Of a DNA stretch of 64,000 nt, positions 1 to 64,000 are shown one piece after another. Position numbers and translations under genes: made by a program. Under the pieces are notes generated by a model. That model saw only the letters and a list, made by a program, of their open reading frames with translations. It had not been told where the DNA came from and did not search any database. The stretch comes from Natronobacterium texcoconense (GTDB lineage Archaea; Halobacteriota; Halobacteria; Halobacteriales; Natrialbaceae): NCBI RefSeq assembly GCF_900104065.1, contig NZ_FNLC01000001.1, forward strand, positions 868,001 to 932,000, in the 5' to 3' direction. Each line of letters starts with the position of its first letter. The stretch's first letter is position 1.

Positions 1-1
1 T

Positions 2-1747
2 GGGCGGCTGAACGCCGCGTACAACTGCGTCGATCGCCACCTCGAGGCGGGACGGAAGACCCACGCGGCGATCCGCTGGGAGGGGAAACACGGTGAGCGA
101 GAGACCTACACCTATCGGGATCTCTACGTCGCGGTCAACGAGTTCGCGGCCGCGCTGCGGGATCTCGGCGTCGAGGAGGACGACGTCGTCACGATCTACC
201 TGCCGATGATCCCCGAGTTGCCGATCGCGATGCTCGCGTGTGCCCGCATCGGCGCACCCCACAGCGTCGTCTTCGCCGGGCTTTCGTCGGACGCGCTCGC
301 GACCCGGATGGACGCCGCCGACAGCGAGTACCTCGTCACCTGTGACGGCTACTACCGTCGCGGCGACGCGTTCAACCAGAAGGGGAAGGTGGACAATGCA
401 CGGCTCGCACTCGAGCACGAGGTCGAAACGGTGGTCGTCGATCGTCTCGGCGACGAACTCCCGCACGTACTCGGGGAACGGGAGTGGGATTACCACGACC
501 TCCGCGAGGAGTTCGCAGGCGCGACGGTCGATCCGGTTTCGCGCGACGCGGAGGACATGCTGTTTCTGATGTACACGTCGGGGACGACGGGCGAACCCAA
601 GGGCGTCGTCCACACGACCGGCGGTTATCTGGCACACGTCGCCTGGACGAGCCACGCCGTCCTGGACGTCGAACCCGAGGACACCTACTGGTGTTCGGCG
701 GACATCGGCTGGATCACGGGCCACTCCTACATCGTCTACGGCCCGCTGGCGCTCGGGACGACGACCGTGATGTACGAGGGGACGCCGGACTACCCCGACC
801 GGGATCGACTCTGGGAGATCGTCGACCGCAACGCAGTCGACGTCTTCTACACTGCGCCGACGGCAGTCCGGGCGTTCATGAAGTGGGGTGAGGAGTACCC
901 AGAGCGCCACGACCTCTCGTCGCTTCGCTTGCTCGGCACGGTCGGTGAGCCGATCAGTCCCCGTCCCTGGAACTGGTACCGAGAGCACGTCGGCGACGGG
1001 GAGTGTCCGGTCGTCGACACCTGGTGGCAGACCGAGACGGGTGCGATACTGATCTCGACGCTGCCCGGCGTCGACGAGATGAAACCCGGTGCTGCGGGGC
1101 CGGGACTGCCGGGTATCGACGTTCAGGTGATCGACGAACGAGGCGAAGCGGTCGACCCTGGACAGATCGGCTACCTGACCGTCGGTCGGCCCTGGCCGGG
1201 GATGGCACGAACACTGTACGGCGGCGACGACCAGTACCGTGAGGAGTACTGGAAGCGATTCTCCGACCCCGACGCCGGGGAGTGGCGCTACTTCAGCGGC
1301 GACGCAGCGGCCATCGACGAGGATGGCTACGTCACCGTGCTGGGCCGGGTCGACGACGTGATCAACGTCTCCGGTCGCCGACTGAGTACGATGGAGATCG
1401 AGAGCGCGATCACCGACGTGGAAGGCGTCGCCGAGGCTGCCGTCGTCGGCCGCTCGAGTGGGACGACCGCGACGGAGATCTACGCCTACGTGAGCACCGA
1501 AGGTGGGTTCGGTCCCGGTGACGACGCCGTTCGCGAGACGATCGTGGACAACGTCGAGACGGCGATCGGCCCGATCGCGACGCCGGATACGGTAGTCTTC
1601 ACGCCGGAACTGCCCAAAACTCGGTCGGGCAAGATTATGCGGCGACTGCTCGAGGACATCGCGAACGGCGACGACCTGGGCGATACGAGTGCGCTTCGGA
1701 ACCCGGAGATCGTGGGGGAGATCCAGGCGGCGATCGGCGAGGACTGA
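2..1747 (+). CDS. acs: Acetyl-CoA synthetase paralogue, 5'-truncated by the window edge
   Basis: AMP-forming acetate:CoA ligase (acetate + ATP + CoA to acetyl-CoA). The reading frame is open from base 2, so the N-terminus lies outside the window; the first visible residues (GRLNAAYNCVDRHL) match the Acs N-terminal domain. Visible motifs are the P-loop YTSGTTGEPKG, the acetate-pocket WWQTETG, and the C-terminal PKTRSGKIMRR, whose Lys is the usual acylation-regulated catalytic residue. The hinge/A8 region reads NVSGRRLST, whereas the second acs at 6222 reads NVSGHRLGT. The ending ALRNPEIV is typical of the family. It shares a stretch of about 60 identical bases with the second copy (near 135-197 versus 6586-6648), which suggests gene conversion. 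Family assignment is certain. Acetate as the preferred substrate is inferred, and propionate or another short acid is possible. Confidence 0.95.
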   Translation, partial: GRLNAAYNCVDRHLEAGRKTHAAIRWEGKHGERETYTYRDLYVAVNEFAAALRDLGVEEDDVVTIYLPMIPELPIAMLACARIGAPHSVVFAGLSSDALATRMDAADSEYLVTCDGYYRRGDAFNQKGKVDNARLALEHEVETVVVDRLGDELPHVLGEREWDYHDLREEFAGATVDPVSRDAEDMLFLMYTSGTTGEPKGVVHTTGGYLAHVAWTSHAVLDVEPEDTYWCSADIGWITGHSYIVYGPLALGTTTVMYEGTPDYPDRDRLWEIVDRNAVDVFYTAPTAVRAFMKWGEEYPERHDLSSLRLLGTVGEPISPRPWNWYREHVGDGECPVVDTWWQTETGAILISTLPGVDEMKPGAAGPGLPGIDVQVIDERGEAVDPGQIGYLTVGRPWPGMARTLYGGDDQYREEYWKRFSDPDAGEWRYFSGDAAAIDEDGYVTVLGRVDDVINVSGRRLSTMEIESAITDVEGVAEAAVVGRSSGTTATEIYAYVSTEGGFGPGDDAVRETIVDNVETAIGPIATPDTVVFTPELPKTRSGKIMRRLLEDIANGDDLGDTSALRNPEIVGEIQAAIGED

Positions 1748-1874
1748 CTGGTTTCGCAGATTCTATAGTTTCGAAACGGATACTGGTCGTCAATGGTCGG
1801 CGAATTTTCTACTATTCGAATTCTCGCACCACCAGTCGATACAGTTATGTTCGTCTCTCCAGAAAGCGCGAAGT

Positions 1875-4046
1875 ATGAGTCTGGAGAGGGAGGAGTGGGA
1901 CGTCCTCTCCCGCCGGCAGTACGAGTCGCTGCTCGATGCCGCCGAAACCTACCGCGAGGCACTCGTCGTCCGGCTCTGTGGGGAGGTCGGGCTCCGGCCG
2001 GCTGAACTCGTCCGGTTGCGGATCGACGACGTCGATCAGGCCCGGATCGATCCGCCGCGATACCTCGTTCGCGTGCCGGCGACCGACGACCGGGAGGAGA
2101 GACGAACAGCCTACCTGCCGACCCACGTCGAGCGGGAGTTGCGGCGATACGCCCGGAGTAACGGGCTTTCGACCGAGGACCGGATCTTTTCGGTGACGCC
2201 GCGACGCCTCCAGATGCTCGTCTCGGACGTCGCCGACCGTGCGAGCGACCGCGTCGATGACCCCGCGCTCGCGGACGTCTCGACTGGCGACCTCAGACAC
2301 TTCTTCGCGGCCCGGGCGCTCGTCGACCACGGCGTCAACCCACGGGTCGTCAAAGCGGTCGGCGGCTGGCGGAGTTTCGAAGCCCTCGAGCGGTATCTCC
2401 CCGAACCGACCGAGAGCGAGATCGTCGACGGCTTCGAGACCGTCGAGCGGCCGTCGGATCCGCGAGGCAGGGAGTCACGCTCGGGTTCCGACGCCGTCGG
2501 CGACGACAGCGTCGTTCGGTTACTGCTGGCCGCCAGCGACCAGTACGCCCTCGTCCGCCTCGACGAGGACGGCTACGTCGATCGCTGGAACCGCAGCGGT
2601 GCCGCCATGTTCGGCTATCGTGCCGGCGAGATCGTCGGCACGCACGTCTCGGCGTTTTACACCGACGACGCCGTCGAGGACGGCCGACCGGAACGGGTGC
2701 TCTCGAGCGCGCTCGAGGAGTCCGGCTACGAGACCGAAGGGTGGCGAGTTCAGTCGGACGGCTCGCAGTTTCGTGCGACGGAGGTGATCTCACCGCTCCG
2801 GGACGACCGGGGTCGCCACTGCGGGTTCGCCCTGTTCGTCCGCGATGTCTCCGCGTACTACGAAGAACTCGAGGAGCTACAGGACCGCCGGGCGGAACTC
2901 GGTCGCCGATACGCCCTGGCCAAACGGCATCGGGAGTTGACCCGCTCGCTGCTCGAGTCGAACGACCACGAGGAGGTCGAGATCGAGACCTGCGTTACCC
3001 TGGCCGACGGTGACGTCTACGAGTTCGCCTGGATCGATCGGACGACGATGGTCGATCGACGCGAGGAGTGGCGAGCGGCAAGCGGCGTCGACCCGGATGC
3101 GATCGACGAGGTCGTCCCCGACGGCTGGGATCCGGAGCCAGACGACGGGATCGACGTCGTCGACGTCACCGCAGAGGTCGACGACGAGCCGTTCGAGGGT
3201 GCTATCGCACGCGTCCCGCTCGCGTACGGAGAGACGACGTACGGAACCCTCGCCGTCGCGACCGACCGCTCGGTGGCGTTCGACAGGGACGAACGGGACT
3301 GGCTCACGACTATCGGTCGTCAAGTCGGGTACGCGATCACGGCCGTCCGCCGACGGAACCTCCTGCTGTCGGATCACGTCGTCGAATTCGAACTCGAGTG
3401 TACGGACGATCGGTCGTTTTTCGTCGACGTCTCGGACCGACTCGAGTGTCGGTTCGAACTCGACTCGGTCGTCCCCGTCTCGGAGTCGACGCAACTGTAC
3501 TACTTCCGACTCGAGGGGGCGTCGCCGGCCGACGTCTTCGACCTCGCTGCGGTCGAGGAGGAGGTCACCGATTACCGGTTGATCGAGACCTACGAGGACG
3601 GCTGGCGTGTCGAGTTCGTCGTCGAGGGCTCCTCGACGATGCTGACGCTGTCGGAGTACGGCGTCACCGTCCGCACGGCGACCATCGAGGACGGGGTCGG
3701 GACGATCACGGCCGAGTGTGCGGCCGACGCCGACCTCCGGACGATCGTCAACGGTTTCCGGGCCACGTTCCCAGACTCGGAACTGGTCGGGAAACGCGAG
3801 AGCGACCGCACTGTCCGGACTGCCCGCGAGTTCAGGGAGGGACTCGAGGATCGGCTGACCGACCGCCAGATATCCTCGCTGCGGGCGGCGTACTTCGGCG
3901 GCTACTACGACTGGCCTCGCGAGAGTACGGCCGAAGAGGTAGCCGACGCGATGGGTATCTCCTCGCCGACGCTGCACAACCACCTCCGGAAAGGGCAACA
4001 CGAACTGCTCCGGACGTTTTTCGACGAGCGAGCCGACGATAACTGA
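1875..4046 (+). CDS. Bat-like (bacterio-opsin activator type) multidomain transcription regulator
   Basis: About 723 residues. Domain order: an N-terminal tyrosine-recombinase-like region (residues about 10-185), a PAS domain (about 215-330, with DEDGYVDRWNRSGAAMFGY), a GAF/Bat sensor region (about 350-480), a second sensor-like segment, and a C-terminal HTH_10 DNA-binding domain (LTDRQISSLRAAYFGGYYDWPRE, then ADAMGISSPTLHNHLRK). The integrase-like part keeps Arg in GLRPAEL, but the HxxR motif reads GDLR, so recombinase activity is unlikely. The ATG at 1875 was chosen because the open frame upstream of it runs into the acs 3' end. In halophiles this architecture senses redox or light or oxygen and activates nearby genes. 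Its position between two acs genes suggests control of acetate metabolism (inference). Confidence 0.85.
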   Translation: MSLEREEWDVLSRRQYESLLDAAETYREALVVRLCGEVGLRPAELVRLRIDDVDQARIDPPRYLVRVPATDDREERRTAYLPTHVERELRRYARSNGLSTEDRIFSVTPRRLQMLVSDVADRASDRVDDPALADVSTGDLRHFFAARALVDHGVNPRVVKAVGGWRSFEALERYLPEPTESEIVDGFETVERPSDPRGRESRSGSDAVGDDSVVRLLLAASDQYALVRLDEDGYVDRWNRSGAAMFGYRAGEIVGTHVSAFYTDDAVEDGRPERVLSSALEESGYETEGWRVQSDGSQFRATEVISPLRDDRGRHCGFALFVRDVSAYYEELEELQDRRAELGRRYALAKRHRELTRSLLESNDHEEVEIETCVTLADGDVYEFAWIDRTTMVDRREEWRAASGVDPDAIDEVVPDGWDPEPDDGIDVVDVTAEVDDEPFEGAIARVPLAYGETTYGTLAVATDRSVAFDRDERDWLTTIGRQVGYAITAVRRRNLLLSDHVVEFELECTDDRSFFVDVSDRLECRFELDSVVPVSESTQLYYFRLEGASPADVFDLAAVEEEVTDYRLIETYEDGWRVEFVVEGSSTMLTLSEYGVTVRTATIEDGVGTITAECAADADLRTIVNGFRATFPDSELVGKRESDRTVRTAREFREGLEDRLTDRQISSLRAAYFGGYYDWPRESTAEEVADAMGISSPTLHNHLRKGQHELLRTFFDERADDN

Positions 4047-4061
4047 GGGTCCCAGTGTCCG

Positions 4062-4901
4062 TCACCCGTTTGCGTCGTCCGACTCCGGCAGTGGCGATGG
4101 GCGAAACCACGACGTGAGCCCGGCTTTCTCGGTCCATTCCGCACGGAGCCGCATCCGCTCGAGTGCGAGTTTCACCGCGAGAAACGACGCGGCGAGAACG
4201 ACGACGGCGCCCTGCTGTGCAACCGTCTCGGAAACGATGCTCGTCACCACGAACTCCCCCACTGCGAGAACCAGTACGAGATAGAAGAGGAACGCGAACA
4301 GACAGGTGACGTACAGCAGAACGAATCGGATCGTGCTTTCGAGCACCATGTATGCGGATTGGTCTCTGTACTTTCCGGTCCGGAAATACGCTCGATGGAT
4401 CGTTATAGCGTGCGCTCCGATGATGACGGCTCCCGTTACAACCCCTTCCAGTGTAGCAAAGACTCCGAACGCACCGAGAAATGCGAACGCGTCGCCAGCA
4501 ACTCTGCGGCCGAGTTCGATATCACCGAAGAACGCCTGTGCGCCGACCGCGAACAGAACGAACAACAGGAACAGTGCTGTCGGAATAATCACGGCCAGAT
4601 TTCGGGTGTATACCGGCGGGAGCGAGCGAGAGAGGTTGCGTGGCTCGTCACTCCAGTAGTCCAGTCCAACCGTCCCAGGAAGGAGAGATTTCTCCTCGAG
4701 TTCGGTGTGACTCCACCGCTGTGCAAACAGCGCGCAGACGCTGTACACGAGAACTAACGACACGACGTCCAGCCAGTACAGCAAGCCCACGAGTATCGGC
4801 TCCCAGTCGAACAGTACGAACCCGACCAGCGGAAAGAGGTTGACACCGACGATTATCGTCAGCGCAATCCGATATTCTGGATCGACTGATGATCCGGCCA
4901 T
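4062..4901 (-). CDS. Multi-spanning membrane protein of unknown function
   Basis: A 279-residue hydrophobic protein with about six to seven predicted membrane spans. Two lie near the N-terminus (ALTIIVGVNLFPLVGFVLF and the next segment), with others around residues 105-125, 140-165, 185-220 and 225-245. A charged cytoplasmic-looking linker (about residues 62-95) separates the first pair from the rest. The pattern resembles the halophilic DUF6498-type membrane proteins, but that is recalled and not proven. It converges on the Bat-like regulator, with 15 bases between the stops. No catalytic motif is visible. Confidence 0.75.
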   Translation of the reverse strand: MAGSSVDPEYRIALTIIVGVNLFPLVGFVLFDWEPILVGLLYWLDVVSLVLVYSVCALFAQRWSHTELEEKSLLPGTVGLDYWSDEPRNLSRSLPPVYTRNLAVIIPTALFLLFVLFAVGAQAFFGDIELGRRVAGDAFAFLGAFGVFATLEGVVTGAVIIGAHAITIHRAYFRTGKYRDQSAYMVLESTIRFVLLYVTCLFAFLFYLVLVLAVGEFVVTSIVSETVAQQGAVVVLAASFLAVKLALERMRLRAEWTEKAGLTSWFRPSPLPESDDANG

Positions 4902-4995
4902 AACCTTTCGAACGTTTGTCTCGACGTGTACTTGAATTGTGCGTCACCTACTTATATCGACCGTGGAGTTCCTTTCAGTCCAAGTTCGTGACCGG

Positions 4996-5847
4996 TCACG
5001 GGACCTCGAAACCAACCGATCCGACCGAGGTACAGACACCACACGAGACCGCTGGACACGGATCGGCACAGATCTCCGGAGAGGCCGACAGTTCCACGCT
5101 GCTCAGTCCGTCGTTGACTGCGATGTTGCCACAGAGTTCTACTTCCAACCCTGGAAGTTGTCCAACGTCGGCACCGACCGGGCCGACACAGTAGCCTGCG
5201 TCTTCGTCGGGACCGAGGGAAACGCCGAAACTCACAAGACTTACCGTCCCCGAGGCTGTTCCGACACTCGTTTCGACTTCGAGGAATACGTCGGCGGTGA
5301 GCGTGATATCGAGGGTAACTCCCGAACCACCCTCGATCAATAATCCGGCACCGACACCGGCACTGACCGTCTGGCCGAGGAGAGTCCCCGAACCGATATG
5401 CTCTTCTAGGTAAAAGAAATCGCTGATTTGTGAACGGGCCGTCCCTTCCAGTGCAACAGGCGCATCACGTTGTTGCCACTCCTCACGCGTTTCGACTGCG
5501 AAATGTTTTCCAGACGGCGGTTTGGCGTTTCGGTACTTTCCAGAGTAAATCTCCACGTCGTCGGGAGTCGTCGAGTGGGGAAGGATCTCTTCACGAAGCG
5601 TCTCGTCATCGACCCGTGGTTCGATTTTCCCCTCGGTAAACTGCTCGAACTGCTCCGGGTTCGCAACCAGATGCGCTGACTCTGCAAGCGACTGCTTGAG
5701 TTTGCGCGCTATCTCCTCGTCGGTCAACTCCTCCTTGTCCGACCCGGATCGAGCCGCTGCGAAACCGGAGGTGACGACGAGCGAACTGGCTCCTGCCGTA
5801 GCTGCGAGGGCTGTTCTCCGACTGACTTTCTTTTTATCGGACATCAA
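4996..5847 (-). CDS. Tat-exported protein with a cysteine-containing C-terminus, possible peptide precursor
   Basis: 283 residues. The N-terminus has a twin-arginine motif, SRRTALAATAG, followed by a hydrophobic stretch and AAA-type residues, indicating Tat export. Residues about 40-150 are acidic and helical. A Gly/Val/Ser/Thr-rich region follows. The last 75 residues hold six cysteines in three clusters (GYCVG, ELCGN, EICADPCPAVSCGVCTS). Even-numbered cysteines in an exported protein suggest disulfides. Total length and layout (Tat signal, globular part, Cys-rich tail) recall halocin C8 precursors, in which the C-terminal 76 residues become the bacteriocin and the N-terminal part gives immunity, but I see no clear sequence match. 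AT-rich DNA upstream likely holds its promoter. Confidence 0.7.
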   Translation of the reverse strand: MMSDKKKVSRRTALAATAGASSLVVTSGFAAARSGSDKEELTDEEIARKLKQSLAESAHLVANPEQFEQFTEGKIEPRVDDETLREEILPHSTTPDDVEIYSGKYRNAKPPSGKHFAVETREEWQQRDAPVALEGTARSQISDFFYLEEHIGSGTLLGQTVSAGVGAGLLIEGGSGVTLDITLTADVFLEVETSVGTASGTVSLVSFGVSLGPDEDAGYCVGPVGADVGQLPGLEVELCGNIAVNDGLSSVELSASPEICADPCPAVSCGVCTSVGSVGFEVP

Positions 5848-6221
5848 TACTATTGGTATATGGTCGCACTAATAAAAATTTCTACTAGATATAATTTCCG
5901 GTGATCATAAAGCCGAGTAGAGTAGAGAAACAAGTCTACCGGTCGAAAATAACGATACCGGTTAAATCGAACGGGCAGAAGCAACAGGTCGCGAATCCGA
6001 CACAACAGGTTCGCTGTGATGATGTGCCTATGAAGCTGACTGATTATTCAGCAGGTGGCTCGAATCCCATGTGAGTATCTTGACTGACCTCTTGGGATCG
6101 ATCCGTTCTCAATCTCCGTCCTGAGGCCGTAATACACCTACAGCGCCCCCATCTACCGCACTGATTTTGCACAACTAGAGCGCCCCTTTAATATCATGGT
6201 TAGTCATTGACTGTGTGTATC
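5848..6221. other. Divergent intergenic region between the Tat protein and acs
   Basis: 374 bases without a convincing gene. The left part is AT-rich (around 5860-5895) and probably carries the minus-strand promoter of the Tat protein. Two direct copies of TACCGGT occur about 20 bases apart near 5938-5965; these are candidate regulator sites only. The right end carries the acs TATA box. Confidence 0.5.
6187..6194 (+). promoter_or_regulatory. Candidate TATA box of acs (TTTAATAT)
   Basis: An AT-rich octamer lies about 28-35 bases before the ATG at 6222. At the usual archaeal distance, transcription would start at or a few bases before the start codon, giving a leaderless or near-leaderless mRNA. 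No Shine-Dalgarno sequence is seen, which agrees with that. Confidence 0.6.
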
Positions 6222-8195
<1,974 letters not shown>

Positions 8196-8252
8196 GACGT
8201 CCTTTTCTTTCAGAAAGGACGCAGATACTGACGAAATACGATACATCGAACC

Positions 8253-8705
8253 ATGCAAGATAAAAACAATCACGATACGGCGGGCGATTCCCACGAACTG
8301 GCGACCGACGGTGGGATGAGTGACGTCAAACGAGAACAGCAAATCGACTACATGGACGTCGAGATCAACCTCCTGAAGCCAGCGACCCCGTTCATGCGGG
8401 ACCACCTGCGAGTAATCTGGCTCGGCTTCGCCGTCTGGGTTCTGACGACGTTCGCACCGATCACGTTGACGCGTCTTGCGCCCGATGTGATGACGACCCA
8501 GATGCCGGTGATCGGCTTCCCGCTTCACTACTTCCTGATAGCGATCGTTGGCCCGTCGGCGGCACTGATCCTCTCGGTGTGGTACGCGAAAAAGCGCGAC
8601 CAGATCGACGAGAAGTACGGGATCGAGCAGCCGACTGCTGCGACAGAGACGACCGAGACGGTTCCGGACGATGCGGCAGCAACTGATGGAGGTACCGACG
8701 AATGA
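8253..8705 (+). CDS. DUF4212 small subunit of a sodium:solute symporter
   Basis: 150 residues: a hydrophilic acidic N-terminus, two membrane spans (about residues 50-68 and 88-108) with a short loop, and a charged tail rich in Thr/Ala/Asp. The region LLKPATPFMRDHLRVIWLGFAVWVL is characteristic of DUF4212 proteins, which accompany SSS-family permeases. Its end overlaps the next gene by 4 bases (ATGA), implying translational coupling and a stoichiometric complex with the permease. Confidence 0.88.
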   Translation: MQDKNNHDTAGDSHELATDGGMSDVKREQQIDYMDVEINLLKPATPFMRDHLRVIWLGFAVWVLTTFAPITLTRLAPDVMTTQMPVIGFPLHYFLIAIVGPSAALILSVWYAKKRDQIDEKYGIEQPTAATETTETVPDDAAATDGGTDE

Positions 8706-10423
8706 TCGATACTACCCCGATGTTCGTCGATCTGGTTGCACAGATCGATACAGTCCCCCTACAGGCAAGCGAGGAGTTACTCCCGGAGGGACTTGACATC
8801 TCGTTCAAACCACTCCCGTCGATCATCGTCGTCGCGATGATGCTGTCGTTCCTCGCGGCTGGCGTCCTCTACAAGGTCGCCGACACCGACGACATGTGGG
8901 TCGCCGGTCGGTCGATTGGAAACATCGAGAACGGGATGGCGATCGGTGCGAACTGGATGTCCGCCGCGTCGTACCTCGGAATGGCAGCCCTGATCGCGCT
9001 TTCGGGCGTGTACGGGCTGGCCTTCGTCGTCGGCTGGACGACCGGATACTTCATCCTGCTGATCTTCATGGCCGCACAGATGCGCCGGTTCGGGAAGTAC
9101 ACGGCACCGGACTTCGTCGGTGACCGCTTCAACTCCGACACCGCCCGCGCAATTGCGGCGATCACGACGTTCCTGATCGGGTTCGTCTACGCGCTCGGTC
9201 AGGCTCGCGGGATGGGACTGGTCGGGATGTACATCCTCGGTGACTGGTCGGCGATCACTGGCGGCGTGCTGAGCGCCTACCAGACGATGATGGTGCTATT
9301 CATGGTCGTTACCGTCGCGTACCTGACTCTCTCGGGAATGCTCGGTGCGACCAAGAACATGGTCCTGCAGTACGTCATCCTCATCGGTGCGTTCCTGCTG
9401 GGCCTGCTGGCCACCGGCTGGACGGCTGGCTTCTCGACGGTGCTTCCCCAGATCGAGTACGGGATGCTGATCGACCAGCTCGGTGCGGAGTTCTCCGATC
9501 CGTTCGCTGGCGGTAGTTACTATCTGTGGATCGCGACGTGTTTCAGCCTGGTTTTCGGTACGTGTGGGCTCCCACACGTGCTGGTCAGGTTCTACACAGT
9601 GCAAAACGAACGAGTTGCCCGCTGGTCGTGCACTTGGGGGCTGTTCTTCATCGCGCTGCTGTACCTGAGCGCGCCCGCGTTCGCTGCGTTCGGGACGGCG
9701 CTATACGGTCAGGAGATCGGTGCCGTCTACGGCGACCCCGGCATGACTGGGGCTGCAGGTGACGTGATCGTCGTGCTCGCAGCACAACTGGCTGGCTTGC
9801 CGACGTGGTTCGTCGGTATCGTCGCGGCGGGCGGTATCGCCGCTGCGGTCGCGACGACGGCCGGCCTGTTCATCGCCGCATCGTCGGCGATCTCCCACGA
9901 CATCTACGCAAACATCATCAACGAAGACGCGACCCAGCGCCAGCAGGTGCTGGTCGGTCGCTTAAGCATCGTCGCGATCGGTGCGCTCTCGACGCTGTTC
10001 GCTCTGGACCCGACGGCACCCATCGCCGCGCTGGTGTCGTTCGCGTTCTCGCTGGCCGCGATCGTGCTGTTCCCGATGTTCTTCCTCGGACTCTGGTGGG
10101 AGAACACGAACCGCCAGGGCGCACTTGCCGGGATGACGAGCGGATTGATTATCTGGCTCATTCCGATGTTCAACGAGGGACACTTCGGTTCCGGCTGGGG
10201 AATCGAGTGGCTCGCAACCTGGATGCCGGCTATCGGTTCGGGACTCGTGGGCGTGCCCATCGTCTTCGCTATCACCATCATCGTCTCGCTGGTCACCGAC
10301 GAACCACCGCTCGAGACGAAACAGATGGTTCGGCAGTGTCACAGCCCCGATCCGATGCCGAGTGACAAGACTGCGGCGGACGTCGTCGCCGAAAAGAACG
10401 GAAACGCACCTGCAGACGACTAA
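8702..10423 (+). CDS. Sodium/solute symporter of the ActP-like SSS family (likely acetate or monocarboxylate)
   Basis: 573 residues with about 13 membrane spans. The motif GRSIGNIENGMAIGANWMSAASYLG early in the protein is the SSS signature for ion/substrate coordination, and GTCGLPHVLVRFYTV matches the ActP-like subfamily. The pairing with DUF4212 (VC_2705-type two-component symporter) and the location downstream of acs indicate uptake of acetate or a related short acid with Na+. The start overlaps the DUF4212 stop. The substrate is inferred from context. Confidence 0.9.
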   Translation: MIDTTPMFVDLVAQIDTVPLQASEELLPEGLDISFKPLPSIIVVAMMLSFLAAGVLYKVADTDDMWVAGRSIGNIENGMAIGANWMSAASYLGMAALIALSGVYGLAFVVGWTTGYFILLIFMAAQMRRFGKYTAPDFVGDRFNSDTARAIAAITTFLIGFVYALGQARGMGLVGMYILGDWSAITGGVLSAYQTMMVLFMVVTVAYLTLSGMLGATKNMVLQYVILIGAFLLGLLATGWTAGFSTVLPQIEYGMLIDQLGAEFSDPFAGGSYYLWIATCFSLVFGTCGLPHVLVRFYTVQNERVARWSCTWGLFFIALLYLSAPAFAAFGTALYGQEIGAVYGDPGMTGAAGDVIVVLAAQLAGLPTWFVGIVAAGGIAAAVATTAGLFIAASSAISHDIYANIINEDATQRQQVLVGRLSIVAIGALSTLFALDPTAPIAALVSFAFSLAAIVLFPMFFLGLWWENTNRQGALAGMTSGLIIWLIPMFNEGHFGSGWGIEWLATWMPAIGSGLVGVPIVFAITIIVSLVTDEPPLETKQMVRQCHSPDPMPSDKTAADVVAEKNGNAPADD

Positions 10424-10425
10424 CC

Positions 10426-10887
10426 ATGTACAACCGAATACTCGTTCCGACGGATGGGAGCAAAGTCGCACAGACGGCGGTCGATAACGCAATAGACCTC
10501 GCCGAGAAGTACGGTGCCGAAGTCCATGCACTGTACGTCGCCGACACCGATGCCATAGCCTTCGGCTTGGGCACCGAACAGGTCGACCGGATCGATCAGG
10601 GCGACTTCGCGAGCATGACTGAGTTGCGTGAAGACGCCGAGAACGCCACGGGCTACGTCGTCGAACAAGCGGAGAAAAATGGGCTGACCGCGGTCGAACA
10701 CCACGCGGGTGGGAAACCCCACGAGAAGATCGCCGGCTACGCCGAAAACAATGGCATCGACCTCATCGTGATCGGCAGTCACGGTCGGTCGGGCGTTCGA
10801 CGGGCGCTACTCGGGAGCGTCACCGAGCGCGTGCTCCGCTCGACGCATGTCCCTGTCCTGGTCGTCGACTACGAGGGCGACCACTGA
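10426..10887 (+). CDS. Universal stress protein, UspA family
   Basis: 153 residues, single Usp domain. It starts MYNRILVPTDGSK and carries the ATP-binding motif GSHGRSG, then nine residues, then GSVTERVLR (G-2x-G-9x-G-S/T). It begins 2 bases after the symporter stop and is therefore in the same transcript. UspA genes often follow SSS permeases in halophiles and may regulate the transporter through nucleotide binding (inference). Confidence 0.92.
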   Translation: MYNRILVPTDGSKVAQTAVDNAIDLAEKYGAEVHALYVADTDAIAFGLGTEQVDRIDQGDFASMTELREDAENATGYVVEQAEKNGLTAVEHHAGGKPHEKIAGYAENNGIDLIVIGSHGRSGVRRALLGSVTERVLRSTHVPVLVVDYEGDH

Positions 10888-11044
10888 GGGGGCAGGCGTC
10901 GACTGATGGGGCGAACCCTGTCGTGCGGTCGATTCGACCCATCAGATCAGGCTCGGACCGCCACTAGCGCAAGACTAACGTATACCGAATTCTTTTTTCG
11001 TGGCATGACATACAGGCGTCGATACGTCGACAAGAGGGTCCACT

Positions 11045-11272
11045 ATGAGTATCGCTGACCGGTTTCGCGAACACGTCAAAGAACACAGACAGGGAATGCT
11101 CTACGACCTGATGTTCGCCGTCGCCTGGGTCGGTCTCGTCAGTCTACTCTTCGATTTCGTCTTCGTCGGAGCGCCGAGGTGGGTCTTCTACATGTTCATG
11201 CTCGCCGGCATTCCCGCCTACTTCGGGTTCTTCTTCTCGCTCGAGCTGGCGAAACAGGAGAACGCAGGATAA
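11045..11272 (+). CDS. Small two-span membrane protein
   Basis: 75 residues: a basic N-terminus (MSIADRFREHVKEHRQG), two hydrophobic segments (about residues 20-40 and 45-66) and a short acidic tail. The T-rich stretch near 10990-10998 could be the TATA element, about 50 bases upstream. It lies downstream of the acetate cluster with a gap of about 160 bases, so it is probably separately transcribed. Function unknown. Confidence 0.65.
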   Translation: MSIADRFREHVKEHRQGMLYDLMFAVAWVGLVSLLFDFVFVGAPRWVFYMFMLAGIPAYFGFFFSLELAKQENAG

Positions 11273-11329
11273 GACCTGGTCGACGGGCCCACGAAGCGGA
11301 GGCGACGTCTGCGGTTCGTCGGTAAAAAC

Positions 11330-11545
11330 TCAGCTCTCCTCGTTCGCGGCGATCGCCCGCTGTCTGAGCCGAAACGCGAGGAGGCTAGCGCCACCGAAGA
11401 TGATCGGCAGCGCCATATCGCTAGCCGAACCGGACAGAGCCGGCAGTACTGTCATTCCGGCCATCACAGCGAACAGCAGTGCCAGGAGTCCGGTTATCGG
11501 AACGACGAACCCGTCCGGAAATGGTGATGCCTTCTCGTTACTCAT
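11330..11545 (-). CDS. Small two-span membrane protein
   Basis: 71 residues: MSNEKASPFPDG, then two hydrophobic segments (about 13-35 and 40-57) and a basic/acidic tail (RLRQRAIAANEES). It converges with the small membrane gene at 11045. No family was recognised, and it could be a subunit or membrane anchor. Confidence 0.6.
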   Translation of the reverse strand: MSNEKASPFPDGFVVPITGLLALLFAVMAGMTVLPALSGSASDMALPIIFGGASLLAFRLRQRAIAANEES

Positions 11546-11625
11546 GAGGCTGGGTTCGTGGTATGTGAACTAATATCTGCGCATACTCGAGCCGGTCGCT
11601 CTCGACACGTCAGCGACTTCGTCCG

Positions 11626-11707
11626 ATAGTACCAACTGAAACGGCTCACACTCGATCGTACGACGGTTGTACGATCGGGTGTGTGCTGACTCTCGGCGGC
11701 TACTACA
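11626..11707. repeat. 82-bp intergenic repeat with hairpin, copy A
   Basis: This segment aligns without a length difference to 37263-37344. Both begin ATAGTA, end with GGCTACTA-type sequence and hold a central inverted repeat. Here the stem is CGATCGTAC/GTACGATCG with loop GACGGTT. The two copies differ at two stem pairs by compensatory changes (C-G to T-A at the base and T-A to C-G inside). The conserved right arm contains GGTGTG, TGACT and GGCTACTA. The outer ATAGTA and TACTA(T) ends are imperfect inverted repeats. It may be a small mobile element or a structured RNA or DNA site; no function is proven. Confidence 0.8.
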
Positions 11708-11794
11708 CCCTCGAACGATTGTCCGCGTCGGCGGCTGCTGAATCTGCAGTCGTCGAATCCGAATTCACATATGCCCGACAGGGATAGATCCCGT

Positions 11795-12349
11795 ATGAAC
11801 GAGACATCGGACGTCGTCGTCCTTCGGCTCGGCCACCGTCCCGGCCGCGACGACCGCATGACGACTCACGTCGGCCTGACGGCGCGTGCCCTCGGCGCCG
11901 ACCGCGTGATCTTTCCCGACAACGCCGGCGGCTCTCTCGAGACGGTCGAGGACATCACCGACCGGTTCGGCGGCCCCTTCGAGGCCGAACTGACGGACTC
12001 GCCGAAGGCGATCATCCGGAACTGGGAGGGACGGATCGTCCACCTCACGATGTACGGCGAACGAGTTCAGGACGTCGAAGACGACGTTCGAGGCGCCCAC
12101 CGTGGAGGAGAACCCCTCCTGCTCGTCGTCGGGTCCGAGAAGGTATCCTTCGACGTCTACGAGGAGGCAGACTGGAACGTCGGCGTCACCAACCAGCCAC
12201 ACTCGGAGGTCGCCGGCCTCGCCGTCTTCCTCGACAGGCTGTTCGAGGGCGAGGAACTCGAGGGCGAGTGGGAGGACGCCGACCGTCGCGTGATTCCGAT
12301 GGAAACGGGGAAACGAGTCGAACCTGCCGACGACGCCGACGACCAGTAG
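11795..12349 (+). CDS. trm56: tRNA (cytidine(56)-2'-O)-methyltransferase
   Basis: SPOUT-fold methyltransferase that 2'-O-methylates C56 in the T-loop of archaeal tRNAs using S-adenosylmethionine. 184 residues from the ATG at 11795; the upstream in-frame ATG at 11771 would add eight nonconserved residues. The motifs LRLGHRPGRDDRMTTHV and LTARALGADRV at the N-terminus, LLLVVGSEKV in the knot region and NVGVTNQPHSEVAGLAVFLDRL at the C-terminal knot match the family. It stands alone between convergent and divergent neighbours. Confidence 0.93.
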   Translation: MNETSDVVVLRLGHRPGRDDRMTTHVGLTARALGADRVIFPDNAGGSLETVEDITDRFGGPFEAELTDSPKAIIRNWEGRIVHLTMYGERVQDVEDDVRGAHRGGEPLLLVVGSEKVSFDVYEEADWNVGVTNQPHSEVAGLAVFLDRLFEGEELEGEWEDADRRVIPMETGKRVEPADDADDQ

Positions 12350-12409
12350 TCACTCGAGGGCGGGGAGGCCGCTCGCCCGGTGACTGCGGTCGGGACGAAT
12401 GGGCTCGAG

Positions 12410-13108
12410 TCAATTTCGTCGGGCCGGCCGAAGGACGCGAATCGGCCGCAGAAGGCGTCGTCCGATCGTCCAGACGAGGCCCGTAACGCCCATTTTGCGC
12501 TCGTCGAGGACGTACCCGGTCCCGACGCGGTCGATCGGTCCGGAGTCGCCGTGCATCTCGAGGAGGCGGTCGAACTCCTCCGGGGAGAGACTTGCCCGTG
12601 TCCGAATTTCGTCTTCGCTCAGTGGCCGATCGGCGATCCGAAGCGTCTCGATCAGTCGACGATTGCGTTCGCCCAGTTCGGTGAGTTCGGAACGCGAAAG
12701 GTCGTCCGTGTCGTCGGTTTCGGGTTGTCCAGTGACGTCACGATCCACGCCAGTGTCGTCGGTTCGATCGTCCCGCAGGAAGCGATCGAGTCCCTCGAGA
12801 CAGAGCCACACGGCGAGCGCGAGCATGAACCAGCCGAGCCAGCCGATGCCGTCCTGGAGGTGACCGATTCCACCCCAGCCGACGATCACTCCCAGTGAGA
12901 TCACGAGGAGGCCGAAGTCGACCTCGTATCGCTCCACGACGTACCCGAAAATCGGGGCGAGGACCACGACGGCGACGATCGTTCCTACGACGTCTCTTGC
13001 GGATAGCTCGAGGCCGAAAAAGGAGAGGATGACGGCGACCACGACGGCGACGACGATGTTCCCGAGATCGATCCGATCCCGAACTCGGCCGACGGCGGCG
13101 CGGATCAT
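12410..13108 (-). CDS. Membrane protein with C-terminal winged-helix-like domain
   Basis: 232 residues. The first half has about four hydrophobic spans (residues about 18-35, 40-58, 65-80, 88-105). After an acidic linker, residues about 130-200 (ELGERNRRLIETLRIADRPLSEDEIRTRASL and so on) look like a helix-turn-helix or winged-helix fold, ending with the basic tail RLLRPIRVLRPARRN. It could be a membrane-tethered regulator; ligand and targets are unknown. It converges with trm56, 60 bases apart. Confidence 0.65.
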   Translation of the reverse strand: MIRAAVGRVRDRIDLGNIVVAVVVAVILSFFGLELSARDVVGTIVAVVVLAPIFGYVVERYEVDFGLLVISLGVIVGWGGIGHLQDGIGWLGWFMLALAVWLCLEGLDRFLRDDRTDDTGVDRDVTGQPETDDTDDLSRSELTELGERNRRLIETLRIADRPLSEDEIRTRASLSPEEFDRLLEMHGDSGPIDRVGTGYVLDERKMGVTGLVWTIGRRLLRPIRVLRPARRN

Positions 13109-13352
13109 TTGTCTGCCGTACTACTATTCCGAAGGTAAACGTACCGATCGCTTGTGTCGTAGGCCACCTATCGGACCGACTCGTCGAGCACGAACTGGGG
13201 CCGTGTTTCACCCGTCGGCCCTCGAGTGATCGGGAACGACTGATTCCGACTCGCGGTAGTACTCTCCAGGCCGAAACTGCTCGATGCCGATCGTCGCCGT
13301 GCCTGACAGTTCCCAGCCAACCTATTTCCGTCCGTCCGTGGCAATCGGCCGT

Positions 13353-13607
13353 ATGAGCGAAAAGACGAAACACAAGGACGAAGTCCCGCGCGAAGAGGCC
13401 GCCGACCTGCTACAGGAACTCGCTCGCGAGGTTCGCAGCGAAGGCACTGCAGACGTCCGTGTCGGGAACAAGACGTTGACGCTGACGCCGGGACGGACGG
13501 TCGATTACACGATCAAGGTCGAGGAACGGTCGCCGATGCTCGGCGGCGATCACGAGGAAGTCACCGTCTCGCTCGAGTGGGAAGTCGAAGAGGCCGAGAC
13601 GGACTGA
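13353..13607 (+). CDS. Amphi-Trp domain protein
   Basis: 84 residues starting MSEKTKHKDEVPREEAADLL; the longer frame upstream reads through the intergenic region and lacks conservation. The pattern helix, then VRVGNKTLTLTPG, then VDYTIKVEER, then EVTVSLEWEVEE is typical of amphi-Trp proteins, which are small and common in halophiles and whose function is not established. The upstream CCTATTTCCG stretch near 13320 could be a weak TATA box placing the start near the ATG. Confidence 0.8.
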   Translation: MSEKTKHKDEVPREEAADLLQELAREVRSEGTADVRVGNKTLTLTPGRTVDYTIKVEERSPMLGGDHEEVTVSLEWEVEEAETD

Positions 13608-13708
13608 CGAGGGAGTCGCTTTCCGGCCCGTATCCACGTCGTTCTCTCCCGGGCTGGTGTCGCGCTCCCTCAAAAGACTTAATGGCCAGATGGCGTTACG
13701 CATAGGTA

Positions 13709-14233
13709 ATGGCTTTTGAGGACCTGCTCGAGGATCCGGTCGTCCAGAAGTACTTGCACGAGCTGGTCGGTCCCAAGGGGATGCCCGTCGCCGCGGCACC
13801 GCCGGACGGGGAAGTGACCGACGAGGAACTGGCCGAGGAGCTCGATCTCGAGTTGAACGACGTGCGACGCGCGCTGTTTATTCTCTACGAGAACGACCTC
13901 GCCAGCTACCGTCGGCTGCGCGACGAGGACTCGGGCTGGCTCACCTACCTCTGGACGTTCGAGTACGAGAACATCCCGGAGAACTTAGAAGAGGAGATGT
14001 ACCGGCTCTACGACGCCCTCGAACAGCGCGAGGAGTACGAACGCAACCACGAGTTCTACCTCTGTGAGATCTGTTCGATCCGCTTCGAGTTCGGCGAGGC
14101 GATGGACTTCGGCTTCGAGTGTCCCGAGTGTGGGTCGCCACTCGAGTCGATGGACAACGACCGACTCATCGGATCGATGCACGACCGCCTCGAATCGCTC
14201 GAGGATGAACTCAACATCGACGCGGACGCCTAA
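13709..14233 (+). CDS. tfe: Transcription initiation factor TFE alpha subunit
   Basis: 174 residues. An N-terminal winged helix (residues 1-90, VTDEELAEELDLELNDVRRALFILYENDLASYRR) precedes a zinc ribbon (CEICSIRFEF and CPECGSPL, four Cys) and a short C-terminal helix. TFE stabilises the open promoter complex with TBP, TFB and RNA polymerase. TTAATG-like TATA sequence at about 13678 lies some 29 bases before the ATG, so the mRNA is likely leaderless. It is followed immediately by the DUF2110 gene, with no intergenic base. Confidence 0.96.
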   Translation: MAFEDLLEDPVVQKYLHELVGPKGMPVAAAPPDGEVTDEELAEELDLELNDVRRALFILYENDLASYRRLRDEDSGWLTYLWTFEYENIPENLEEEMYRLYDALEQREEYERNHEFYLCEICSIRFEFGEAMDFGFECPECGSPLESMDNDRLIGSMHDRLESLEDELNIDADA

Positions 14234-14905
14234 ATGGTCGTACTCGCAACCAAACTCTACGTCGAGGGTGACGCCCGCGAGCGGTCGCTGGATTCGCTGC
14301 GCTCGCTCGTCGACAACGAGATCGGCGATCTGGCCGTCGAGTACGAACTCGGCGTTCGACACGATGACTTCCCCTCGGTGACGATCGAGGGCGACGACGC
14401 CACCGTCGCGCGCAACGTCCTCCGCGAGGAGTTCGGCGAGATCGTCCCCGACCTCGAGGACGGCGAGACCTACGTCGGCACCCTGGAGTCGTGGGACGAG
14501 GACGGCATCGTGCTCGACGCCGGCCAGCCGGTCCGGATTCCGACCGACGAACTCGGGCTCGGTCCGGGAGCGCCGAGCCAACTGCGCGAGCGATACGGAC
14601 TGGTCCAGCACATGCCGCTGCAGTTCGTCTACGCCGCCGACGGCGACTCCCGGCTCGCGGACGAGGAACGCGACCGGCTCTACGACTGGACGCGCGGCGA
14701 CGGCCGGCTCAACGTCAACAGCGCGACGCGAGCCGAGGTCCGCGCGACGCTGAACCGCGCCGGCCACGCCCAAGATTACGTCACGGTCGAACGACTCGGA
14801 CTGCTCGAGCAGAGCGTCGTCTGTACCGAGGACACCGACCCGCCGGGGCTGCTGGCGAGCGTCGGCGAATACCTCCCCGCAGAACTGCGCTGTGTCGTCC
14901 CGTAA
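14234..14905 (+). CDS. DUF2110 family protein
   Basis: 223 residues, starting on the base after the tfe stop codon, so almost certainly cotranscribed. The N-terminal half (MVVLATKLYVEGDARERSLDSL) and the conserved PLQFVYAA and LNVNSATRAEVRATLNRAGHAQD region match DUF2110, an archaeal family regularly found beside tfe. The LNVNSATRAEV element resembles a helix-hairpin-helix, hinting at nucleic-acid binding. A role linked to transcription is inferred from conserved neighbourhood only. Confidence 0.88.
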   Translation: MVVLATKLYVEGDARERSLDSLRSLVDNEIGDLAVEYELGVRHDDFPSVTIEGDDATVARNVLREEFGEIVPDLEDGETYVGTLESWDEDGIVLDAGQPVRIPTDELGLGPGAPSQLRERYGLVQHMPLQFVYAADGDSRLADEERDRLYDWTRGDGRLNVNSATRAEVRATLNRAGHAQDYVTVERLGLLEQSVVCTEDTDPPGLLASVGEYLPAELRCVVP

Positions 14906-14906
14906 T

Positions 14907-15680
14907 ATGAACAGACGCCTCGTTCTCGCCTCGATCGCGGTCGTCTTGCTGATCGGGTTAGCGGGCTGTACGACGCTCTTCGGCGGTATCTCGGACGAAG
15001 AACTCGATCGTGAGGCCGACTACAGCGACCTGCAGGAAAGCGATGCCGACGTCGCCATCGAGATCGAAAACGGCGGCCTGATCTCGAGCGGCGAGTTCCG
15101 TGCCGTCTACGATCTCAACGAAACCGAGGAGCTGTCGCTGTACCGGTCGTCGTTCTACCGCGACGAGCCACTCGACGTCCACAGCGTCAGGTACTGGCAT
15201 CCGAACGGAACCGAGATGACGGGCTCGGAACTCGAGGTCGACCAGAGCCGCTCGAGTACCGAGATTCGGGTCCCGGACGGGAACGGAACGCTCGCGTTTT
15301 CGGGCGGTGCAGGCACCCGGACGTTCCAGCTTCCAGCCTACGTCTCCGGTTCCTACGACGTGACGCTCCCCGAGGGATACCGCACGTCGAACTTCCTGTT
15401 CGGCGACGTCAATCCGGGCGGCTACGACCGAGAGATCGTCGACGACCAGGAGCGATTGACCTGGGGCGAGGTCGATAGCACGATCTCGCTCCGGTACTAT
15501 CTCACCCGCGATATCACGCTGTTTACCGGGTTGATCGTGGTCGTCCTGGTACTCGGCGGAGCCGGGATCGCCTACTACTACTATCAGGTCCAGCGGTTAC
15601 AGGAGCAACGCGAAGAGCTGGGGTTAGACGTCGAGATGGAGGACGATTCCGACGACGGGCCGCCACCGGGACTCAGGTAG
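14907..15680 (+). CDS. Lipoprotein with C-terminal membrane anchor (DUF5803-like)
   Basis: 257 residues from the ATG at 14907, one base after the DUF2110 stop. The N-terminal hydrophobic segment ends in LIGLAGC, a lipobox with Cys for lipid attachment. The extracellular beta-rich domain (residues about 30-205) is followed by one membrane span (LFTGLIVVVLVLGGAGIAYYYY) and an acidic cytoplasmic tail ending DDGPPPGLR. It resembles DUF5803 of halophiles. It is the third gene of the tfe operon; function unknown. Confidence 0.8.
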   Translation: MNRRLVLASIAVVLLIGLAGCTTLFGGISDEELDREADYSDLQESDADVAIEIENGGLISSGEFRAVYDLNETEELSLYRSSFYRDEPLDVHSVRYWHPNGTEMTGSELEVDQSRSSTEIRVPDGNGTLAFSGGAGTRTFQLPAYVSGSYDVTLPEGYRTSNFLFGDVNPGGYDREIVDDQERLTWGEVDSTISLRYYLTRDITLFTGLIVVVLVLGGAGIAYYYYQVQRLQEQREELGLDVEMEDDSDDGPPPGLR

Positions 15681-15754
15681 GCGAAGCGACGCCCGCGATC
15701 CTATTTTCACTCACTAACGTTTTTATCGTTGGGCTCGGATAGTCGTACGAAACC

Positions 15755-16519
15755 ATGGCGGAGCTCCCCGACAAACTGCTCGGAATCGACATCGACGAGG
15801 ACCGCGACCGAAAGGGACGGGACTCGAGCGACTCCGATCCCGAAGACGAGGAAGACCACGTGCGAGCCGTCACGTTCCGGGTCGGCGACCACCGTCTCGC
15901 CGTGCCGGTCGATGCCGTCCGAACGACGACGGAACTTCACGACGAACTGACGGACGTTCCGCGCACGCCGGCAGCGATCGATGGGGTCGTCGACCTCCGT
16001 GGCGAGATCACGGCGGTGATCGACCCCGCCGTTCACTTCCCGCCGGCGACCGTCGACGACGACAGCCGGCGACTCCTCGTTTTCGATCACCCAGACGACC
16101 AGCAGGCAGCGGCGATCCGGGTGGACGAAGTTCTCCAGGTCGAGTCCGTCCCGGAATCACAGGTTTACGACGAGGAGAGCGTCGAAGCAAGCGAGTTTTC
16201 TGGGGACGTCCTCGAGCATCCGCTCGTCGACGCGCTGCTCGAACGGGAGCGCCGGCCGGAGTCGCGGGGAACCGATCCGGTAGGCGGGCTGGAGACGTCC
16301 GAGGGGCGACCGGACGAGTCGGTCAGGTCGATCGAATCGGCGGATAACGAGGCCGACTTCGCCGCTGAGCCGGTTGACACAGCAGGTCATGCCGAGAGTG
16401 TTTCGGGAGTCGACGACGCGGTCGACTCTCGGATCGTCGTCGAGGGGATCCCGCTGATCGACGTCGACAACCTCCTGCTGGCGTCGGGGACGAGGGCCAG
16501 TCCAGCACCCGTGAGATAG
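15755..16519 (+). CDS. cheW: Chemotaxis coupling protein CheW
   Basis: 254 residues. The CheW fold begins near residue 30 (VRAVTFRVGDHRLAVPVDAVRTTTE), with DVPRTPAAIDGVVDLRGEITAVID as the signature segment. An acidic insertion of roughly 75 residues (about 165-235) separates the last strand (IVVEGIPLIDVDNLLL) from the core, so it is longer than the usual 150-180 residues. CheW bridges receptors (Htr transducers) to CheA. A T-rich TATA-like GTTTTTATCG lies about 35 bases upstream. It precedes cheY by 122 bases, so the two may have separate promoters. Confidence 0.9.
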   Translation: MAELPDKLLGIDIDEDRDRKGRDSSDSDPEDEEDHVRAVTFRVGDHRLAVPVDAVRTTTELHDELTDVPRTPAAIDGVVDLRGEITAVIDPAVHFPPATVDDDSRRLLVFDHPDDQQAAAIRVDEVLQVESVPESQVYDEESVEASEFSGDVLEHPLVDALLERERRPESRGTDPVGGLETSEGRPDESVRSIESADNEADFAAEPVDTAGHAESVSGVDDAVDSRIVVEGIPLIDVDNLLLASGTRASPAPVR

Positions 16520-16609
16520 TATTCGCTCGGGAGAGTCTCTTGCCAGCGTTTTCGACATCTATTCGTCGCTTATCACGTCTGATAATCGGGAGACAGCATT
16601 TATGGTAAT

Positions 16610-16619
16610 CGTATATCTA
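16610..16619 (+). promoter_or_regulatory. Candidate TATA box for cheY (CGTATATCTA)
   Basis: Centred about 28 bases before the cheY ATG at 16642, which fits a leaderless transcript. The genes from cheY to cheR are tightly coupled (four-base overlaps or small gaps), so this is probably the main promoter of that operon. Confidence 0.55.
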
Positions 16620-16641
16620 CAGAAATTTGGTGTACAACTGA

Positions 16642-17004
16642 ATGTCGACAGGGGTGCTCATCGTGGACGACTCACATTTTATGCGGAATCTACTGCGCCA
16701 GATTCTGGAGGAGGATTACCGCATCGTCGGTGAGGCGTCCAACGGTGCCGAAGCCGTCAAACTGTACAAAGAACACGATCCCGACATCGTCATGATGGAC
16801 ATCGTGATGCCCAAATGCAACGGCATCAAGGCCACTGCAGCCATCAAGAAGATCGACCCCGGCGCGCAGGTCATCATGTGTACGAGCGTCGGCCAGCGGG
16901 AGAAGATGAAACTGGCCGTCAAGGCCGGCGCGGACGGCTACGTGACGAAACCGTTCGAGGAACCGAGCGTCAGAAAGGCGTTAACGGACGTCGCCACTGT
17001 ATGA
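16642..17004 (+). CDS. cheY: Chemotaxis response regulator CheY
   Basis: 120 residues, a single receiver domain. The acidic pocket (VDDSHF), the phosphoacceptor Asp in IVMMDIVMPKCNG, the switch Thr/Ser (MCTSVGQ) and the Lys (YVTKPFEE) are all present. It is phosphorylated by CheA and in archaea acts on the archaellum switch through CheF. The stop overlaps the cheB start (ATGA). Confidence 0.97.
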   Translation: MSTGVLIVDDSHFMRNLLRQILEEDYRIVGEASNGAEAVKLYKEHDPDIVMMDIVMPKCNGIKATAAIKKIDPGAQVIMCTSVGQREKMKLAVKAGADGYVTKPFEEPSVRKALTDVATV

Positions 17005-18143
17005 CGCGCACACTCGTTGTCGACGGCTCGGAGTCCACGCGGACAGTCCTCGGCAACGCGCTCGCCGACGTCGGCTACGAGGTCGAACTCGCGGCGAGCG
17101 GACGAGACGCCCTCGAGCGAATCGATACGATCGACCCCGACGTCGTGACGCTAGACGCGACGCTTCCCGATGTCGATGTCGCCGAAGCGATCGAACGGAT
17201 CATGACGACCAACCCGACGCCAGTTCTCTTGCTCTGTCGCGATACCGAGAACGCTACCACGACCGACGCGGACGCGATCCTCGAGGGAGTTGCACGCGAC
17301 GTCGTCACCTCCCTCGAGAAGCCGAACGGATCAATGCCGGACGACGCGTTCGTGGCCGACGTCGTCGAGACTGTGGCCGACCTCGCGACGGTCGACGTCC
17401 CCTCGCTCGCGCTTGCACAGACGACTGCGACGGCGCGTGCGACGCAGTCGACTGCGACGGGCACCCCTTCTGACGACCGCAACACCGGATCGATCCCGGT
17501 CCAGGGTCCGACCCTCCGCGAACCGACCGTCGTCGTCGGGGCTTCGACCGGTGGTCCGAAGATCGCCGAACGGCTGCTCGAGCGACTGCCGATCGATCTC
17601 GAGGCGACGGTACTCGTCGTCCAGCACATGCCTGCGACGTTTACCGGGCGGTTCGCGGAGCGCCTCGACGCAGGAAGCGAGTACGCGGTCCGTGAGGCCA
17701 GCGGTGCCGAACGGGTTCGTCCCGGCGAGGCCGTCGTCGCACCCGGCGACGCCGACCTCGAGGTCGTGAGTCACGACGACGACGGCGTGTCCGTTCGACT
17801 CGAGAAGGGCGACTGTCCCCGTAACGTTCGCCCGTCGATCGACGTCACGATGGAGAGTGCGGCCCAACAGGTGACGGGGCCGCTCTGTGGTGTCGTCCTG
17901 TCCGGAATGGGCTGTGACGGTGCCGCGGGAATCGAGGCCATCGCCGACGCCGGCGGCCATACGATCGCCCAGGACGAAGCGACGAGTCCCGTCTTCGGTA
18001 TCCCCTGTCAGGCGATCGAGACCGGCTGTGTCGACGAGGTCGTCCCTGGCGACGCGCTCGCGGGCGCTATCGTCGACGCCGTCACCGTCGAACCGCCACA
18101 CGACCAGACAGCCGTAACCATGGACGGTGAGACCGATGACTGA
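17001..18143 (+). CDS. cheB: Chemotaxis methylesterase CheB
   Basis: 380 residues. An N-terminal receiver (about 1-115) is joined by a Thr/Ala/Ser linker to a C-terminal glutamate methylesterase/deamidase domain (about 175-370) with the catalytic triad Ser in VVGASTGGPK, His in VQHMPATFTG and Asp in SGMGCDGAAG. The receiver keeps the phosphoacceptor Asp (VVTLDATLPD) and Lys (SLEKPN), but the paired acidic residues read VVDGSES where VDDS is expected, so one metal-binding acid is missing. It demethylates Htr transducers. The start overlaps cheY by 4 bases and the end overlaps cheA by 8. Confidence 0.96.
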   Translation: MTRTLVVDGSESTRTVLGNALADVGYEVELAASGRDALERIDTIDPDVVTLDATLPDVDVAEAIERIMTTNPTPVLLLCRDTENATTTDADAILEGVARDVVTSLEKPNGSMPDDAFVADVVETVADLATVDVPSLALAQTTATARATQSTATGTPSDDRNTGSIPVQGPTLREPTVVVGASTGGPKIAERLLERLPIDLEATVLVVQHMPATFTGRFAERLDAGSEYAVREASGAERVRPGEAVVAPGDADLEVVSHDDDGVSVRLEKGDCPRNVRPSIDVTMESAAQQVTGPLCGVVLSGMGCDGAAGIEAIADAGGHTIAQDEATSPVFGIPCQAIETGCVDEVVPGDALAGAIVDAVTVEPPHDQTAVTMDGETDD

Positions 18144-21100
18144 CCACTGGGCCGACTTCGTCCGGGAGAGCGAGGACCGAATCACGGAACTGAACAACGC
18201 TTTGCTGACTCTCGAGCGCCATCCCGACGACGAGGAGGCGATCACGGACGTCTTCCGGATCGCCCACACGCTCAAGGGCAACTGTAGCGCGGCCGGCCTC
18301 GAGCCCGCGAGCGAACTCGCCCACGCGATCGAAGACGTCCTCGACGCGGTCCGTGGCGGCGACGTCGACGTCTCGCTTGCCCTGATGGACGACGTCTTCG
18401 AGGCCGTCGACGACCTCGAGCGAATGATCGACGATCTCGATCGATACGGCGAAATCGAGACGAATTCCACGGAGACGATCGCCACGCTCCGTGACCACCT
18501 CGAGGGACCGGTCGCGATCGAACGGCCGTCGGACGCGGAGATAGATGCGGTCCTCGCCGGCGTCGAGGCGCCGACCGACGACGATCACGAGATTTACTTC
18601 GTCCGCATTTCGACGACGGAGATCGAGGAACACGTCGACGACGGCCGCCTGGTCGTCGAGGCGCTGATCGACGCGTTCGAGTTGCTCGGCACCGCCCCCT
18701 CCCGGCAGGCGATCGAGAACGGCGACTACGACGGTCGGTTCGACGCCGTCTTCGCCAGCCCGGTCGGACAGTCGGCGATCGTCTCCGGACTCGAGCCGGT
18801 CGACGAGGTCCACGACTTCGAACTCGTCGCCGTCACAGATCGGTTCGAGGCGATTGCGTCGAGTTCCGAAGCGGCCGCCGGCGACGAGGAGATCACGGAC
18901 CTCGAGCCGGGAACGGCTCCCGGCGACGGGATCGATACCGATCAGGCACGGGAACTCGAGGTCGACGACCTGCTAGACGAGTTCGACGAGTTCGACGACT
19001 TAGACGAGATGGCCGAGGATGTCGAAGGCGACGACGACCTCGAGGCGTTCGAGGAGATGGGCGACGCCGGTTCGTTCGACGATCTGTTGGCCGACGTCGA
19101 CGACGAAAGCGAAACCGAGTCCGAGGAGCCAGTCGACGGCTCGAGCGACCGAGATTCGTCGACAGCGGTCGACGCGGACGCCCACCCAGCCGACGAAGAC
19201 GGGAACGTCGACGACGCCAGCGAGGTTTTCGCGGAACTCCAGGAGGAAGTCGAGATGGTCGGCTTCGACGAACTGCAGGACGAACTCGAGGAACTCGAGT
19301 TCGACGAGTTCGACGACGAAGACGAGGTCGGGATGGACGAACTCCTCGGCGAAGACGCTGCCGACGATTCGTTCCTCGAGGCCGAGGAACCCGAACGCGA
19401 AGACGATGCTGAAGCGGTGGACGAAGCCGTGGACGCCGACGCGGACCGCGAACAGGACCCCGACGAGGACGCCCTCGAGTCGGAGATCAGCGACGAAGAG
19501 CAGGAAACGGAAGTCGACGACGAAGAGCAGGAAACAGAGGTCGACGAAGAGTGGTTAGATCTCCTTCCAGAGGCCGAAGTGGACGATGAAGCTGTGAGTC
19601 CCGAGCACGAAGACGGGGCGAGCGAGGAGGCTGTCGAACCGGAGTCGGAACCGACACCTGTCGAATCGGAGGCGAACGCGGAGACCGACCCCCTCGAGCC
19701 GGAATCGGAGCCCGAAACTACGGCAGAGTCGAGCGACGCGGACGTGCCCGGACTCGAGGCAGACGACGCCGCCGACGCAGACACGGCTACGAACGAGACG
19801 GTCGACTCCGGGGACGGAGACGCGACGACGGATACTCCAGCACCTGCAACGGCCGACCGCAAAGCCGACTTCCGAGACGAATTCGACCCCGAAGCCGACG
19901 ACCTGACTCCAGAAGAGTTGGTCGCCGATCTGGAACAGGATCCGACGTCCGAGGACTTCGGCGACGAGCGTCCGGAAGCTACATTCGAGTCCGACCTCGA
20001 GACGGACGTCGGATTCGACGACGACCGCGCGGCGTTCGACGACGAGTTCGACGACGTCTCGCTCGAGGACAGGCAGTTCGGTGACGTCTCGCTCGAGGAG
20101 GACGGATTCGACGGCAGCCCGACCGATAGCGACGAATTCGGGTCGTTCGATACCGACCTCGACCAGGAAGTCGCTGCCGCGTTCGACGGCGAATCGGAAC
20201 TGGATACCGACGACGGGTTCGACGATGAACCCGAGATCGCGGAAGGCAACGAGCCGTCCACAACCGCCGAGGGCGCTGAACCGGGAACTGACGACGATGG
20301 CGAAACGGGCGGGTTCCACTTCGAATCGAACCTGCAGGAAGTCCCGTCCGACTCGAGCACTGCGAACACCGGAGATGTCGACACGGTCGACGAACCGGAC
20401 CGCATCGACGAAACCGAGGTCATCGACGAGATAGACCTCGAGTTCGAGAGCGACGATCCGTTCGACTCGAGTCCCCTGGCCGACGACCCGGCGAGCGAGA
20501 CGGTCGACGCCGGTGAAAAATCGGCAGCGATCGAACCGGAACGAGTCGTCGACGAACCGACCCTCGAGATTCCGGATCTGACGCTTCCGGAGTCGACCGA
20601 CCGCTCTCGAGACGACGACCAGACGGAGGAGATACAGTCCGTCCGGGTCGACGTCGATCGGATCGACGAACTCCGGACGCTCGTCGAGGGGCTGGTGACG
20701 ACGCGGGTCCGGCTTCGAAACGCCGCCGAGACCGGCGAGGACCTCTCGGAACTCGACCCGGAACTCGACGACTTATCGGAGCTAACCACCGCCCTCCAGG
20801 AGACGGTGATGGACGTCCGACTCGTCCCCCTCGAAACCGTCGTGGATCGACTGCCGCGAGTCGTTCGCGACGTCGCTCGCGACCAGGAGAAAGACGTCTC
20901 CCTCGAGATCAGCGGCGAAGACGTCGAACTCGACCGGAGTATCCTCGAGCGAATCCGCGACCCGCTGGTTCACCTGGTCCGGAACGCAGTCGATCACGGG
21001 ATCGAGCCACCCGAGAAACGAGAGGATGCCGGTAAACCCCGCGAGGGGACCGTCGAAGTAACCGCGACGCGGTCCCGCGACCGGGTGACGATCACGGTCT

Positions 21101-21762
21101 CGGACGATGGGGCCGGCATCGATCCCGAGACGCTGCGGGCCGAGGCGGTCGAGGACGGTATCCTCGAGGAATCGGAGGCCGCCGAAATGGACGCCGAGAC
21201 GGTATACGAACTCGCGTTCCATCCGGGATTCTCGACGGCCCGTGAGGTGACGGACGTCAGCGGACGGGGCGTCGGTATGGACGTCGTCAAGCGGACGGTC
21301 GAGAACCTCGACGGAAGCATCCGGGTCGACAGCGATCCCGGCGACGGGACGACCGTCACGATGACGCTCCCGGTCTCGATCGCGATCGAGGACGTCCTGT
21401 TCGTCGAGTGTGGCGACCGGGAGTTTGGCCTGCCGACGAAGGTCGTCCAGGACATCGAATCGCCCCACGCGATCGAGACGGTCGACGACCGCCCGGTCGT
21501 CGTCGCCGGCGACGACGAGTATCCCGTTCGCTGGCTCGACGAGGAGTTCGATGCCGTCGAGTCGACCGAAAGCGAGCGGATGCTCGTCCGGATTCGGGAC
21601 GACGTCCGGCAGGTCGCGCTCGGCTGTGACCGCGTCCGGGGACAGCAGGAAGTCGTCGTCAAACCCTACGAAGGGTTCATGGGCGGGGTTCCAGGCCTCA
21701 GCGGTGCCACGGTCCGTGGCCGCGGAACCGTCGTCAACATACTCGACGTGACGACGCTCTGA
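18136..21762 (+). CDS. cheA: Chemotaxis histidine kinase CheA with giant acidic linker
   Basis: 1208 residues, against roughly 650-700 in well-studied archaeal and bacterial CheA. Order: HPt domain with phospho-His (FRIAHTLKGNC, residues 1-110); a P2-like domain (about 150-240); an acidic, low-complexity linker (about 245-833) of Asp/Glu/Ser/Thr/Phe including a tandem copy of EEQETEVD; a dimerisation domain (VRVDVDRIDELRTLVEGLV); the ATPase (VRNAVDHGIE, DDGAGID, GRGVGMDVVK, GDGTTVTM); and a C-terminal CheW-like domain ending NILDVTTL. All kinase boxes look intact. It phosphorylates CheY and CheB. ATG 18136 is preferred over the GTG at 18127. Confidence 0.96.
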   Translation: MTDHWADFVRESEDRITELNNALLTLERHPDDEEAITDVFRIAHTLKGNCSAAGLEPASELAHAIEDVLDAVRGGDVDVSLALMDDVFEAVDDLERMIDDLDRYGEIETNSTETIATLRDHLEGPVAIERPSDAEIDAVLAGVEAPTDDDHEIYFVRISTTEIEEHVDDGRLVVEALIDAFELLGTAPSRQAIENGDYDGRFDAVFASPVGQSAIVSGLEPVDEVHDFELVAVTDRFEAIASSSEAAAGDEEITDLEPGTAPGDGIDTDQARELEVDDLLDEFDEFDDLDEMAEDVEGDDDLEAFEEMGDAGSFDDLLADVDDESETESEEPVDGSSDRDSSTAVDADAHPADEDGNVDDASEVFAELQEEVEMVGFDELQDELEELEFDEFDDEDEVGMDELLGEDAADDSFLEAEEPEREDDAEAVDEAVDADADREQDPDEDALESEISDEEQETEVDDEEQETEVDEEWLDLLPEAEVDDEAVSPEHEDGASEEAVEPESEPTPVESEANAETDPLEPESEPETTAESSDADVPGLEADDAADADTATNETVDSGDGDATTDTPAPATADRKADFRDEFDPEADDLTPEELVADLEQDPTSEDFGDERPEATFESDLETDVGFDDDRAAFDDEFDDVSLEDRQFGDVSLEEDGFDGSPTDSDEFGSFDTDLDQEVAAAFDGESELDTDDGFDDEPEIAEGNEPSTTAEGAEPGTDDDGETGGFHFESNLQEVPSDSSTANTGDVDTVDEPDRIDETEVIDEIDLEFESDDPFDSSPLADDPASETVDAGEKSAAIEPERVVDEPTLEIPDLTLPESTDRSRDDDQTEEIQSVRVDVDRIDELRTLVEGLVTTRVRLRNAAETGEDLSELDPELDDLSELTTALQETVMDVRLVPLETVVDRLPRVVRDVARDQEKDVSLEISGEDVELDRSILERIRDPLVHLVRNAVDHGIEPPEKREDAGKPREGTVEVTATRSRDRVTITVSDDGAGIDPETLRAEAVEDGILEESEAAEMDAETVYELAFHPGFSTAREVTDVSGRGVGMDVVKRTVENLDGSIRVDSDPGDGTTVTMTLPVSIAIEDVLFVECGDREFGLPTKVVQDIESPHAIETVDDRPVVVAGDDEYPVRWLDEEFDAVESTESERMLVRIRDDVRQVALGCDRVRGQQEVVVKPYEGFMGGVPGLSGATVRGRGTVVNILDVTTL

Positions 21763-21790
21763 CGACCAGAACTGATAGATCCTACAATAC

Positions 21791-22396
21791 ATGACGATGA
21801 AAGTCGACATCCGAAAGCTGAGTTTCGTAAACGAAATGGCGAAAGTCGGGACGAACGGCGTCGCCGACAACATGAGCAAACTGACCGGGCAGGACGCCCG
21901 GATGGAGGTGACCAAGACGAACTTCATCGACGTCGCCGACCTCGAGCGACAGCTAGACGCCGAGAAACGCGTCGGCGTCCGCGTCCGACTGCAGGATCCG
22001 CCACACGGTCACATCCTCATCCTGTTCCCCGAGGAGAGCGCGAAGAAGATTACGGCGATCATGCTCGACGACGTCGTCGACGACCTCTCGGACGTCTCCG
22101 GCAAGATGGCCAGAAGCGCTGTCGAGGAGATGGGGACAATGATGGCAAACGGCTTCATCGACGGCTGGGCGGACGTCCTCGGCCGCGTCATCGACATCGC
22201 CGCACCACAGCTGGTTTATGCGCCCGCCGGCGAGGTCGTCACCCGGACGGCCAGTCTCGACGGCGAGGACCTCGCGTTGTTTTTCGACTCGGACCTGACG
22301 GTCCCGAGTTACCAGATCGAAGCCGAAATTTACGCGTTCCCCGACATCGAGGCGTTCGTCGAACTGGTCAACGCCATCGACGTCCAGACGACATGA
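21791..22396 (+). CDS. cheC: CheC-like protein, single domain
   Basis: 201 residues of CheC fold. CheC phosphatases carry a helix motif E-x2-N followed 22 residues later by Pro. Here the first helix reads NEMAKVGTN (Asn position is Lys) and the second SAVEEMGTMMANGF (Asn position is Thr), so both catalytic Asn residues are absent. FIDGWADVLGRVIDIAAPQ conserves the surrounding scaffold. It may act as a structural or adaptor partner of CheD or CheF and not as a phosphatase (inference). It follows cheA by 28 bases and overlaps the next gene. Confidence 0.9.
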   Translation: MTMKVDIRKLSFVNEMAKVGTNGVADNMSKLTGQDARMEVTKTNFIDVADLERQLDAEKRVGVRVRLQDPPHGHILILFPEESAKKITAIMLDDVVDDLSDVSGKMARSAVEEMGTMMANGFIDGWADVLGRVIDIAAPQLVYAPAGEVVTRTASLDGEDLALFFDSDLTVPSYQIEAEIYAFPDIEAFVELVNAIDVQTT

Positions 22397-23655
22397 AACT
22401 CGACGTCAACGCACTCGGCACGTTCTACCGGATGGCGAGAGAGGGTGCCGGCCTCGCCGCGGGGCGGTTGACACACATGACGGACGTCGAGACCCAGGTC
22501 GGCGTAACCAAACTCAACTTCATGCGCGGGGGCGAAATCGCCCGGGAGTTCGACGACTCGACCACGAAGGTCGGCGTTCGGGTCGAACTCGACGGTGCGA
22601 TCGAGGGACACTCGGTCATCGTCTTCGATCGCGAAGACGCACTCCGGATCGTCGAAACGATCGTCTCCGAGTCCGACGGGGAGGAGTTCGACGAGATGAC
22701 CCGCAGCGCCACGACCGAGGTCGGCCTCATCATGAACAGCGGCTTCGTCGACGGCTGGGCGGACGTCTTAGAGAGCGTCATCGACGTCTCGACCCCCGAG
22801 TTCGTGACCGGTGACTCCGCCGATCGCTTTTTCGAGGACATCGACGAGGCACCCGATCCCGACCACGAGGACGACCTCGCACTCCTCTTCCAGAGCCGGA
22901 TCGAGGCCGTCGACACCGAAGTGAGCTTCAGCCACTATCTCTTTCCGACTCACGACTCGATGTCGACGCTGTTAGATCGACTCCGAACGAGCGACGGCAT
23001 CCCCTACGACAAACTCGAGGGGTTCGATCGGATGGCCGAACAGGGCGCCGAGGAAATCGCAAACACCGCGACGACGCTGACGGGAATCGAGACGAGCGTC
23101 GAGATCCGTCGATTGAACTTCGTCTCGCTCGAGACGATCCCGCAGTCGGTTCCCGACGAACGGCTCGTCGGCGTCGCCTTCGAGTTCGACGGCGTCCCGA
23201 GTGGCTACCTCATCTTCCTGTTCGACGAACGATCGGCACGCGAAATCGTCGACGCGATGGTTCCGATGACGACCGACTCCCGGACCGACGACGACGCCGA
23301 AACGTTCGACGAAATGGAGACGAGCGCGATCACGGAACTCGGGAACATCATGGCGAGTGGCTTTCTGGACGGCTGGGCGAACGTCCTCGATACGACGATC
23401 GACCACTCGACGCCGGAGTTCATCCACGACATCGGCGCTGCAACGGTCGATCCCATCGTCGTCCAGCTCGGCTCCAGACAGGAGTTCGCGTTCGTGTTCG
23501 ATACCGTGATTACAGCGGACGGCCGGGACTTTGATTGTGAAGTGTACGCGATTCCCAACGAGGACGACCTCGAGCGCGCCCTGAACGACCTCGACGTCGA
23601 CCGCATCGAGGATGCACCGACGACGGCAAAATTCCAGGAAGTCGATAACACATGA
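22393..23655 (+). CDS. Tandem double-domain CheC-like protein
   Basis: 420 residues made of two CheC-like domains (about 1-200 and 205-410). Each domain repeats the pattern RMA-x-GA, then VTKLNF or IRRLNF, then SGFxDGWAxVL. The E-x2-N phosphatase motif is lost in the first domain (SATTEVGLIM) but intact in the second (SAITELGNIMASGF, with Pro 22 residues after the Asn). The fused protein may therefore hold the single functional CheY-P phosphatase site among the CheC proteins of this operon. The start overlaps cheC by 4 bases and the end overlaps cheD by 4. Confidence 0.88.
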   Translation: MKLDVNALGTFYRMAREGAGLAAGRLTHMTDVETQVGVTKLNFMRGGEIAREFDDSTTKVGVRVELDGAIEGHSVIVFDREDALRIVETIVSESDGEEFDEMTRSATTEVGLIMNSGFVDGWADVLESVIDVSTPEFVTGDSADRFFEDIDEAPDPDHEDDLALLFQSRIEAVDTEVSFSHYLFPTHDSMSTLLDRLRTSDGIPYDKLEGFDRMAEQGAEEIANTATTLTGIETSVEIRRLNFVSLETIPQSVPDERLVGVAFEFDGVPSGYLIFLFDERSAREIVDAMVPMTTDSRTDDDAETFDEMETSAITELGNIMASGFLDGWANVLDTTIDHSTPEFIHDIGAATVDPIVVQLGSRQEFAFVFDTVITADGRDFDCEVYAIPNEDDLERALNDLDVDRIEDAPTTAKFQEVDNT

Positions 23656-24173
23656 AAACGTACGGAACAGAACCGGGTATTCCATCACCAGTTCGAGTCG
23701 GTATCTCCGAGTTTGCGGTCACGGAGGGGGACGATACGCTCAAGTCCTACGGCCTCGGCTCGTGTCTCGCGATCGCGCTCTACGACCCCGAGACGGAAAT
23801 CGGCGGGCTCGCACACGCGATGTTACCCGACGGAGACGCCGACGAAAACAGCGATCGCAAGCCCGGAAAGTACGCGGACACCGCGATCCGTACGCTCCTT
23901 CGGCGGATGGTCGAAAATGGTGCCAGTTATACGTCCGTCGAAGCAAAGATCGCTGGTGGGAGTGACATGTTCGAGTTCGATAGTTTCGGTGACGGGGTCG
24001 GACAGCGAAACGTCGCCGCGGCGAAAGACGAACTCGAGAAACTCGGCGTTCCCCTCGTTGCCGAGGACGTCGGCGGCGAGACGGGCAGGACCGTCGAGTT
24101 CACTCCCAGGTCGGGGACGCTCGTCGTCAAATCGGCCGGCGAAAGTGAGGAGAACGAAACAAGAGAACTATGA
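23652..24173 (+). CDS. cheD: Chemoreceptor glutamine deamidase CheD
   Basis: 173 residues. The catalytic Cys is in YGLGSCLAIALYD and the His in GGLAHAMLPD. GGSDMF and the QRNV element complete the family pattern. It deamidates receptor glutamines and is usually controlled by CheC binding, which matches the two CheC-type neighbours. The acidic C-terminal tail ESEENETREL is short. Overlaps of 4 bases on both sides imply translational coupling. Confidence 0.94.
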   Translation: MKTYGTEPGIPSPVRVGISEFAVTEGDDTLKSYGLGSCLAIALYDPETEIGGLAHAMLPDGDADENSDRKPGKYADTAIRTLLRRMVENGASYTSVEAKIAGGSDMFEFDSFGDGVGQRNVAAAKDELEKLGVPLVAEDVGGETGRTVEFTPRSGTLVVKSAGESEENETREL

Positions 24174-24982
24174 CTGACGATTCTTTCGAGGAACTACTTT
24201 CATTCGTCGAAACCGAACTGCAGTTTGCAACGAGTCACTACAACGACAGCTATCTCGACCGCCGCGTCTCCTCGCGGATGCGTCGAACCGGTAGCGACAG
24301 CTACGAGGAGTATCTGTCCGTCCTCCGGGACGATCCGGACGAACAGGAGGCGTTGCTCGAGGCGATGAGCATCAACGTCACCGGCTTCTTCCGGAACCCC
24401 GACGTCTGGGCGGGGATCGCTGGCGTCCTGGAGACGCTGTCGGACGAGAACCGCAACGTCAACGTCTGGAGCGCAGCGTGTGCGGACGGACGCGAACCGT
24501 ACTCGCTTTCGATGCTCGCACACGACGTCGACGGGATCGACGAATCCCGCGTCGACGTTCTGGGGACCGACATCAGCGAACCAGCCCTCGAGACGGCTCG
24601 CGACGGCGTCTACGAGGAATCACGTACGGTCGACATGGACGACCAGCTTTCCTTTCTCGACGACTACACGCGGTACGTCGATCGGGACGACCGCACTTAC
24701 CGGATCGAAGACGACATTCAGGATCTCGTCAGTTTCGAGCGCCACGACCTGATCAACGACGATCCGAAATCCGGGTTCGATCTCGTCGTCTGCCGGAACC
24801 TCTTTATCTACATCGACAACGAGTACAAGCGATCCATGCTCGAGGTGATCGCCGAGTCGTTGCGTCCTAACGGCTACCTCGTCATCGGGAAGGCGGAGAC
24901 GATTCCGCCCACCCTCAAGTCCGCGTTTTCGGTACACGACGCACGGCTCCGAATCTACCAGCGCGACGATGGAAGTCGCTGA
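24170..24982 (+). CDS. cheR: Chemotaxis protein methyltransferase CheR
   Basis: 270 residues. An N-terminal helical domain (SHYNDSYLDRRVSSRMRR, then INVTGFFRNPDVW) precedes the SAM-binding Rossmann domain (VWSAACADGREPYSLSML, LGTDISEPAL, FDLVVCRNLFIYI). It methylates glutamates of Htr transducers and opposes CheB. The glycine-rich SAM loop reads AACADGREPYS in place of the more usual ACSTGEEPYS; Ala/Asp substitutions occur in archaeal CheR. Last gene of the che operon. Confidence 0.95.
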   Translation: MTDDSFEELLSFVETELQFATSHYNDSYLDRRVSSRMRRTGSDSYEEYLSVLRDDPDEQEALLEAMSINVTGFFRNPDVWAGIAGVLETLSDENRNVNVWSAACADGREPYSLSMLAHDVDGIDESRVDVLGTDISEPALETARDGVYEESRTVDMDDQLSFLDDYTRYVDRDDRTYRIEDDIQDLVSFERHDLINDDPKSGFDLVVCRNLFIYIDNEYKRSMLEVIAESLRPNGYLVIGKAETIPPTLKSAFSVHDARLRIYQRDDGSR

Positions 24983-24997
24983 CCGACCGGGTAACCG

Positions 24998-26134
24998 ATG
25001 ACCGACTCCCGACCCGATCCCGTCGACCTCCGCTCGTTTGTCGCGCGTTCTCGAGCAGTCGTCGACGCCTCCTCGCCAGTGACCGCCGAAGAGACCTGCC
25101 GATGGCTCGTCGAACCGCTCCTCGAGGCGCTGGGCTGGGACGTTCGGGACGACTGTACGACCGACGGCTCGGTCGCGCAGACGCGTCTCGAGTACGTCCT
25201 TTCGGTCGACGGCGTGCCGGCCGTTTTCGTCGCCGTCGAGTCGACTGACGACTCGCTTGCGGCATCTCGAGCGAACGGGATCCGCGAGGCGATGGCTCGA
25301 ACGGGTGTCGATCGCGCGATCTATACGAACGGGTTGGACTACCTCTTTCTCGCGGGAACTACAGAGGACGAGGCCGAGCGGCTGGCCTGTCGACTCCCTG
25401 CGCTGGCCGAGTACGAATCGGCACTCGCCTACTACTCGCGCCCGGTCCTCGCGGAGCGATTCGAGCGTGCCGACCGGTCGTTCGTCGCCCGTCAACTCGC
25501 CGTCGAACGGACGACACTCGCCGACGCGATTACCGACGAACTGAATCGTGTCGTCGATGGAGCGGACGCGTACGCCGACGAGTTCGAATCGGCCACGGAT
25601 CGATTGCTCACGGAACTGCTCGAGACGGTTTCGAACGGGACGGCGCAGTCGGGAACCACTCTCACGTTCGAGGAAGCGAGTAGTACACCTGACGCGACGC
25701 GTGACAGTGAGTCGGAGACTCCTTCCAGCGCGACGTCCCAGGGCAGTGAGGGCGACGAAAACGACAAATACAGCGAGGACGACGAAGACGGCGAATACGT
25801 CGTCCGATTCTTCAACGATCGCGGCTCGATCGGTGCGATCGGCCACTCGAGTTCCGAACAGGCACTCGTCGCGACCGCGGAATACCTCTTCGAGCGCGGG
25901 CTCTCGGGCGTTTCCCTCCCCTGGAGTCCGGACGACGACGCGCCGACCGTCCTGAACGACGACCCGATCCGTGCCGACGGAACCCCGATGGCCGCCCCAC
26001 GAGAACTCTCGAACGGCCGCTCCCTCGAGACGGCTGGCGACGTGTCGACCCGTGCAAAACGGGCCAAAGCACTCGCCGCTCGAGCGGGACTCCGGGCGAT
26101 GCTGACGGGTGACTGGAGCGACGAGGCACAGTAA
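24998..26134 (+). CDS. Degenerate restriction-nuclease-like (HSDR_N-like) protein
   Basis: 378 residues. Residues about 25-160 resemble the N-terminal nuclease domain of type I/IV restriction enzymes (AEETCRWLVEPLLEALGWDV, then LEYVLSVDGVPAVFVAVES, then YTNGLDYLFL). The PD-(D/E)xK core would need E-x-K where this protein has VES, so the catalytic Lys is absent and cleavage is unlikely. A helical region and acidic linker (about 180-270) follow, then a C-terminal domain (EYVVRFFNDRGSIGAIG and on). It starts 15 bases after cheR and converges on the pilus operon. A role in chemotaxis or pili is not shown. Confidence 0.6.
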   Translation: MTDSRPDPVDLRSFVARSRAVVDASSPVTAEETCRWLVEPLLEALGWDVRDDCTTDGSVAQTRLEYVLSVDGVPAVFVAVESTDDSLAASRANGIREAMARTGVDRAIYTNGLDYLFLAGTTEDEAERLACRLPALAEYESALAYYSRPVLAERFERADRSFVARQLAVERTTLADAITDELNRVVDGADAYADEFESATDRLLTELLETVSNGTAQSGTTLTFEEASSTPDATRDSESETPSSATSQGSEGDENDKYSEDDEDGEYVVRFFNDRGSIGAIGHSSSEQALVATAEYLFERGLSGVSLPWSPDDDAPTVLNDDPIRADGTPMAAPRELSNGRSLETAGDVSTRAKRAKALAARAGLRAMLTGDWSDEAQ

Positions 26135-26155
26135 GAGAGCGTCTCTGGCCGCCGA

Positions 26156-26965
26156 TCAGTACTCGACGTCGACTTCGACGACAGTGACGACGACCTCCTC
26201 GGCGTCGGTACAGACGCCGATCACGTCCTCGTCCGGGTCGTAACCGCCGTGTTCGGTGGCCTCCCAGCCACCAGCAGTGAGTGCGCCCTCCCACGCACGC
26301 TCGTATTCGGTCTCGTCGACGGCAATCGCGACGGAATCGTCGACGTCCACGAGACGTGTGTGGCGATCGGTTTCGGTCATCGTCACGCCGAGACCGGTGT
26401 GGCTCCGGATGGATCGATCCGTCGAGTCAACGACGGCGAGCGTCACGACCGCCGTCTCGCTGTCGGCCCGACACTCGAGAAGTGGTTCCGAAAGGAGGAC
26501 GCTCCCGCCGTCGCTCGCCCTGACGAGCCCACCGCCCTCGTACGCGACCGTCTCCGACTCGTACTCGTAGGCGAACTCGCCGACGTCGAACCTCCCATTG
26601 TCGGCACTGCGGGAGAACGGCTCATCGGCCCCGATCGGATCGCCATCGACCGAGACGTTCACCACGGTCCCGGAACTGCCTGCCGTCATCGTTCCTTCGC
26701 GAAGCGTCAGTTCGCCGTATCGCTGGTCGATCCCGTCGTATCGCAGGACGTCGTTGAAATTCTCCGTGAGCGCGTCCATCGCACGCTCGGCGTTTGCCAG
26801 CTGTTCGACCTCCTGGTAGTCGTCCATCGCCTGGAAGCCCGTCACCGACAGGAGTGCGACCGACGTGAGAATGATGCCGAAGACGAGGACGAACGCGACG
26901 ACCTCCGAGACACCCCGATCGTCTTTCCCGAAGGTTCCGACCGATTCGCTCTCCGCTCGAGTCAT
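26156..26965 (-). CDS. Pilin-like protein with type IV pilin-type N-terminus (DUF7289-like)
   Basis: 269 residues. The motif KDDRGVSEVVAFVLVFGIIL gives a short charged leader, a Gly and then a hydrophobic alpha-helix, as in archaeal type III signal peptides processed by PibD. The rest is an extracellular beta-rich domain. It ends the minus-strand pilus operon and overlaps the preceding gene by 4 bases. It is probably a major or minor subunit of the pseudopilus. The DUF number is from memory. Confidence 0.8.
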   Translation of the reverse strand: MTRAESESVGTFGKDDRGVSEVVAFVLVFGIILTSVALLSVTGFQAMDDYQEVEQLANAERAMDALTENFNDVLRYDGIDQRYGELTLREGTMTAGSSGTVVNVSVDGDPIGADEPFSRSADNGRFDVGEFAYEYESETVAYEGGGLVRASDGGSVLLSEPLLECRADSETAVVTLAVVDSTDRSIRSHTGLGVTMTETDRHTRLVDVDDSVAIAVDETEYERAWEGALTAGGWEATEHGGYDPDEDVIGVCTDAEEVVVTVVEVDVEY

Positions 26966-27447
26966 GGCCGATCACTCTCGATGCTGATCTCGTTCTCTTC
27001 GGAGACGATTTCGATCGGTCCGCCGATAGCCGAACTCTCCTCGACGTCCGCGTCGACGACGAGCGGCACGTAGACGGTCGCGTCGTGGTCGTCCGCAGTT
27101 AACTGTAGACAGTCAGTCGAGCCATCGAGCAACGGCGCATCGGCGCACTCGGATTCGGGTAACAACTCGACCGTATACCCCGTATTCGCGACCTGTCTCG
27201 GGTGGTCGGCAGTCATCGTTACCGAATCGTCCTCTTCGTTTGCGATCCGATCGACGTTCGATATCTCGTCTGCAAGTCGCTCGCCGATCGTCTCGAGTGA
27301 GTTCTCCGCGGAGCGTTCCGTCTCGGACTCGAGCATCGTACTGGCCCCCATCAACAGCATCCCGATGAGGATCGTCGTGATACCGATCGTGAGGACGTGC
27401 GTGACGGCGACCGAGACGCCGCGGTCGGCGGTGCTGGATCCGATCAT
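26962..27447 (-). CDS. Pilin-like protein (DUF7266-like)
   Basis: 161 residues: a short N-terminus, then TADRGVSVAVTHVLTIGITTILIGMLL, a charged stretch followed by a hydrophobic helix consistent with a pilin-type membrane segment. Two cysteines (ESECADA and TDCLQL) sit in the extracellular part and could pair. It overlaps both flanking genes by 4 bases, so it belongs to the same polycistronic unit as the ATPase and platform protein. Confidence 0.78.
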   Translation of the reverse strand: MIGSSTADRGVSVAVTHVLTIGITTILIGMLLMGASTMLESETERSAENSLETIGERLADEISNVDRIANEEDDSVTMTADHPRQVANTGYTVELLPESECADAPLLDGSTDCLQLTADDHDATVYVPLVVDADVEESSAIGGPIEIVSEENEISIESDRP

Positions 27448-27884
27448 GATTCGTCCGGGCAGTTCTCTGCCCCTGGTTCGATTTCTCTCGTCTGGGTGTA
27501 ACTCAAATCGTGTGAATCGTACGTGATCGTCACGTTTACTGAATCGGGGGGATTCGTCTCTGTGACTTCGATATCCGCCACTGCTGGCGTCGACTGAGCA
27601 GTTAGGTTCCGATAGCTATTGCGCAACCGATCGATCTCGGCGTCGAAGTCGTCTTCTAGCGTTCCGTTCTGTTCCATCGCGAGCAGACAGCCGACGCTTT
27701 GCTCGATCTCGAGACCGGTCACCTCCTCGTTGCTCGCGCTTTGACTCGTCGAACTCGAGGAGATCGTCTCTGTGTAGAGAACGCCGTTGAACACGACGAC
27801 GACGCCCAGAATGATGAACGCGAGTGCAATCGCACCGATGAGGATGAGTTGTCCTCGCGTCTGCTCTCGACGACGATCTACCAT
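27444..27884 (-). CDS. Pilin-like protein (DUF7261-like)
   Basis: 146 residues. The basic start MVDRRREQTRGQLILIGAIALAFIILG gives an Arg-Gly cleavage-like site followed by a hydrophobic helix and Ser-rich spacer. Two cysteines lie near residues 65 and 142. Translationally coupled, with overlaps of 4 bases downstream and 7 upstream. Confidence 0.78.
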   Translation of the reverse strand: MVDRRREQTRGQLILIGAIALAFIILGVVVVFNGVLYTETISSSSTSQSASNEEVTGLEIEQSVGCLLAMEQNGTLEDDFDAEIDRLRNSYRNLTAQSTPAVADIEVTETNPPDSVNVTITYDSHDLSYTQTREIEPGAENCPDES

Positions 27885-28525
27885 ACGATCACCCGGACTT
27901 CGACGACGTTGTACAGGCTGGAGTCGTCATCGTCGTATTTCGACGGAATCGTCGGCGGTTCCGTTTCGTTGATAGGGTCGTCACTCTCGTCGGACGTGAC
28001 GGTCTGCCCGTTGTACAACGTAACGGTGTAACTCGCAGTAACGGCGTCAGCGGACGGGCTTCCCTGGTAGACGAGTGTCTGATTCTCCCACTCGAGGTCC
28101 TCGCTCGGTCCGGTGCTGGCGTTTGCATACTGGAGTTCGACGTTGTAGTTCTGGCCGTCCTCGGTGAATCGATCGTTCAATATCTCGCCCAGGGTGAACT
28201 CCTCGGCGAACCGATCGGCGCTGTAGACCTGCTGTCCCGGGCCACGCTGGTCGGTCTCCGCGAACCCACCGTCGTCGTCCCAGTACCGGAGCATGTACGA
28301 GAGATCGTCGTCGGCGGCGCTGGAAGCCACGACGAGGGCGTCCTGAGCTTCTTGCTGGACCTGGCTCTGGATTGCTCGATCCGCGGCTCCGCCGGTCGTC
28401 GGCGTGATCACCACCGACTGCAACGCGAACAGGACTGCCATCAGGACGATCATCGCACCGATGAAGCCCTCGAGGGTGTAGGCCTGCCCGCGGTCGTCGT
28501 CCGAACGTGGAGGTTTCACTGTCAT
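27878..28525 (-). CDS. Pilin-like protein (DUF7288-like)
   Basis: 215 residues. DDDRGQAYTLEGFIGAMIVLMAVLFAL combines a charged leader, an RGQ-type processing region, Glu at the usual +5-like position and a hydrophobic helix. The C-terminal domain contains WDDDGGF and WENQTLVYQ, with candidate N-glycosylation sites (ANAST, ENQT). It sits 4 bases after its upstream neighbour. Confidence 0.78.
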   Translation of the reverse strand: MTVKPPRSDDDRGQAYTLEGFIGAMIVLMAVLFALQSVVITPTTGGAADRAIQSQVQQEAQDALVVASSAADDDLSYMLRYWDDDGGFAETDQRGPGQQVYSADRFAEEFTLGEILNDRFTEDGQNYNVELQYANASTGPSEDLEWENQTLVYQGSPSADAVTASYTVTLYNGQTVTSDESDDPINETEPPTIPSKYDDDDSSLYNVVEVRVIVW

Positions 28526-28529
28526 GGTG

Positions 28530-29081
28530 TCACCAGATCCTCACGACGAGTCGATAGGCGGGTTCCTCGTCGTCGATTTCGTCTCCCGCGACCGAGACGA
28601 TGCGGGCGGAACTGGCCGCCGGCTGATCCTCGTACTCGACACCGATCGGGTCGTCCATTTCATCGACGGGCGTCCGATCCAGATACTGGAGTTCGACGTT
28701 TATTCGGTCGACGAGAACGTCGCCGTCGTCGACCGTTCGGAGACCGAACTTTTCGGCGAACTCGGCGTCGTCCCACTCCGAGTACTCGTTGAGCAACGTG
28801 TGGTCGTCTATTTCGTTCGGCCCCCCGGTCGAGAGGTTCTCGACGATTTGGTCCGCGATTCGATCCGCCTGTGCCGTCTCCGCACCACCCGTCGCGGTAT
28901 CGTACGGCGTCAGGATCGACGGGAGGAACGCGAAGACGAACGCGATCGCGAGGATGAAAATCCCGATTCCGACTGCGAAGTCCTGGGCCGTCTGCGCCCG
29001 TTCCTGTCGAACAATCGCCGATCGGGACCGCCTTTCGTCCCCTCGAGCGTGCTCGCCGTCTCGAGTGTGCTTCCGGATCAT
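28530..29081 (-). CDS. Pilin-like protein (DUF7287-like)
   Basis: 183 residues from the ATG at 29079-29081; the longer frame extends into the platform-protein gene and is rejected. The long basic leader (MIRKHTRDGEHARGDERRSRS) is followed by ERAQTAQDFAVGIGIFILAIAFVFAFLP, a hydrophobic segment of pilin type. It starts one base after the pilC-like stop, making it the first of five pilin-like genes. Confidence 0.78.
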   Translation of the reverse strand: MIRKHTRDGEHARGDERRSRSAIVRQERAQTAQDFAVGIGIFILAIAFVFAFLPSILTPYDTATGGAETAQADRIADQIVENLSTGGPNEIDDHTLLNEYSEWDDAEFAEKFGLRTVDDGDVLVDRINVELQYLDRTPVDEMDDPIGVEYEDQPAASSARIVSVAGDEIDDEEPAYRLVVRIW

Positions 29082-29082
29082 G

Positions 29083-31149
29083 TCAGGCCACCAGCGACCA
29101 GCCGACGAGTGCGATCGTCGCCAGTGCAACTGCGTATTTCAGGCCGCTCAGAATGTTCGCGTCCCGGATGTAGCCACAGATGAACCCGGAGATGATCCCC
29201 TGGAGAGTCACGGCGTGGAAGAACAACACCGACAGCATGTCGACGTCGACGTTGTCGCTGAGATCGGCCTCGGCGAGTTCACCTGCTCCGCCCCCGGAAC
29301 CGGCTGTATCGGCGGTTCCGCCGGCCTCGAGCCCGGCCATCGTATCGATGAACTGGGTCTTGAGGATCGCGATCACCGCGAGAACGGTCATGAACGTCAT
29401 GATGATGATGACGACCTGCATCCGGGTTCGCGACTTGCGTTCCCGTTCGATGTCGTCGTGGTTCTCGCTGGCGCGTGCGGCCGTCCGGAGCACGTCGGTG
29501 ATCTGATTGGACGCTTCCTGAGCTTCGGTGATGAGTCGCGTCGTCCGGGCGAGTCGCGGGATGTGGTACTTGTTGTTGAACTCGATGAGCGCCTCCTTCA
29601 GGCTCGTCCCGTAGTTGACCTTCGTGTGCATCATCTCGAACTCGCGGGCGAGCCGGCCGCTCGTCGTGTCCGCGACGGATTTGAGCGACTCGAGCAGCGT
29701 CAACCCGGTGTCGTTCGCACTCGAGAGTTTCCGGAGGTCTTCGGAGAGCTGGTTGACGACGGCAGTCCGGTGGCGGACGTTCCACTCCCGGAAGATCGCA
29801 AGCGGGATCGCGATCACGTACAGCGGGATGTAGATGTAGACGAACGTCCCCCAGATCGGGTTGGCTATCATGCCGTTCCAGGAGGTCGGGACCGAGCCGG
29901 TCATCATTGCGGTCGCGACGATGACCAGCGACACTGGAACCGTGACCGCAAGTGTGAGCAAGGGATGGTCGCGGAAGAAGACGTGTGGCCGCCGCAGGAC
30001 TTCGACCGTCTCGTGTGTGCCTTCCCGATTTTTGATCCGGGAGAAGACGCTGTACTCGCCCGTGAACTGCTCGACGAGCCCGAGGTCGAGGACCCCACCC
30101 TGGTTGTCCGCCTCGGTTCGAGCGTTTCCGTTGCCCATCGAGAGGTAGCCGTCGCCCGGTTCGTCGTGTTTGACCGTCGATACCAGGACGAGAAAGCCGA
30201 TCCCGGTCAGGGGTATCAGCGCGTAGACGGTCAGATACAGCATCTCGTTGCTCACGGCCGCCTGCGGAATCATCTGCATCACGACCATGATGATAATGAG
30301 CAAGAGCGGGAACAGCGACAGCGTCATGTACATCTCGCCGAACAGCTCGAGCGTCTCGAGAGTCAACTCCTGTTCCTGTTTGGTGGTGCGCATGTGTTTT
30401 TCCTTCTTGTCCTCGAGGAAATTTTCCATGTCACCGCCGCTGTTGACGATCGAGAGCATGTCCGTCAGAAACTGCGAGAGTTCGTCGCTGGGTGTCTCGA
30501 GCGCCTGCTTCCGGATCGCAGTCCGGTAGTCGACGTCGAAGTACTCGGTCTCGTTGACGATGCTCTGGAACTCCCTTGCGACCTCGCCGTAGGTGTCGTC
30601 TGCTTCGGCCATCGCCTCGATGATCTCGAGCTGGTTCAGGCCGCCGACCGACAGCGCGTACATAAAGGAGACGGAGTCGCTCAGCAGCATGTTGATCTCG
30701 CGTTTGCGGGCCGAGGCACGCGAGTACGGGATCGCGGCGAGCGATCCGAATCCGATCGCGAAGCCGATCGTTCCGAACACGAGCCCGGTGAAAAAGACGA
30801 GCGCGGGGACGCGAAGCGTCTCGATGAGTTCGATGACCGTCTGGTTCTGTAGCGGCATCCCGAACGCGTCGACGGTAACGAGGCCGGTCGCGAAGATGCC
30901 GTAACCGAGGGTGAGACCGATAAACCACAGCGCCAGTCCGCCGATGAAGCCGACGCCGAGCGCCCGCGAGAGGTAGAGCTCGACGGTGTCGGTCATCCGC
31001 GCCTGGGCGAGTTTGGTTTCGAGGTCGGCGACGAACTCGCTGTCCTCGCTGAACAACCGATCGTACAGCGGGTAGAACGCGTCACCGAGCCCGTCCGAGC
31101 CGCCGGTTCCGCCGCCAGCAGGTGTCCCGTCGTCGGCTTCGAGACTCAT
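29083..31149 (-). CDS. Type IV pilus membrane platform protein (PilC/TadC/FlaJ family)
   Basis: 688 residues with two T2SSF-type domains, each carrying cytoplasmic helices followed by membrane spans; roughly nine spans in all. Gly-rich soluble N-terminus (GTPAGGGTGGSDG). Segments such as EEFQ-like REFQSIVNETEYFDVDYR and REFEMMHTKVNYGTSLKEAL are the paired cytoplasmic loops of the F domain. It forms the inner-membrane platform on which the ATPase acts. Its start overlaps the ATPase stop by 4 bases. Pilus assignment is preferred over archaellum because pilin-like genes follow and no other archaellum gene is present. Confidence 0.92.
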   Translation of the reverse strand: MSLEADDGTPAGGGTGGSDGLGDAFYPLYDRLFSEDSEFVADLETKLAQARMTDTVELYLSRALGVGFIGGLALWFIGLTLGYGIFATGLVTVDAFGMPLQNQTVIELIETLRVPALVFFTGLVFGTIGFAIGFGSLAAIPYSRASARKREINMLLSDSVSFMYALSVGGLNQLEIIEAMAEADDTYGEVAREFQSIVNETEYFDVDYRTAIRKQALETPSDELSQFLTDMLSIVNSGGDMENFLEDKKEKHMRTTKQEQELTLETLELFGEMYMTLSLFPLLLIIIMVVMQMIPQAAVSNEMLYLTVYALIPLTGIGFLVLVSTVKHDEPGDGYLSMGNGNARTEADNQGGVLDLGLVEQFTGEYSVFSRIKNREGTHETVEVLRRPHVFFRDHPLLTLAVTVPVSLVIVATAMMTGSVPTSWNGMIANPIWGTFVYIYIPLYVIAIPLAIFREWNVRHRTAVVNQLSEDLRKLSSANDTGLTLLESLKSVADTTSGRLAREFEMMHTKVNYGTSLKEALIEFNNKYHIPRLARTTRLITEAQEASNQITDVLRTAARASENHDDIERERKSRTRMQVVIIIMTFMTVLAVIAILKTQFIDTMAGLEAGGTADTAGSGGGAGELAEADLSDNVDVDMLSVLFFHAVTLQGIISGFICGYIRDANILSGLKYAVALATIALVGWSLVA

Positions 31150-34100
31150 GCGTCGGTATCCTCGTCGTCGGGTTCGTCTGTCTCGTCGTCGGTGTCCTCG
31201 CCGGCTCCGAAGATGGACTCGTCGGGCGGGGATGGCCGATCACCGAACACGGAATCGCCGTCCGACCTCGTATCGTGCGTTTCCCGGAAGATCGACGACG
31301 TGTCGTCTTCCGTATCGCTGCCGAAGATCGACGTGGCCTCCTCTCTCGAGTCCGACGCATCGGTGTCGGGATCGTCGTCCGATCCCGGTTCGTCGCCACC
31401 GAGGTCGATCGTGGGTGGTTCGCGCTCGCCACTGGTTTCCGCTGGCCGATCGCCGGCTTCCGAGCGAGAACCGTCGCCGCTCGAGCCATCCTCGACGGAT
31501 GCAGCGCCCGGATCGTCGCCATTGGCGGCATCAGCCGTCGGTTCGTCGCCCATCTCGAACGGCTGTGACTCGCTGGCCGAGCCACTACCGTCGTCTTCGT
31601 CCGGTTCCGGTGCGGTCGTCTCCGCGTTCGGCGATGCGTCGTCGGTCGACCGGTCGGATTCGGCCGTGGAGTCGGTGCGGGAACTCGAGCTGAATCCGCG
31701 CTCGTCGACGGAAAATACCGGCTGTCCGGTGTCACTGGTCGCGTTGGAGGAGTCGTCCACTCCGGTATCGGTCATCTCGTGGATCTCGTCGAGTGTTTCG
31801 TCGATGTCGTCGAACAGGCCGGCGAAGTCCTCGTCGTCGGGTTCGTCGGCCGGCTGGTGTGGCGAGTCGTCGTCATTTCTCGCCTCCGGTTCCGTATCCG
31901 TCGTGGACTCGTTCGAGGCCTGCTGGACGATTTCCGTCGGGGGCGCACTCTCGAAGGGATCGTCGTCCTCCGACTCCGCGTCTGCCATGTTGAACCCGCC
32001 GGCGACGGGTTTCGTCTCGGTCGTCGACTCCGTCTCGGACGCAGCCACGAGATCGGTTCCAGGTTCGTCGTCGCCGCCGGCTGACGCGTCGGCCGTCGGT
32101 GCGGCGTCGTCGTCGGCCGCGCCGACGTCGAATCCACTGTCGTCGGTCAGCCACGCCGGGGAATCGTCGACGGCTGTTGTGGCCTCGACGGTGTCGCCGG
32201 TGTCGAAGCCGGGCGCGTCCTCCGGTGGCGCCCAGTCGTCCGTGTCGACGCCGTCGTCGGCACCCGGTTCGAACGGGGCCGCCTCGTCCGTTCCGTCTTC
32301 GTCGTCGGCTCCGACCTCCACCACGTCTTCTTTCTCGGCGTCGACGTCGCCGAGCGCGCTCGCGAGCCCGCTCGGTATCTTGCCGCGATACTGTTCGAAC
32401 AGCGACTCCTCGGCGCGCTCGAGGATGTCCGTCGCAGTGCTTTCGACCTCCGGTGTTGCATCGGGACGGGGGACGAGTTCCTCCTTCTCCGGATCGACGT
32501 CGATGAGGACGCTCTCCATCTCCCGGAGGTCCTGGAGGCTGTCCTCGAGTTTCTCGTTGGCGATGAGCGTGAGGATCGTATCGGGATCGTTGATGAAGGC
32601 CTGGACCGTCGCGGCGACCTCCGCGTAGGTGTTTAGACCGTTCTTGATGAGATAGGCGAGGATGACCTCGCGTTTGAACAGTTCCTGCTCGAGTTTCTCG
32701 CGGCTCCAGCCGCGGTCGAACTGGATCTCTTCTAGAGTGTTCGAGTCTCCCATCTTGAGGAACTCGTCGGTCTCGGCCTGCCACTGGTAGACGTCCTGGA
32801 CGTTGATCTCGTCGTGTTCGGCCTCGTAGTGGTTGATCTCCGTCAGGGACTTGTTGCGACGAACCTTCTGTCCCTGAACCCGGGTCTGGGTCTGGATCGA
32901 GACCAGATCCAGCGCGGTGAACATCGTCTTCGAGACGTTGATCGGGTCCGTCGTGAACCGCTTGAGCACCTCGTCGACGGAGTCGGCGTGGAAGGTCGTG
33001 TAGGTGGTGTGGCCCGTCGACATGACCTGGAACAGCGTCCGGCCCTCCTCGCCGCGGATCTCACCCATGACGATGTAGTCGGGACGCTGACGCAGCGCGG
33101 CCTCGAGCAGGTCGAACTCGTCGACGTCGCCCTGTTCGTCGTCGGAGAACGAGGGACGGGTCACCGAGGCAATCCAGTTTCGCTGTGGCAGTTCGACCTC
33201 GCGAGTGTCCTCGATGGAGACGATTTTCGCACTCGAGGGGATGAAAAGCGAGACGGCGTTCAGCGAGGTTGTCTTCCCCGAGGCTGTCCCGCCGGCGAAG
33301 ATCAGGCTCTTGTGGTTCTCGATGCAGAGCCAGAGGAACGCCATCTCGTCGAGCGAGAAGGTATTCCAGTTGATGAGGTCGATCGGCGTGAAGGGGACGT
33401 CCTTGAACTGACGGATCGTGTAGTTGGTCCCGTGGTCGGAGACTTCCTTGCCGAGGGTCAACTGCGCGCGTGAGCCGTCGGGCAGAGTCGCGTCGACCTG
33501 CGGGAGGCGTTTGCTGATCCCCTTACCCGACCGCTGGGCGAGTTTGACGACGAAGTCGTCGAGTTCGTCCTCGCCGTGGTAGACGTTCGAGATGATCTGT
33601 TCGTACTCCGAGTGGTAGACGAAGACCGGCGAGTTGTAACCGTCACAGGAGATGTCCTCGACGTTGATGTCGTGTTTGATACCGTCGATGCGTTCGTAAC
33701 CGATGAAGTTCCGTTTGAGCAGATAGAGGAGTTTCTCGACCTGATACTCGTTTAACGTGTCCGGGTCCTCCTCGAGGATGATTGGTTCCGGACGAACCGA
33801 AATCCCCTCGAGTGCGTCCGGGTTCGCGTCGATATCGACGTCATCGTCGTCGTTCAACAGGCCTTTTATCTTCTCGAGGAGGCCGCGTTCCGTCGTGTCG
33901 ATTCCGCTGCTGGTGCCCTCGAAGAGGTCGTACCGCTGCAGTAGCCGTCGGGCCTCGTCTTCGATGACCGTCCGTCGGCCGTCCGCGTCCGCCTGCTCTT
34001 TGACCCCGTCGTCGGAGTACTTGATCGTCGTCTTGAGCTTTCCGGAGAGAAACTCCTGTAGTTCCGTCTCTATCTCGTTGAGATACGGCTCGACCACGTA

Positions 34101-34928
34101 GTACTTCTTCTCGTTTTCCTTCTCGGAGTGGAAGATAACGACGTAGGCGTAGGGTTTGTTCACCCAGTACCGCTCCATCTCGCGGAAGTGGCGTTTCTTC
34201 TCGAGCGGCACCGCCTTCTCGAGGTCGTACCGGTTCGCGAGCGTGGTCGCACCGGTCGCGGTCGAGAAGAACTCGTCTTCGTCGACGTCTTCCTGGACGT
34301 TGACCGTCCGTTCGTCGACGACGTCCTCGAGTTCCCTCGCGATGTTCCCGGCTTTCGCGAGTCGGTCCTCGGTGTCGTCGGGATCGAACCCGAGCGCGTC
34401 CTCCTCGTCGTGGCGGATTATCTCGCCGCTGGCGTCACGGGGTCTGCTGCCGTCGTCCTCGTAGTAGTACTCCCACTTGTAGTGTTCCCACGTCCAGACG
34501 TCCTTGACGACCGGCGTCGTCTCCGGATCGGCGTACTCGAGAAACTCCGCCTCGAGCAGGTCGTGGTTGTCGCCGGCGATCGGCAACACGTGGTCTTCGA
34601 CGTCGTCAGGGTGGTAGCCGAGAAAGGAGCCCGGATCGAACGAAACGGCGTCCCAGTCGTCGCCGCTGGGGACGTCCGGTTCGATGTCCTCGTCGGTCTC
34701 GAGACCGAGCTGGTCTCCGGCGTGGGGGTCGTCGGGATAGAGTGTGGGGACTTCGTCGCCGTACCCGTACTCTTCCATGAACTCCGCCCACGTGTACGCC
34801 CCAATGCGAGCCGACGACCGCTCCTCCGCGTCGCCTTCGGGGGGTCGTTCCGCCTCCGACGCAGGTTCAGACGCCTCGCCCTCGGAGAATTCCCCGGCGT
34901 CCGACCGGTCGGCCTCGTCAATAGCCAT
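31146..34928 (-). CDS. Type IV pilus assembly ATPase (PilB/TadA/FlaI family) with long acidic tail
   Basis: 1260 residues. An acidic N-terminal extension (1-190) and an adaptor domain are followed by the secretion ATPase core: Walker A GGTASGKTTSLN (near residue 546), Asp-box ASIEDTREVELPQ-like region, Walker B YIVMGEIRGEEG and His box STGHTTYTTFHADS. The core ends near residue 850. The remaining 400 or so residues are almost only Asp/Glu/Ser/Thr/Ala/Gly/Pro with recurrent FD, GF and SIFG spots (IFGSDTED, SIFRET, SVFGDR, SIFGAGED). Start ATG 34928 is chosen over a TTG three codons upstream. It powers assembly of the pilin-like subunits encoded downstream. Confidence 0.93.
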   Translation of the reverse strand: MAIDEADRSDAGEFSEGEASEPASEAERPPEGDAEERSSARIGAYTWAEFMEEYGYGDEVPTLYPDDPHAGDQLGLETDEDIEPDVPSGDDWDAVSFDPGSFLGYHPDDVEDHVLPIAGDNHDLLEAEFLEYADPETTPVVKDVWTWEHYKWEYYYEDDGSRPRDASGEIIRHDEEDALGFDPDDTEDRLAKAGNIARELEDVVDERTVNVQEDVDEDEFFSTATGATTLANRYDLEKAVPLEKKRHFREMERYWVNKPYAYVVIFHSEKENEKKYYVVEPYLNEIETELQEFLSGKLKTTIKYSDDGVKEQADADGRRTVIEDEARRLLQRYDLFEGTSSGIDTTERGLLEKIKGLLNDDDDVDIDANPDALEGISVRPEPIILEEDPDTLNEYQVEKLLYLLKRNFIGYERIDGIKHDINVEDISCDGYNSPVFVYHSEYEQIISNVYHGEDELDDFVVKLAQRSGKGISKRLPQVDATLPDGSRAQLTLGKEVSDHGTNYTIRQFKDVPFTPIDLINWNTFSLDEMAFLWLCIENHKSLIFAGGTASGKTTSLNAVSLFIPSSAKIVSIEDTREVELPQRNWIASVTRPSFSDDEQGDVDEFDLLEAALRQRPDYIVMGEIRGEEGRTLFQVMSTGHTTYTTFHADSVDEVLKRFTTDPINVSKTMFTALDLVSIQTQTRVQGQKVRRNKSLTEINHYEAEHDEINVQDVYQWQAETDEFLKMGDSNTLEEIQFDRGWSREKLEQELFKREVILAYLIKNGLNTYAEVAATVQAFINDPDTILTLIANEKLEDSLQDLREMESVLIDVDPEKEELVPRPDATPEVESTATDILERAEESLFEQYRGKIPSGLASALGDVDAEKEDVVEVGADDEDGTDEAAPFEPGADDGVDTDDWAPPEDAPGFDTGDTVEATTAVDDSPAWLTDDSGFDVGAADDDAAPTADASAGGDDEPGTDLVAASETESTTETKPVAGGFNMADAESEDDDPFESAPPTEIVQQASNESTTDTEPEARNDDDSPHQPADEPDDEDFAGLFDDIDETLDEIHEMTDTGVDDSSNATSDTGQPVFSVDERGFSSSSRTDSTAESDRSTDDASPNAETTAPEPDEDDGSGSASESQPFEMGDEPTADAANGDDPGAASVEDGSSGDGSRSEAGDRPAETSGEREPPTIDLGGDEPGSDDDPDTDASDSREEATSIFGSDTEDDTSSIFRETHDTRSDGDSVFGDRPSPPDESIFGAGEDTDDETDEPDDEDTDA

Positions 34929-35315
34929 TGAATTCAACCAAAAACTCGGCCTTCAAAAAGGTCACGTAACCATTACCACATCTGATAACGAAAATCGGAT
35001 TCGTGCGTTCCGGTACTGAGCCTGACGATTACGTCATTTCAACGATAAAACCTACAGACATTTCCATCGGATACCTGACCAATAATATAATAATGGCAAC
35101 AAGAATTCTCGAGATCGTACGAGCTGAATCTCGTGTGAAAAGAATTCACGACGAGTTTGGGCCGTTCTCCGACAGAGATAGTTCCGCGAGCGGCCGAAAA
35201 CGTAAATTCTGTATCTTATTCTCGCATCTGGTCGCACGATGTTAACTCGTAGTGCCCGTTCACTTTCAGCTGGCAGCAAGAAACTATACCTGTCGCGAAC
35301 TGAAACGTAGGGCAT
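34929..35315. other. Divergent promoter region between the pilus operon and acyl-CoA dehydrogenase
   Basis: 387 comparatively AT-rich bases. The left part likely carries the minus-strand pilus promoter. A 50-codon open frame begins at an ATG near 35093 (MATRILEIVRAESRVKRIH) behind an AATATAATA stretch that would make a fair TATA box; it has no recognisable family and is not called as a gene. The right end has ACTATACC near 35283 as a possible TATA for the acyl-CoA dehydrogenase. Confidence 0.45.
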
Positions 35316-36548
35316 ATGCAGTACGCTGACTCAGACCGGGCACGAGAAGTCGCTGACCGTGCCCAGGCGTTGATGGAAGAGGTCGTCCTCCCACGGGAGC
35401 GTGAACGCGCCGGCGGCGTCCCGATCTCGAGTGGCACCGTCGCGGAACTGCGGGAAGCCGCCCGCGAATACGACGTCTACGCGCCACAGATCCCCGAGGA
35501 ATACGGTGGGATGGGGCTTGGCTTCCGGGACTCGCTTCCGGTGTTCGAGGAAGCCGGCCGGAGCATCCTCGGCCCGGTCGCGATGCGCGTCGACGCCCCC
35601 GACGAGGGGAACATGCACCTGCTCGAGATGGCCGGCGACGACCTCCAGAAGGAAACCTATCTCGAGCCGCTGGTCGCCGGCGAGATCAAGTCCGGGTTCT
35701 CGATGACCGAGCCGATGCAGGGAGCCGGCTCGGACCCGAAGATGATCCAGACGACCGCCGAAAAGGACGGCGACGAGTGGGTCATAAACGGCCACAAGTG
35801 GTGGACGACACAGGGCCTCGACGCCGACGTCCTGATCGTCCTCGCGCGGACCGACGAGGATGCCCACCCCTACCAGGGCTGTTCGCTCTTTCTTGTCCCC
35901 GCCGACGCCGACGGCGTCGAAGTCGTCCGCGACGTGCCCCACATGGGCGGCTCGAGCCACGGCATCTCCCACGCCGAGATCCTGTACGATAACGTCCGCG
36001 TTCCCGAAGAACACCTGCTCGGCGAACTGAACCAGGGCTTCTCCCACGCGCAGGCGCGCCTCGGGCCCGCGCGTTTGACACACTGTATGCGCTACTCGGG
36101 AATGGCAAAGCGTTCACTCGAGATTGCGAAAGCCTACACGAGCGAACGCCAGGGATTCGATTCGTCGCTCTCGGAGAAACAGTCGCTTCGCCACCGCATC
36201 GCCGACGCCGAAACCAGACTCCACGTTGCTCGGACGGCGATCCGGGACGCCGCCGATCGGATCGTAGCGGGCAACGAAGCGCGCGTCCCCGTCTCGATGT
36301 GCAAGGTGTTCACCGCAAACGCCACCCAGGACGCAATCGACCTCGCAGTCCAATGTTGTGGCGCGAACGGCATCGGCAAGGACCTCCCGCTGTCTGACTT
36401 CTACGAGGCAGTCCGCCAGTTCCGCATCGTCGACGGCGCCGACGAAGTCCACCGCCGCGTCATCGCGCGCGCCGCGTTCGAGGACGTCAGCGAGGAAGAA
36501 CTCGAGCCGCTGACCCGCTTCGGTGAGCCCAGTCGTCCGGACGAGTGA
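35316..36548 (+). CDS. Acyl-CoA dehydrogenase
   Basis: 410 residues, FAD enzyme oxidising acyl-CoA thioesters to enoyl-CoA. Family features: N-terminal helical domain with PQIPEEYGGMGLGF, the FAD/substrate segment FSMTEPMQGAGSDP, the middle beta domain WVINGHKWWTTQG, and the C-terminal helical bundle with QCCGANGIGKDLPLSDFYEAVRQFRIVDGADEVHRR. The final region carries a Glu/Asp candidate base. Substrate chain length cannot be told; the sequence fits the group related to phosphotransferase-linked ACAD10/11-type enzymes as well as short-chain ones. Monocistronic. Confidence 0.93.
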   Translation: MQYADSDRAREVADRAQALMEEVVLPRERERAGGVPISSGTVAELREAAREYDVYAPQIPEEYGGMGLGFRDSLPVFEEAGRSILGPVAMRVDAPDEGNMHLLEMAGDDLQKETYLEPLVAGEIKSGFSMTEPMQGAGSDPKMIQTTAEKDGDEWVINGHKWWTTQGLDADVLIVLARTDEDAHPYQGCSLFLVPADADGVEVVRDVPHMGGSSHGISHAEILYDNVRVPEEHLLGELNQGFSHAQARLGPARLTHCMRYSGMAKRSLEIAKAYTSERQGFDSSLSEKQSLRHRIADAETRLHVARTAIRDAADRIVAGNEARVPVSMCKVFTANATQDAIDLAVQCCGANGIGKDLPLSDFYEAVRQFRIVDGADEVHRRVIARAAFEDVSEEELEPLTRFGEPSRPDE

Positions 36549-36601
36549 GCTACTGACTCGAGGGACGTGACTGGCCAGTCTGCTCGAGAATTTGAAGAAG
36601 G

Positions 36602-36616
36602 GGGGGTGTAGCCCCC
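36602..36616 (+). terminator. G/C hairpin after the acyl-CoA dehydrogenase
   Basis: GGGGG, loop TGTAG, CCCCC, located about 55 bases after the stop codon. A plausible 3' hairpin, but no T-run follows it, so a terminator function is uncertain. Confidence 0.35.
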
Positions 36617-36620
36617 TGTC

Positions 36621-36739
36621 CGGGCGTGGCGGAATTCGAACTACGCCCGAGAACCTGCTCACTACGTTCGCAGAACCTCGGTCTAGTTCGAATCCGTCAG
36701 TGCCGCTTACACGGCTCACTGGCGTTCGCCGGTAAGCGG
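36621..36739 (-). repeat. tRNA-derived fragments and hairpins beside tRNA-Arg
   Basis: On the minus strand, positions 36622-36643 read as a T-arm-like GTTCGAAT segment followed by the acceptor strand CACGCCC, identical to the 3' acceptor strand of the neighbouring tRNA-Arg. A second GTTCGAAT-containing arm lies in inverted orientation at about 36684-36698. CGGGCGT/ACGCCCG (36621-36627 and 36643-36649) and CCGCTTAC/GTAAGCGG (36703-36710 and 36732-36739) are perfect inverted repeats. This looks like scars of integration or rearrangement at a tRNA gene. Confidence 0.55.
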
Positions 36740-36809
36740 GCGTGACGGGATTTGAACCCGCGATCAGAAGGTTAGGAACCTCCTGCCCTCTCCGCTAGGC
36801 CACACGCCC
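36737..36809 (-). tRNA. tRNA-Arg (anticodon CCU)
   Basis: 73 bases folding as a full cloverleaf on the minus strand: acceptor GGGCGTG/CACGCCC, a D-arm starting GCCTAGCGG, anticodon stem GGAGG/CCTTC (one G-U) with loop TTCCTAA giving anticodon CCU, and T-arm GCGGG-TTCAAAT-CCCGT. Discriminator G; CCA is not encoded. No intron. It decodes AGG. Confidence 0.95.
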
Positions 36810-36822
36810 CGAGAAAAATCCG

Positions 36823-37116
36823 TTAGTTGGTTTCCGTTTCGGTTTCCTCTTCGTCGGTGGTGACCGGTTCGGTGTCGACGAAGTCCTCGTCGTCCTCGTC
36901 GAGTTCGTCGAACTCCCCGGTTTCACGCATTTCTTCGAGTTCCGTTTCGACCTTTTCACGCCCCTTCTGGAATTCGCCCATCGCTTCGCCGGTCGACCGT
37001 GCCAGCTTCGGGATCTTGTTGGCCCCGAACAGCAGGATGGCGATGAAAAGGATGATCAGTAGTTCCGGACCCCCGGGTACGCCGGGGATGAACAGCGGTG
37101 CGATTTCGACTACCAT
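36823..37116 (-). CDS. tatA: Sec-independent protein translocase subunit TatA
   Basis: 97 residues from MVVEIAPLFIPGVPGGPELL. One N-terminal membrane helix (ELLIILFIAILLFGANKIPKLA) with the hinge FGANKIPKLARSTGEAMGEFQKG and an amphipathic helix, then an acidic tail rich in Glu/Thr, as in halophilic TatA. It forms the translocation pore for folded proteins, the main export route in haloarchaea; three Tat-signal proteins occur in this window. An in-frame ATG nine codons upstream gives a nonconserved extension and is rejected. Confidence 0.93.
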   Translation of the reverse strand: MVVEIAPLFIPGVPGGPELLIILFIAILLFGANKIPKLARSTGEAMGEFQKGREKVETELEEMRETGEFDELDEDDEDFVDTEPVTTDEEETETETN

Positions 37117-37262
37117 CTCTATGCGTGGCTTACCCGCTGGCAATTATAACCTTTTTGGACCGCTCAGTTGAACAAGAGTCCACGATACTCCTTTCCGAGC
37201 GTGAATTGGGCCCTACCATCGGCCACACTGTTCTCTTCGAGACGATTTTTCCGGATTGATGT

Positions 37263-37344
37263 ATAGTAACAACCGCAACTATTTACACACTGATCGCACG
37301 ACAGCTGTGCGATCAGGTGTGGATTGACTTGCAGTGGCTACTAT
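37263..37344. repeat. 82-bp intergenic repeat with hairpin, copy B
   Basis: Second copy of the element at 11626-11707, same length. The stem is CTGATCGCAC/GTGCGATCAG, 10 perfect pairs, loop GACAGCT. It ends GGCTACTAT, mirroring the starting ATAGTAAC. It lies between tatA and the peroxiredoxin gene, whose ATG follows 80 bases later. No open reading frame. Confidence 0.8.
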
Positions 37345-37424
37345 AGCTATGCGGCAGTTCTTCCCAATAGCTGACTCATCCGTGAACGAAACTGTCTTTC
37401 CTTTCTGACCGAAACTAGCTGACG

Positions 37425-37904
37425 ATGGTAAACACAGGAGACGCTGCACCCGACTTCACTGCACCGCTCGCGAACGGCGACGTCGACTCTTTCACGCTCT
37501 CCGAGCGCCTCGAGGACGAAGCACCGATCGTCCTCGCGTTCTTCCCCGGCGCCTTCACGAGCGTCTGCACCGCGGAGATGTGTACGTTCCAGGACCGTCT
37601 GTCGGCCTTCGATGACGTCGACGCGACCGTCTACGGCGTCAGCCGCGACTCGCCGTTCACGCTCAACGAGTTCCGCGCACAGAACGAACTCGAGTTCGGT
37701 CTCATCAGCGACCTCAACCAGGAGATCGTCGACGACTACGACCTTGCGATGGACTTCGACGACCTGGGCGTCTACGGCGTCGCGAAGCGCTCGGTGTTCG
37801 TGATCGACGCCGACGGCGAAGTCGCGTACGCGTGGGTTAGCGACGATCCGGGCGTCGAACCCGAGTACGCCGAAGTCGAGGACGCTGCAGAGGACGCAGC
37901 CTGA
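37425..37904 (+). CDS. Peroxiredoxin (AhpC/TSA, Bcp-like)
   Basis: 159 residues, thioredoxin-fold peroxidase. The peroxidatic Cys is in FFPGAFTSVCTAEMCTF; the second Cys five residues later (C-T-A-E-M-C) may act as resolving residue in an atypical two-Cys arrangement. The pattern GDAAPDFTAPLANGD at the N-terminus and VYGVAKRSVFVIDADGEVAYAW near the C-terminus fit the family. It reduces peroxides in the cytoplasm. Single-gene unit. Confidence 0.92.
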   Translation: MVNTGDAAPDFTAPLANGDVDSFTLSERLEDEAPIVLAFFPGAFTSVCTAEMCTFQDRLSAFDDVDATVYGVSRDSPFTLNEFRAQNELEFGLISDLNQEIVDDYDLAMDFDDLGVYGVAKRSVFVIDADGEVAYAWVSDDPGVEPEYAEVEDAAEDAA

Positions 37905-37969
37905 GAACCGCCCGCTTCTCGTTTCCGTATCCCCGCAGAGTTTTTTTAGACAGCAACCGAGATTCGCCT

Positions 37970-38782
37970 ATGAGCGATTCTGCTGCCAACGACGATGCTC
38001 GACGTGTCTACTCTCCCGACGACGACCACGCGTTCCCCGACGAGAAGCTAAACCGCGTCCTCGAGTTCGTCGACGACGACGAAGAGATCCAGACGTACCT
38101 CGAGGCACAGAACGTCAACGCGGTCGACCGGATGCAGTACAACGATCACGGCACGAAACACATCGAGATCGTCCGCAACCGCGCGCTGTGTCTCTACGAC
38201 CTCCTGAAGGCGGGTGGCGTCGAGTTCCACGCCAGCCAGCAGGGACTGGCCGAGGAAGACGAGTCGGTGATCATCGCGCTCGCGGCGACCTTACACGACG
38301 TGGGCCACGTCGTCCACCGGGACGAACACGTCTACTACTCCATTCCGCTCGCAGCCGACATCCTCGATCGCGTCCTGCCCGAATTCTACGACGTCGCCGA
38401 GACGGTCCGGATGAAAGGCGAGGTGCTGCACGCGATCCTCTGTCATCACACGGCGGAGACGCCGCTGACGACGGAAGCGGGCGTCATCCGCGTCGCCGAT
38501 GCGCTGGACATGGAGAGCGGTCGCTCGCGCATCCCCTACGAACACGGTGGCCGCGGGATCAACACGCTCTCGAGCCAGGCAATCAAGCGTGTCTCCTTGC
38601 ACGAGGGCGAAACCCGGCCGGTGATGGTCGAGATCGCGATGACAAACGCCGCCGGCGTCTACCAGGTCGACAACCTGTTAAAAGCGAAACTCGAGGACTC
38701 GGGACTCGAGGACGAGATCCGGATCGTCGCGGTCAACACGAACGAGAACCACGAACAACTGGTCGAACGGATCGAACTCTAA
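37970..38782 (+). CDS. HD-domain phosphohydrolase
   Basis: 270 residues. HD-domain metal ligands are visible as His in NDHGTKHIEIV, the HD pair in AATLHDVGHVVHRDEH and His in AILCHHTAE, with Asp in RVADALDMESGRSR. The C-terminal 70 residues (VMVEIAMTNAAGVYQVDNLLKAKL) form a separate alpha/beta domain. The substrate (nucleotide, ppGpp-like or RNA ends) is not identifiable. An insertion sequence begins within about 20 bases of its stop codon. Confidence 0.85.
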   Translation: MSDSAANDDARRVYSPDDDHAFPDEKLNRVLEFVDDDEEIQTYLEAQNVNAVDRMQYNDHGTKHIEIVRNRALCLYDLLKAGGVEFHASQQGLAEEDESVIIALAATLHDVGHVVHRDEHVYYSIPLAADILDRVLPEFYDVAETVRMKGEVLHAILCHHTAETPLTTEAGVIRVADALDMESGRSRIPYEHGGRGINTLSSQAIKRVSLHEGETRPVMVEIAMTNAAGVYQVDNLLKAKLEDSGLEDEIRIVAVNTNENHEQLVERIEL

Positions 38783-38811
38783 ATGAAAAGCAGCGCGAGT
38801 TCCCCGCCCTT

Positions 38812-38855
38812 CCGAAAACCTGCGGTTTTCGGCTTTCGCAAATCTTCGATTTGCG
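38812..38855. repeat. Two-hairpin palindromic unit in the IS left end
   Basis: CCGAAAACC-TGC-GGTTTTCGG (38812-38832), then four bases, then CGCAAATC-TTC-GATTTGCG (38837-38855). Both stems are perfect with three-base loops. The unit sits inside the loop of the larger CCCCGCCC/GGGCGGGG hairpin of the IS left end. Confidence 0.75.
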
Positions 38856-38883
38856 TCAACACCGTGGGCGGGGGTGAAGCGTG

Positions 38884-39341
38884 TCACTCCGGCGCGTGTT
38901 CCGTCTCTTCGATATACCGTTCAACCACTTCTTCCGACACTGTTCCCGTCGTCCCAACGTAGTATCCGACCTTCCAGAATCCGCCGCCCCAGAAATACGA
39001 CTCCCGAATCTCGGGATACCGCTCCAGCAAATGCTTTCCAGAGTACGACTTGAATTGCCGAGCGATGTTCGCAGGGCTGTACTTCGGGTCTGTTTGCACG
39101 AACAGGTGAACGTGGTCGTCCGCAATCTCAACGCCAGAATCTCGTGACCGAAGTGATCAGCAGTCTCACCAATCAACTCTTGAACGTCGTCCTCCACTAC
39201 ATCGAGAACCGAGTGTCGATACTGAGCGGGATCGGAGATCCCGCGAGGTACGCAAAGCTTCGCTTTGCTTGACTTCGGACACCACACGAAGTGATACTTG
39301 CAGGAACTAACCGAATGTGCGTGACTCCGATACTCTTCCAT
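38884..39341 (-). pseudogene. tnpA: tnpA, Y1 (HUH) transposase, frameshifted
   Basis: The N-terminal frame starts MEEYRSHAHSVSSCKYHFVWCPK and runs to GHEILAL; the true continuation EIADDHVHLFVQTDP lies in another frame, restored if one G is added near 39129-39136. The HUH motif (HVH) therefore falls just after the break. The C-terminal frame (38884-39099) reads SPANIARQFKSYSGKHLLERYPE and GGGFWKVGYYVGTTG to a stop. A 17-codon in-frame insert interrupts WCPK and YRHSVL. Tyr nucleophile candidates are in the C-terminal frame. Non-functional unless recoded. Confidence 0.88.
39222..39272. repeat. 51-bp two-hairpin palindromic insert inside tnpA
   Basis: GCGGGATC-GGA-GATCCCGC (39226-39244), then seven bases, then GCAAAGC-TTC-GCTTTGC (39252-39268). 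The insert is exactly 17 codons and splits the usual CPK-YRH sequence of TnpA without changing frame. Stem-loop design and orientation match the unit at 38812-38855, and its second stem is similar. Confidence 0.75.
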
Positions 39342-39385
39342 CCCTAATCCCTGCATTTATGATGTGTTAGAACGATTGTCAAAAT

Positions 39386-40690
39386 ATGGGTGAAGAAGCC
39401 ACGAAGACGATTCAGACGCGCCTTCACATAGCGTCTGGTGAACGGTCGTGGCTTCACGACGCCCGCCTCGCATCACGCGAGATCTTCAACCAAACCATCC
39501 GCCTCACACAACAAGGGCACACGCGCACCGAGATACAGCAGGAAGTTGACCGCGACGACTTCTTGCGAAACAACAAGTGCGCGGTCGTCGGCAAAGCCCT
39601 CCAAACGTGGGACTCCTACCAGTCACTCCTTGACTGGTGGGAGAACCAAGACGATCCAGATGGAGGCAAGCCGACACCACCGAGTACGGACAAATCTGGT
39701 GCGTACCCGCTCGTGATGGCGCACACGGAAGGCTACCGCCTCACCGTGGACGAAGACACGAACCGGGTGGAGTTCCGCATCAGCCCGAAACCCTACAAGA
39801 AGGTGACGGGCCATCTACGCGGTGAGCCGGACGCGGTGGACGAACTTCGAGATGTCCTCACGTCGGAGGAGGTGGATGTGGGGCAAGCCGAACTCCTGTA
39901 CCGCGATGGCGTGTATTACCTACACGTCACGGTCACACGCGAGTTCGACGTGCCCGAACCCGACACCGCTGATACTGTGGTCGGCGTGGACATCAACGAG
40001 CGCAACGTCGCTCTCACCGCCCTCGACCGCGAGACAATGCGGACGAAGGGCACACTCGTCCTCGACTACGGACGGGTTAAGCAGGAGCGCCAACGCTACC
40101 ACACCATCACCACTCGCTGTCAGGATCACGGTAAGACGAGCATCCACCAGAAACTCGGTGACAAGGAAGAACGATTCACCGAATGGACACTCCATCGTCT
40201 CTCCCGTGCTGTCGTGGAGTTCGCAGAACAGTTCTCGAACCCGGTTATTGTGTTCGAGGATATGGAAGGTATCCGCGACGAAATCAAGTACGGGACGTAC
40301 ATGAACCGCCGACTGCACAAACTTCCGTTCCACAAGTTCGAGAAGTTCGTGTCGTACAAGGCAACATGGCGAGAGATTCCCACGGACACGGTTGATGCCT
40401 ATTACAACTCGAAGACGTGTTCGTGCTGTGGCGAGCGTGGGTATCGACAGGGACGGCGGTTCCGCTGTACGAATGATGGGTGTGACGTGGTGCAAGACCA
40501 CGCCGACCGGAATGCATCGGTGAACATCGCGTGGCGCGAGAAGGCGAAACTCGACGGTAACACGACGAATTACCGGACTCACAAAACCCAGCCGCAAGTG
40601 CGGTTGGTGCGTCTGTCCGGGTCGGGGCGTGTAAACCGCCCAACCTCATCCCGCTCGCTTACCGAGCAGGGAGTGCTAGCGTACGGCTGA
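39386..40690 (+). CDS. tnpB: RNA-guided endonuclease TnpB (IS605 OrfB family)
   Basis: 434 residues. The RuvC-like catalytic residues are present: Asp in VVGVDINERNVAL, Glu in VIVFEDMEGIRDE and Asp in HADRNASVNIAW. A zinc ribbon (CSCCGERG and CTNDGCDV) lies between the last two. TnpB cleaves DNA guided by an omega RNA made from the 3' end of the element, which helps IS605-type elements persist. The length is in the normal range and no frameshift is seen, so it may be active although its tnpA is broken. The guide scaffold would overlap the tnpB 3' end and right end. Confidence 0.93.
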   Translation: MGEEATKTIQTRLHIASGERSWLHDARLASREIFNQTIRLTQQGHTRTEIQQEVDRDDFLRNNKCAVVGKALQTWDSYQSLLDWWENQDDPDGGKPTPPSTDKSGAYPLVMAHTEGYRLTVDEDTNRVEFRISPKPYKKVTGHLRGEPDAVDELRDVLTSEEVDVGQAELLYRDGVYYLHVTVTREFDVPEPDTADTVVGVDINERNVALTALDRETMRTKGTLVLDYGRVKQERQRYHTITTRCQDHGKTSIHQKLGDKEERFTEWTLHRLSRAVVEFAEQFSNPVIVFEDMEGIRDEIKYGTYMNRRLHKLPFHKFEKFVSYKATWREIPTDTVDAYYNSKTCSCCGERGYRQGRRFRCTNDGCDVVQDHADRNASVNIAWREKAKLDGNTTNYRTHKTQPQVRLVRLSGSGRVNRPTSSRSLTEQGVLAYG

Positions 40691-40735
40691 GAGAATTACA
40701 AAAGCCTCGGGCCACCGCGCCCGAGGTTGTTTACC
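40600..40735 (+). ncRNA. Candidate omega RNA scaffold and right end of the IS
   Basis: The last 90 bases of tnpB and the following 45 bases contain several short hairpins and end in the CCTCGGGC/GCCCGAGG stem (40705-40726). In IS605-type elements this position gives rise to the TnpB guide RNA, with the guide read from flanking DNA. Boundaries are inferred from family knowledge; no direct sequence proof. Confidence 0.45.
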
Positions 40736-40738
40736 TGT

Positions 40739-40969
40739 TCAGGCGAGTTCGTACCGCCCGTCGCGTCGCTCGAGGTAACCCCGTTTTCTGAGCGTGCCGG
40801 TGATCGATAGCACGGTCCCTTTCGACAGTTCGAGGTCCGTACACAGTCTGTCGGCTGGACAGCTCCCGTGGGCTGCGAGGTAGTGATAGACGAGTTTCGC
40901 ACGCGGCGACTCGAGGTCGTCTGGTATCGATACGTTTCGTTTCGTCGGAGAGTCCGCGCTCTGTTGCAT
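40739..40969 (-). CDS. Small winged-helix regulator
   Basis: 76 residues. LVYHYLAAHGSCPADRLCTDLELSKGTVLSITGTLRKRGYLERRDGRYEL is a complete helix-turn-helix with wing of the MarR/TrmB-like type. Small stand-alone regulators of this kind are common in halophiles. The IS right end abuts its 3' end. AATAATAAAG upstream (near 40993) is a candidate promoter. The target is unknown, possibly the nearby xapX-type gene. Confidence 0.8.
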   Translation of the reverse strand: MQQSADSPTKRNVSIPDDLESPRAKLVYHYLAAHGSCPADRLCTDLELSKGTVLSITGTLRKRGYLERRDGRYELA

Positions 40970-41130
40970 ACGACACGTTCATAGGTTCGACAATAATAAA
41001 GTTGAGTGTCGACGATAGTCGAAATTCGTGGGAAGGAACCGGAACGCCGTCGAACGAACGACTCGAGACGGAACGCTGTAGTGGACGCCGAAATCGGAGA
41101 CTTTTCGTCCGTGCCGTCCCGTGGGTCGAT

Positions 41131-41325
41131 ATGAATTATGAACTCGTCTTGCTCGGACTCTTCACCGGTGCCGTGACCGGTGGGTTCTTCGCGCTGTTCG
41201 ACGTTCCGATCCCTGCACCCCCGGAACTGCCGGGGCTGATGGGTATCGTCGGCATCTATCTCGGCTACAAAATCGTCCAGGCGCTCGACCTGAGCGTCGA
41301 CCTGGCCGGAACGTTCGGCCTCTGA
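41131..41325 (+). CDS. XapX domain membrane protein
   Basis: 64 residues, two membrane helices joined by a short Pro-rich turn (ALFDVPIPAPPELPGLMGIVGIYLGYKIVQ). The PIPAPP-x-LPG-x-GI-x-G-x-x-LG pattern is that of the small XapX family. Function is not established. The start MNYELVLLGLF was chosen; the longer upstream frame is not hydrophobic and lacks family similarity. Confidence 0.8.
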   Translation: MNYELVLLGLFTGAVTGGFFALFDVPIPAPPELPGLMGIVGIYLGYKIVQALDLSVDLAGTFGL

Positions 41326-41356
41326 CGGAGAACGTCGATCGTCGAAGAGGGGTTCG

Positions 41357-42661
41357 TCAGGGCGCGACCTCGAGCGCCCCAGCACACTCCCGGGCGCGCT
41401 CTCGGATCGCGTCGGCGTCGGCCACGAGCACGTCGCCGTCGGCCATCAGGACCTCGCCGTCGACCATCGTGAACTGCACGTCGTCCCCGTGGGCCGCAAA
41501 GACCAGATGCGAGAGCACGTCGTGGATCGGCGTTGCGCGCGTGAGGTCCGTCTCGAGGCCGACGACGTCGGCTTTCCACCCCTCCCGGAGCTTTCCTACG
41601 CCGTCGAACCCTGCCGCTCGAGCGCCGTTTACCGTCGCCATCTCGAAGACGGTCCGGGCAGGCAGTGCCTGGGGCTCGAGTCGGTCGACCTTCTGGAGGA
41701 GACTCGCCTGTCGCATCTCGGTGAACGGATCGAGCGTGTTGTTACACGGCGGGCCGTCGTTGCCGAGCGCAACGTTGATTCCCCGATCCAGATAGTCGTG
41801 AATCGGTGCGACGCCGCTGGCGAGTTTCATGTTCGACGAGGGGCAGTAGGTGACGTTCGTCCCGGTTTCGGCGAGTAGTTCTCGCTCGCTCTCGTCGGTC
41901 CAGACGCAGTGGGCCAGCACGACGTCTTCGCCCGTCAGCCCGACCTCGTGGAGCCAGTGGACGTTTCGCCGGCCGGTTTCGTCCTCGACGGTGGCGACCT
42001 CGTCGCGGTTCTCGCTTGCGTGCGTGTGGATGCGGACGCCGTCGTACTCGTCGGCCAGCGCGCGGGTGCCGCGGAGACACTCCTCCGTACAACTGACGGC
42101 GAACCGCGGCGTCAGCGCGTACTGAATCCGGCCGTCGTCGACGCCGTGATACCGCTGGATGAGCCGCTCGCTCTCGCCGAGTGCGTCGTCGGTGTCCTCG
42201 AGGAGTCCGTCGGGAGCGTCCTTGTCCATCATCACTTTCCCGAGTCGACCGCGAATTCCCATGTCGCGGGCCGCTTCGAAGGCTTCGTCGGCGTGATGGA
42301 CTGACAGGTGATCGATACAGGTCGTCGTCCCGCTTTCGATCAACTCGAGGTAGCCCAGTTCGGCTGCGACACGCATCTCCTCGGCCGACAGCGAGGCCTC
42401 CATCGGGAGGACGTAGTCGAACAGCCACTCGAGTAATGCGGTGTCGTCGGCGATCCCGCGCCCGAGACTCTGGACCGAGTGGACGTGTGCGCCGACCGTT
42501 CCGGGTGCGAGCAGATCGTACTCGTCGCGCTCGTGGTCTGGATACCGATCGATACAGTCCGTTCGGTCCCCGACGGCGACGATGCGGTCGTCCTCGACGA
42601 CGACGGCACCGTCGTCGATTACGGTGTCGGCGTCGACGATTACTGTCCCCGACAGCAACAT
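41357..42661 (-). CDS. Amidohydrolase-family deaminase (5'-deoxyadenosine/SAH deaminase-like)
   Basis: 434 residues from MLLSGTVIVDADTVI. Metal-dependent TIM-barrel deaminase: metal ligands HVH in PGTVGAHVHS, His in RIHTHASENRDE, His in VVLAHCVW and Asp in NVALGNDGPPCNN. SNMKLASGVAPIHDYLDRG is characteristic of the S-adenosylhomocysteine/5'-deoxyadenosine/chlorohydrolase group. It probably deaminates a nucleoside or aminated heterocycle in the cytoplasm. The usual N-A-H-x-H motif reads GAHVH, a mild change. The upstream in-frame ATG at 42730 is disfavoured. Confidence 0.88.
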   Translation of the reverse strand: MLLSGTVIVDADTVIDDGAVVVEDDRIVAVGDRTDCIDRYPDHERDEYDLLAPGTVGAHVHSVQSLGRGIADDTALLEWLFDYVLPMEASLSAEEMRVAAELGYLELIESGTTTCIDHLSVHHADEAFEAARDMGIRGRLGKVMMDKDAPDGLLEDTDDALGESERLIQRYHGVDDGRIQYALTPRFAVSCTEECLRGTRALADEYDGVRIHTHASENRDEVATVEDETGRRNVHWLHEVGLTGEDVVLAHCVWTDESERELLAETGTNVTYCPSSNMKLASGVAPIHDYLDRGINVALGNDGPPCNNTLDPFTEMRQASLLQKVDRLEPQALPARTVFEMATVNGARAAGFDGVGKLREGWKADVVGLETDLTRATPIHDVLSHLVFAAHGDDVQFTMVDGEVLMADGDVLVADADAIRERARECAGALEVAP

Positions 42662-42748
42662 ACCGACCCACGATAGCCGTTCCCGGCCCTTATCTCTGTG
42701 GATTCCGCGGGTCGACTCCAGTTCACGCACCGGACCTGCCAGCTGGTC

Positions 42749-42955
42749 TCACCCGAACAGCCGCGAAAGCACGGATCGAACTGCCGTCGTCAGTCGAGGC
42801 ATAAACCAGGCAAACGAGAGGAGAGCGACCACCGTGAGGTAGCCGACACCGAGTGGCAGCACGAGTACCGGCAGCGAATCCCAGAAGATGTAGCCGGCCG
42901 CGACGAGAAGCGGCGCGAGAACGAGATTCGCGTGGACGAATCGCTCGAGGCTCAT
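42749..42955 (-). CDS. Small two-span membrane protein
   Basis: 68 residues: MSLERFVHANLVLAPLLVAAGYIFW, a second hydrophobic segment (VLVLPLGVGYLTVVALLSFAWF) and a basic tail (RLTTAVRSVLSRLFG). It lies about 90 bases upstream of the amidohydrolase on the same strand and may share its transcript. No family recognised. Confidence 0.6.
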   Translation of the reverse strand: MSLERFVHANLVLAPLLVAAGYIFWDSLPVLVLPLGVGYLTVVALLSFAWFMPRLTTAVRSVLSRLFG

Positions 42956-43054
42956 TGCTCGATAGTATCGACGACAAACGGATAGCCCTGCTGGTTTTCG
43001 ACGGAAGGTCGAAATCGCCTACGGGTCAGCGCGACCGAAAACCGAATAAAAACG

Positions 43055-44890
43055 TCAGTAACTGCGCACTTTCGGCTCGTACTCCTTGTCCTCGCCCTCG
43101 AGGATGACCGGGCGGTAGAAGATCGACGGCTCGCCGTCGTTCCAGGAGACGAGCGTGTGTTTGAGCCACTCGTCGTCTTTGCGTTCCTGGTGGGCCTGTC
43201 GCCAGTGTGCGCCACGGAACTCGTCACGGACCAGCGCGCCGAGTGCGATCGTCTCGGCGACGTCGATCAGGTTCCGCGTCTCGTAGGTCTGCTGGAGGTC
43301 CGTGTTGAACGTGCGCGAGGGGTCGTCGACGTAGACGTTCTGGTACTCCTCGCGGCACTCGCGGATGATCTTCAGCGCCTTCTTGACGCCTTCCTCGGTT
43401 CGGAAGACGTTGACGTAGTCGGTCATCGCCTTCTGGAGCTTCTGGCGGATCTCGGAGTGCTGGACGCCGCTGTCGCGGTCCATCAGCCGGTCGACGCGCT
43501 CGCGTTCGCGCTCGACGGCACGCTCAAGGAGCCCTTCGGCGTCTGCCGTGACGCCACCGTCCGCGGCGACGCCACTCGAGGTCTCGAGTCCGGCCGCACC
43601 GGGCTGGACGGGGAGTTCGGTGTCGTCGTCCTCGACGTCGTCGCCGTAGCCGGTCCGGATCTGGGGCTCGCCGAGGTCCTCGCCGGCGGCGTGACGGCCG
43701 GCGCGCTTGCCGAAGACGATCAGTTCTGGCAGGGCGTTACCGCCGAGTCGGTTACCGCCGTGGACGGAGACGCAGGCACACTCGCCGGCCGCGTAGAGGC
43801 CGTTGATGTTGGTCTGGCCGTTCTCGTCGGTCTCGATGCCGCCCATCGCGTAGTGCTGGCCGGGCTTGACCGGCATCGGCTCGACGAGGCCGTCGACGCC
43901 CTCGAAGTCCTCCGCGAGGTGGAGAATGTTCTCGAGTCGGTCGAGAATGCGTTCCTCGCCGAGGTGGCGCATGTCGAGGTGGACGTACTCGTCGTTGACG
44001 CCACGCCCTTCGTCGACCTCGGTGAGTTCGGCGCGGGCGACGACGTCGCGGGAGGCGAGTTCGCCGGAGTTGTTCGCGTAGCCGTACTCGAACATAAACC
44101 GTTCGCCGTCGGCGTTGTAGAGAATACCACCTTCCCCGCGGACGCCCTCGGAGATGAGGACACCCGTGGAGGGAAGCGAGGTCGGGTGGAACTGGATGAA
44201 CTCCATGTCTTCCAGCGGCGCACCCGCGCGGTAGGCCATCGCGTGGCCGTCGCCGGTACAGGAGACGGCGTTGGTGGTGTGGTCGAACGCCTGGCCGGGG
44301 CCTCCGGTCGCGAGGACGACCCCCTGATTGGCCTTGAACCCTTCGACGTTGCCGGACTGGACGTCGTAGGCGACGACGCCGTGACACTCGCGGTCGTTGG
44401 GATCGTCCTCGTTCGTGGTCGCGAGGTTCATCACGTACCACTCGTCGTAGACCTGGATCCCGCGTTTGACGACCTGCTCGTACATCGTATGCAGCAGGTG
44501 GTGTCCGGTCTCGGCACCGGCGTACGTGGTGCGGGGGTAGGAGAGACCGCCGAACGGTCGCTGCGAGACGCGGCCATCGTCCTCGCGGGAGAACGGCATC
44601 CCCCAGTGCTCGAGTCGGATGGTCTCTTCGGGGGCGTCCTGTGCAAGGGTCTCGACTGCTGGGGCGTCACCCAGGTAGTCCGAGCCCTTCATCGTGTCGT
44701 AGGCGTGGAGTTCCCAGTCGTCGCCGTCCTGGAGCGCGGCGTTGATACCACCCTCTGCTGCACCCGTGTGGCTGCGGACCGGATGGAGCTTCGAGACGAG
44801 TGCCGTGTCGGCTCCCGCCTCGTGCGCTGCGATCGCGGCTCGGAGGCCGGCGCCGCCCGCGCCGACCACGATGACGTCGTGTTCGTACAT
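43055..44890 (-). CDS. sdhA: Succinate dehydrogenase flavoprotein subunit
   Basis: 611 residues. The FAD-binding N-terminus is VIVVGAGGAGLRAAIAAHEAG; the covalent-flavin His is in RSHTGAAEGGINAAL; catalytic elements include HPTSLPSTG, EGVRGEGGILYN and the helical C-terminal domain. HYAMGGIETDENG and GGNRLGGNALPELIVFGKRAG are conserved. It oxidises succinate to fumarate in the TCA cycle at the inner face of the membrane. Last gene of sdhCDBA, 3 bases after sdhB. Confidence 0.97.
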   Translation of the reverse strand: MYEHDVIVVGAGGAGLRAAIAAHEAGADTALVSKLHPVRSHTGAAEGGINAALQDGDDWELHAYDTMKGSDYLGDAPAVETLAQDAPEETIRLEHWGMPFSREDDGRVSQRPFGGLSYPRTTYAGAETGHHLLHTMYEQVVKRGIQVYDEWYVMNLATTNEDDPNDRECHGVVAYDVQSGNVEGFKANQGVVLATGGPGQAFDHTTNAVSCTGDGHAMAYRAGAPLEDMEFIQFHPTSLPSTGVLISEGVRGEGGILYNADGERFMFEYGYANNSGELASRDVVARAELTEVDEGRGVNDEYVHLDMRHLGEERILDRLENILHLAEDFEGVDGLVEPMPVKPGQHYAMGGIETDENGQTNINGLYAAGECACVSVHGGNRLGGNALPELIVFGKRAGRHAAGEDLGEPQIRTGYGDDVEDDDTELPVQPGAAGLETSSGVAADGGVTADAEGLLERAVERERERVDRLMDRDSGVQHSEIRQKLQKAMTDYVNVFRTEEGVKKALKIIRECREEYQNVYVDDPSRTFNTDLQQTYETRNLIDVAETIALGALVRDEFRGAHWRQAHQERKDDEWLKHTLVSWNDGEPSIFYRPVILEGEDKEYEPKVRSY

Positions 44891-44893
44891 AGT

Positions 44894-45769
44894 TTACCAG
44901 AACTTCAGGTTCTTCTTGACAGCTTCCCGCTTGAGCTCCTGAATGTGCTCGGTCAGCGGGATGTCTTTCGGACACACCTCGGTACAGGAGAACTGAGTCT
45001 GGCACCGCCAGACGCCGTGTTCCTGCTCGAGAATGCGGAGTCGGTGCTCTTTGATCTGCTCGCTCTCGCGGTCGTCCATCGCGAACTTGTAGGCCTTGTT
45101 GATCGCCGCCGGGCCGAGGTACTCGTTGTCGCCGGCCGCGATGTTACACGAGGACATACACGCGCCACACCAGATACACCGCGTCGACATCTTGACTTTC
45201 TCGCGGTTCTCGCGGCTCTGGCGCTGCTCTTCGAGATTGCTCGCGTCGGGCGTATCCTCGTCTTGGAAGTACGGCTCGACCGCGTGCATCTGGTCGTAGA
45301 AGTGGCTCATGTCGACGACCAGGTCCTTGACGACCTCCTGATGGGGTAGCGGCTCGATGCGAACCGGCTGCTCGAGATCGGAGATCTGGGTCTTGCAGCC
45401 GAGTCGCTGTTTTCCGTTGACGAAGAACGCGTCCGAACCACAGACCGCCTGCCGACAGGAGTGTCGGAACGTAAGCGACGAATCGTACTCGTCGCGGGCG
45501 TACATGACCGCGTCGAGGACCGTCATCCCCTTCTCGAAGGGAACGTGGAAGTCGTCGAACCGAGGTTCCTGCTTCCCCTCGACTTCGGGGTCGTACCGGA
45601 ACACCTTGATGTGAACCGTATCGCCCTCGAGCTGGGCCTTCCGTGCCGGTTCCTCGTCGGTCTTCGCGTCCTTTTTCTCGAGTCGCCGTTCCTGTGGCGA
45701 CTGTGCCCCCTTCATCTCGGGGTCTTCCGGTGCTTCCTGGGTCTCTGGTTCCTGTTGTTGCGTACTCAT
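44894..45769 (-). CDS. sdhB: Succinate dehydrogenase iron-sulfur subunit
   Basis: 291 residues. A hydrophilic Glu/Gln-rich N-terminal extension (about 50 residues, TQQQEPETQEAPEDPEMKGA) precedes the ferredoxin domain. The [2Fe-2S] Cys cluster is in FRHSCRQAVCGSDAF and RLGCKTQ; the C-terminal clusters use CIWCGACMSSCN, CQTQF and CTEVCPKDIP. It transfers electrons from FAD to the membrane quinone site. It follows sdhD by one base. Confidence 0.96.
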   Translation of the reverse strand: MSTQQQEPETQEAPEDPEMKGAQSPQERRLEKKDAKTDEEPARKAQLEGDTVHIKVFRYDPEVEGKQEPRFDDFHVPFEKGMTVLDAVMYARDEYDSSLTFRHSCRQAVCGSDAFFVNGKQRLGCKTQISDLEQPVRIEPLPHQEVVKDLVVDMSHFYDQMHAVEPYFQDEDTPDASNLEEQRQSRENREKVKMSTRCIWCGACMSSCNIAAGDNEYLGPAAINKAYKFAMDDRESEQIKEHRLRILEQEHGVWRCQTQFSCTEVCPKDIPLTEHIQELKREAVKKNLKFW

Positions 45770-45770
45770 A

Positions 45771-46136
45771 TTAGGTCCACCCCGCCATTGCGAGTGCGAC
45801 GTAGGTTCCCTGCACGATCAACGCGACACCTGCGATAACAAGGACCCAGAACACTACCTTCTTTGGGGTCCCTTCGAGGCCCTGGTTGACCAGGGCGTTG
45901 TAGACGCCGTTCAGCCCGTGGAACGCGCCGGCGACCAGGAACAGGAACATCGTCAGGAAGTAGCCGATGTCGCTCATCCGGGCCTGGGTGCCGGCGAACG
46001 TCACTTCGGCCGCGTGGTTGACGAAGTGTAGCTGGAAGAAGTGGAAGGCGAGCACGACGACGAGGAACGCCGCCGTGATCCGCTGGAGCAGCCATCCAGT
46101 TCCGCCAGGGGTAAACGAAGAGTAGCGTTCGGACAT
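45771..46136 (-). CDS. sdhD: Succinate dehydrogenase membrane anchor subunit D
   Basis: 121 residues, three membrane helices. RYSSFTPGGTGWLLQRITAAFL leads into the first helix; His residues in AFHFFQLHFVNH and AFHGLNGVYNAL are candidate haem or quinone ligands. ATG 46136 overlaps the sdhC stop by one base (TAATG). The much longer frame upstream is out-of-frame sdhC sequence. Confidence 0.9.
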   Translation of the reverse strand: MSERYSSFTPGGTGWLLQRITAAFLVVVLAFHFFQLHFVNHAAEVTFAGTQARMSDIGYFLTMFLFLVAGAFHGLNGVYNALVNQGLEGTPKKVVFWVLVIAGVALIVQGTYVALAMAGWT

Positions 46137-46600
46137 TACAGCCCCACCCCCGCGAGGAACGTCGGAACGCTGGCGACGGTGATGATCCCCGTCAGGATCA
46201 GCGACGCGTAGAAACTCTTGTCCTGTGCTTCGAGGCCGATCCCGAGGTCGACCATCAGCAGTCGGAGTCCGTTGAGAATGTGGAACACGGCCACCGCGAG
46301 CAGCCCGATCTCGAGGATGCGGATGATGAAAAGCCCCTCGAGGCCGCCGAGTGTCGCCGTGTAGACGTCGACGGCGACCTCGCCCGTTCCATCGACGTTC
46401 GGGAGTGCCTCGGCGTTTACCGTTACTTCTTCGCCCTGTGCCGCGCCGATCGCCGTGCTCAGTACCGCGATGTGGGTAAACAGGTAGCCGATCAGCATCC
46501 ACCCGGTGAATTTGTGGAAAATCCACGCCCACATCCCGGCCGAGAACTCCTTCCAGCGCCCGAAGTCCTCGATGAGGCCGCGATTGTAAGACTGACTCAT
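46136..46600 (-). CDS. sdhC: Succinate dehydrogenase membrane anchor, cytochrome b subunit C
   Basis: 154 residues, three membrane helices. The family pattern is [27 protein letters not shown] (His candidates for haem b) and [13 protein letters not shown]. An extracytoplasmic insertion between helices (residues about 55-85) is acidic. First gene of the sdhCDBA operon; a promoter should lie in 46601-46735 but no clear TATA box was picked. Confidence 0.93.
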
Positions 46601-46735
46601 GCGCTCATGTGGACGGTTTGACCGCGAGGGTATAGAAGTTACTTTTGTCGCGTCCGGTTTCCGCTAGTCAGCGCTGGAGACTGAATCTCGATCGGTCGCA
46701 CGCACCGAACTCGTTCGGTGTGGATCGGCGACACG

Positions 46736-47812
46736 TCACTCCCGCAACTGGGACTGCGATCGTTCCTCCTGTGCGGCCCTGTACTCGCGTCGCAGCGCCG
46801 TCAGCGTATCCGACGAGAGCCCGACGAGATGACAGAGCGGATTCCCCGGGTAGACGACCGGATTCTCGAGGACGCCGACGACGAGTCCGGTGAAGGGAGC
46901 CTCGACGTCGACGATGTCTTCTTCCTCCTTGAACGGGTTCGTGATCGAACAGATCGTGTCGCCTTCCCGAACGAGTTCGCCGCGACCGTGTTTCATGTCG
47001 ACGATGCCGCCGGCGTCGGCCCGGATCCAGGTCTTCTCGTCGTCGTCGTCGATGACAGTCCGCCAGCCGGGCCAGTGAACCGCTGAATCGGGATGACAGC
47101 CGAACTCGGCGAGAACGCTCGCGACGCCGGTCAGCGCACGGTCGATCAACTCCCGCTGGAACCGGTGGGCCTCCCCCATCTCGATCGTGACCGTCGGCAC
47201 GCCGGCCCCGGTCGCCTCGCGCCGGAGCGTTCCCGATGGGCCCTCGCCTGCGATGATGACGTTCGAACTGAACGCGTTCGCGATGCGAGCGACCGTCGGA
47301 TCGTCCATGTTCGCCCGGACGTGAAGCATGTTCGTTCGCCCGCGCGTCGACGTATGGAAGTCGATCCCGATATCGCAGGGCTCGATGAAGTTCGTGAAGA
47401 TGCGGTGGGCCATCCGTCGGGCGCTGGTCGACCCCTCGCGGCCGGGGAACGACCGGTTGAGGTCCCGGTCGTAGATCGGCAGGTACCGTTCCTGTGCGAG
47501 AAAGCCGGGGACGTTCATCACTGGCAGACAGACCAGCGTTCCGTGGAGATCCGAGTGGTCCCAGTCGTGGGCGACCTCCCGGACGACCTCGATCCCGTTG
47601 AGTTCGTCGCCGTGGGCCGCGGCCGACAGGAAGACCGTCGGTCCCGAATACTCGCCGTTGACGATCGTGACGGGAATCCTGATCGGATCGCCGAGGTACG
47701 TCTCACTGATACCGTACCGGATGTTCGCCGACTCGCCGGGATCGACGCGCCCGCCGTTATACGTAAAGGCACCGCCGTCGCCGTCGTCGTCGGTGCTCCC
47801 CTCGTCGCTCAT
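46736..47812 (-). CDS. Succinylglutamate desuccinylase/aspartoacylase family metallopeptidase-like protein
   Basis: 358 residues of the M14-like AstE/AspA family. Zinc ligands: His and Glu in AAAHGDELNGIEV and His in GIDFHTSTRGRTN. The Asn-Arg pair appears in DRDLNRSFPG and the catalytic Glu candidate in PTVTIEMGEAH. The C-terminal beta domain (GGIVDMKHGRGELVREGDTI) is typical. It may deacylate an N-acyl amino acid; these genes often accompany RimK-like ligases, one of which lies 3 kb away. Substrate unknown. Confidence 0.87.
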   Translation of the reverse strand: MSDEGSTDDDGDGGAFTYNGGRVDPGESANIRYGISETYLGDPIRIPVTIVNGEYSGPTVFLSAAAHGDELNGIEVVREVAHDWDHSDLHGTLVCLPVMNVPGFLAQERYLPIYDRDLNRSFPGREGSTSARRMAHRIFTNFIEPCDIGIDFHTSTRGRTNMLHVRANMDDPTVARIANAFSSNVIIAGEGPSGTLRREATGAGVPTVTIEMGEAHRFQRELIDRALTGVASVLAEFGCHPDSAVHWPGWRTVIDDDDEKTWIRADAGGIVDMKHGRGELVREGDTICSITNPFKEEEDIVDVEAPFTGLVVGVLENPVVYPGNPLCHLVGLSSDTLTALRREYRAAQEERSQSQLRE

Positions 47813-47971
47813 ACACTCGTCTGGAGAGGGACCGCCGTGAATCTTCCCCTGTGTATCAGATTCCCGATTCCAGTGCCAGAGTTTTAACTGATCGGCGGTT
47901 CGATCGAGAAAACTGTGGAAAATCTCTCCTCGTGGGTATACGTTTTGTAGGAGGATGTGGTAGCGCGCGGC

Positions 47972-48721
47972 ATGGAAATTCGTGAAGCAACGAAATCGGA
48001 CGTCGACGCCATCCGATCGATCGCCGAGACCTCGCTGAGTTCTACCTACACCGACTTCCTCGAGGCAGAGACGATCGACGACGCGGTCGAGCAGTGGTAC
48101 GGCGACGGGTTCGACGACGAACTCGAGGACGACAACTCGCTCGTGCTCGTCGTCGAACGGGACGGCGACGTCGTCGCCTTCTCACAGAGCGAACTGGTCG
48201 GCCAGCCCCACGCCACGGGTCGGCTCCTGTGGCTCCACGTCGATCCGGATCATCGCGGCGACGGCACCGGCGTTCGGTTGCTCGTCCGGACGCGCGAGAA
48301 ACTGCTCGAGGAGAGTGCCGAACAGGTCCAGGGGTTCGTTCTCGAGGACAACGAGGGAGGCAACGAGTTCTACCGGAGTCACGGTTTCGAACAGGCGGGC
48401 CAGCGCGAGGTCGAGATCGGTTCGGAAACGTTCACCGAGAACGTCTACGCCGAGGGCGAAATCGAGGGCGAAGGCTGGGGTGCGATCGACGAGCTGGACG
48501 TCGACGGCGAGAGTGTCTACGTCAGCTACGGCGAGGGCGCTCGCGGATCTAAATCACCGTTCTACAGCACCTACCAGACCGAGGACCGCGAGGAACGGTA
48601 CGCCTGGCTCTGTGGGAACTGCGACTCGCTGGACAACGCGATGGATACGATGGGCCGTATCGAGTGTAACGTCTGTGGCAACCGGCGGAAAGCAACGCGG
48701 TGGGACGCCTCCTACCTGTAG
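47972..48721 (+). CDS. GNAT acetyltransferase fused to a zinc ribbon (DUF5816-like)
   Basis: 249 residues from MEIREATKSDVDAIRSIAETS. The GNAT core (about 1-145) has the acetyl-CoA-binding signature near LHVDPDHRGDGTGVRLLVRT and NEFYRSHGFEQAGQREVEIG. After a short linker, residues about 165-249 form a separate domain with two Cys pairs (WLCGNCDSL and ECNVCGNRRK) and a conserved YSTYQ region. The ribbon may select a protein or RNA target. The GTG five codons upstream is less likely. The upstream GTAGGAGGATG could serve as a ribosome site. Confidence 0.85.
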   Translation: MEIREATKSDVDAIRSIAETSLSSTYTDFLEAETIDDAVEQWYGDGFDDELEDDNSLVLVVERDGDVVAFSQSELVGQPHATGRLLWLHVDPDHRGDGTGVRLLVRTREKLLEESAEQVQGFVLEDNEGGNEFYRSHGFEQAGQREVEIGSETFTENVYAEGEIEGEGWGAIDELDVDGESVYVSYGEGARGSKSPFYSTYQTEDREERYAWLCGNCDSLDNAMDTMGRIECNVCGNRRKATRWDASYL

Positions 48722-48756
48722 GCCACCTTTTTGTAGGACAGGTGACTTGTAGGTGT

Positions 48757-49185
48757 ATGGCTCCCGACCACGCCGATCCGGACAGCCTCGGCCAGTTACA
48801 TCACGTCGAACTCTCCGTCTCGGATCTCGAGGCGTCGATCGACTTCTGGGAGTGGTGGCTGACGGAACTGGGGTACGAGCCGAAAAACGAGTGGGACGGC
48901 GGCCGCTCGTGGATCAACGGTCCGACGTACGTGGGGATCGTGGAAGCGACCGGCGACACGCCGGCGTTCGACGGACGAGCGCCCGGCCTGAACCACCTCG
49001 CGTTCCACGCCGACACGCGCGAGCGAGTCGATTACCTCACCGAGTGCGTCCGCACCAGAACGGACTCGACCGTGCTCTACGAGGACCAGCATCCCTACGC
49101 CGGCGGCTACTACGCGCTCTACTGTGAGAGTCCTGAGGGAATCAAACTCGAGGCGATCGGACCGGAACCACGGGAGGAGACCTGA
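48757..49185 (+). CDS. VOC (glyoxalase/dioxygenase) superfamily protein
   Basis: 142 residues, two beta-alpha-beta-beta-beta modules. HHVELSVSDLEASIDFWEWWLTELGYE and LNHLAFHADTRERVDYLTE hold the first metal His positions, with Glu in YYALYCESPEGIKLEAIGP. Likely a metal-dependent lyase or dioxygenase; substrate unknown. A T-rich CTTTTTG at about 48727 sits 27 bases before the ATG, implying a leaderless mRNA. It follows the GNAT gene by 35 bases but has its own promoter-like element. Confidence 0.86.
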   Translation: MAPDHADPDSLGQLHHVELSVSDLEASIDFWEWWLTELGYEPKNEWDGGRSWINGPTYVGIVEATGDTPAFDGRAPGLNHLAFHADTRERVDYLTECVRTRTDSTVLYEDQHPYAGGYYALYCESPEGIKLEAIGPEPREET

Positions 49186-49416
49186 CCCGATCGGTCTGTC
49201 GGCGATCGGGGACGACAACGGACATATCTACGGTACACACTCTCTCGACTCCAGACCGGCCTGTTCGATCGCCGGTTAGCACGTCAGTACCTCCACGTAG
49301 GGCACCGTTTCGCCCGCAACCGGGTCGCTTGCCTCCTGTTGTCTCCGCATTACAATTGGCCGATTGGGTCATCCGTCGAGTAGACGGACGGAGCGGCCCG
49401 TCGCACGCGATTCTCT

Positions 49417-50880
49417 ATGAGTACACGCGAACACATCGTCCGCGGGTTCAAGGCGACGCTCGTCTCTCGCGCGGTCTACATGCTCTCGAGTGCGCTGTTG
49501 ATGTTCGTCCTGGCGCGGGTCCTGAACCCGGACGGCTACGGTGCGCTCTACTGGGCGATCGGCATCCTCATGGTCGCCCAGTTGTTCGCCGACCTGGGTC
49601 TGGGCAAGTCGACTGCGCGATACATCTCCGAGTACAGCGAGAAAGACGAGGGACAGATCCCGCATCTGCTCCAGTCGGCGATCGTCTACAAACTGGTCGT
49701 GCTTACCGTCGTCGCGTACGCGCTGTTGCTCTTTCACGAGCGGATCGCGATCGTGCTGGGTGATCCGGACGCAGCCCCGTTTCTCGCGGCTGGCGTCCTC
49801 TTTATCATCGCCAACTCCTTCAGCGGCTTCTCGATGATGGCGTTCCAGGGGTTCAATCGGCTCGGCTACAGCGCCGCGGTCCAGGCGGTCAGCGGCGCCA
49901 CGCGACTCGTCTTTGCCGTTGCGTTTGTCGTGCTCGGGTTCGGTGCGCTCGGAGCCCTGTTCGGGTACATCGTCGGCTACGCGATCGCAGGCGCGTTCGG
50001 CCTCACAGTTCTCTATTTCAAATTCTACCGGACGTACGATCCCGCCGAGGAGTACGAGGAGGGGCTCTCGCGGCGACTCGCGGAGTACAGCATCCCGCTG
50101 ACGGCAACCCGAAGCGCGAACGTCATCGACAAGCGACTCGACGTCGTCCTCGTCGGCGTCTTCCTTACGCCCGCCGCGGTCGGCTTCTACCAGCTGGGCA
50201 AGCAGATCACCGACTTCGTACTCGCACCAGCCGAATCGCTCGGCTTCACCATCTCGCCGAACTTCGGCGAACAGAAGGCGACCGGCCAACTCGAGCAGGC
50301 CAGACGGATCTACGAGGAGTCGCTGACCCACACGATGCTGGTCTACATTCCCGCGGCGGTGGGACTCGTTCTCGTCGCCGAGCCGTTTATTACGATGGTG
50401 TTTCCGGAGTACGAGGGTGCGATCCCCGTACTGCAGATCCTCGCGGGCTTTATCGTCCTGCAAGCGATCACGAACCTCACCAGCGACAGTCTGGACTATC
50501 TCGGCCGCGCACGCCATCGAGCGATCGCGAAAGGCGGAACGTCCGTGGCCAACTTCGGACTGAATATCGTACTCATCCCGACGATGGGCGTCGTCGGTGC
50601 TGCAGTCGCGACCGTCGCCACGCACACGGTGTACGTCGCAGTGAACCTCTACATCCTCCACAGCGAACTGGCGCTACGAATCGGCCGCCTCGCACGCTCG
50701 GTCGGGACCGTCTGTGCCATCACGCTTGTCATGGCCGTCGCGGTCTCGCTCGTGCGGCCGATGGCCTCGAGTCTCACGATGCTGATCGCCACGATAGCCC
50801 TCGGCGCGGCGGTCTGGGCGTTGCTCGCGGTCGCAAGCGGGATGGTCGATCCGCGGGAGGTCCGCTCGGTGCTTGGCTAA
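49417..50880 (+). CDS. Polysaccharide biosynthesis flippase (Wzx/MATE superfamily)
   Basis: 487 residues, about 14 membrane spans. The N-terminus STREHIVRGFKATLVSRAVYMLSSALLMFVLARVLNPDGYGALYW, and SRRLAEYSIPLTATRSANVIDKRLDVVLVG, match RfbX/Wzx flippases that move lipid-linked sugars outward, in archaea typically for S-layer glycosylation or exopolysaccharide. No glycosyltransferase genes adjoin it, so the exact substrate is open. It stands alone, with a 230-base upstream gap that shows nothing else. Confidence 0.9.
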   Translation: MSTREHIVRGFKATLVSRAVYMLSSALLMFVLARVLNPDGYGALYWAIGILMVAQLFADLGLGKSTARYISEYSEKDEGQIPHLLQSAIVYKLVVLTVVAYALLLFHERIAIVLGDPDAAPFLAAGVLFIIANSFSGFSMMAFQGFNRLGYSAAVQAVSGATRLVFAVAFVVLGFGALGALFGYIVGYAIAGAFGLTVLYFKFYRTYDPAEEYEEGLSRRLAEYSIPLTATRSANVIDKRLDVVLVGVFLTPAAVGFYQLGKQITDFVLAPAESLGFTISPNFGEQKATGQLEQARRIYEESLTHTMLVYIPAAVGLVLVAEPFITMVFPEYEGAIPVLQILAGFIVLQAITNLTSDSLDYLGRARHRAIAKGGTSVANFGLNIVLIPTMGVVGAAVATVATHTVYVAVNLYILHSELALRIGRLARSVGTVCAITLVMAVAVSLVRPMASSLTMLIATIALGAAVWALLAVASGMVDPREVRSVLG

Positions 50881-50940
50881 CCTCGCGGTGATGGTCGAAA
50901 CCTTGCGAATACTTATCCGCGAGTTCGGTGTCTAGGGGCT

Positions 50941-52284
50941 ATGGCCGTTGCCGATCCCGTCACCGTCGGCGTACTGAGTCTCCACACGAGCAAGGAAACG
51001 AAAGCGATCCTGAACGCGGTCGAGGCCCTCGGCCACGATACCGAGTGGCTCCGAGCGGAAAACACCACGATCACTGTCTCCGACGGCAGCGTCACCCTCG
51101 AGCCCTCGGTCGACGTGATCGCGAACCGAATGCTGCTGTCGAATACCGAACAGCCCTGCGAGGAACTGGGACTGGCGAACACCTTCTCGCATCTCGTGCC
51201 GATGCTCAACGAACCGGCCGCCGTGATGACGGCATTTCACAAGCTCTCGACGGCGACGACGCTCGCAACAAACGAAGTTCGGACGCCGGACGTCACGCTG
51301 GCACTCAGCAGCGACGAACTGAACGCGGCCCGCAGTCGGTACGGCGAGGAAGCCGTCTACAAGACCGCCATCGGCACTCACGGTGGCGGTACCTGGAAGG
51401 TCGGCCCCGGCGATCCGGTCAACGCCAAGGTCGGGAATCGGTACGCCTTCCTCCAGGAACTCATCGACCGGGATGACGTTCGTCACCGGGACCTCCGTGT
51501 GTACATCGTCGACGGCGAGATCGTCGCCGCGATGTATCGCTACGCGCCCGACAACGACTGGCGAACCAACGTCGCACTCGGAGGATCCGTCGAAGACGCA
51601 ACCGAGGACCTCCCCGAGGAAGCCGCGGCGATGGCCAGGCACGCGTCGGACGCCATCGGACTCGACTACGCCGGCGTCGACCTCGTCGAGGGAACCGACG
51701 GCTGGTTCGTCCTCGAGGTCAATCCGACGGCGGGGTTCAAGGGACTCTACGAGGCCACGGGAGTCAGTCCGGCACCGTACATCGCGAAACTCGCGATCGA
51801 GCGAGCCGGTGGTCGGGTCGACGACGACCGAGTCGCCGAACTTCGAGGGGTGCTCGACGACTCCCGTCCGACCGCCCAGCCCGCACAGCCGGCACCCGAA
51901 GATACGGAGCCAACTGTCATCGGCTACACCGAAGAGGTCGTCCTCTCGGGAACGAGCGGCTCGAAGTCCGTCCTCGCAAAGTCGGACACCGGTGCGACAC
52001 GGACGAGCATCGACACCGCTCTCGCCGCCGACATCGGCGCGGGACCGATCAAGTCGATCACCCGCATCAGGTCCGGCAGCAGCAAGACCGCCAAGAGCCG
52101 CCCCGTCGTCGACGTCGTCGTCGGCGTCGGCGGCAACCGACACACCGTCACCGCGAGCGTCGAGGATCGCAACCACATGGACTACCCCGTCTTGCTCGGC
52201 CGGGACATCCTCGAGAACTACCAGGTCGACGTGAGTCGGCGGATCGACGCGGACGAATCCGATACGCCCGAAGAAGAGGAGTGA
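50941..52284 (+). CDS. RimK-type ATP-grasp ligase fused to a retropepsin-like (RimB) domain
   Basis: 447 residues. Residues 1-290 are an ATP-grasp ligase of the RimK/LysX group (KTAIGTHGGGTWKV glycine loop, FLQELIDRDDVRHRDLRVYIV, and the Mg-binding VLEVNPTAGFKG). After a Pro/Ala/Gln linker, residues about 315-430 form an aspartic-protease-like domain (VLAKSDTGATRTSID, PVLLGRDILENYQVDV) related to RimB/Pfam Zn_protease. RimK adds glutamates to a protein, and RimB trims such tails, so the fusion could build and edit a polyglutamate or amino-acid tail. The target is unknown. Confidence 0.88.
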   Translation: MAVADPVTVGVLSLHTSKETKAILNAVEALGHDTEWLRAENTTITVSDGSVTLEPSVDVIANRMLLSNTEQPCEELGLANTFSHLVPMLNEPAAVMTAFHKLSTATTLATNEVRTPDVTLALSSDELNAARSRYGEEAVYKTAIGTHGGGTWKVGPGDPVNAKVGNRYAFLQELIDRDDVRHRDLRVYIVDGEIVAAMYRYAPDNDWRTNVALGGSVEDATEDLPEEAAAMARHASDAIGLDYAGVDLVEGTDGWFVLEVNPTAGFKGLYEATGVSPAPYIAKLAIERAGGRVDDDRVAELRGVLDDSRPTAQPAQPAPEDTEPTVIGYTEEVVLSGTSGSKSVLAKSDTGATRTSIDTALAADIGAGPIKSITRIRSGSSKTAKSRPVVDVVVGVGGNRHTVTASVEDRNHMDYPVLLGRDILENYQVDVSRRIDADESDTPEEEE

Positions 52285-52352
52285 GTTCCGGTTGGCAGTC
52301 CTTTCTTTCTCGTACCCGTTGATTTATTTATTCCTTCGTGGAAGGGGTGAGT

Positions 52353-52592
52353 ATGACGACGATCCTCGCGTCGACGCTCTCCGGCACGCCCGTACTGGGA
52401 TCGGATGGCTCCGAGATCGGGACGGTCAAAAACACCAGAATGGACGTCGAAACGGGCGAGTTGACCACCGTCCTCGTTACCCCGTCCACGCATCGAACCT
52501 ACGGATTCGAGACCGAAGCGGACGGATCGTTGCTCGTTCCGATCGGTCGCCTCCGAGGTATCGACGATTACCTCGTGATCGATCACTCGTAG
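52353..52592 (+). CDS. PRC-barrel domain protein
   Basis: 79 residues, one PRC-barrel: TILASTLSGTPVLGSDGSEIGTVKN and RTYGFETEADGSLLVPIGRL. In halophiles such proteins include CdpA/CdpB-type division factors and RNA-processing partners; this one is a short uncharacterised member. TTTATTTA (52323-52330) sits 27 bases before the ATG, giving a leaderless transcript. Confidence 0.82.
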   Translation: MTTILASTLSGTPVLGSDGSEIGTVKNTRMDVETGELTTVLVTPSTHRTYGFETEADGSLLVPIGRLRGIDDYLVIDHS

Positions 52593-55209
<2,617 letters not shown>

Positions 55210-55249
55210 CTCGAACCGCTCCCCGGTCGACTCACGTTTTTCAGGGGCG

Positions 55250-56545
55250 CTACTCGCTCCGGAGAACGATCTCGTCTTCTCTGACTTCTTTTATTTGTGC
55301 CGGCTCGACCGGATACTCGTCGTCGTCGTGACCGCCCCAGCCGAGTCTCGCCTTGAGCCGATCGGTTAGACCGGGCTCCGGATCGATGTAGACGGTATCC
55401 GATTCGATGGTCGTCGCGACGCCGATCTCCTGGCCCGATTCGTCGACGACGACTTTCCCCTGGTCGTTCGGCGAAATAGCGACGGACTGATCTACTTCGA
55501 TCGTCGGCTCTTCGTCGGCTTCAGCCGCGGGTTCCGCACTGGCTTCCGGCTGCGCCTCGCTTGCGTCCATCTCGGTTGTCGCTCCCCGCTCTTCCGACGT
55601 GATCGTCTCGTACTCCTCGACGTCGATGATCTCGCCCTCGAGGACGTCGCTACCGATGACTTCGGACTCGATCGTCTCGGTCTCCTCGAGCAGGAACTGC
55701 ATTCGCGTCCGTTCGTGAATCTCGTCTTCGCGCGTTCGGCGTTCGATGAGTTCGCTGCGGACGGTGTCGCCCTCGCCTCGCTTGCTCTCGATGATCTCCC
55801 GTTCGATGACGTCGTCAGGCGAGACGTCCGTGTGAACGACGTCGCTTTCCAGGATGGATCGCTGAACGGTCTCGAGTTCGACGTCGGTCTCGATCTCGTC
55901 GTGTTCGATCCGTTCGTCGTGTTCCAGGTCGACGTCGACCACCCGGCTCTCGACGGTGTAGCGTTCGATCTCTTCGACGGTGTCGAGACGGGTCTCGTCC
56001 GTCGTCACCTCGATCACGTCGGCGGAAACGAACTCGGTGTCGACGATCTCTCTGGTCAGTAGCTCCGAATCGACGACCGTTCGATCCGCTATTTCGGTGT
56101 CGACGACCTCGCTCTCTATCGTATCCCGTTCGACGATCTCCCGTTCGACGACCTGCGTCTCGACGATCTCGGTCGTCACCGTCTCCCCCTGTCGGAGTTG
56201 CTCCTCGAGTTCGCTCTGGCCGAGGTCGGCGCGGTCGAACGCCGCTTCACGCTCGAGAAGATCGAAACTGCCGAGTCCAGTCCGATCTCCCGGCGGTTCC
56301 TCGTCCTCGTAGACGAAGACGAGATCCCGGTTCGTGAACGTCTCGGCGAACTCGTCCCAGGTGTGTTCTTCGTGTTCCTCGCCGATTTCGTCCCGGCGAG
56401 CGAACGTGTGGCCGTGTCCTTCGCCGCCGTGTGTCGAGACAGGGACTGCGTCCCGCTGTTTGGCCCACTCCCGGATCCGATTCGGATCCGTGGTCATGCG
56501 TCGCTGTGCCGGTCCGTCGGAGTCGTTCGGTGTGTCGTTTCCCAT
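55250..56545 (-). CDS. Repeat-rich acidic protein with PRC-barrel-like C-terminus
   Basis: 431 residues. An N-terminal region (TFARRDEIGEEHEEHTWDEFAETFTNRDLVFVY) is followed by residues about 115-310 built from degenerate units of about 8-12 residues of the form [I/V]-[V/I]-E/D-[T/S/R]-E, for example VETQVVEREIVERDTIESEVVDTEI. These alternate beta-branched and acidic residues and look like an extended beta-solenoid or amyloid-like rod. The C-terminus (AISPNDQGKVVVDESGQEIGVATTI, then IKEVREDEIVLRSE) resembles a PRC-barrel. Function unknown; converges with katG. Confidence 0.7.
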   Translation of the reverse strand: MGNDTPNDSDGPAQRRMTTDPNRIREWAKQRDAVPVSTHGGEGHGHTFARRDEIGEEHEEHTWDEFAETFTNRDLVFVYEDEEPPGDRTGLGSFDLLEREAAFDRADLGQSELEEQLRQGETVTTEIVETQVVEREIVERDTIESEVVDTEIADRTVVDSELLTREIVDTEFVSADVIEVTTDETRLDTVEEIERYTVESRVVDVDLEHDERIEHDEIETDVELETVQRSILESDVVHTDVSPDDVIEREIIESKRGEGDTVRSELIERRTREDEIHERTRMQFLLEETETIESEVIGSDVLEGEIIDVEEYETITSEERGATTEMDASEAQPEASAEPAAEADEEPTIEVDQSVAISPNDQGKVVVDESGQEIGVATTIESDTVYIDPEPGLTDRLKARLGWGGHDDDEYPVEPAQIKEVREDEIVLRSE

Positions 56546-56758
56546 TACTTCTATCGCAGTCGATCCATACGTTAGTCAGCAGGGCCGTCTCTTGCCAGCA
56601 GTCTGTGATCTCCAGCGGTGGACGACGGCTTTTGCCGGAACCGACACGGTATCCGGCAAACCAGCCGGCTCTCCGAAAGAATAGCGAAGAGAACGTTACC
56701 GAACCCAGTTTCCGACTCTCTCCGTGGTCGCTACAGCAAAAACAAAATAGAGGCTGGA

Positions 56759-57412
56759 TTAGAAGAGTCCGTCGTCGTCTTCTTCGTTGTCCGGTTCCTC
56801 GTCGTCAGGCTCTTCGTCGTCCATCTCGTCGTCCGGCTCTTCGTCGTCGACTTCGTCGTCAGGCTCTTCGTCGTCAACCTCGTCGTCTTCTTCATCGTCG
56901 ACCTCGTCGTCCTCTTCGTCGTCAACCTCGTCGTCCTCTTCGGGTTCGCCCTCTTCGACCGAGACGTCCACCTCGAGCAGGTTCAGTTCCGTGTCGAGGA
57001 ACGAGGCGTCGCCGGTCATCGTTACCGAGTCGCCTTCGGCGACTTCGGCGTCGTCCTCGTCCACGAAGATGTGTCCGAGAACGGTCCCTGCGCCGACGTC
57101 GAACTGAACGATGTAGACGTCCCAGTCGCCGATGTCGTCGAACTGCTCTTCGTTCAGCCCTTCCAGAACAGTGTCCCGAGTGCCAGACTCGAGTTCTGCG
57201 ATGACGTCGGCGTTCACGTCAGGGTAGTAGTCCTGCCCGGTGACGACGACTTCGCCTTCCTCGCCGTTATCCATGTCGTCGTCTTCCTCGTCGTCCTCCT
57301 GAGCGGTTGCAGTAGCGGTAGCGCCAGCACCGGCCGCGAGTGCTGTTGCAGCCAACGTCCCTTTTTTCATAAACGAGCGCCGTGAGTCTCCGTGTAGGTC
57401 TTCCTCACTCAT
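56759..57412 (-). CDS. Tat-exported OB-fold-like protein with acidic repeat tail
   Basis: 217 residues from MSEEDLHGDSRRSFMKKG. The twin-arginine signal SRRSFMKKGTLAATALAAGAGATATATAQ would be cleaved after ATA-Q. A soluble beta-rich domain (about 55-150, VVVTGQDYYPDVNADVIAELE to DTELNLLEVDVSVEE) is followed by a 60-residue tail of near-perfect repeats DDEVDDEE and DDEEP. The DNA of the tail (about 56770-56945) is an in-frame GTC/CTC-rich repeat. The tail could bind Ca2+ or the charged cell surface (inference). Confidence 0.75.
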   Translation of the reverse strand: MSEEDLHGDSRRSFMKKGTLAATALAAGAGATATATAQEDDEEDDDMDNGEEGEVVVTGQDYYPDVNADVIAELESGTRDTVLEGLNEEQFDDIGDWDVYIVQFDVGAGTVLGHIFVDEDDAEVAEGDSVTMTGDASFLDTELNLLEVDVSVEEGEPEEDDEVDDEEDDEVDDEEDDEVDDEEPDDEVDDEEPDDEMDDEEPDDEEPDNEEDDDGLF

Positions 57413-58057
57413 ATCTCTCATGCCCTCGTGGGCAACGGCGCTTGGCCCATAATTTGCATAAGTAGCTACGTCTGTTTCACTACGTCACACGACCATTTCA
57501 CAGGTTAATGCCGAGAAGTGTCCGAGACAGCCGTCTCCGCCGCCTTCTATGTCTGGTTTTTTACACTCTCCAAAAGATATGATTGCCACGGAGAGTCATC
57601 GGCATCCCGTATCAAATAGATTGTTTATAGGGACGACCTCGGGCGGGAAAGGTGTTTAAATGTCCTGTAGCCGCCTCCCACAGACAGTACGGGTTTCGAA
57701 CCGAACGCGTGCCCCATCGAACGTTTCGCCGTTCCCATACTCCCATTTCCATGAGGTGCATACAGTTTCGCCTCTGGACCTATTTCAAAAAGCTAACTTA
57801 ATCGCGTGATCGGTGCGATGAGTCGCCCGTTACGGGAATTGGCAGACGATTACCGTTCGCCGGCCGCGCATGAAGGGTGTACGTTTATCCCGATGGTGAC
57901 CACGTTTCGGCCTGGCCCTCCAGAACGCCGGAATTTGGCCTCTGGAGGGCCACGGGGTCGTGAAACCACTTCGGGCTCCAGCCAGTCGAACGAGCGGTCG
58001 CTGGAGTCCGTCTTTTCCAGCGAATCAGCACGCCTTCGAGGATATATCGCGTCTCCG
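57413..58057. other. Long intergenic region with one perfect inverted repeat
   Basis: 645 bases. AT-richer stretches at 57575-57660 and 57780-57800 may hold promoters. A plus-strand frame from 57806 into the alkA gene has no family and runs antisense to alkA, so it is not called. No tRNA or rRNA signature was found. Confidence 0.45.
57913..57952. repeat. Perfect 11-bp inverted repeat
   Basis: TGGCCCTCCAG (57913-57923) and CTGGAGGGCCA (57942-57952) with an 18-base spacer. It sits about 100 bases beyond the alkA stop codon on the minus strand, so it could be a 3' processing or termination hairpin or a protein-binding site. No function is shown. Confidence 0.6.
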
Positions 58058-58651
58058 TCAGGAGTCCGACTCGTACTCGGCCCAGATGTATCTCGTCGCG
58101 ACCGACCGATACGGCCGCCACCGGTCGCCGATCTCGCGCATCTCCGCTCGCGTCAACTCCTCGCCGTCGGCGTACAGCTGTTCGATGCCGCGACGGACCG
58201 CGAGATCACCTAGCGGGAGCACGTCGGGGCGCTCGAGGACGAAAAGGAGGTACATGCGAGCCGTCCACTCCCCGATACCCTTGATCTCGGTGAGGTGGTC
58301 GACCACCTCGTCGTTGGAGTAGTCGGCCAGTCCTGCTCGAGAGTAGTCACTCTCCTGGAACGCTCGAGCGGCGTTTCGTAGGTACTCGATTTTGCTCCGG
58401 GAGAGGCCGGCGTCGCGGAGCGCGGCGTCGTCGGCGGCCAGAATCCGTTCGGGCGTCACCTCGCCGTCGAGGAGGTCGAACACGCGTTCGCGGACGGCCG
58501 TCGCGCTCGCGGTCGATAGCTGCTGGTTGATGATCGAGATACAGAGTCGCTCGTACTCGTTCCAGTCCGGTTCGACGTACGGGTCGTGGCGGTCGACGAG
58601 TTCCGCCATCACGGGATCCTCTCGAAGAACGGGATGGGCCTCTTCTAACAT
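58058..58651 (-). CDS. DNA-3-methyladenine glycosylase (AlkA-like, HhH-GPD)
   Basis: 197 residues from MLEEAHPVLREDPVMAELV; an ATG at 58684 would add eleven nonconserved residues. The helix-hairpin-helix LTEIKGIGEWTARMYLLFVL is followed by the catalytic Asp in LPLGDLAVRRGIEQL. IINQQLSTASATAVRERVF is the conserved DNA-contact segment. It removes alkylated purines in base excision repair. No Fe-S Cys cluster, which is normal for AlkA. The gene follows the flavoprotein gene by about 60 bases. Confidence 0.9.
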   Translation of the reverse strand: MLEEAHPVLREDPVMAELVDRHDPYVEPDWNEYERLCISIINQQLSTASATAVRERVFDLLDGEVTPERILAADDAALRDAGLSRSKIEYLRNAARAFQESDYSRAGLADYSNDEVVDHLTEIKGIGEWTARMYLLFVLERPDVLPLGDLAVRRGIEQLYADGEELTRAEMREIGDRWRPYRSVATRYIWAEYESDS

Positions 58652-58712
58652 TACCGTCTCGGTTATACAGGACCGGGTAGGCATATGCGTCCCGGTCGCA
58701 ACTGCTTCCGAC

Positions 58713-60569
58713 TCACTCGAGATGGTGGTAATCCAGTTCGTACCCCTCCTCGAGCGCGTCCTGCACGGGCGGGCTAGGTTCGCCGACTCCACGCCGTCGG
58801 ATCGAAAGTTCGCCGTCTTCGACCGAGACGACGAGGTTGACCCGCCACTCCTCGTCGATCTCGGGGTAGTCGGTCCGGTGGTGTGCGCCGCGGGACTCGG
58901 TTCGCTCGAGGGCCATCCGGAGCATCGTCTCGGCGACGGTGAGGCTGAACGAGAGGTCGACGGCGTACTCGAAGGATTTCGATGTACGGTCGTCGTCGAC
59001 GTCCAGGTCGGCCGTCCGCGCCCGGAGCGCGTCGAGTTTCGCGAGCCCCTCTCGAAGCTCGTCCTCGTTCCGGAGGATGCCGGCGTGGTTCCACAGCAAC
59101 TCGCGGAGGTCCGCGAGCAGTTCCGTCGGGCCTACGTCGCCGTCTGCGCCAGCCAGCGACTCGAGCGCCTGGAACTCGCGTTCGGCGACGACCCGCTGGT
59201 CGTCGGTTACGTCTGGATCGGTGTCGTCGTCCTCGAGAACGTCCGCGACGTGTTTGCCGACGAGTTTCCCGATCGCGACGGTCTCGGCCAGCGAGTTGCC
59301 GCCCAGCCGGTTCGCGCCGTGGACGCCCGCGACGGTCTCACCGACGGCGTACAGCCCGTCGACGCCGGTCTCGCCCGTGCGGAAGTCGACGTCGACGCCG
59401 CCCATCGTGTAGTGGGCCGTCGGTGCGACCTCGATCGGTTCCTCGGTGATGTCGACGCCCAGCGACTCGAAGCGTTCGACCATCCGTGGGAGCCGATCGC
59501 GGACGTAGTTCGGGTCGCGGTGGGAGATATCGAGGTAGACGCCGCCGTTCTCGGTGCCACGTCCCTCCTCGATCTCGCGGGCGATCGCTCGTGCGACGAC
59601 GTCCCGGGCGTCGAGTTCCATCTGGTCGGGCGAGTACTGCTCCATGAACCGTTCGTCGTCGGTGTTGTACAGCTGACCGCCCTCACCGCGGACCGCCTCG
59701 GTGACGAGTCGGCCATCCCACTCCTCGCCGTAGCGTTCGCCGACCATCCCCGTCGGGTGGAACTGGACGAACTCGAGGTCCAGCAGGCCCGCGCCGGCCT
59801 CGAGCGCCAGCGCCTGTGCGTCGCCGTTGTTCTCGTCGTCTCGCGAGGAGTGACGATCGAAAACGGCGGAGAACCCGCCGGCCGCGAGGACGACGTGGTT
59901 CGACCGAAAGAGGAGCCCCTGACCGGACTCCATGTCGAACCCGACGGCACCCGAGACGCGCTCGCCGTCCGAGAGCAAGCGCGTGATCATGACGTTCTCG
60001 CGGTAGGAAACCTCGAGTTCCTGCGCTCGCTCGATCAGCGTCTCGAGCATGGCCTCGCCCGTCCGGTCGCCGACGAAACACGTCCGCCGGTAGGACTGTG
60101 CGCCGAAATACCGCTGGTTGATCTTCCCGTCGTCAGTGCGGTCGAACGGCGTGCCCCACTCCTCGAGTTCGCGGATGCGGTCGGGCATGTGTTTCGTCGT
60201 GAGTTCGACGGCTGCAGGGTCGTTCAGGTGGTGGCCCTCGTTCAGCGTGTCCGCGGCGTGGATAGTCCAGTCGTCCTCGTCGTCGAGCGAGCCGAGCGCG
60301 GCGTTAACTCCGCCTGCGGCCCACGTCGTGTGTGCGTCGCCGTGGCCGCGTTTTCCGATCACCAGTGGCTCGAGGCCCGACTCGGCGAGTTCGATGGCGA
60401 CGCGGGCACCTGCCGCGCCCGCGCCGATCACGAGTACCGGCGTGGTGACGACGTCGTACTCGAGACTCTCGCGGTCGACGGCGCGCTCGTCGTGTTCGAT
60501 TCGGTTTTCGGTGCCGGCGTCCGCACCGAACTGGCGGATTTTCGGTTCGGTGGAGGGGCGTTCTGTCAT
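58713..60569 (-). CDS. SdhA/fumarate reductase-like flavoprotein
   Basis: 618 residues from MTERPSTEPKIRQFGA. FAD-binding VLVIGAGAAGARVAIELAESG; HTTWAAGGVNAAL retains the His that in SdhA/FrdA binds FAD covalently, absent in most L-aspartate oxidases. RRTCFVGDRTGEAML, QFHPTGMVGE, TEAVRGEGGQLYN and HYTMGGVDVD are catalytic segments shared with fumarate reductases. No Fe-S or anchor subunit is adjacent, unlike the sdh operon. A soluble fumarate reductase or aspartate/other dicarboxylate oxidase is likely. Product inferred. Confidence 0.85.
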   Translation of the reverse strand: MTERPSTEPKIRQFGADAGTENRIEHDERAVDRESLEYDVVTTPVLVIGAGAAGARVAIELAESGLEPLVIGKRGHGDAHTTWAAGGVNAALGSLDDEDDWTIHAADTLNEGHHLNDPAAVELTTKHMPDRIRELEEWGTPFDRTDDGKINQRYFGAQSYRRTCFVGDRTGEAMLETLIERAQELEVSYRENVMITRLLSDGERVSGAVGFDMESGQGLLFRSNHVVLAAGGFSAVFDRHSSRDDENNGDAQALALEAGAGLLDLEFVQFHPTGMVGERYGEEWDGRLVTEAVRGEGGQLYNTDDERFMEQYSPDQMELDARDVVARAIAREIEEGRGTENGGVYLDISHRDPNYVRDRLPRMVERFESLGVDITEEPIEVAPTAHYTMGGVDVDFRTGETGVDGLYAVGETVAGVHGANRLGGNSLAETVAIGKLVGKHVADVLEDDDTDPDVTDDQRVVAEREFQALESLAGADGDVGPTELLADLRELLWNHAGILRNEDELREGLAKLDALRARTADLDVDDDRTSKSFEYAVDLSFSLTVAETMLRMALERTESRGAHHRTDYPEIDEEWRVNLVVSVEDGELSIRRRGVGEPSPPVQDALEEGYELDYHHLE

Positions 60570-60705
60570 CACGATTACGTAGGTTGCGAGCGCGTATACG
60601 TCCCGTCCCAAACCACGTCGATCGGCCGAATATGGCCGTAATGAGCGTCCTACTGGCACCAGTTCCGTCCGGGAATTTACGGTGTTGTCGCCCGTACGGA
60701 CGACC

Positions 60706-61689
60706 ATGCAGCCGGTGGTCCATCTGGTCGTCGGCTATCTCTGTTATGCGGCCTATGCACGCTGGACGGACGGCGAACCGCCAGCGTCGACCCCGGCAGC
60801 GGTGGCGATCGTCGCCGCGGCGATTCCCGACCTGCTGGATAAGCCACTGTACCACGCCGGAATCACGCCCGTCGGTCGAACGATCGGTCACTCCCTGCTG
60901 TTCGCTGTCCCCGTCGTCGCCCTCGCGTGGCTCGTCGCCCGACGCCGCGGCCAGGAGCGACTCGGCGTCGCGTTCGCGATTGGCTACGGCTCGCACGTCG
61001 CGACTGACATCCCCTGGCACGTTCTGGCCGGTGACTACCACGAACTCGGCTTTCTCCTGTGGCCGATCACCTACATGCCGGAGTACTCCGGCGTCAAACC
61101 GCTTGGAACGGTTCCCAGCCTGGGACTCGAGGCGACGACGCTGTGGCTCGAGGCAGTGATCTTCGTCGGCGGAATCGCGCTATGGTGGCGCGACGGCCGG
61201 CCGGGTCTCGATTTCCTCCTCAAGGCCGGCGACCTCGCCCGCCGCCGGAACGACGCAATGGTCACTGAGGATCACGTCCGCGAGGCGAAGCAGCTACTCG
61301 AGAAACAGCGGATCGAGGAATCGATGAAGGAACTCACGTCCCACGGCCATCTTACGTTGCTGGCGGTGGTGGCGTCGACGGTCGCCAACCCAAGGGAGGT
61401 CCCACTTCGGAAACAGATGATCTACGAGCAGTACCAGGATCTTTCGCAGGCGACAGACACCGACCCGCTCGGCGGTCGAGCGTTCCACAACCACCTCGCC
61501 GAACTATCCATGCTCGGCATCCTTGATCGATCGAGACGGAACGAGGGGCGCGCCGGCGGCATCTACTACGAGTACGAGGTCGACGTCTCACTCGACGCCG
61601 CACTATCCACTCTCGAAAACCAGCACATGAGCGGCGAACTCGACCTCGAGTCGCTGCGGGAGACCGCCCGCGAGAAAGGACTAATATAG
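60706..61689 (+). CDS. Chimera: membrane metal-dependent hydrolase (YdjM/DUF457) fused to the C-terminal half of Orc1/Cdc6
   Basis: 327 residues. Residues 1-165 are a membrane hydrolase of the YdjM/DUF457 type (MQPVVHLVVGYLCYAAYARW, HSLLFAVPVV, GSHVATDIPWHVL with His/Asp ligands, several spans). From about residue 168 the protein becomes the end of an Orc1/Cdc6 initiator: LDFLLKAGDLARRRNDAMVTEDHVREA (AAA+ lid) and a winged helix (KQMIYEQYQDL, AFHNHLAELSMLGILDRSRRNEGRAGG). The ATPase motifs are missing. The natural hydrolase ending is found at 63411-63473. The join lies at the 34-bp repeat. Activity of either half is unknown. Confidence 0.85.
   Translation: MQPVVHLVVGYLCYAAYARWTDGEPPASTPAAVAIVAAAIPDLLDKPLYHAGITPVGRTIGHSLLFAVPVVALAWLVARRRGQERLGVAFAIGYGSHVATDIPWHVLAGDYHELGFLLWPITYMPEYSGVKPLGTVPSLGLEATTLWLEAVIFVGGIALWWRDGRPGLDFLLKAGDLARRRNDAMVTEDHVREAKQLLEKQRIEESMKELTSHGHLTLLAVVASTVANPREVPLRKQMIYEQYQDLSQATDTDPLGGRAFHNHLAELSMLGILDRSRRNEGRAGGIYYEYEVDVSLDAALSTLENQHMSGELDLESLRETAREKGLI
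61179..61212 (+). repeat. 34-bp direct repeat, left copy (junction of the chimera)
   Basis: Matches 63410-63443 at 32 of 34 bases, in direct orientation. It encodes the hydrolase residues LWWRDGRPGLD and ends exactly where the Orc1/Cdc6-like sequence starts. It behaves like one end (attL-like) of an insertion. Confidence 0.85.
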
Positions 61690-61720
61690 CGTTTTTGGCG
61701 GGTCCTCGATTTCTTTGTCT

Positions 61721-61822
61721 TCACTGTAGACCGTCGGGCTCGAGTTCGTCCCGGAGGAATTGCTGGCCAAACTTATTCAACACCCAGTTGTTCCAAAGAG
61801 GGTCAAACTCGAGTGCCCGTAC
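61721..61822 (-). other. In-frame continuation after the stop of the small membrane ORF
   Basis: Directly after the TGA of the 51-residue ORF the same frame continues for 33 codons (VRALEFDPLWNNWVLNKFGQQF and on) to a second TGA at 61721-61723. The composition looks protein-like. It may be the remains of a longer gene broken by a nonsense change. Confidence 0.4.
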
Positions 61823-61978
61823 TCAAAACGCCGCTTTTAGGTTCAAAAAGGTGACGTACCCACCGATAACTGCGATAATCACAGCGATAGTCACGACGCT
61901 GGGATAGCGGAGGTACGCGACGATACTCAAGAGGCCGAGAACGAACAACACAGCTAATTCGATCGATATCTCGGTCAT
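61823..61978 (-). CDS. Small membrane protein, 51 residues
   Basis: MTEISIELAVLFVLGLLSIV, then AYLRYPSVVTIAVIIAVIGGYVTFLNLKAAF. Two hydrophobic helices separated by LRYPS. It lies inside the insert behind the chimeric gene, on the opposite strand. Upstream DNA is AT-rich. No family recognised; small two-helix proteins are common on haloarchaeal mobile elements. Possibly truncated by the TGA (see neighbouring entry). Confidence 0.55.
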   Translation of the reverse strand: MTEISIELAVLFVLGLLSIVAYLRYPSVVTIAVIIAVIGGYVTFLNLKAAF

Positions 61979-62057
61979 ATGCTTGCTTTTACGGTAACTG
62001 AATTAATAAATTCGATTCTGGTCTCACCAGATCTAATCGTCAGAAAAGGTTCTTTAG

Positions 62058-63212
62058 CTAACTTTTGTCTGCTCCGTCATCTTCAGAAGTGGGACAGGGT
62101 TCGTTCGGTCCGCAACTCGGCGGATCGCTGGGAATGTCCGGAATGCTTGGGGGATCGGACCGAGCTTCGCTTGCATTGCCATAACCTGGGATAAGAATAG
62201 TCCATTCGTCATCATCGCCTGCGTCACCGATCCAGCTGTGTGGTTGGTCGTACGGCACGGGGCGGCCCCCTGAGTTCTGAATGTGAGAGTAGAAGGTGAC
62301 TGATGCGTTCTCGCCATGGTCAACCGGAACTCGGACGAGGACGTTGTGCATGAATGCTCCGCATTCCGTAACCAATGTCCCTGAAGTCTCCTTAAGCTCG
62401 TACGTCCATTCGTCACTCGTCTGATTTTCGGTATCATATTCGTCCCCGAGGGATGCTGCCATTCCTCCAACTCCCAGAGCGGCGCTCGTTCCCGTCAAGA
62501 TAGCTGCGGCGCCCGCTCCGACTGGCGGTGCCGCAGCGGCGAGGCCGAAGACGATACTCGCGCCGCCTAGCACTAACGGAAGGTCGTTATTTCCAACATC
62601 TATATCGGCTTCTTCCAGGTCCTCTAGATCCGTCGTCCACTCGTCGTCATCAACGTTCGGTATGTTATCCTCGAGGACGTCCTCGCCCATCTCTGCACCG
62701 ATTCGCGGCGCGTTCGTGGTGACGTTGCTAACGTCGATATCAGTAGACGTAACGCCCAACTCGTGGTCGCGACCAAAGATGTTCATAGGGTGAATTCCGT
62801 TGGGGAGGTCCGATTCGTTGAAATCGTCTCGAAGGGCTAGGCCAAAGGATGAAAGCCCAAATTCGAAGATGTTACGCGACCGCCCTTCGTAGACTTCGTT
62901 CAAGAATAGTGTCCGGCGAATAGTTACGGAGCCATCGCCGGGATTCGTACCGCTGATTTCACCCTCCCAGTGTCGTTCGTTAATACCAAACTCCAACGGA
63001 TCAAAATCATCTTCCACGGAGAACGTCTCGTAATCCTTTGGGGCAAAATCGTCGTCCAGCGGATCATAATCGTCGTCTGTGCCGCTGACCGAAGCGCTTC
63101 CCAATAGTGGCACTGCAGCGGCTATGCCTGCTGTGCGTAGAAACGTTCGGCGACCGCTGTCGATAGAACCATTCATCGAGCTTGACTTTCCAAGATTGCG
63201 ATCGTCATGCAT
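62058..63212 (-). CDS. Tat-exported protein of unknown function with internal hydrophobic Gly/Ala segment
   Basis: 384 residues; an ATG at 63176 (MNGSIDSG) is an alternative start that leaves the Tat motif intact. Signal: GRRTFLRTAGIAAAVPLLGSASVSG. The middle region reads FGLSSFGLALRDDFNESDLPNG. Residues about 215-260 (LPLVLGGASIVFGLAAAAPPVG, then AAAILTGTSAALGVGGMAAS) form a hydrophobic Gly/Ala-rich stretch that could insert in membranes. The C-terminus is Pro/Ser/Cys-rich (DPPSCGPNEPCPTSED). Codon use is less GC-biased than neighbours, as expected for acquired DNA. Function unknown. Confidence 0.7.
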   Translation of the reverse strand: MHDDRNLGKSSSMNGSIDSGRRTFLRTAGIAAAVPLLGSASVSGTDDDYDPLDDDFAPKDYETFSVEDDFDPLEFGINERHWEGEISGTNPGDGSVTIRRTLFLNEVYEGRSRNIFEFGLSSFGLALRDDFNESDLPNGIHPMNIFGRDHELGVTSTDIDVSNVTTNAPRIGAEMGEDVLEDNIPNVDDDEWTTDLEDLEEADIDVGNNDLPLVLGGASIVFGLAAAAPPVGAGAAAILTGTSAALGVGGMAASLGDEYDTENQTSDEWTYELKETSGTLVTECGAFMHNVLVRVPVDHGENASVTFYSHIQNSGGRPVPYDQPHSWIGDAGDDDEWTILIPGYGNASEARSDPPSIPDIPSDPPSCGPNEPCPTSEDDGADKS

Positions 63213-63409
63213 GCAAATTATCCAACCATTCTAATAATAATAAATCTATGGAACTATTCGAATTTTGTAATATGTGGTTCTATTTAGTAGTTGTTTATAA
63301 TTTATTCTGGCTTCACAATCTGTAAGAGCTAATAGACATTGTCTAGTTTAGCGCCCCACTAGTATCCATTTATTGAGGTGTTGGGGGGGGAGGTGGTCGT
63401 GTGTTATAG
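63213..63409. other. AT-rich end of the insert
   Basis: Low-GC sequence with several AATAATAATA and TTTATAATTTATT tracts, containing the promoter of the minus-strand Tat protein. A G-run of eight (63383-63390) lies next to the right copy of the direct repeat. No gene seen. Confidence 0.5.
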
Positions 63410-63443
63410 GCTGTGGTGGCGCGACGGCCAGCCGGGTCTCGAT
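63410..63443 (+). repeat. 34-bp direct repeat, right copy
   Basis: Direct repeat of 61179-61212 with two mismatches. It is followed in frame by the native end of the hydrolase gene, marking the right boundary (attR-like) of the 2.2-kb insert. Confidence 0.85.
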
Positions 63444-63473
63444 CCCCTCCGAAGGCGCTTTTCCTCCCGGTGA
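63411..63473 (+). pseudogene. Displaced 3' end of the YdjM-type hydrolase gene
   Basis: Reading from 63411 gives LWWRDGQPGLDPLRRRFSSR and a TGA. The first eleven codons match the end of the hydrolase half of the chimera with one change, and the last nine are a plausible natural C-terminus. An in-frame stop lies just upstream, so it is an orphan exon-like fragment. Confidence 0.8.
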
Positions 63474-63527
63474 GACGCTGACATCGCCGGCTGGGCCTTG
63501 ACGGGCATTCGACCGGATAGAGCAGGT

Positions 63528-64000
63528 ATGGGCTCTCTCGAGGACAGATCGGCACTAGTTACCGGCGCATCGAAAAGTATCGGACGAGGAATCGCGGAGG
63601 CGTTCGCCCGCGAGGGTGCCGACGTGGTGGTGAACTACCACTCGGACGAAGAAGCGGCCGAGGAGACGGTCGAGACGATTGAGGACGACGGCGGGACTGC
63701 GATCGCCGTCCAGGCGGACGTGAGCGACGAGGACGAGGCCCGGCAACTCGTCGAGCGGACCACGGCGGAGTTCGGCGGCGTCGACGTACTCGTGAACAAC
63801 GCGGGCATCCTGGAACCGGCGACGATCGACGAGATGGACGTCGAGACCTGGGACAGGACGATCTCGGTCGATCTCCGTGGAACATTCCTGGTGACGCGGT
63901 TCGCTATCGAGGGGATGCTCGAGCGGGGGAGTGGCCGCATTATCAACGTCGCGTCGCAACTGGGAATCAAGGGGGCCGAAGAGCTCACCCACTACTCGGC
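63528..64000 (+). CDS. Short-chain dehydrogenase/reductase (FabG-like), 3'-truncated by the window
   Basis: At least 157 residues; the frame is open to the window end. It starts MGSLEDRSALVTGASKSIGRGIAEAF with the NAD(P)-binding TGxxxGxG motif. DVLVNNAGILEP is the conserved structural motif. The Ser of the catalytic triad is in IINVASQLGI and the start of the Tyr region in ELTHYS is just visible. It oxidises or reduces an alcohol or ketone; the substrate cannot be predicted. Confidence 0.9.
   Translation, partial: MGSLEDRSALVTGASKSIGRGIAEAFAREGADVVVNYHSDEEAAEETVETIEDDGGTAIAVQADVSDEDEARQLVERTTAEFGGVDVLVNNAGILEPATIDEMDVETWDRTISVDLRGTFLVTRFAIEGMLERGSGRIINVASQLGIKGAEELTHYS

Follow-up and report, generated by a model that had tools for sequence, protein, structure and literature searches.

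The window analysed here, 64,000 nucleotides of the Natronobacterium texcoconense genome, contains two copies of a short palindromic repeat. Copy 1 (11627-11705, plus strand; covariance model E = 1.4e-15) is located between a small predicted minus-strand gene and the gene for the Trm56 tRNA methylase; copy 2 (37264-37343, plus strand; E = 8.8e-23) has a TatA-type gene on one side and a peroxiredoxin gene on the other. The original prediction had placed the two at positions 11626-11707 and 37263-37344 as 82-bp repeats of equal length. Both copies are indeed present there and align over their whole length, with the same order of blocks and with 7-nt loops starting in GAC. The lengths required correction: the element proper, running from TAGTA to TACTA, measures 80 bp in copy 2 and 79 bp in copy 1, which is devoid of one bulged A, and the 82-bp span attributed to copy 1 is one flanking base too long.

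Copy 1 is old and diverged. Its left terminal inverted repeat (TAGTACCAACTGAAA) occupies positions 11627-11641 of the plus strand; the right repeat, on the minus strand at 11691-11705, is partly diverged and ends in ...TCTCGGCGGCTACTA. The two stem arms, which are intact, and the 7-nt loop (GACGGTT) form a hairpin spanning approximately positions 11649-11687, while the flanks have decayed to GA/CA. Copy 2, with a GACAGCT loop and two arm differences from the consensus, is bordered by TA on the left (37262-37263) and on the right (37344-37345), the presumed target duplication; the base that follows is a G, as in the right half of a CTAG-like target. A clean empty site for this locus was not found in congeners. 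Folded as single strands, copies 1 and 2 gave z scores of -4.9 and -4.2, respectively, relative to shuffled sequences. The outer ends, first described as the 6-bp inverted pair ATAGTA/TACTAT, are inverted as claimed, but the repeats are imperfect and extend to about 15 bp; the TACTAT end is found in copy 2, whereas copy 1 terminates in TACTACA.

Two other features of the window deserve mention. Positions 39386-40751 (plus strand) encode a TnpB-like protein with a Cas12f1-like TNB domain, and the 3' end of this gene overlaps a match to the Rfam family sot2652 (RF02657, 191 bits, 40569-40751); the locus is an IS1341-type TnpB with its own sense overlapping (omega-like) RNA. Two stretches of about 1.4 kb (1-1402 and 6453-7853), 6,451 bp apart and 76-84% alike, are a diverged gene duplication.

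A strict pattern search of the host genome yielded 36 matches, as against none in the reversed control. The covariance-model search suggested in the original prediction (model built from 23 copies; cut-off E < 0.001) located the repeat at about 60 distinct places, in unrelated loci, of the 4.0-Mb host genome. The copies fall into two main subfamilies, A (…ACTGCAA…), to which copy 2 belongs, and B (…ACTGAAA…), which copy 1 resembles most. Identical copies occur at unrelated places in the host, four in subfamily A and six in subfamily B. The element was detected in 32 of 37 genomes of the host's family, in 2 of 24 genomes from other families of the same order and on 51 haloarchaeal plasmids (from Natrialba, Natrinema, Haloarcula, Halomicrobium and others), where it lies mostly outside annotated genes. 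Phage records contained no match, and scanning viral contigs with the pattern returned, almost always from AT-rich ones, only matches that look like chance. With 80 bp (the limit being 500 bp), no coding capacity and about 60 dispersed copies, the element has the size, multiplicity and distribution of a MITE. One host locus (L108:456-609; C1:525855-526008) holds two copies joined head to tail, the second cut off at its left end, which suggests an insertion into sequence flanking the first copy.

The ends form imperfect terminal inverted repeats of about 15 bp (TAGTARCMACTGNAA), another MITE character. In the consensus, ATAGTAACAACTGCAA stands against ATAGTAGCCACTGCAA; the left end reads TAGTAACAACTGNAA and the right end TAGTAGCCACTGNAA. 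TA is found on both sides of 27 of 34 host copies and of 17 of 18 Natrialba magadii plasmid copies, CTA and TAG being favoured. The other seven host copies have TA on one side only, the second flank being in most cases GA/TC. Flanks that read GA/TC (or TG) were seen at L025, L044, L031, L038, L045, L004 and L061, with mostly an A-to-C change at the outer base. GA/TC flanks occur even in copies whose element otherwise equals the consensus, and plain TA duplication does not explain them.

To find empty sites, the two flanks were joined for a selection of host copies and the product was searched for in relatives. The gene into which copy L026 is inserted shows no gap in three relatives, so that the net insertion amounts to exactly 82 bp, and the L002 copy is absent from the orthologous site of congener G003. 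At L044 a stop codon of the relatives coincides with the insertion site, G004 reading CTAGGCC where the host has CT and CGGCC on the two sides of the element. At L061 (host C3:351920-352001) a copy interrupts a gene, which we take to be FAD-synthase-like, near its conserved FDLLH motif; the conserved residue is a Leu, requiring TA and not TC. The L044 stop codon and the L061 Leu codon thus indicate that TA was likely the target at these places and that one duplicate has since changed. Target site duplication is therefore apparent from the TA flanks and the empty sites, with exceptions. Copies L025 and L045 were inserted independently but at an identical position of IS605-like right ends (GGCGGGATTCTCTCGCTGT...AAG), sites reminiscent of SMR targeting in Haloquadratum.

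Comparison with known insertion sequences pointed to a group of IS630 elements annotated as ISNma7 or ISNpe3. Those examined, in relatives and at 80 named genome loci, measure 1,055 bp and have TAGTA(A/G)NC(G/A)(T/C)TAGAA ends, the left tip reading TAGTAACC(G/A).. and the right tip TAGTAG.C(G/A)..; their flanks are CTA in 44 of 67 cases and TAG in 47 of 66. Unlike the non-coding repeat, they carry two genes, OrfA with winged-HTH domains and OrfB with a DDE_3 domain. Between 10 and 12 of the 15 end positions (12 in the best case) match those of the repeat, a relatedness expected between a MITE and its partner. The two share the TAGTA tip, an A on the left against a G on the right at position 6, a C at positions 7-8 and AA at positions 14-15, as well as the TA duplication, the CTAG preference and the hosts; they differ where the insertion sequences have (G/A)(T/C)TAGAA and the repeat has ACTGNAA. 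Since tips, left/right asymmetry, duplication and target preference all agree, we named the repeat a MITE of the ISNma7/ISNpe3 group.

The exact MITE ends (ACTGNAA) were found at none of the 80 named ISNma7-group loci, nor was an autonomous element with identical ends. No IS630 transposase was detected in the host assembly or in four other MITE-rich relatives, and PF01609 (DDE_Tnp_1) transposases are absent from the host genome and from genome G012. An IS630 transposase is present in N. magadii, as are such transposases in congeners G001, G003 and G004, G001 having an ISNma7-group copy. With neither a locus bearing the exact ends nor a transposase in the host, the partner is assigned at group level only.

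Several candidates were rejected. The other IS630 groups of the relatives have different tips. N. magadii IS630 copies that resembled parents of the MITE proved to be ISNma7 inserted in the internal CTAG of the MITE. At L309, L320 and L404 (N. magadii and Natrarchaeobius), ISNma7-group insertions of this kind have produced nested composites of about 1.1-1.2 kb with the MITE ends on the outside. Single terminal-repeat ends at C1:344080 and C1:530527 adjoin ordinary genes. An 883-bp segment (L105:994-1875; host C5:92693-93574), also inspected as an autonomous partner, has MITE-type ends, CTA/TAG-like flanks and an AT-rich HAD-hydrolase gene; it is possibly a cargo-bearing derivative, that is, a mobile insertion cassette.

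Altogether, the repeat is very probably (we would put it at roughly 85%) an 80-bp non-coding MITE moved in trans by an IS630 (Tc1/mariner-like) transposase of the ISNma7/ISNpe3 group. Of the three options in the original prediction, namely a small RNA, a cruciform protein site and a non-autonomous mobile element bounded by short terminal inverted repeats, it is the third that is borne out, by the unrelated loci, the TA flanks, the empty sites and the matching IS group.

Mobility could have a different agent. In Haloquadratum, SMRs have ends unrelated to transposons and make no target duplication, and a comparable 82-bp hairpin might be inserted between the T and the A of CTAG by an unrecognised enzyme, with no true duplication, in genomes devoid of IS630 and DDE_Tnp_1 transposases. 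The host is such a genome; moreover, most non-TA copies retain the outermost A/T of the 82-bp form, and it is the next base outward that varies; two copies are located at IS605-type ends, which SMR-A elements prefer as targets (PMC3119063). If real, such an enzyme would account for the GA/TC flanks of perfect copies and for the bursts of identical copies in partnerless genomes. We nevertheless consider it unlikely: the ends resemble those of a known transposon group, which an SMR does not have, TA is nearly invariant on both sides of the N. magadii copies, and two empty sites favour a TA before insertion where one flank now reads TC.

The broader claim of the original prediction, selection for a folded structure, rested on the compensatory changes in the stem. 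These are real: element positions 29/53 are C-G in one copy and T-A in the other, and positions 35/47 are T-A and C-G. Covariation across copies exceeded that of shuffled sequences, the main covarying pairs being the differences between subfamilies A and B. To analyze pairing, 44 host copies and 29 N. magadii copies were each compared with their master sequence, the expectation being obtained by distributing the observed substitutions randomly over the stem positions. Of the one-sided stem changes, 11 of 38 in the host (11.0 expected) and 7 of 40 in N. magadii (7.0 expected) preserved the pair. Pairing kept at no more than the chance rate indicates that individual copies are not selected for it. 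Two-sided changes were rarer (8 in the host, 7 in N. magadii) but always kept pairing, implying a process that alters both arms together. The stem, whose loss in further copies the original prediction had regarded as evidence against it, is disrupted in many copies but maintained in the subfamily master sequences. Paired sites accumulated 1.0 substitutions per site as compared to 1.8-2.1 at other non-loop sites, about half; this lower rate would be compatible with some constraint, although a covariance-model search preferentially recovers copies that pair.

The loops suggested what the process might be. In copy 2 and in copy L045 the loop, GACAGCT, is the exact reverse complement of the majority loop of subfamily A, AGCTGTC; one N. 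magadii copy brings the exactly inverted loops to three, and the loops of copy 1 and of copy L027 are one base off the inverted form. The GAC loop start seen in both window copies is thus that of an inverted loop, found in a minority of host copies, most host loops ending in TC. Template switching within a palindrome is expected to homogenise the arms and to invert loops completely (PMC8794818), and the exactly inverted loops point to it as the source of the paired changes. Each compensatory pair would have originated in this way, as judged from the pattern of the sequences. In several N. magadii copies the loop contains tandem repeats of 40-340 bp and is thus not functionally constrained. Arrays of this type (GCGCGGTTCGGAGCGAG..., GTGAGTGAGAACCGCG...) are found at L331:16921-17164, L332:4605-4888, L342:10969-11088 and L344:1960-2375, and at L110 in the host. 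The BrickBuilt MITE of Porphyromonas gingivalis likewise contains a minisatellite, its sequence and host being unrelated (PMC4596501).

Taken together, these data make it very improbable that the repeat is a structured RNA, small or cis-regulatory, with a selectively maintained hairpin and with copies spread by duplication. The strong stem, the compensatory pairs, the lower substitution rate of paired sites and the position of both window copies in divergent intergenic regions would fit such an RNA. However, single changes disrupt pairing at just the frequency expected by chance, some loops are inverted and others enlarged by tandem repeats, and copies lie within genes and at stop codons. A single model scores the two strands at 112 and 66 bits, near-symmetric values as expected of a DNA palindrome, and no Rfam family was matched at gathering score, the sub-threshold matches being to miRNA-type hairpins only. 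The data thus lend no support to selection on a folded RNA, because pairing decays at the chance rate and loops are inverted; the paired changes are better explained by copying errors in a hairpin with mirrored ends than by a working RNA. Hardly tenable, finally, is a PATE- or REP-like palindrome derived from IS200/IS605, with a Y1 transposase mobilising it as a single-stranded hairpin. The strong imperfect palindrome and the IS605-type TnpB genes in the genome and the window would suit it, but the CTAG targets are symmetric, the empty sites speak against it, and terminal inverted repeats and TA duplication are by definition absent from PATEs and IS605 elements (PMC3119063), which places the repeat outside that class.

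For a MITE of the ISNma7/ISNpe3 group, the following scheme can be proposed. By analogy with IS630 and ISY100, the transposase, presumably one of the ISNma7 group, would bind both ends of about 15 bp, excise the element and reinsert it at a TA, preferentially within CTAG, the TA being duplicated; the IS630-family transposase of ISY100 carries out transposition in vitro with TA duplication (PMC2170065). The strong near-palindrome consists of the two ends and a hairpin-forming core. Matching arm changes would arise in master copies, through template switching and the need for two similar ends, and would spread as these copies transpose. Once inserted, copies decay with no selection on pairing.

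Similar elements are known from other organisms. The Stowaway, Correia (CREE), RUP and Nezha MITEs are also short, non-coding, hairpin-forming and TA-flanked, and depend on Tc1/mariner-IS630 transposases. The element described here is unrelated to them in sequence, is archaeal and has its partner missing from the host assembly. The MITEs and SMRs of Haloquadratum walsbyi are, like it, haloarchaeal, transposase-free, about 80-110 bp long, endowed with terminal inverted repeats and nested with other mobile elements; compared by description, the SMRs differ in having no target duplication and no IS-related ends (PMC3119063). In the accessible open-access literature, which is incomplete, we found no paper naming this MITE family or its ISNma7 link. 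The element is thus of an ordinary kind and, as far as this literature shows, previously undescribed.

These findings carry a warning: compensatory changes in a repeat are not proof of a working RNA. Here a mobile palindrome itself yields such changes, loop inversions being the giveaway. They also raise the question of how MITE-rich genomes can hold identical copies yet no recognisable partner transposase. For Natrialbaceae and other haloarchaea, the element itself provides a marker of genome mobility that is both widespread and easy to recognise.
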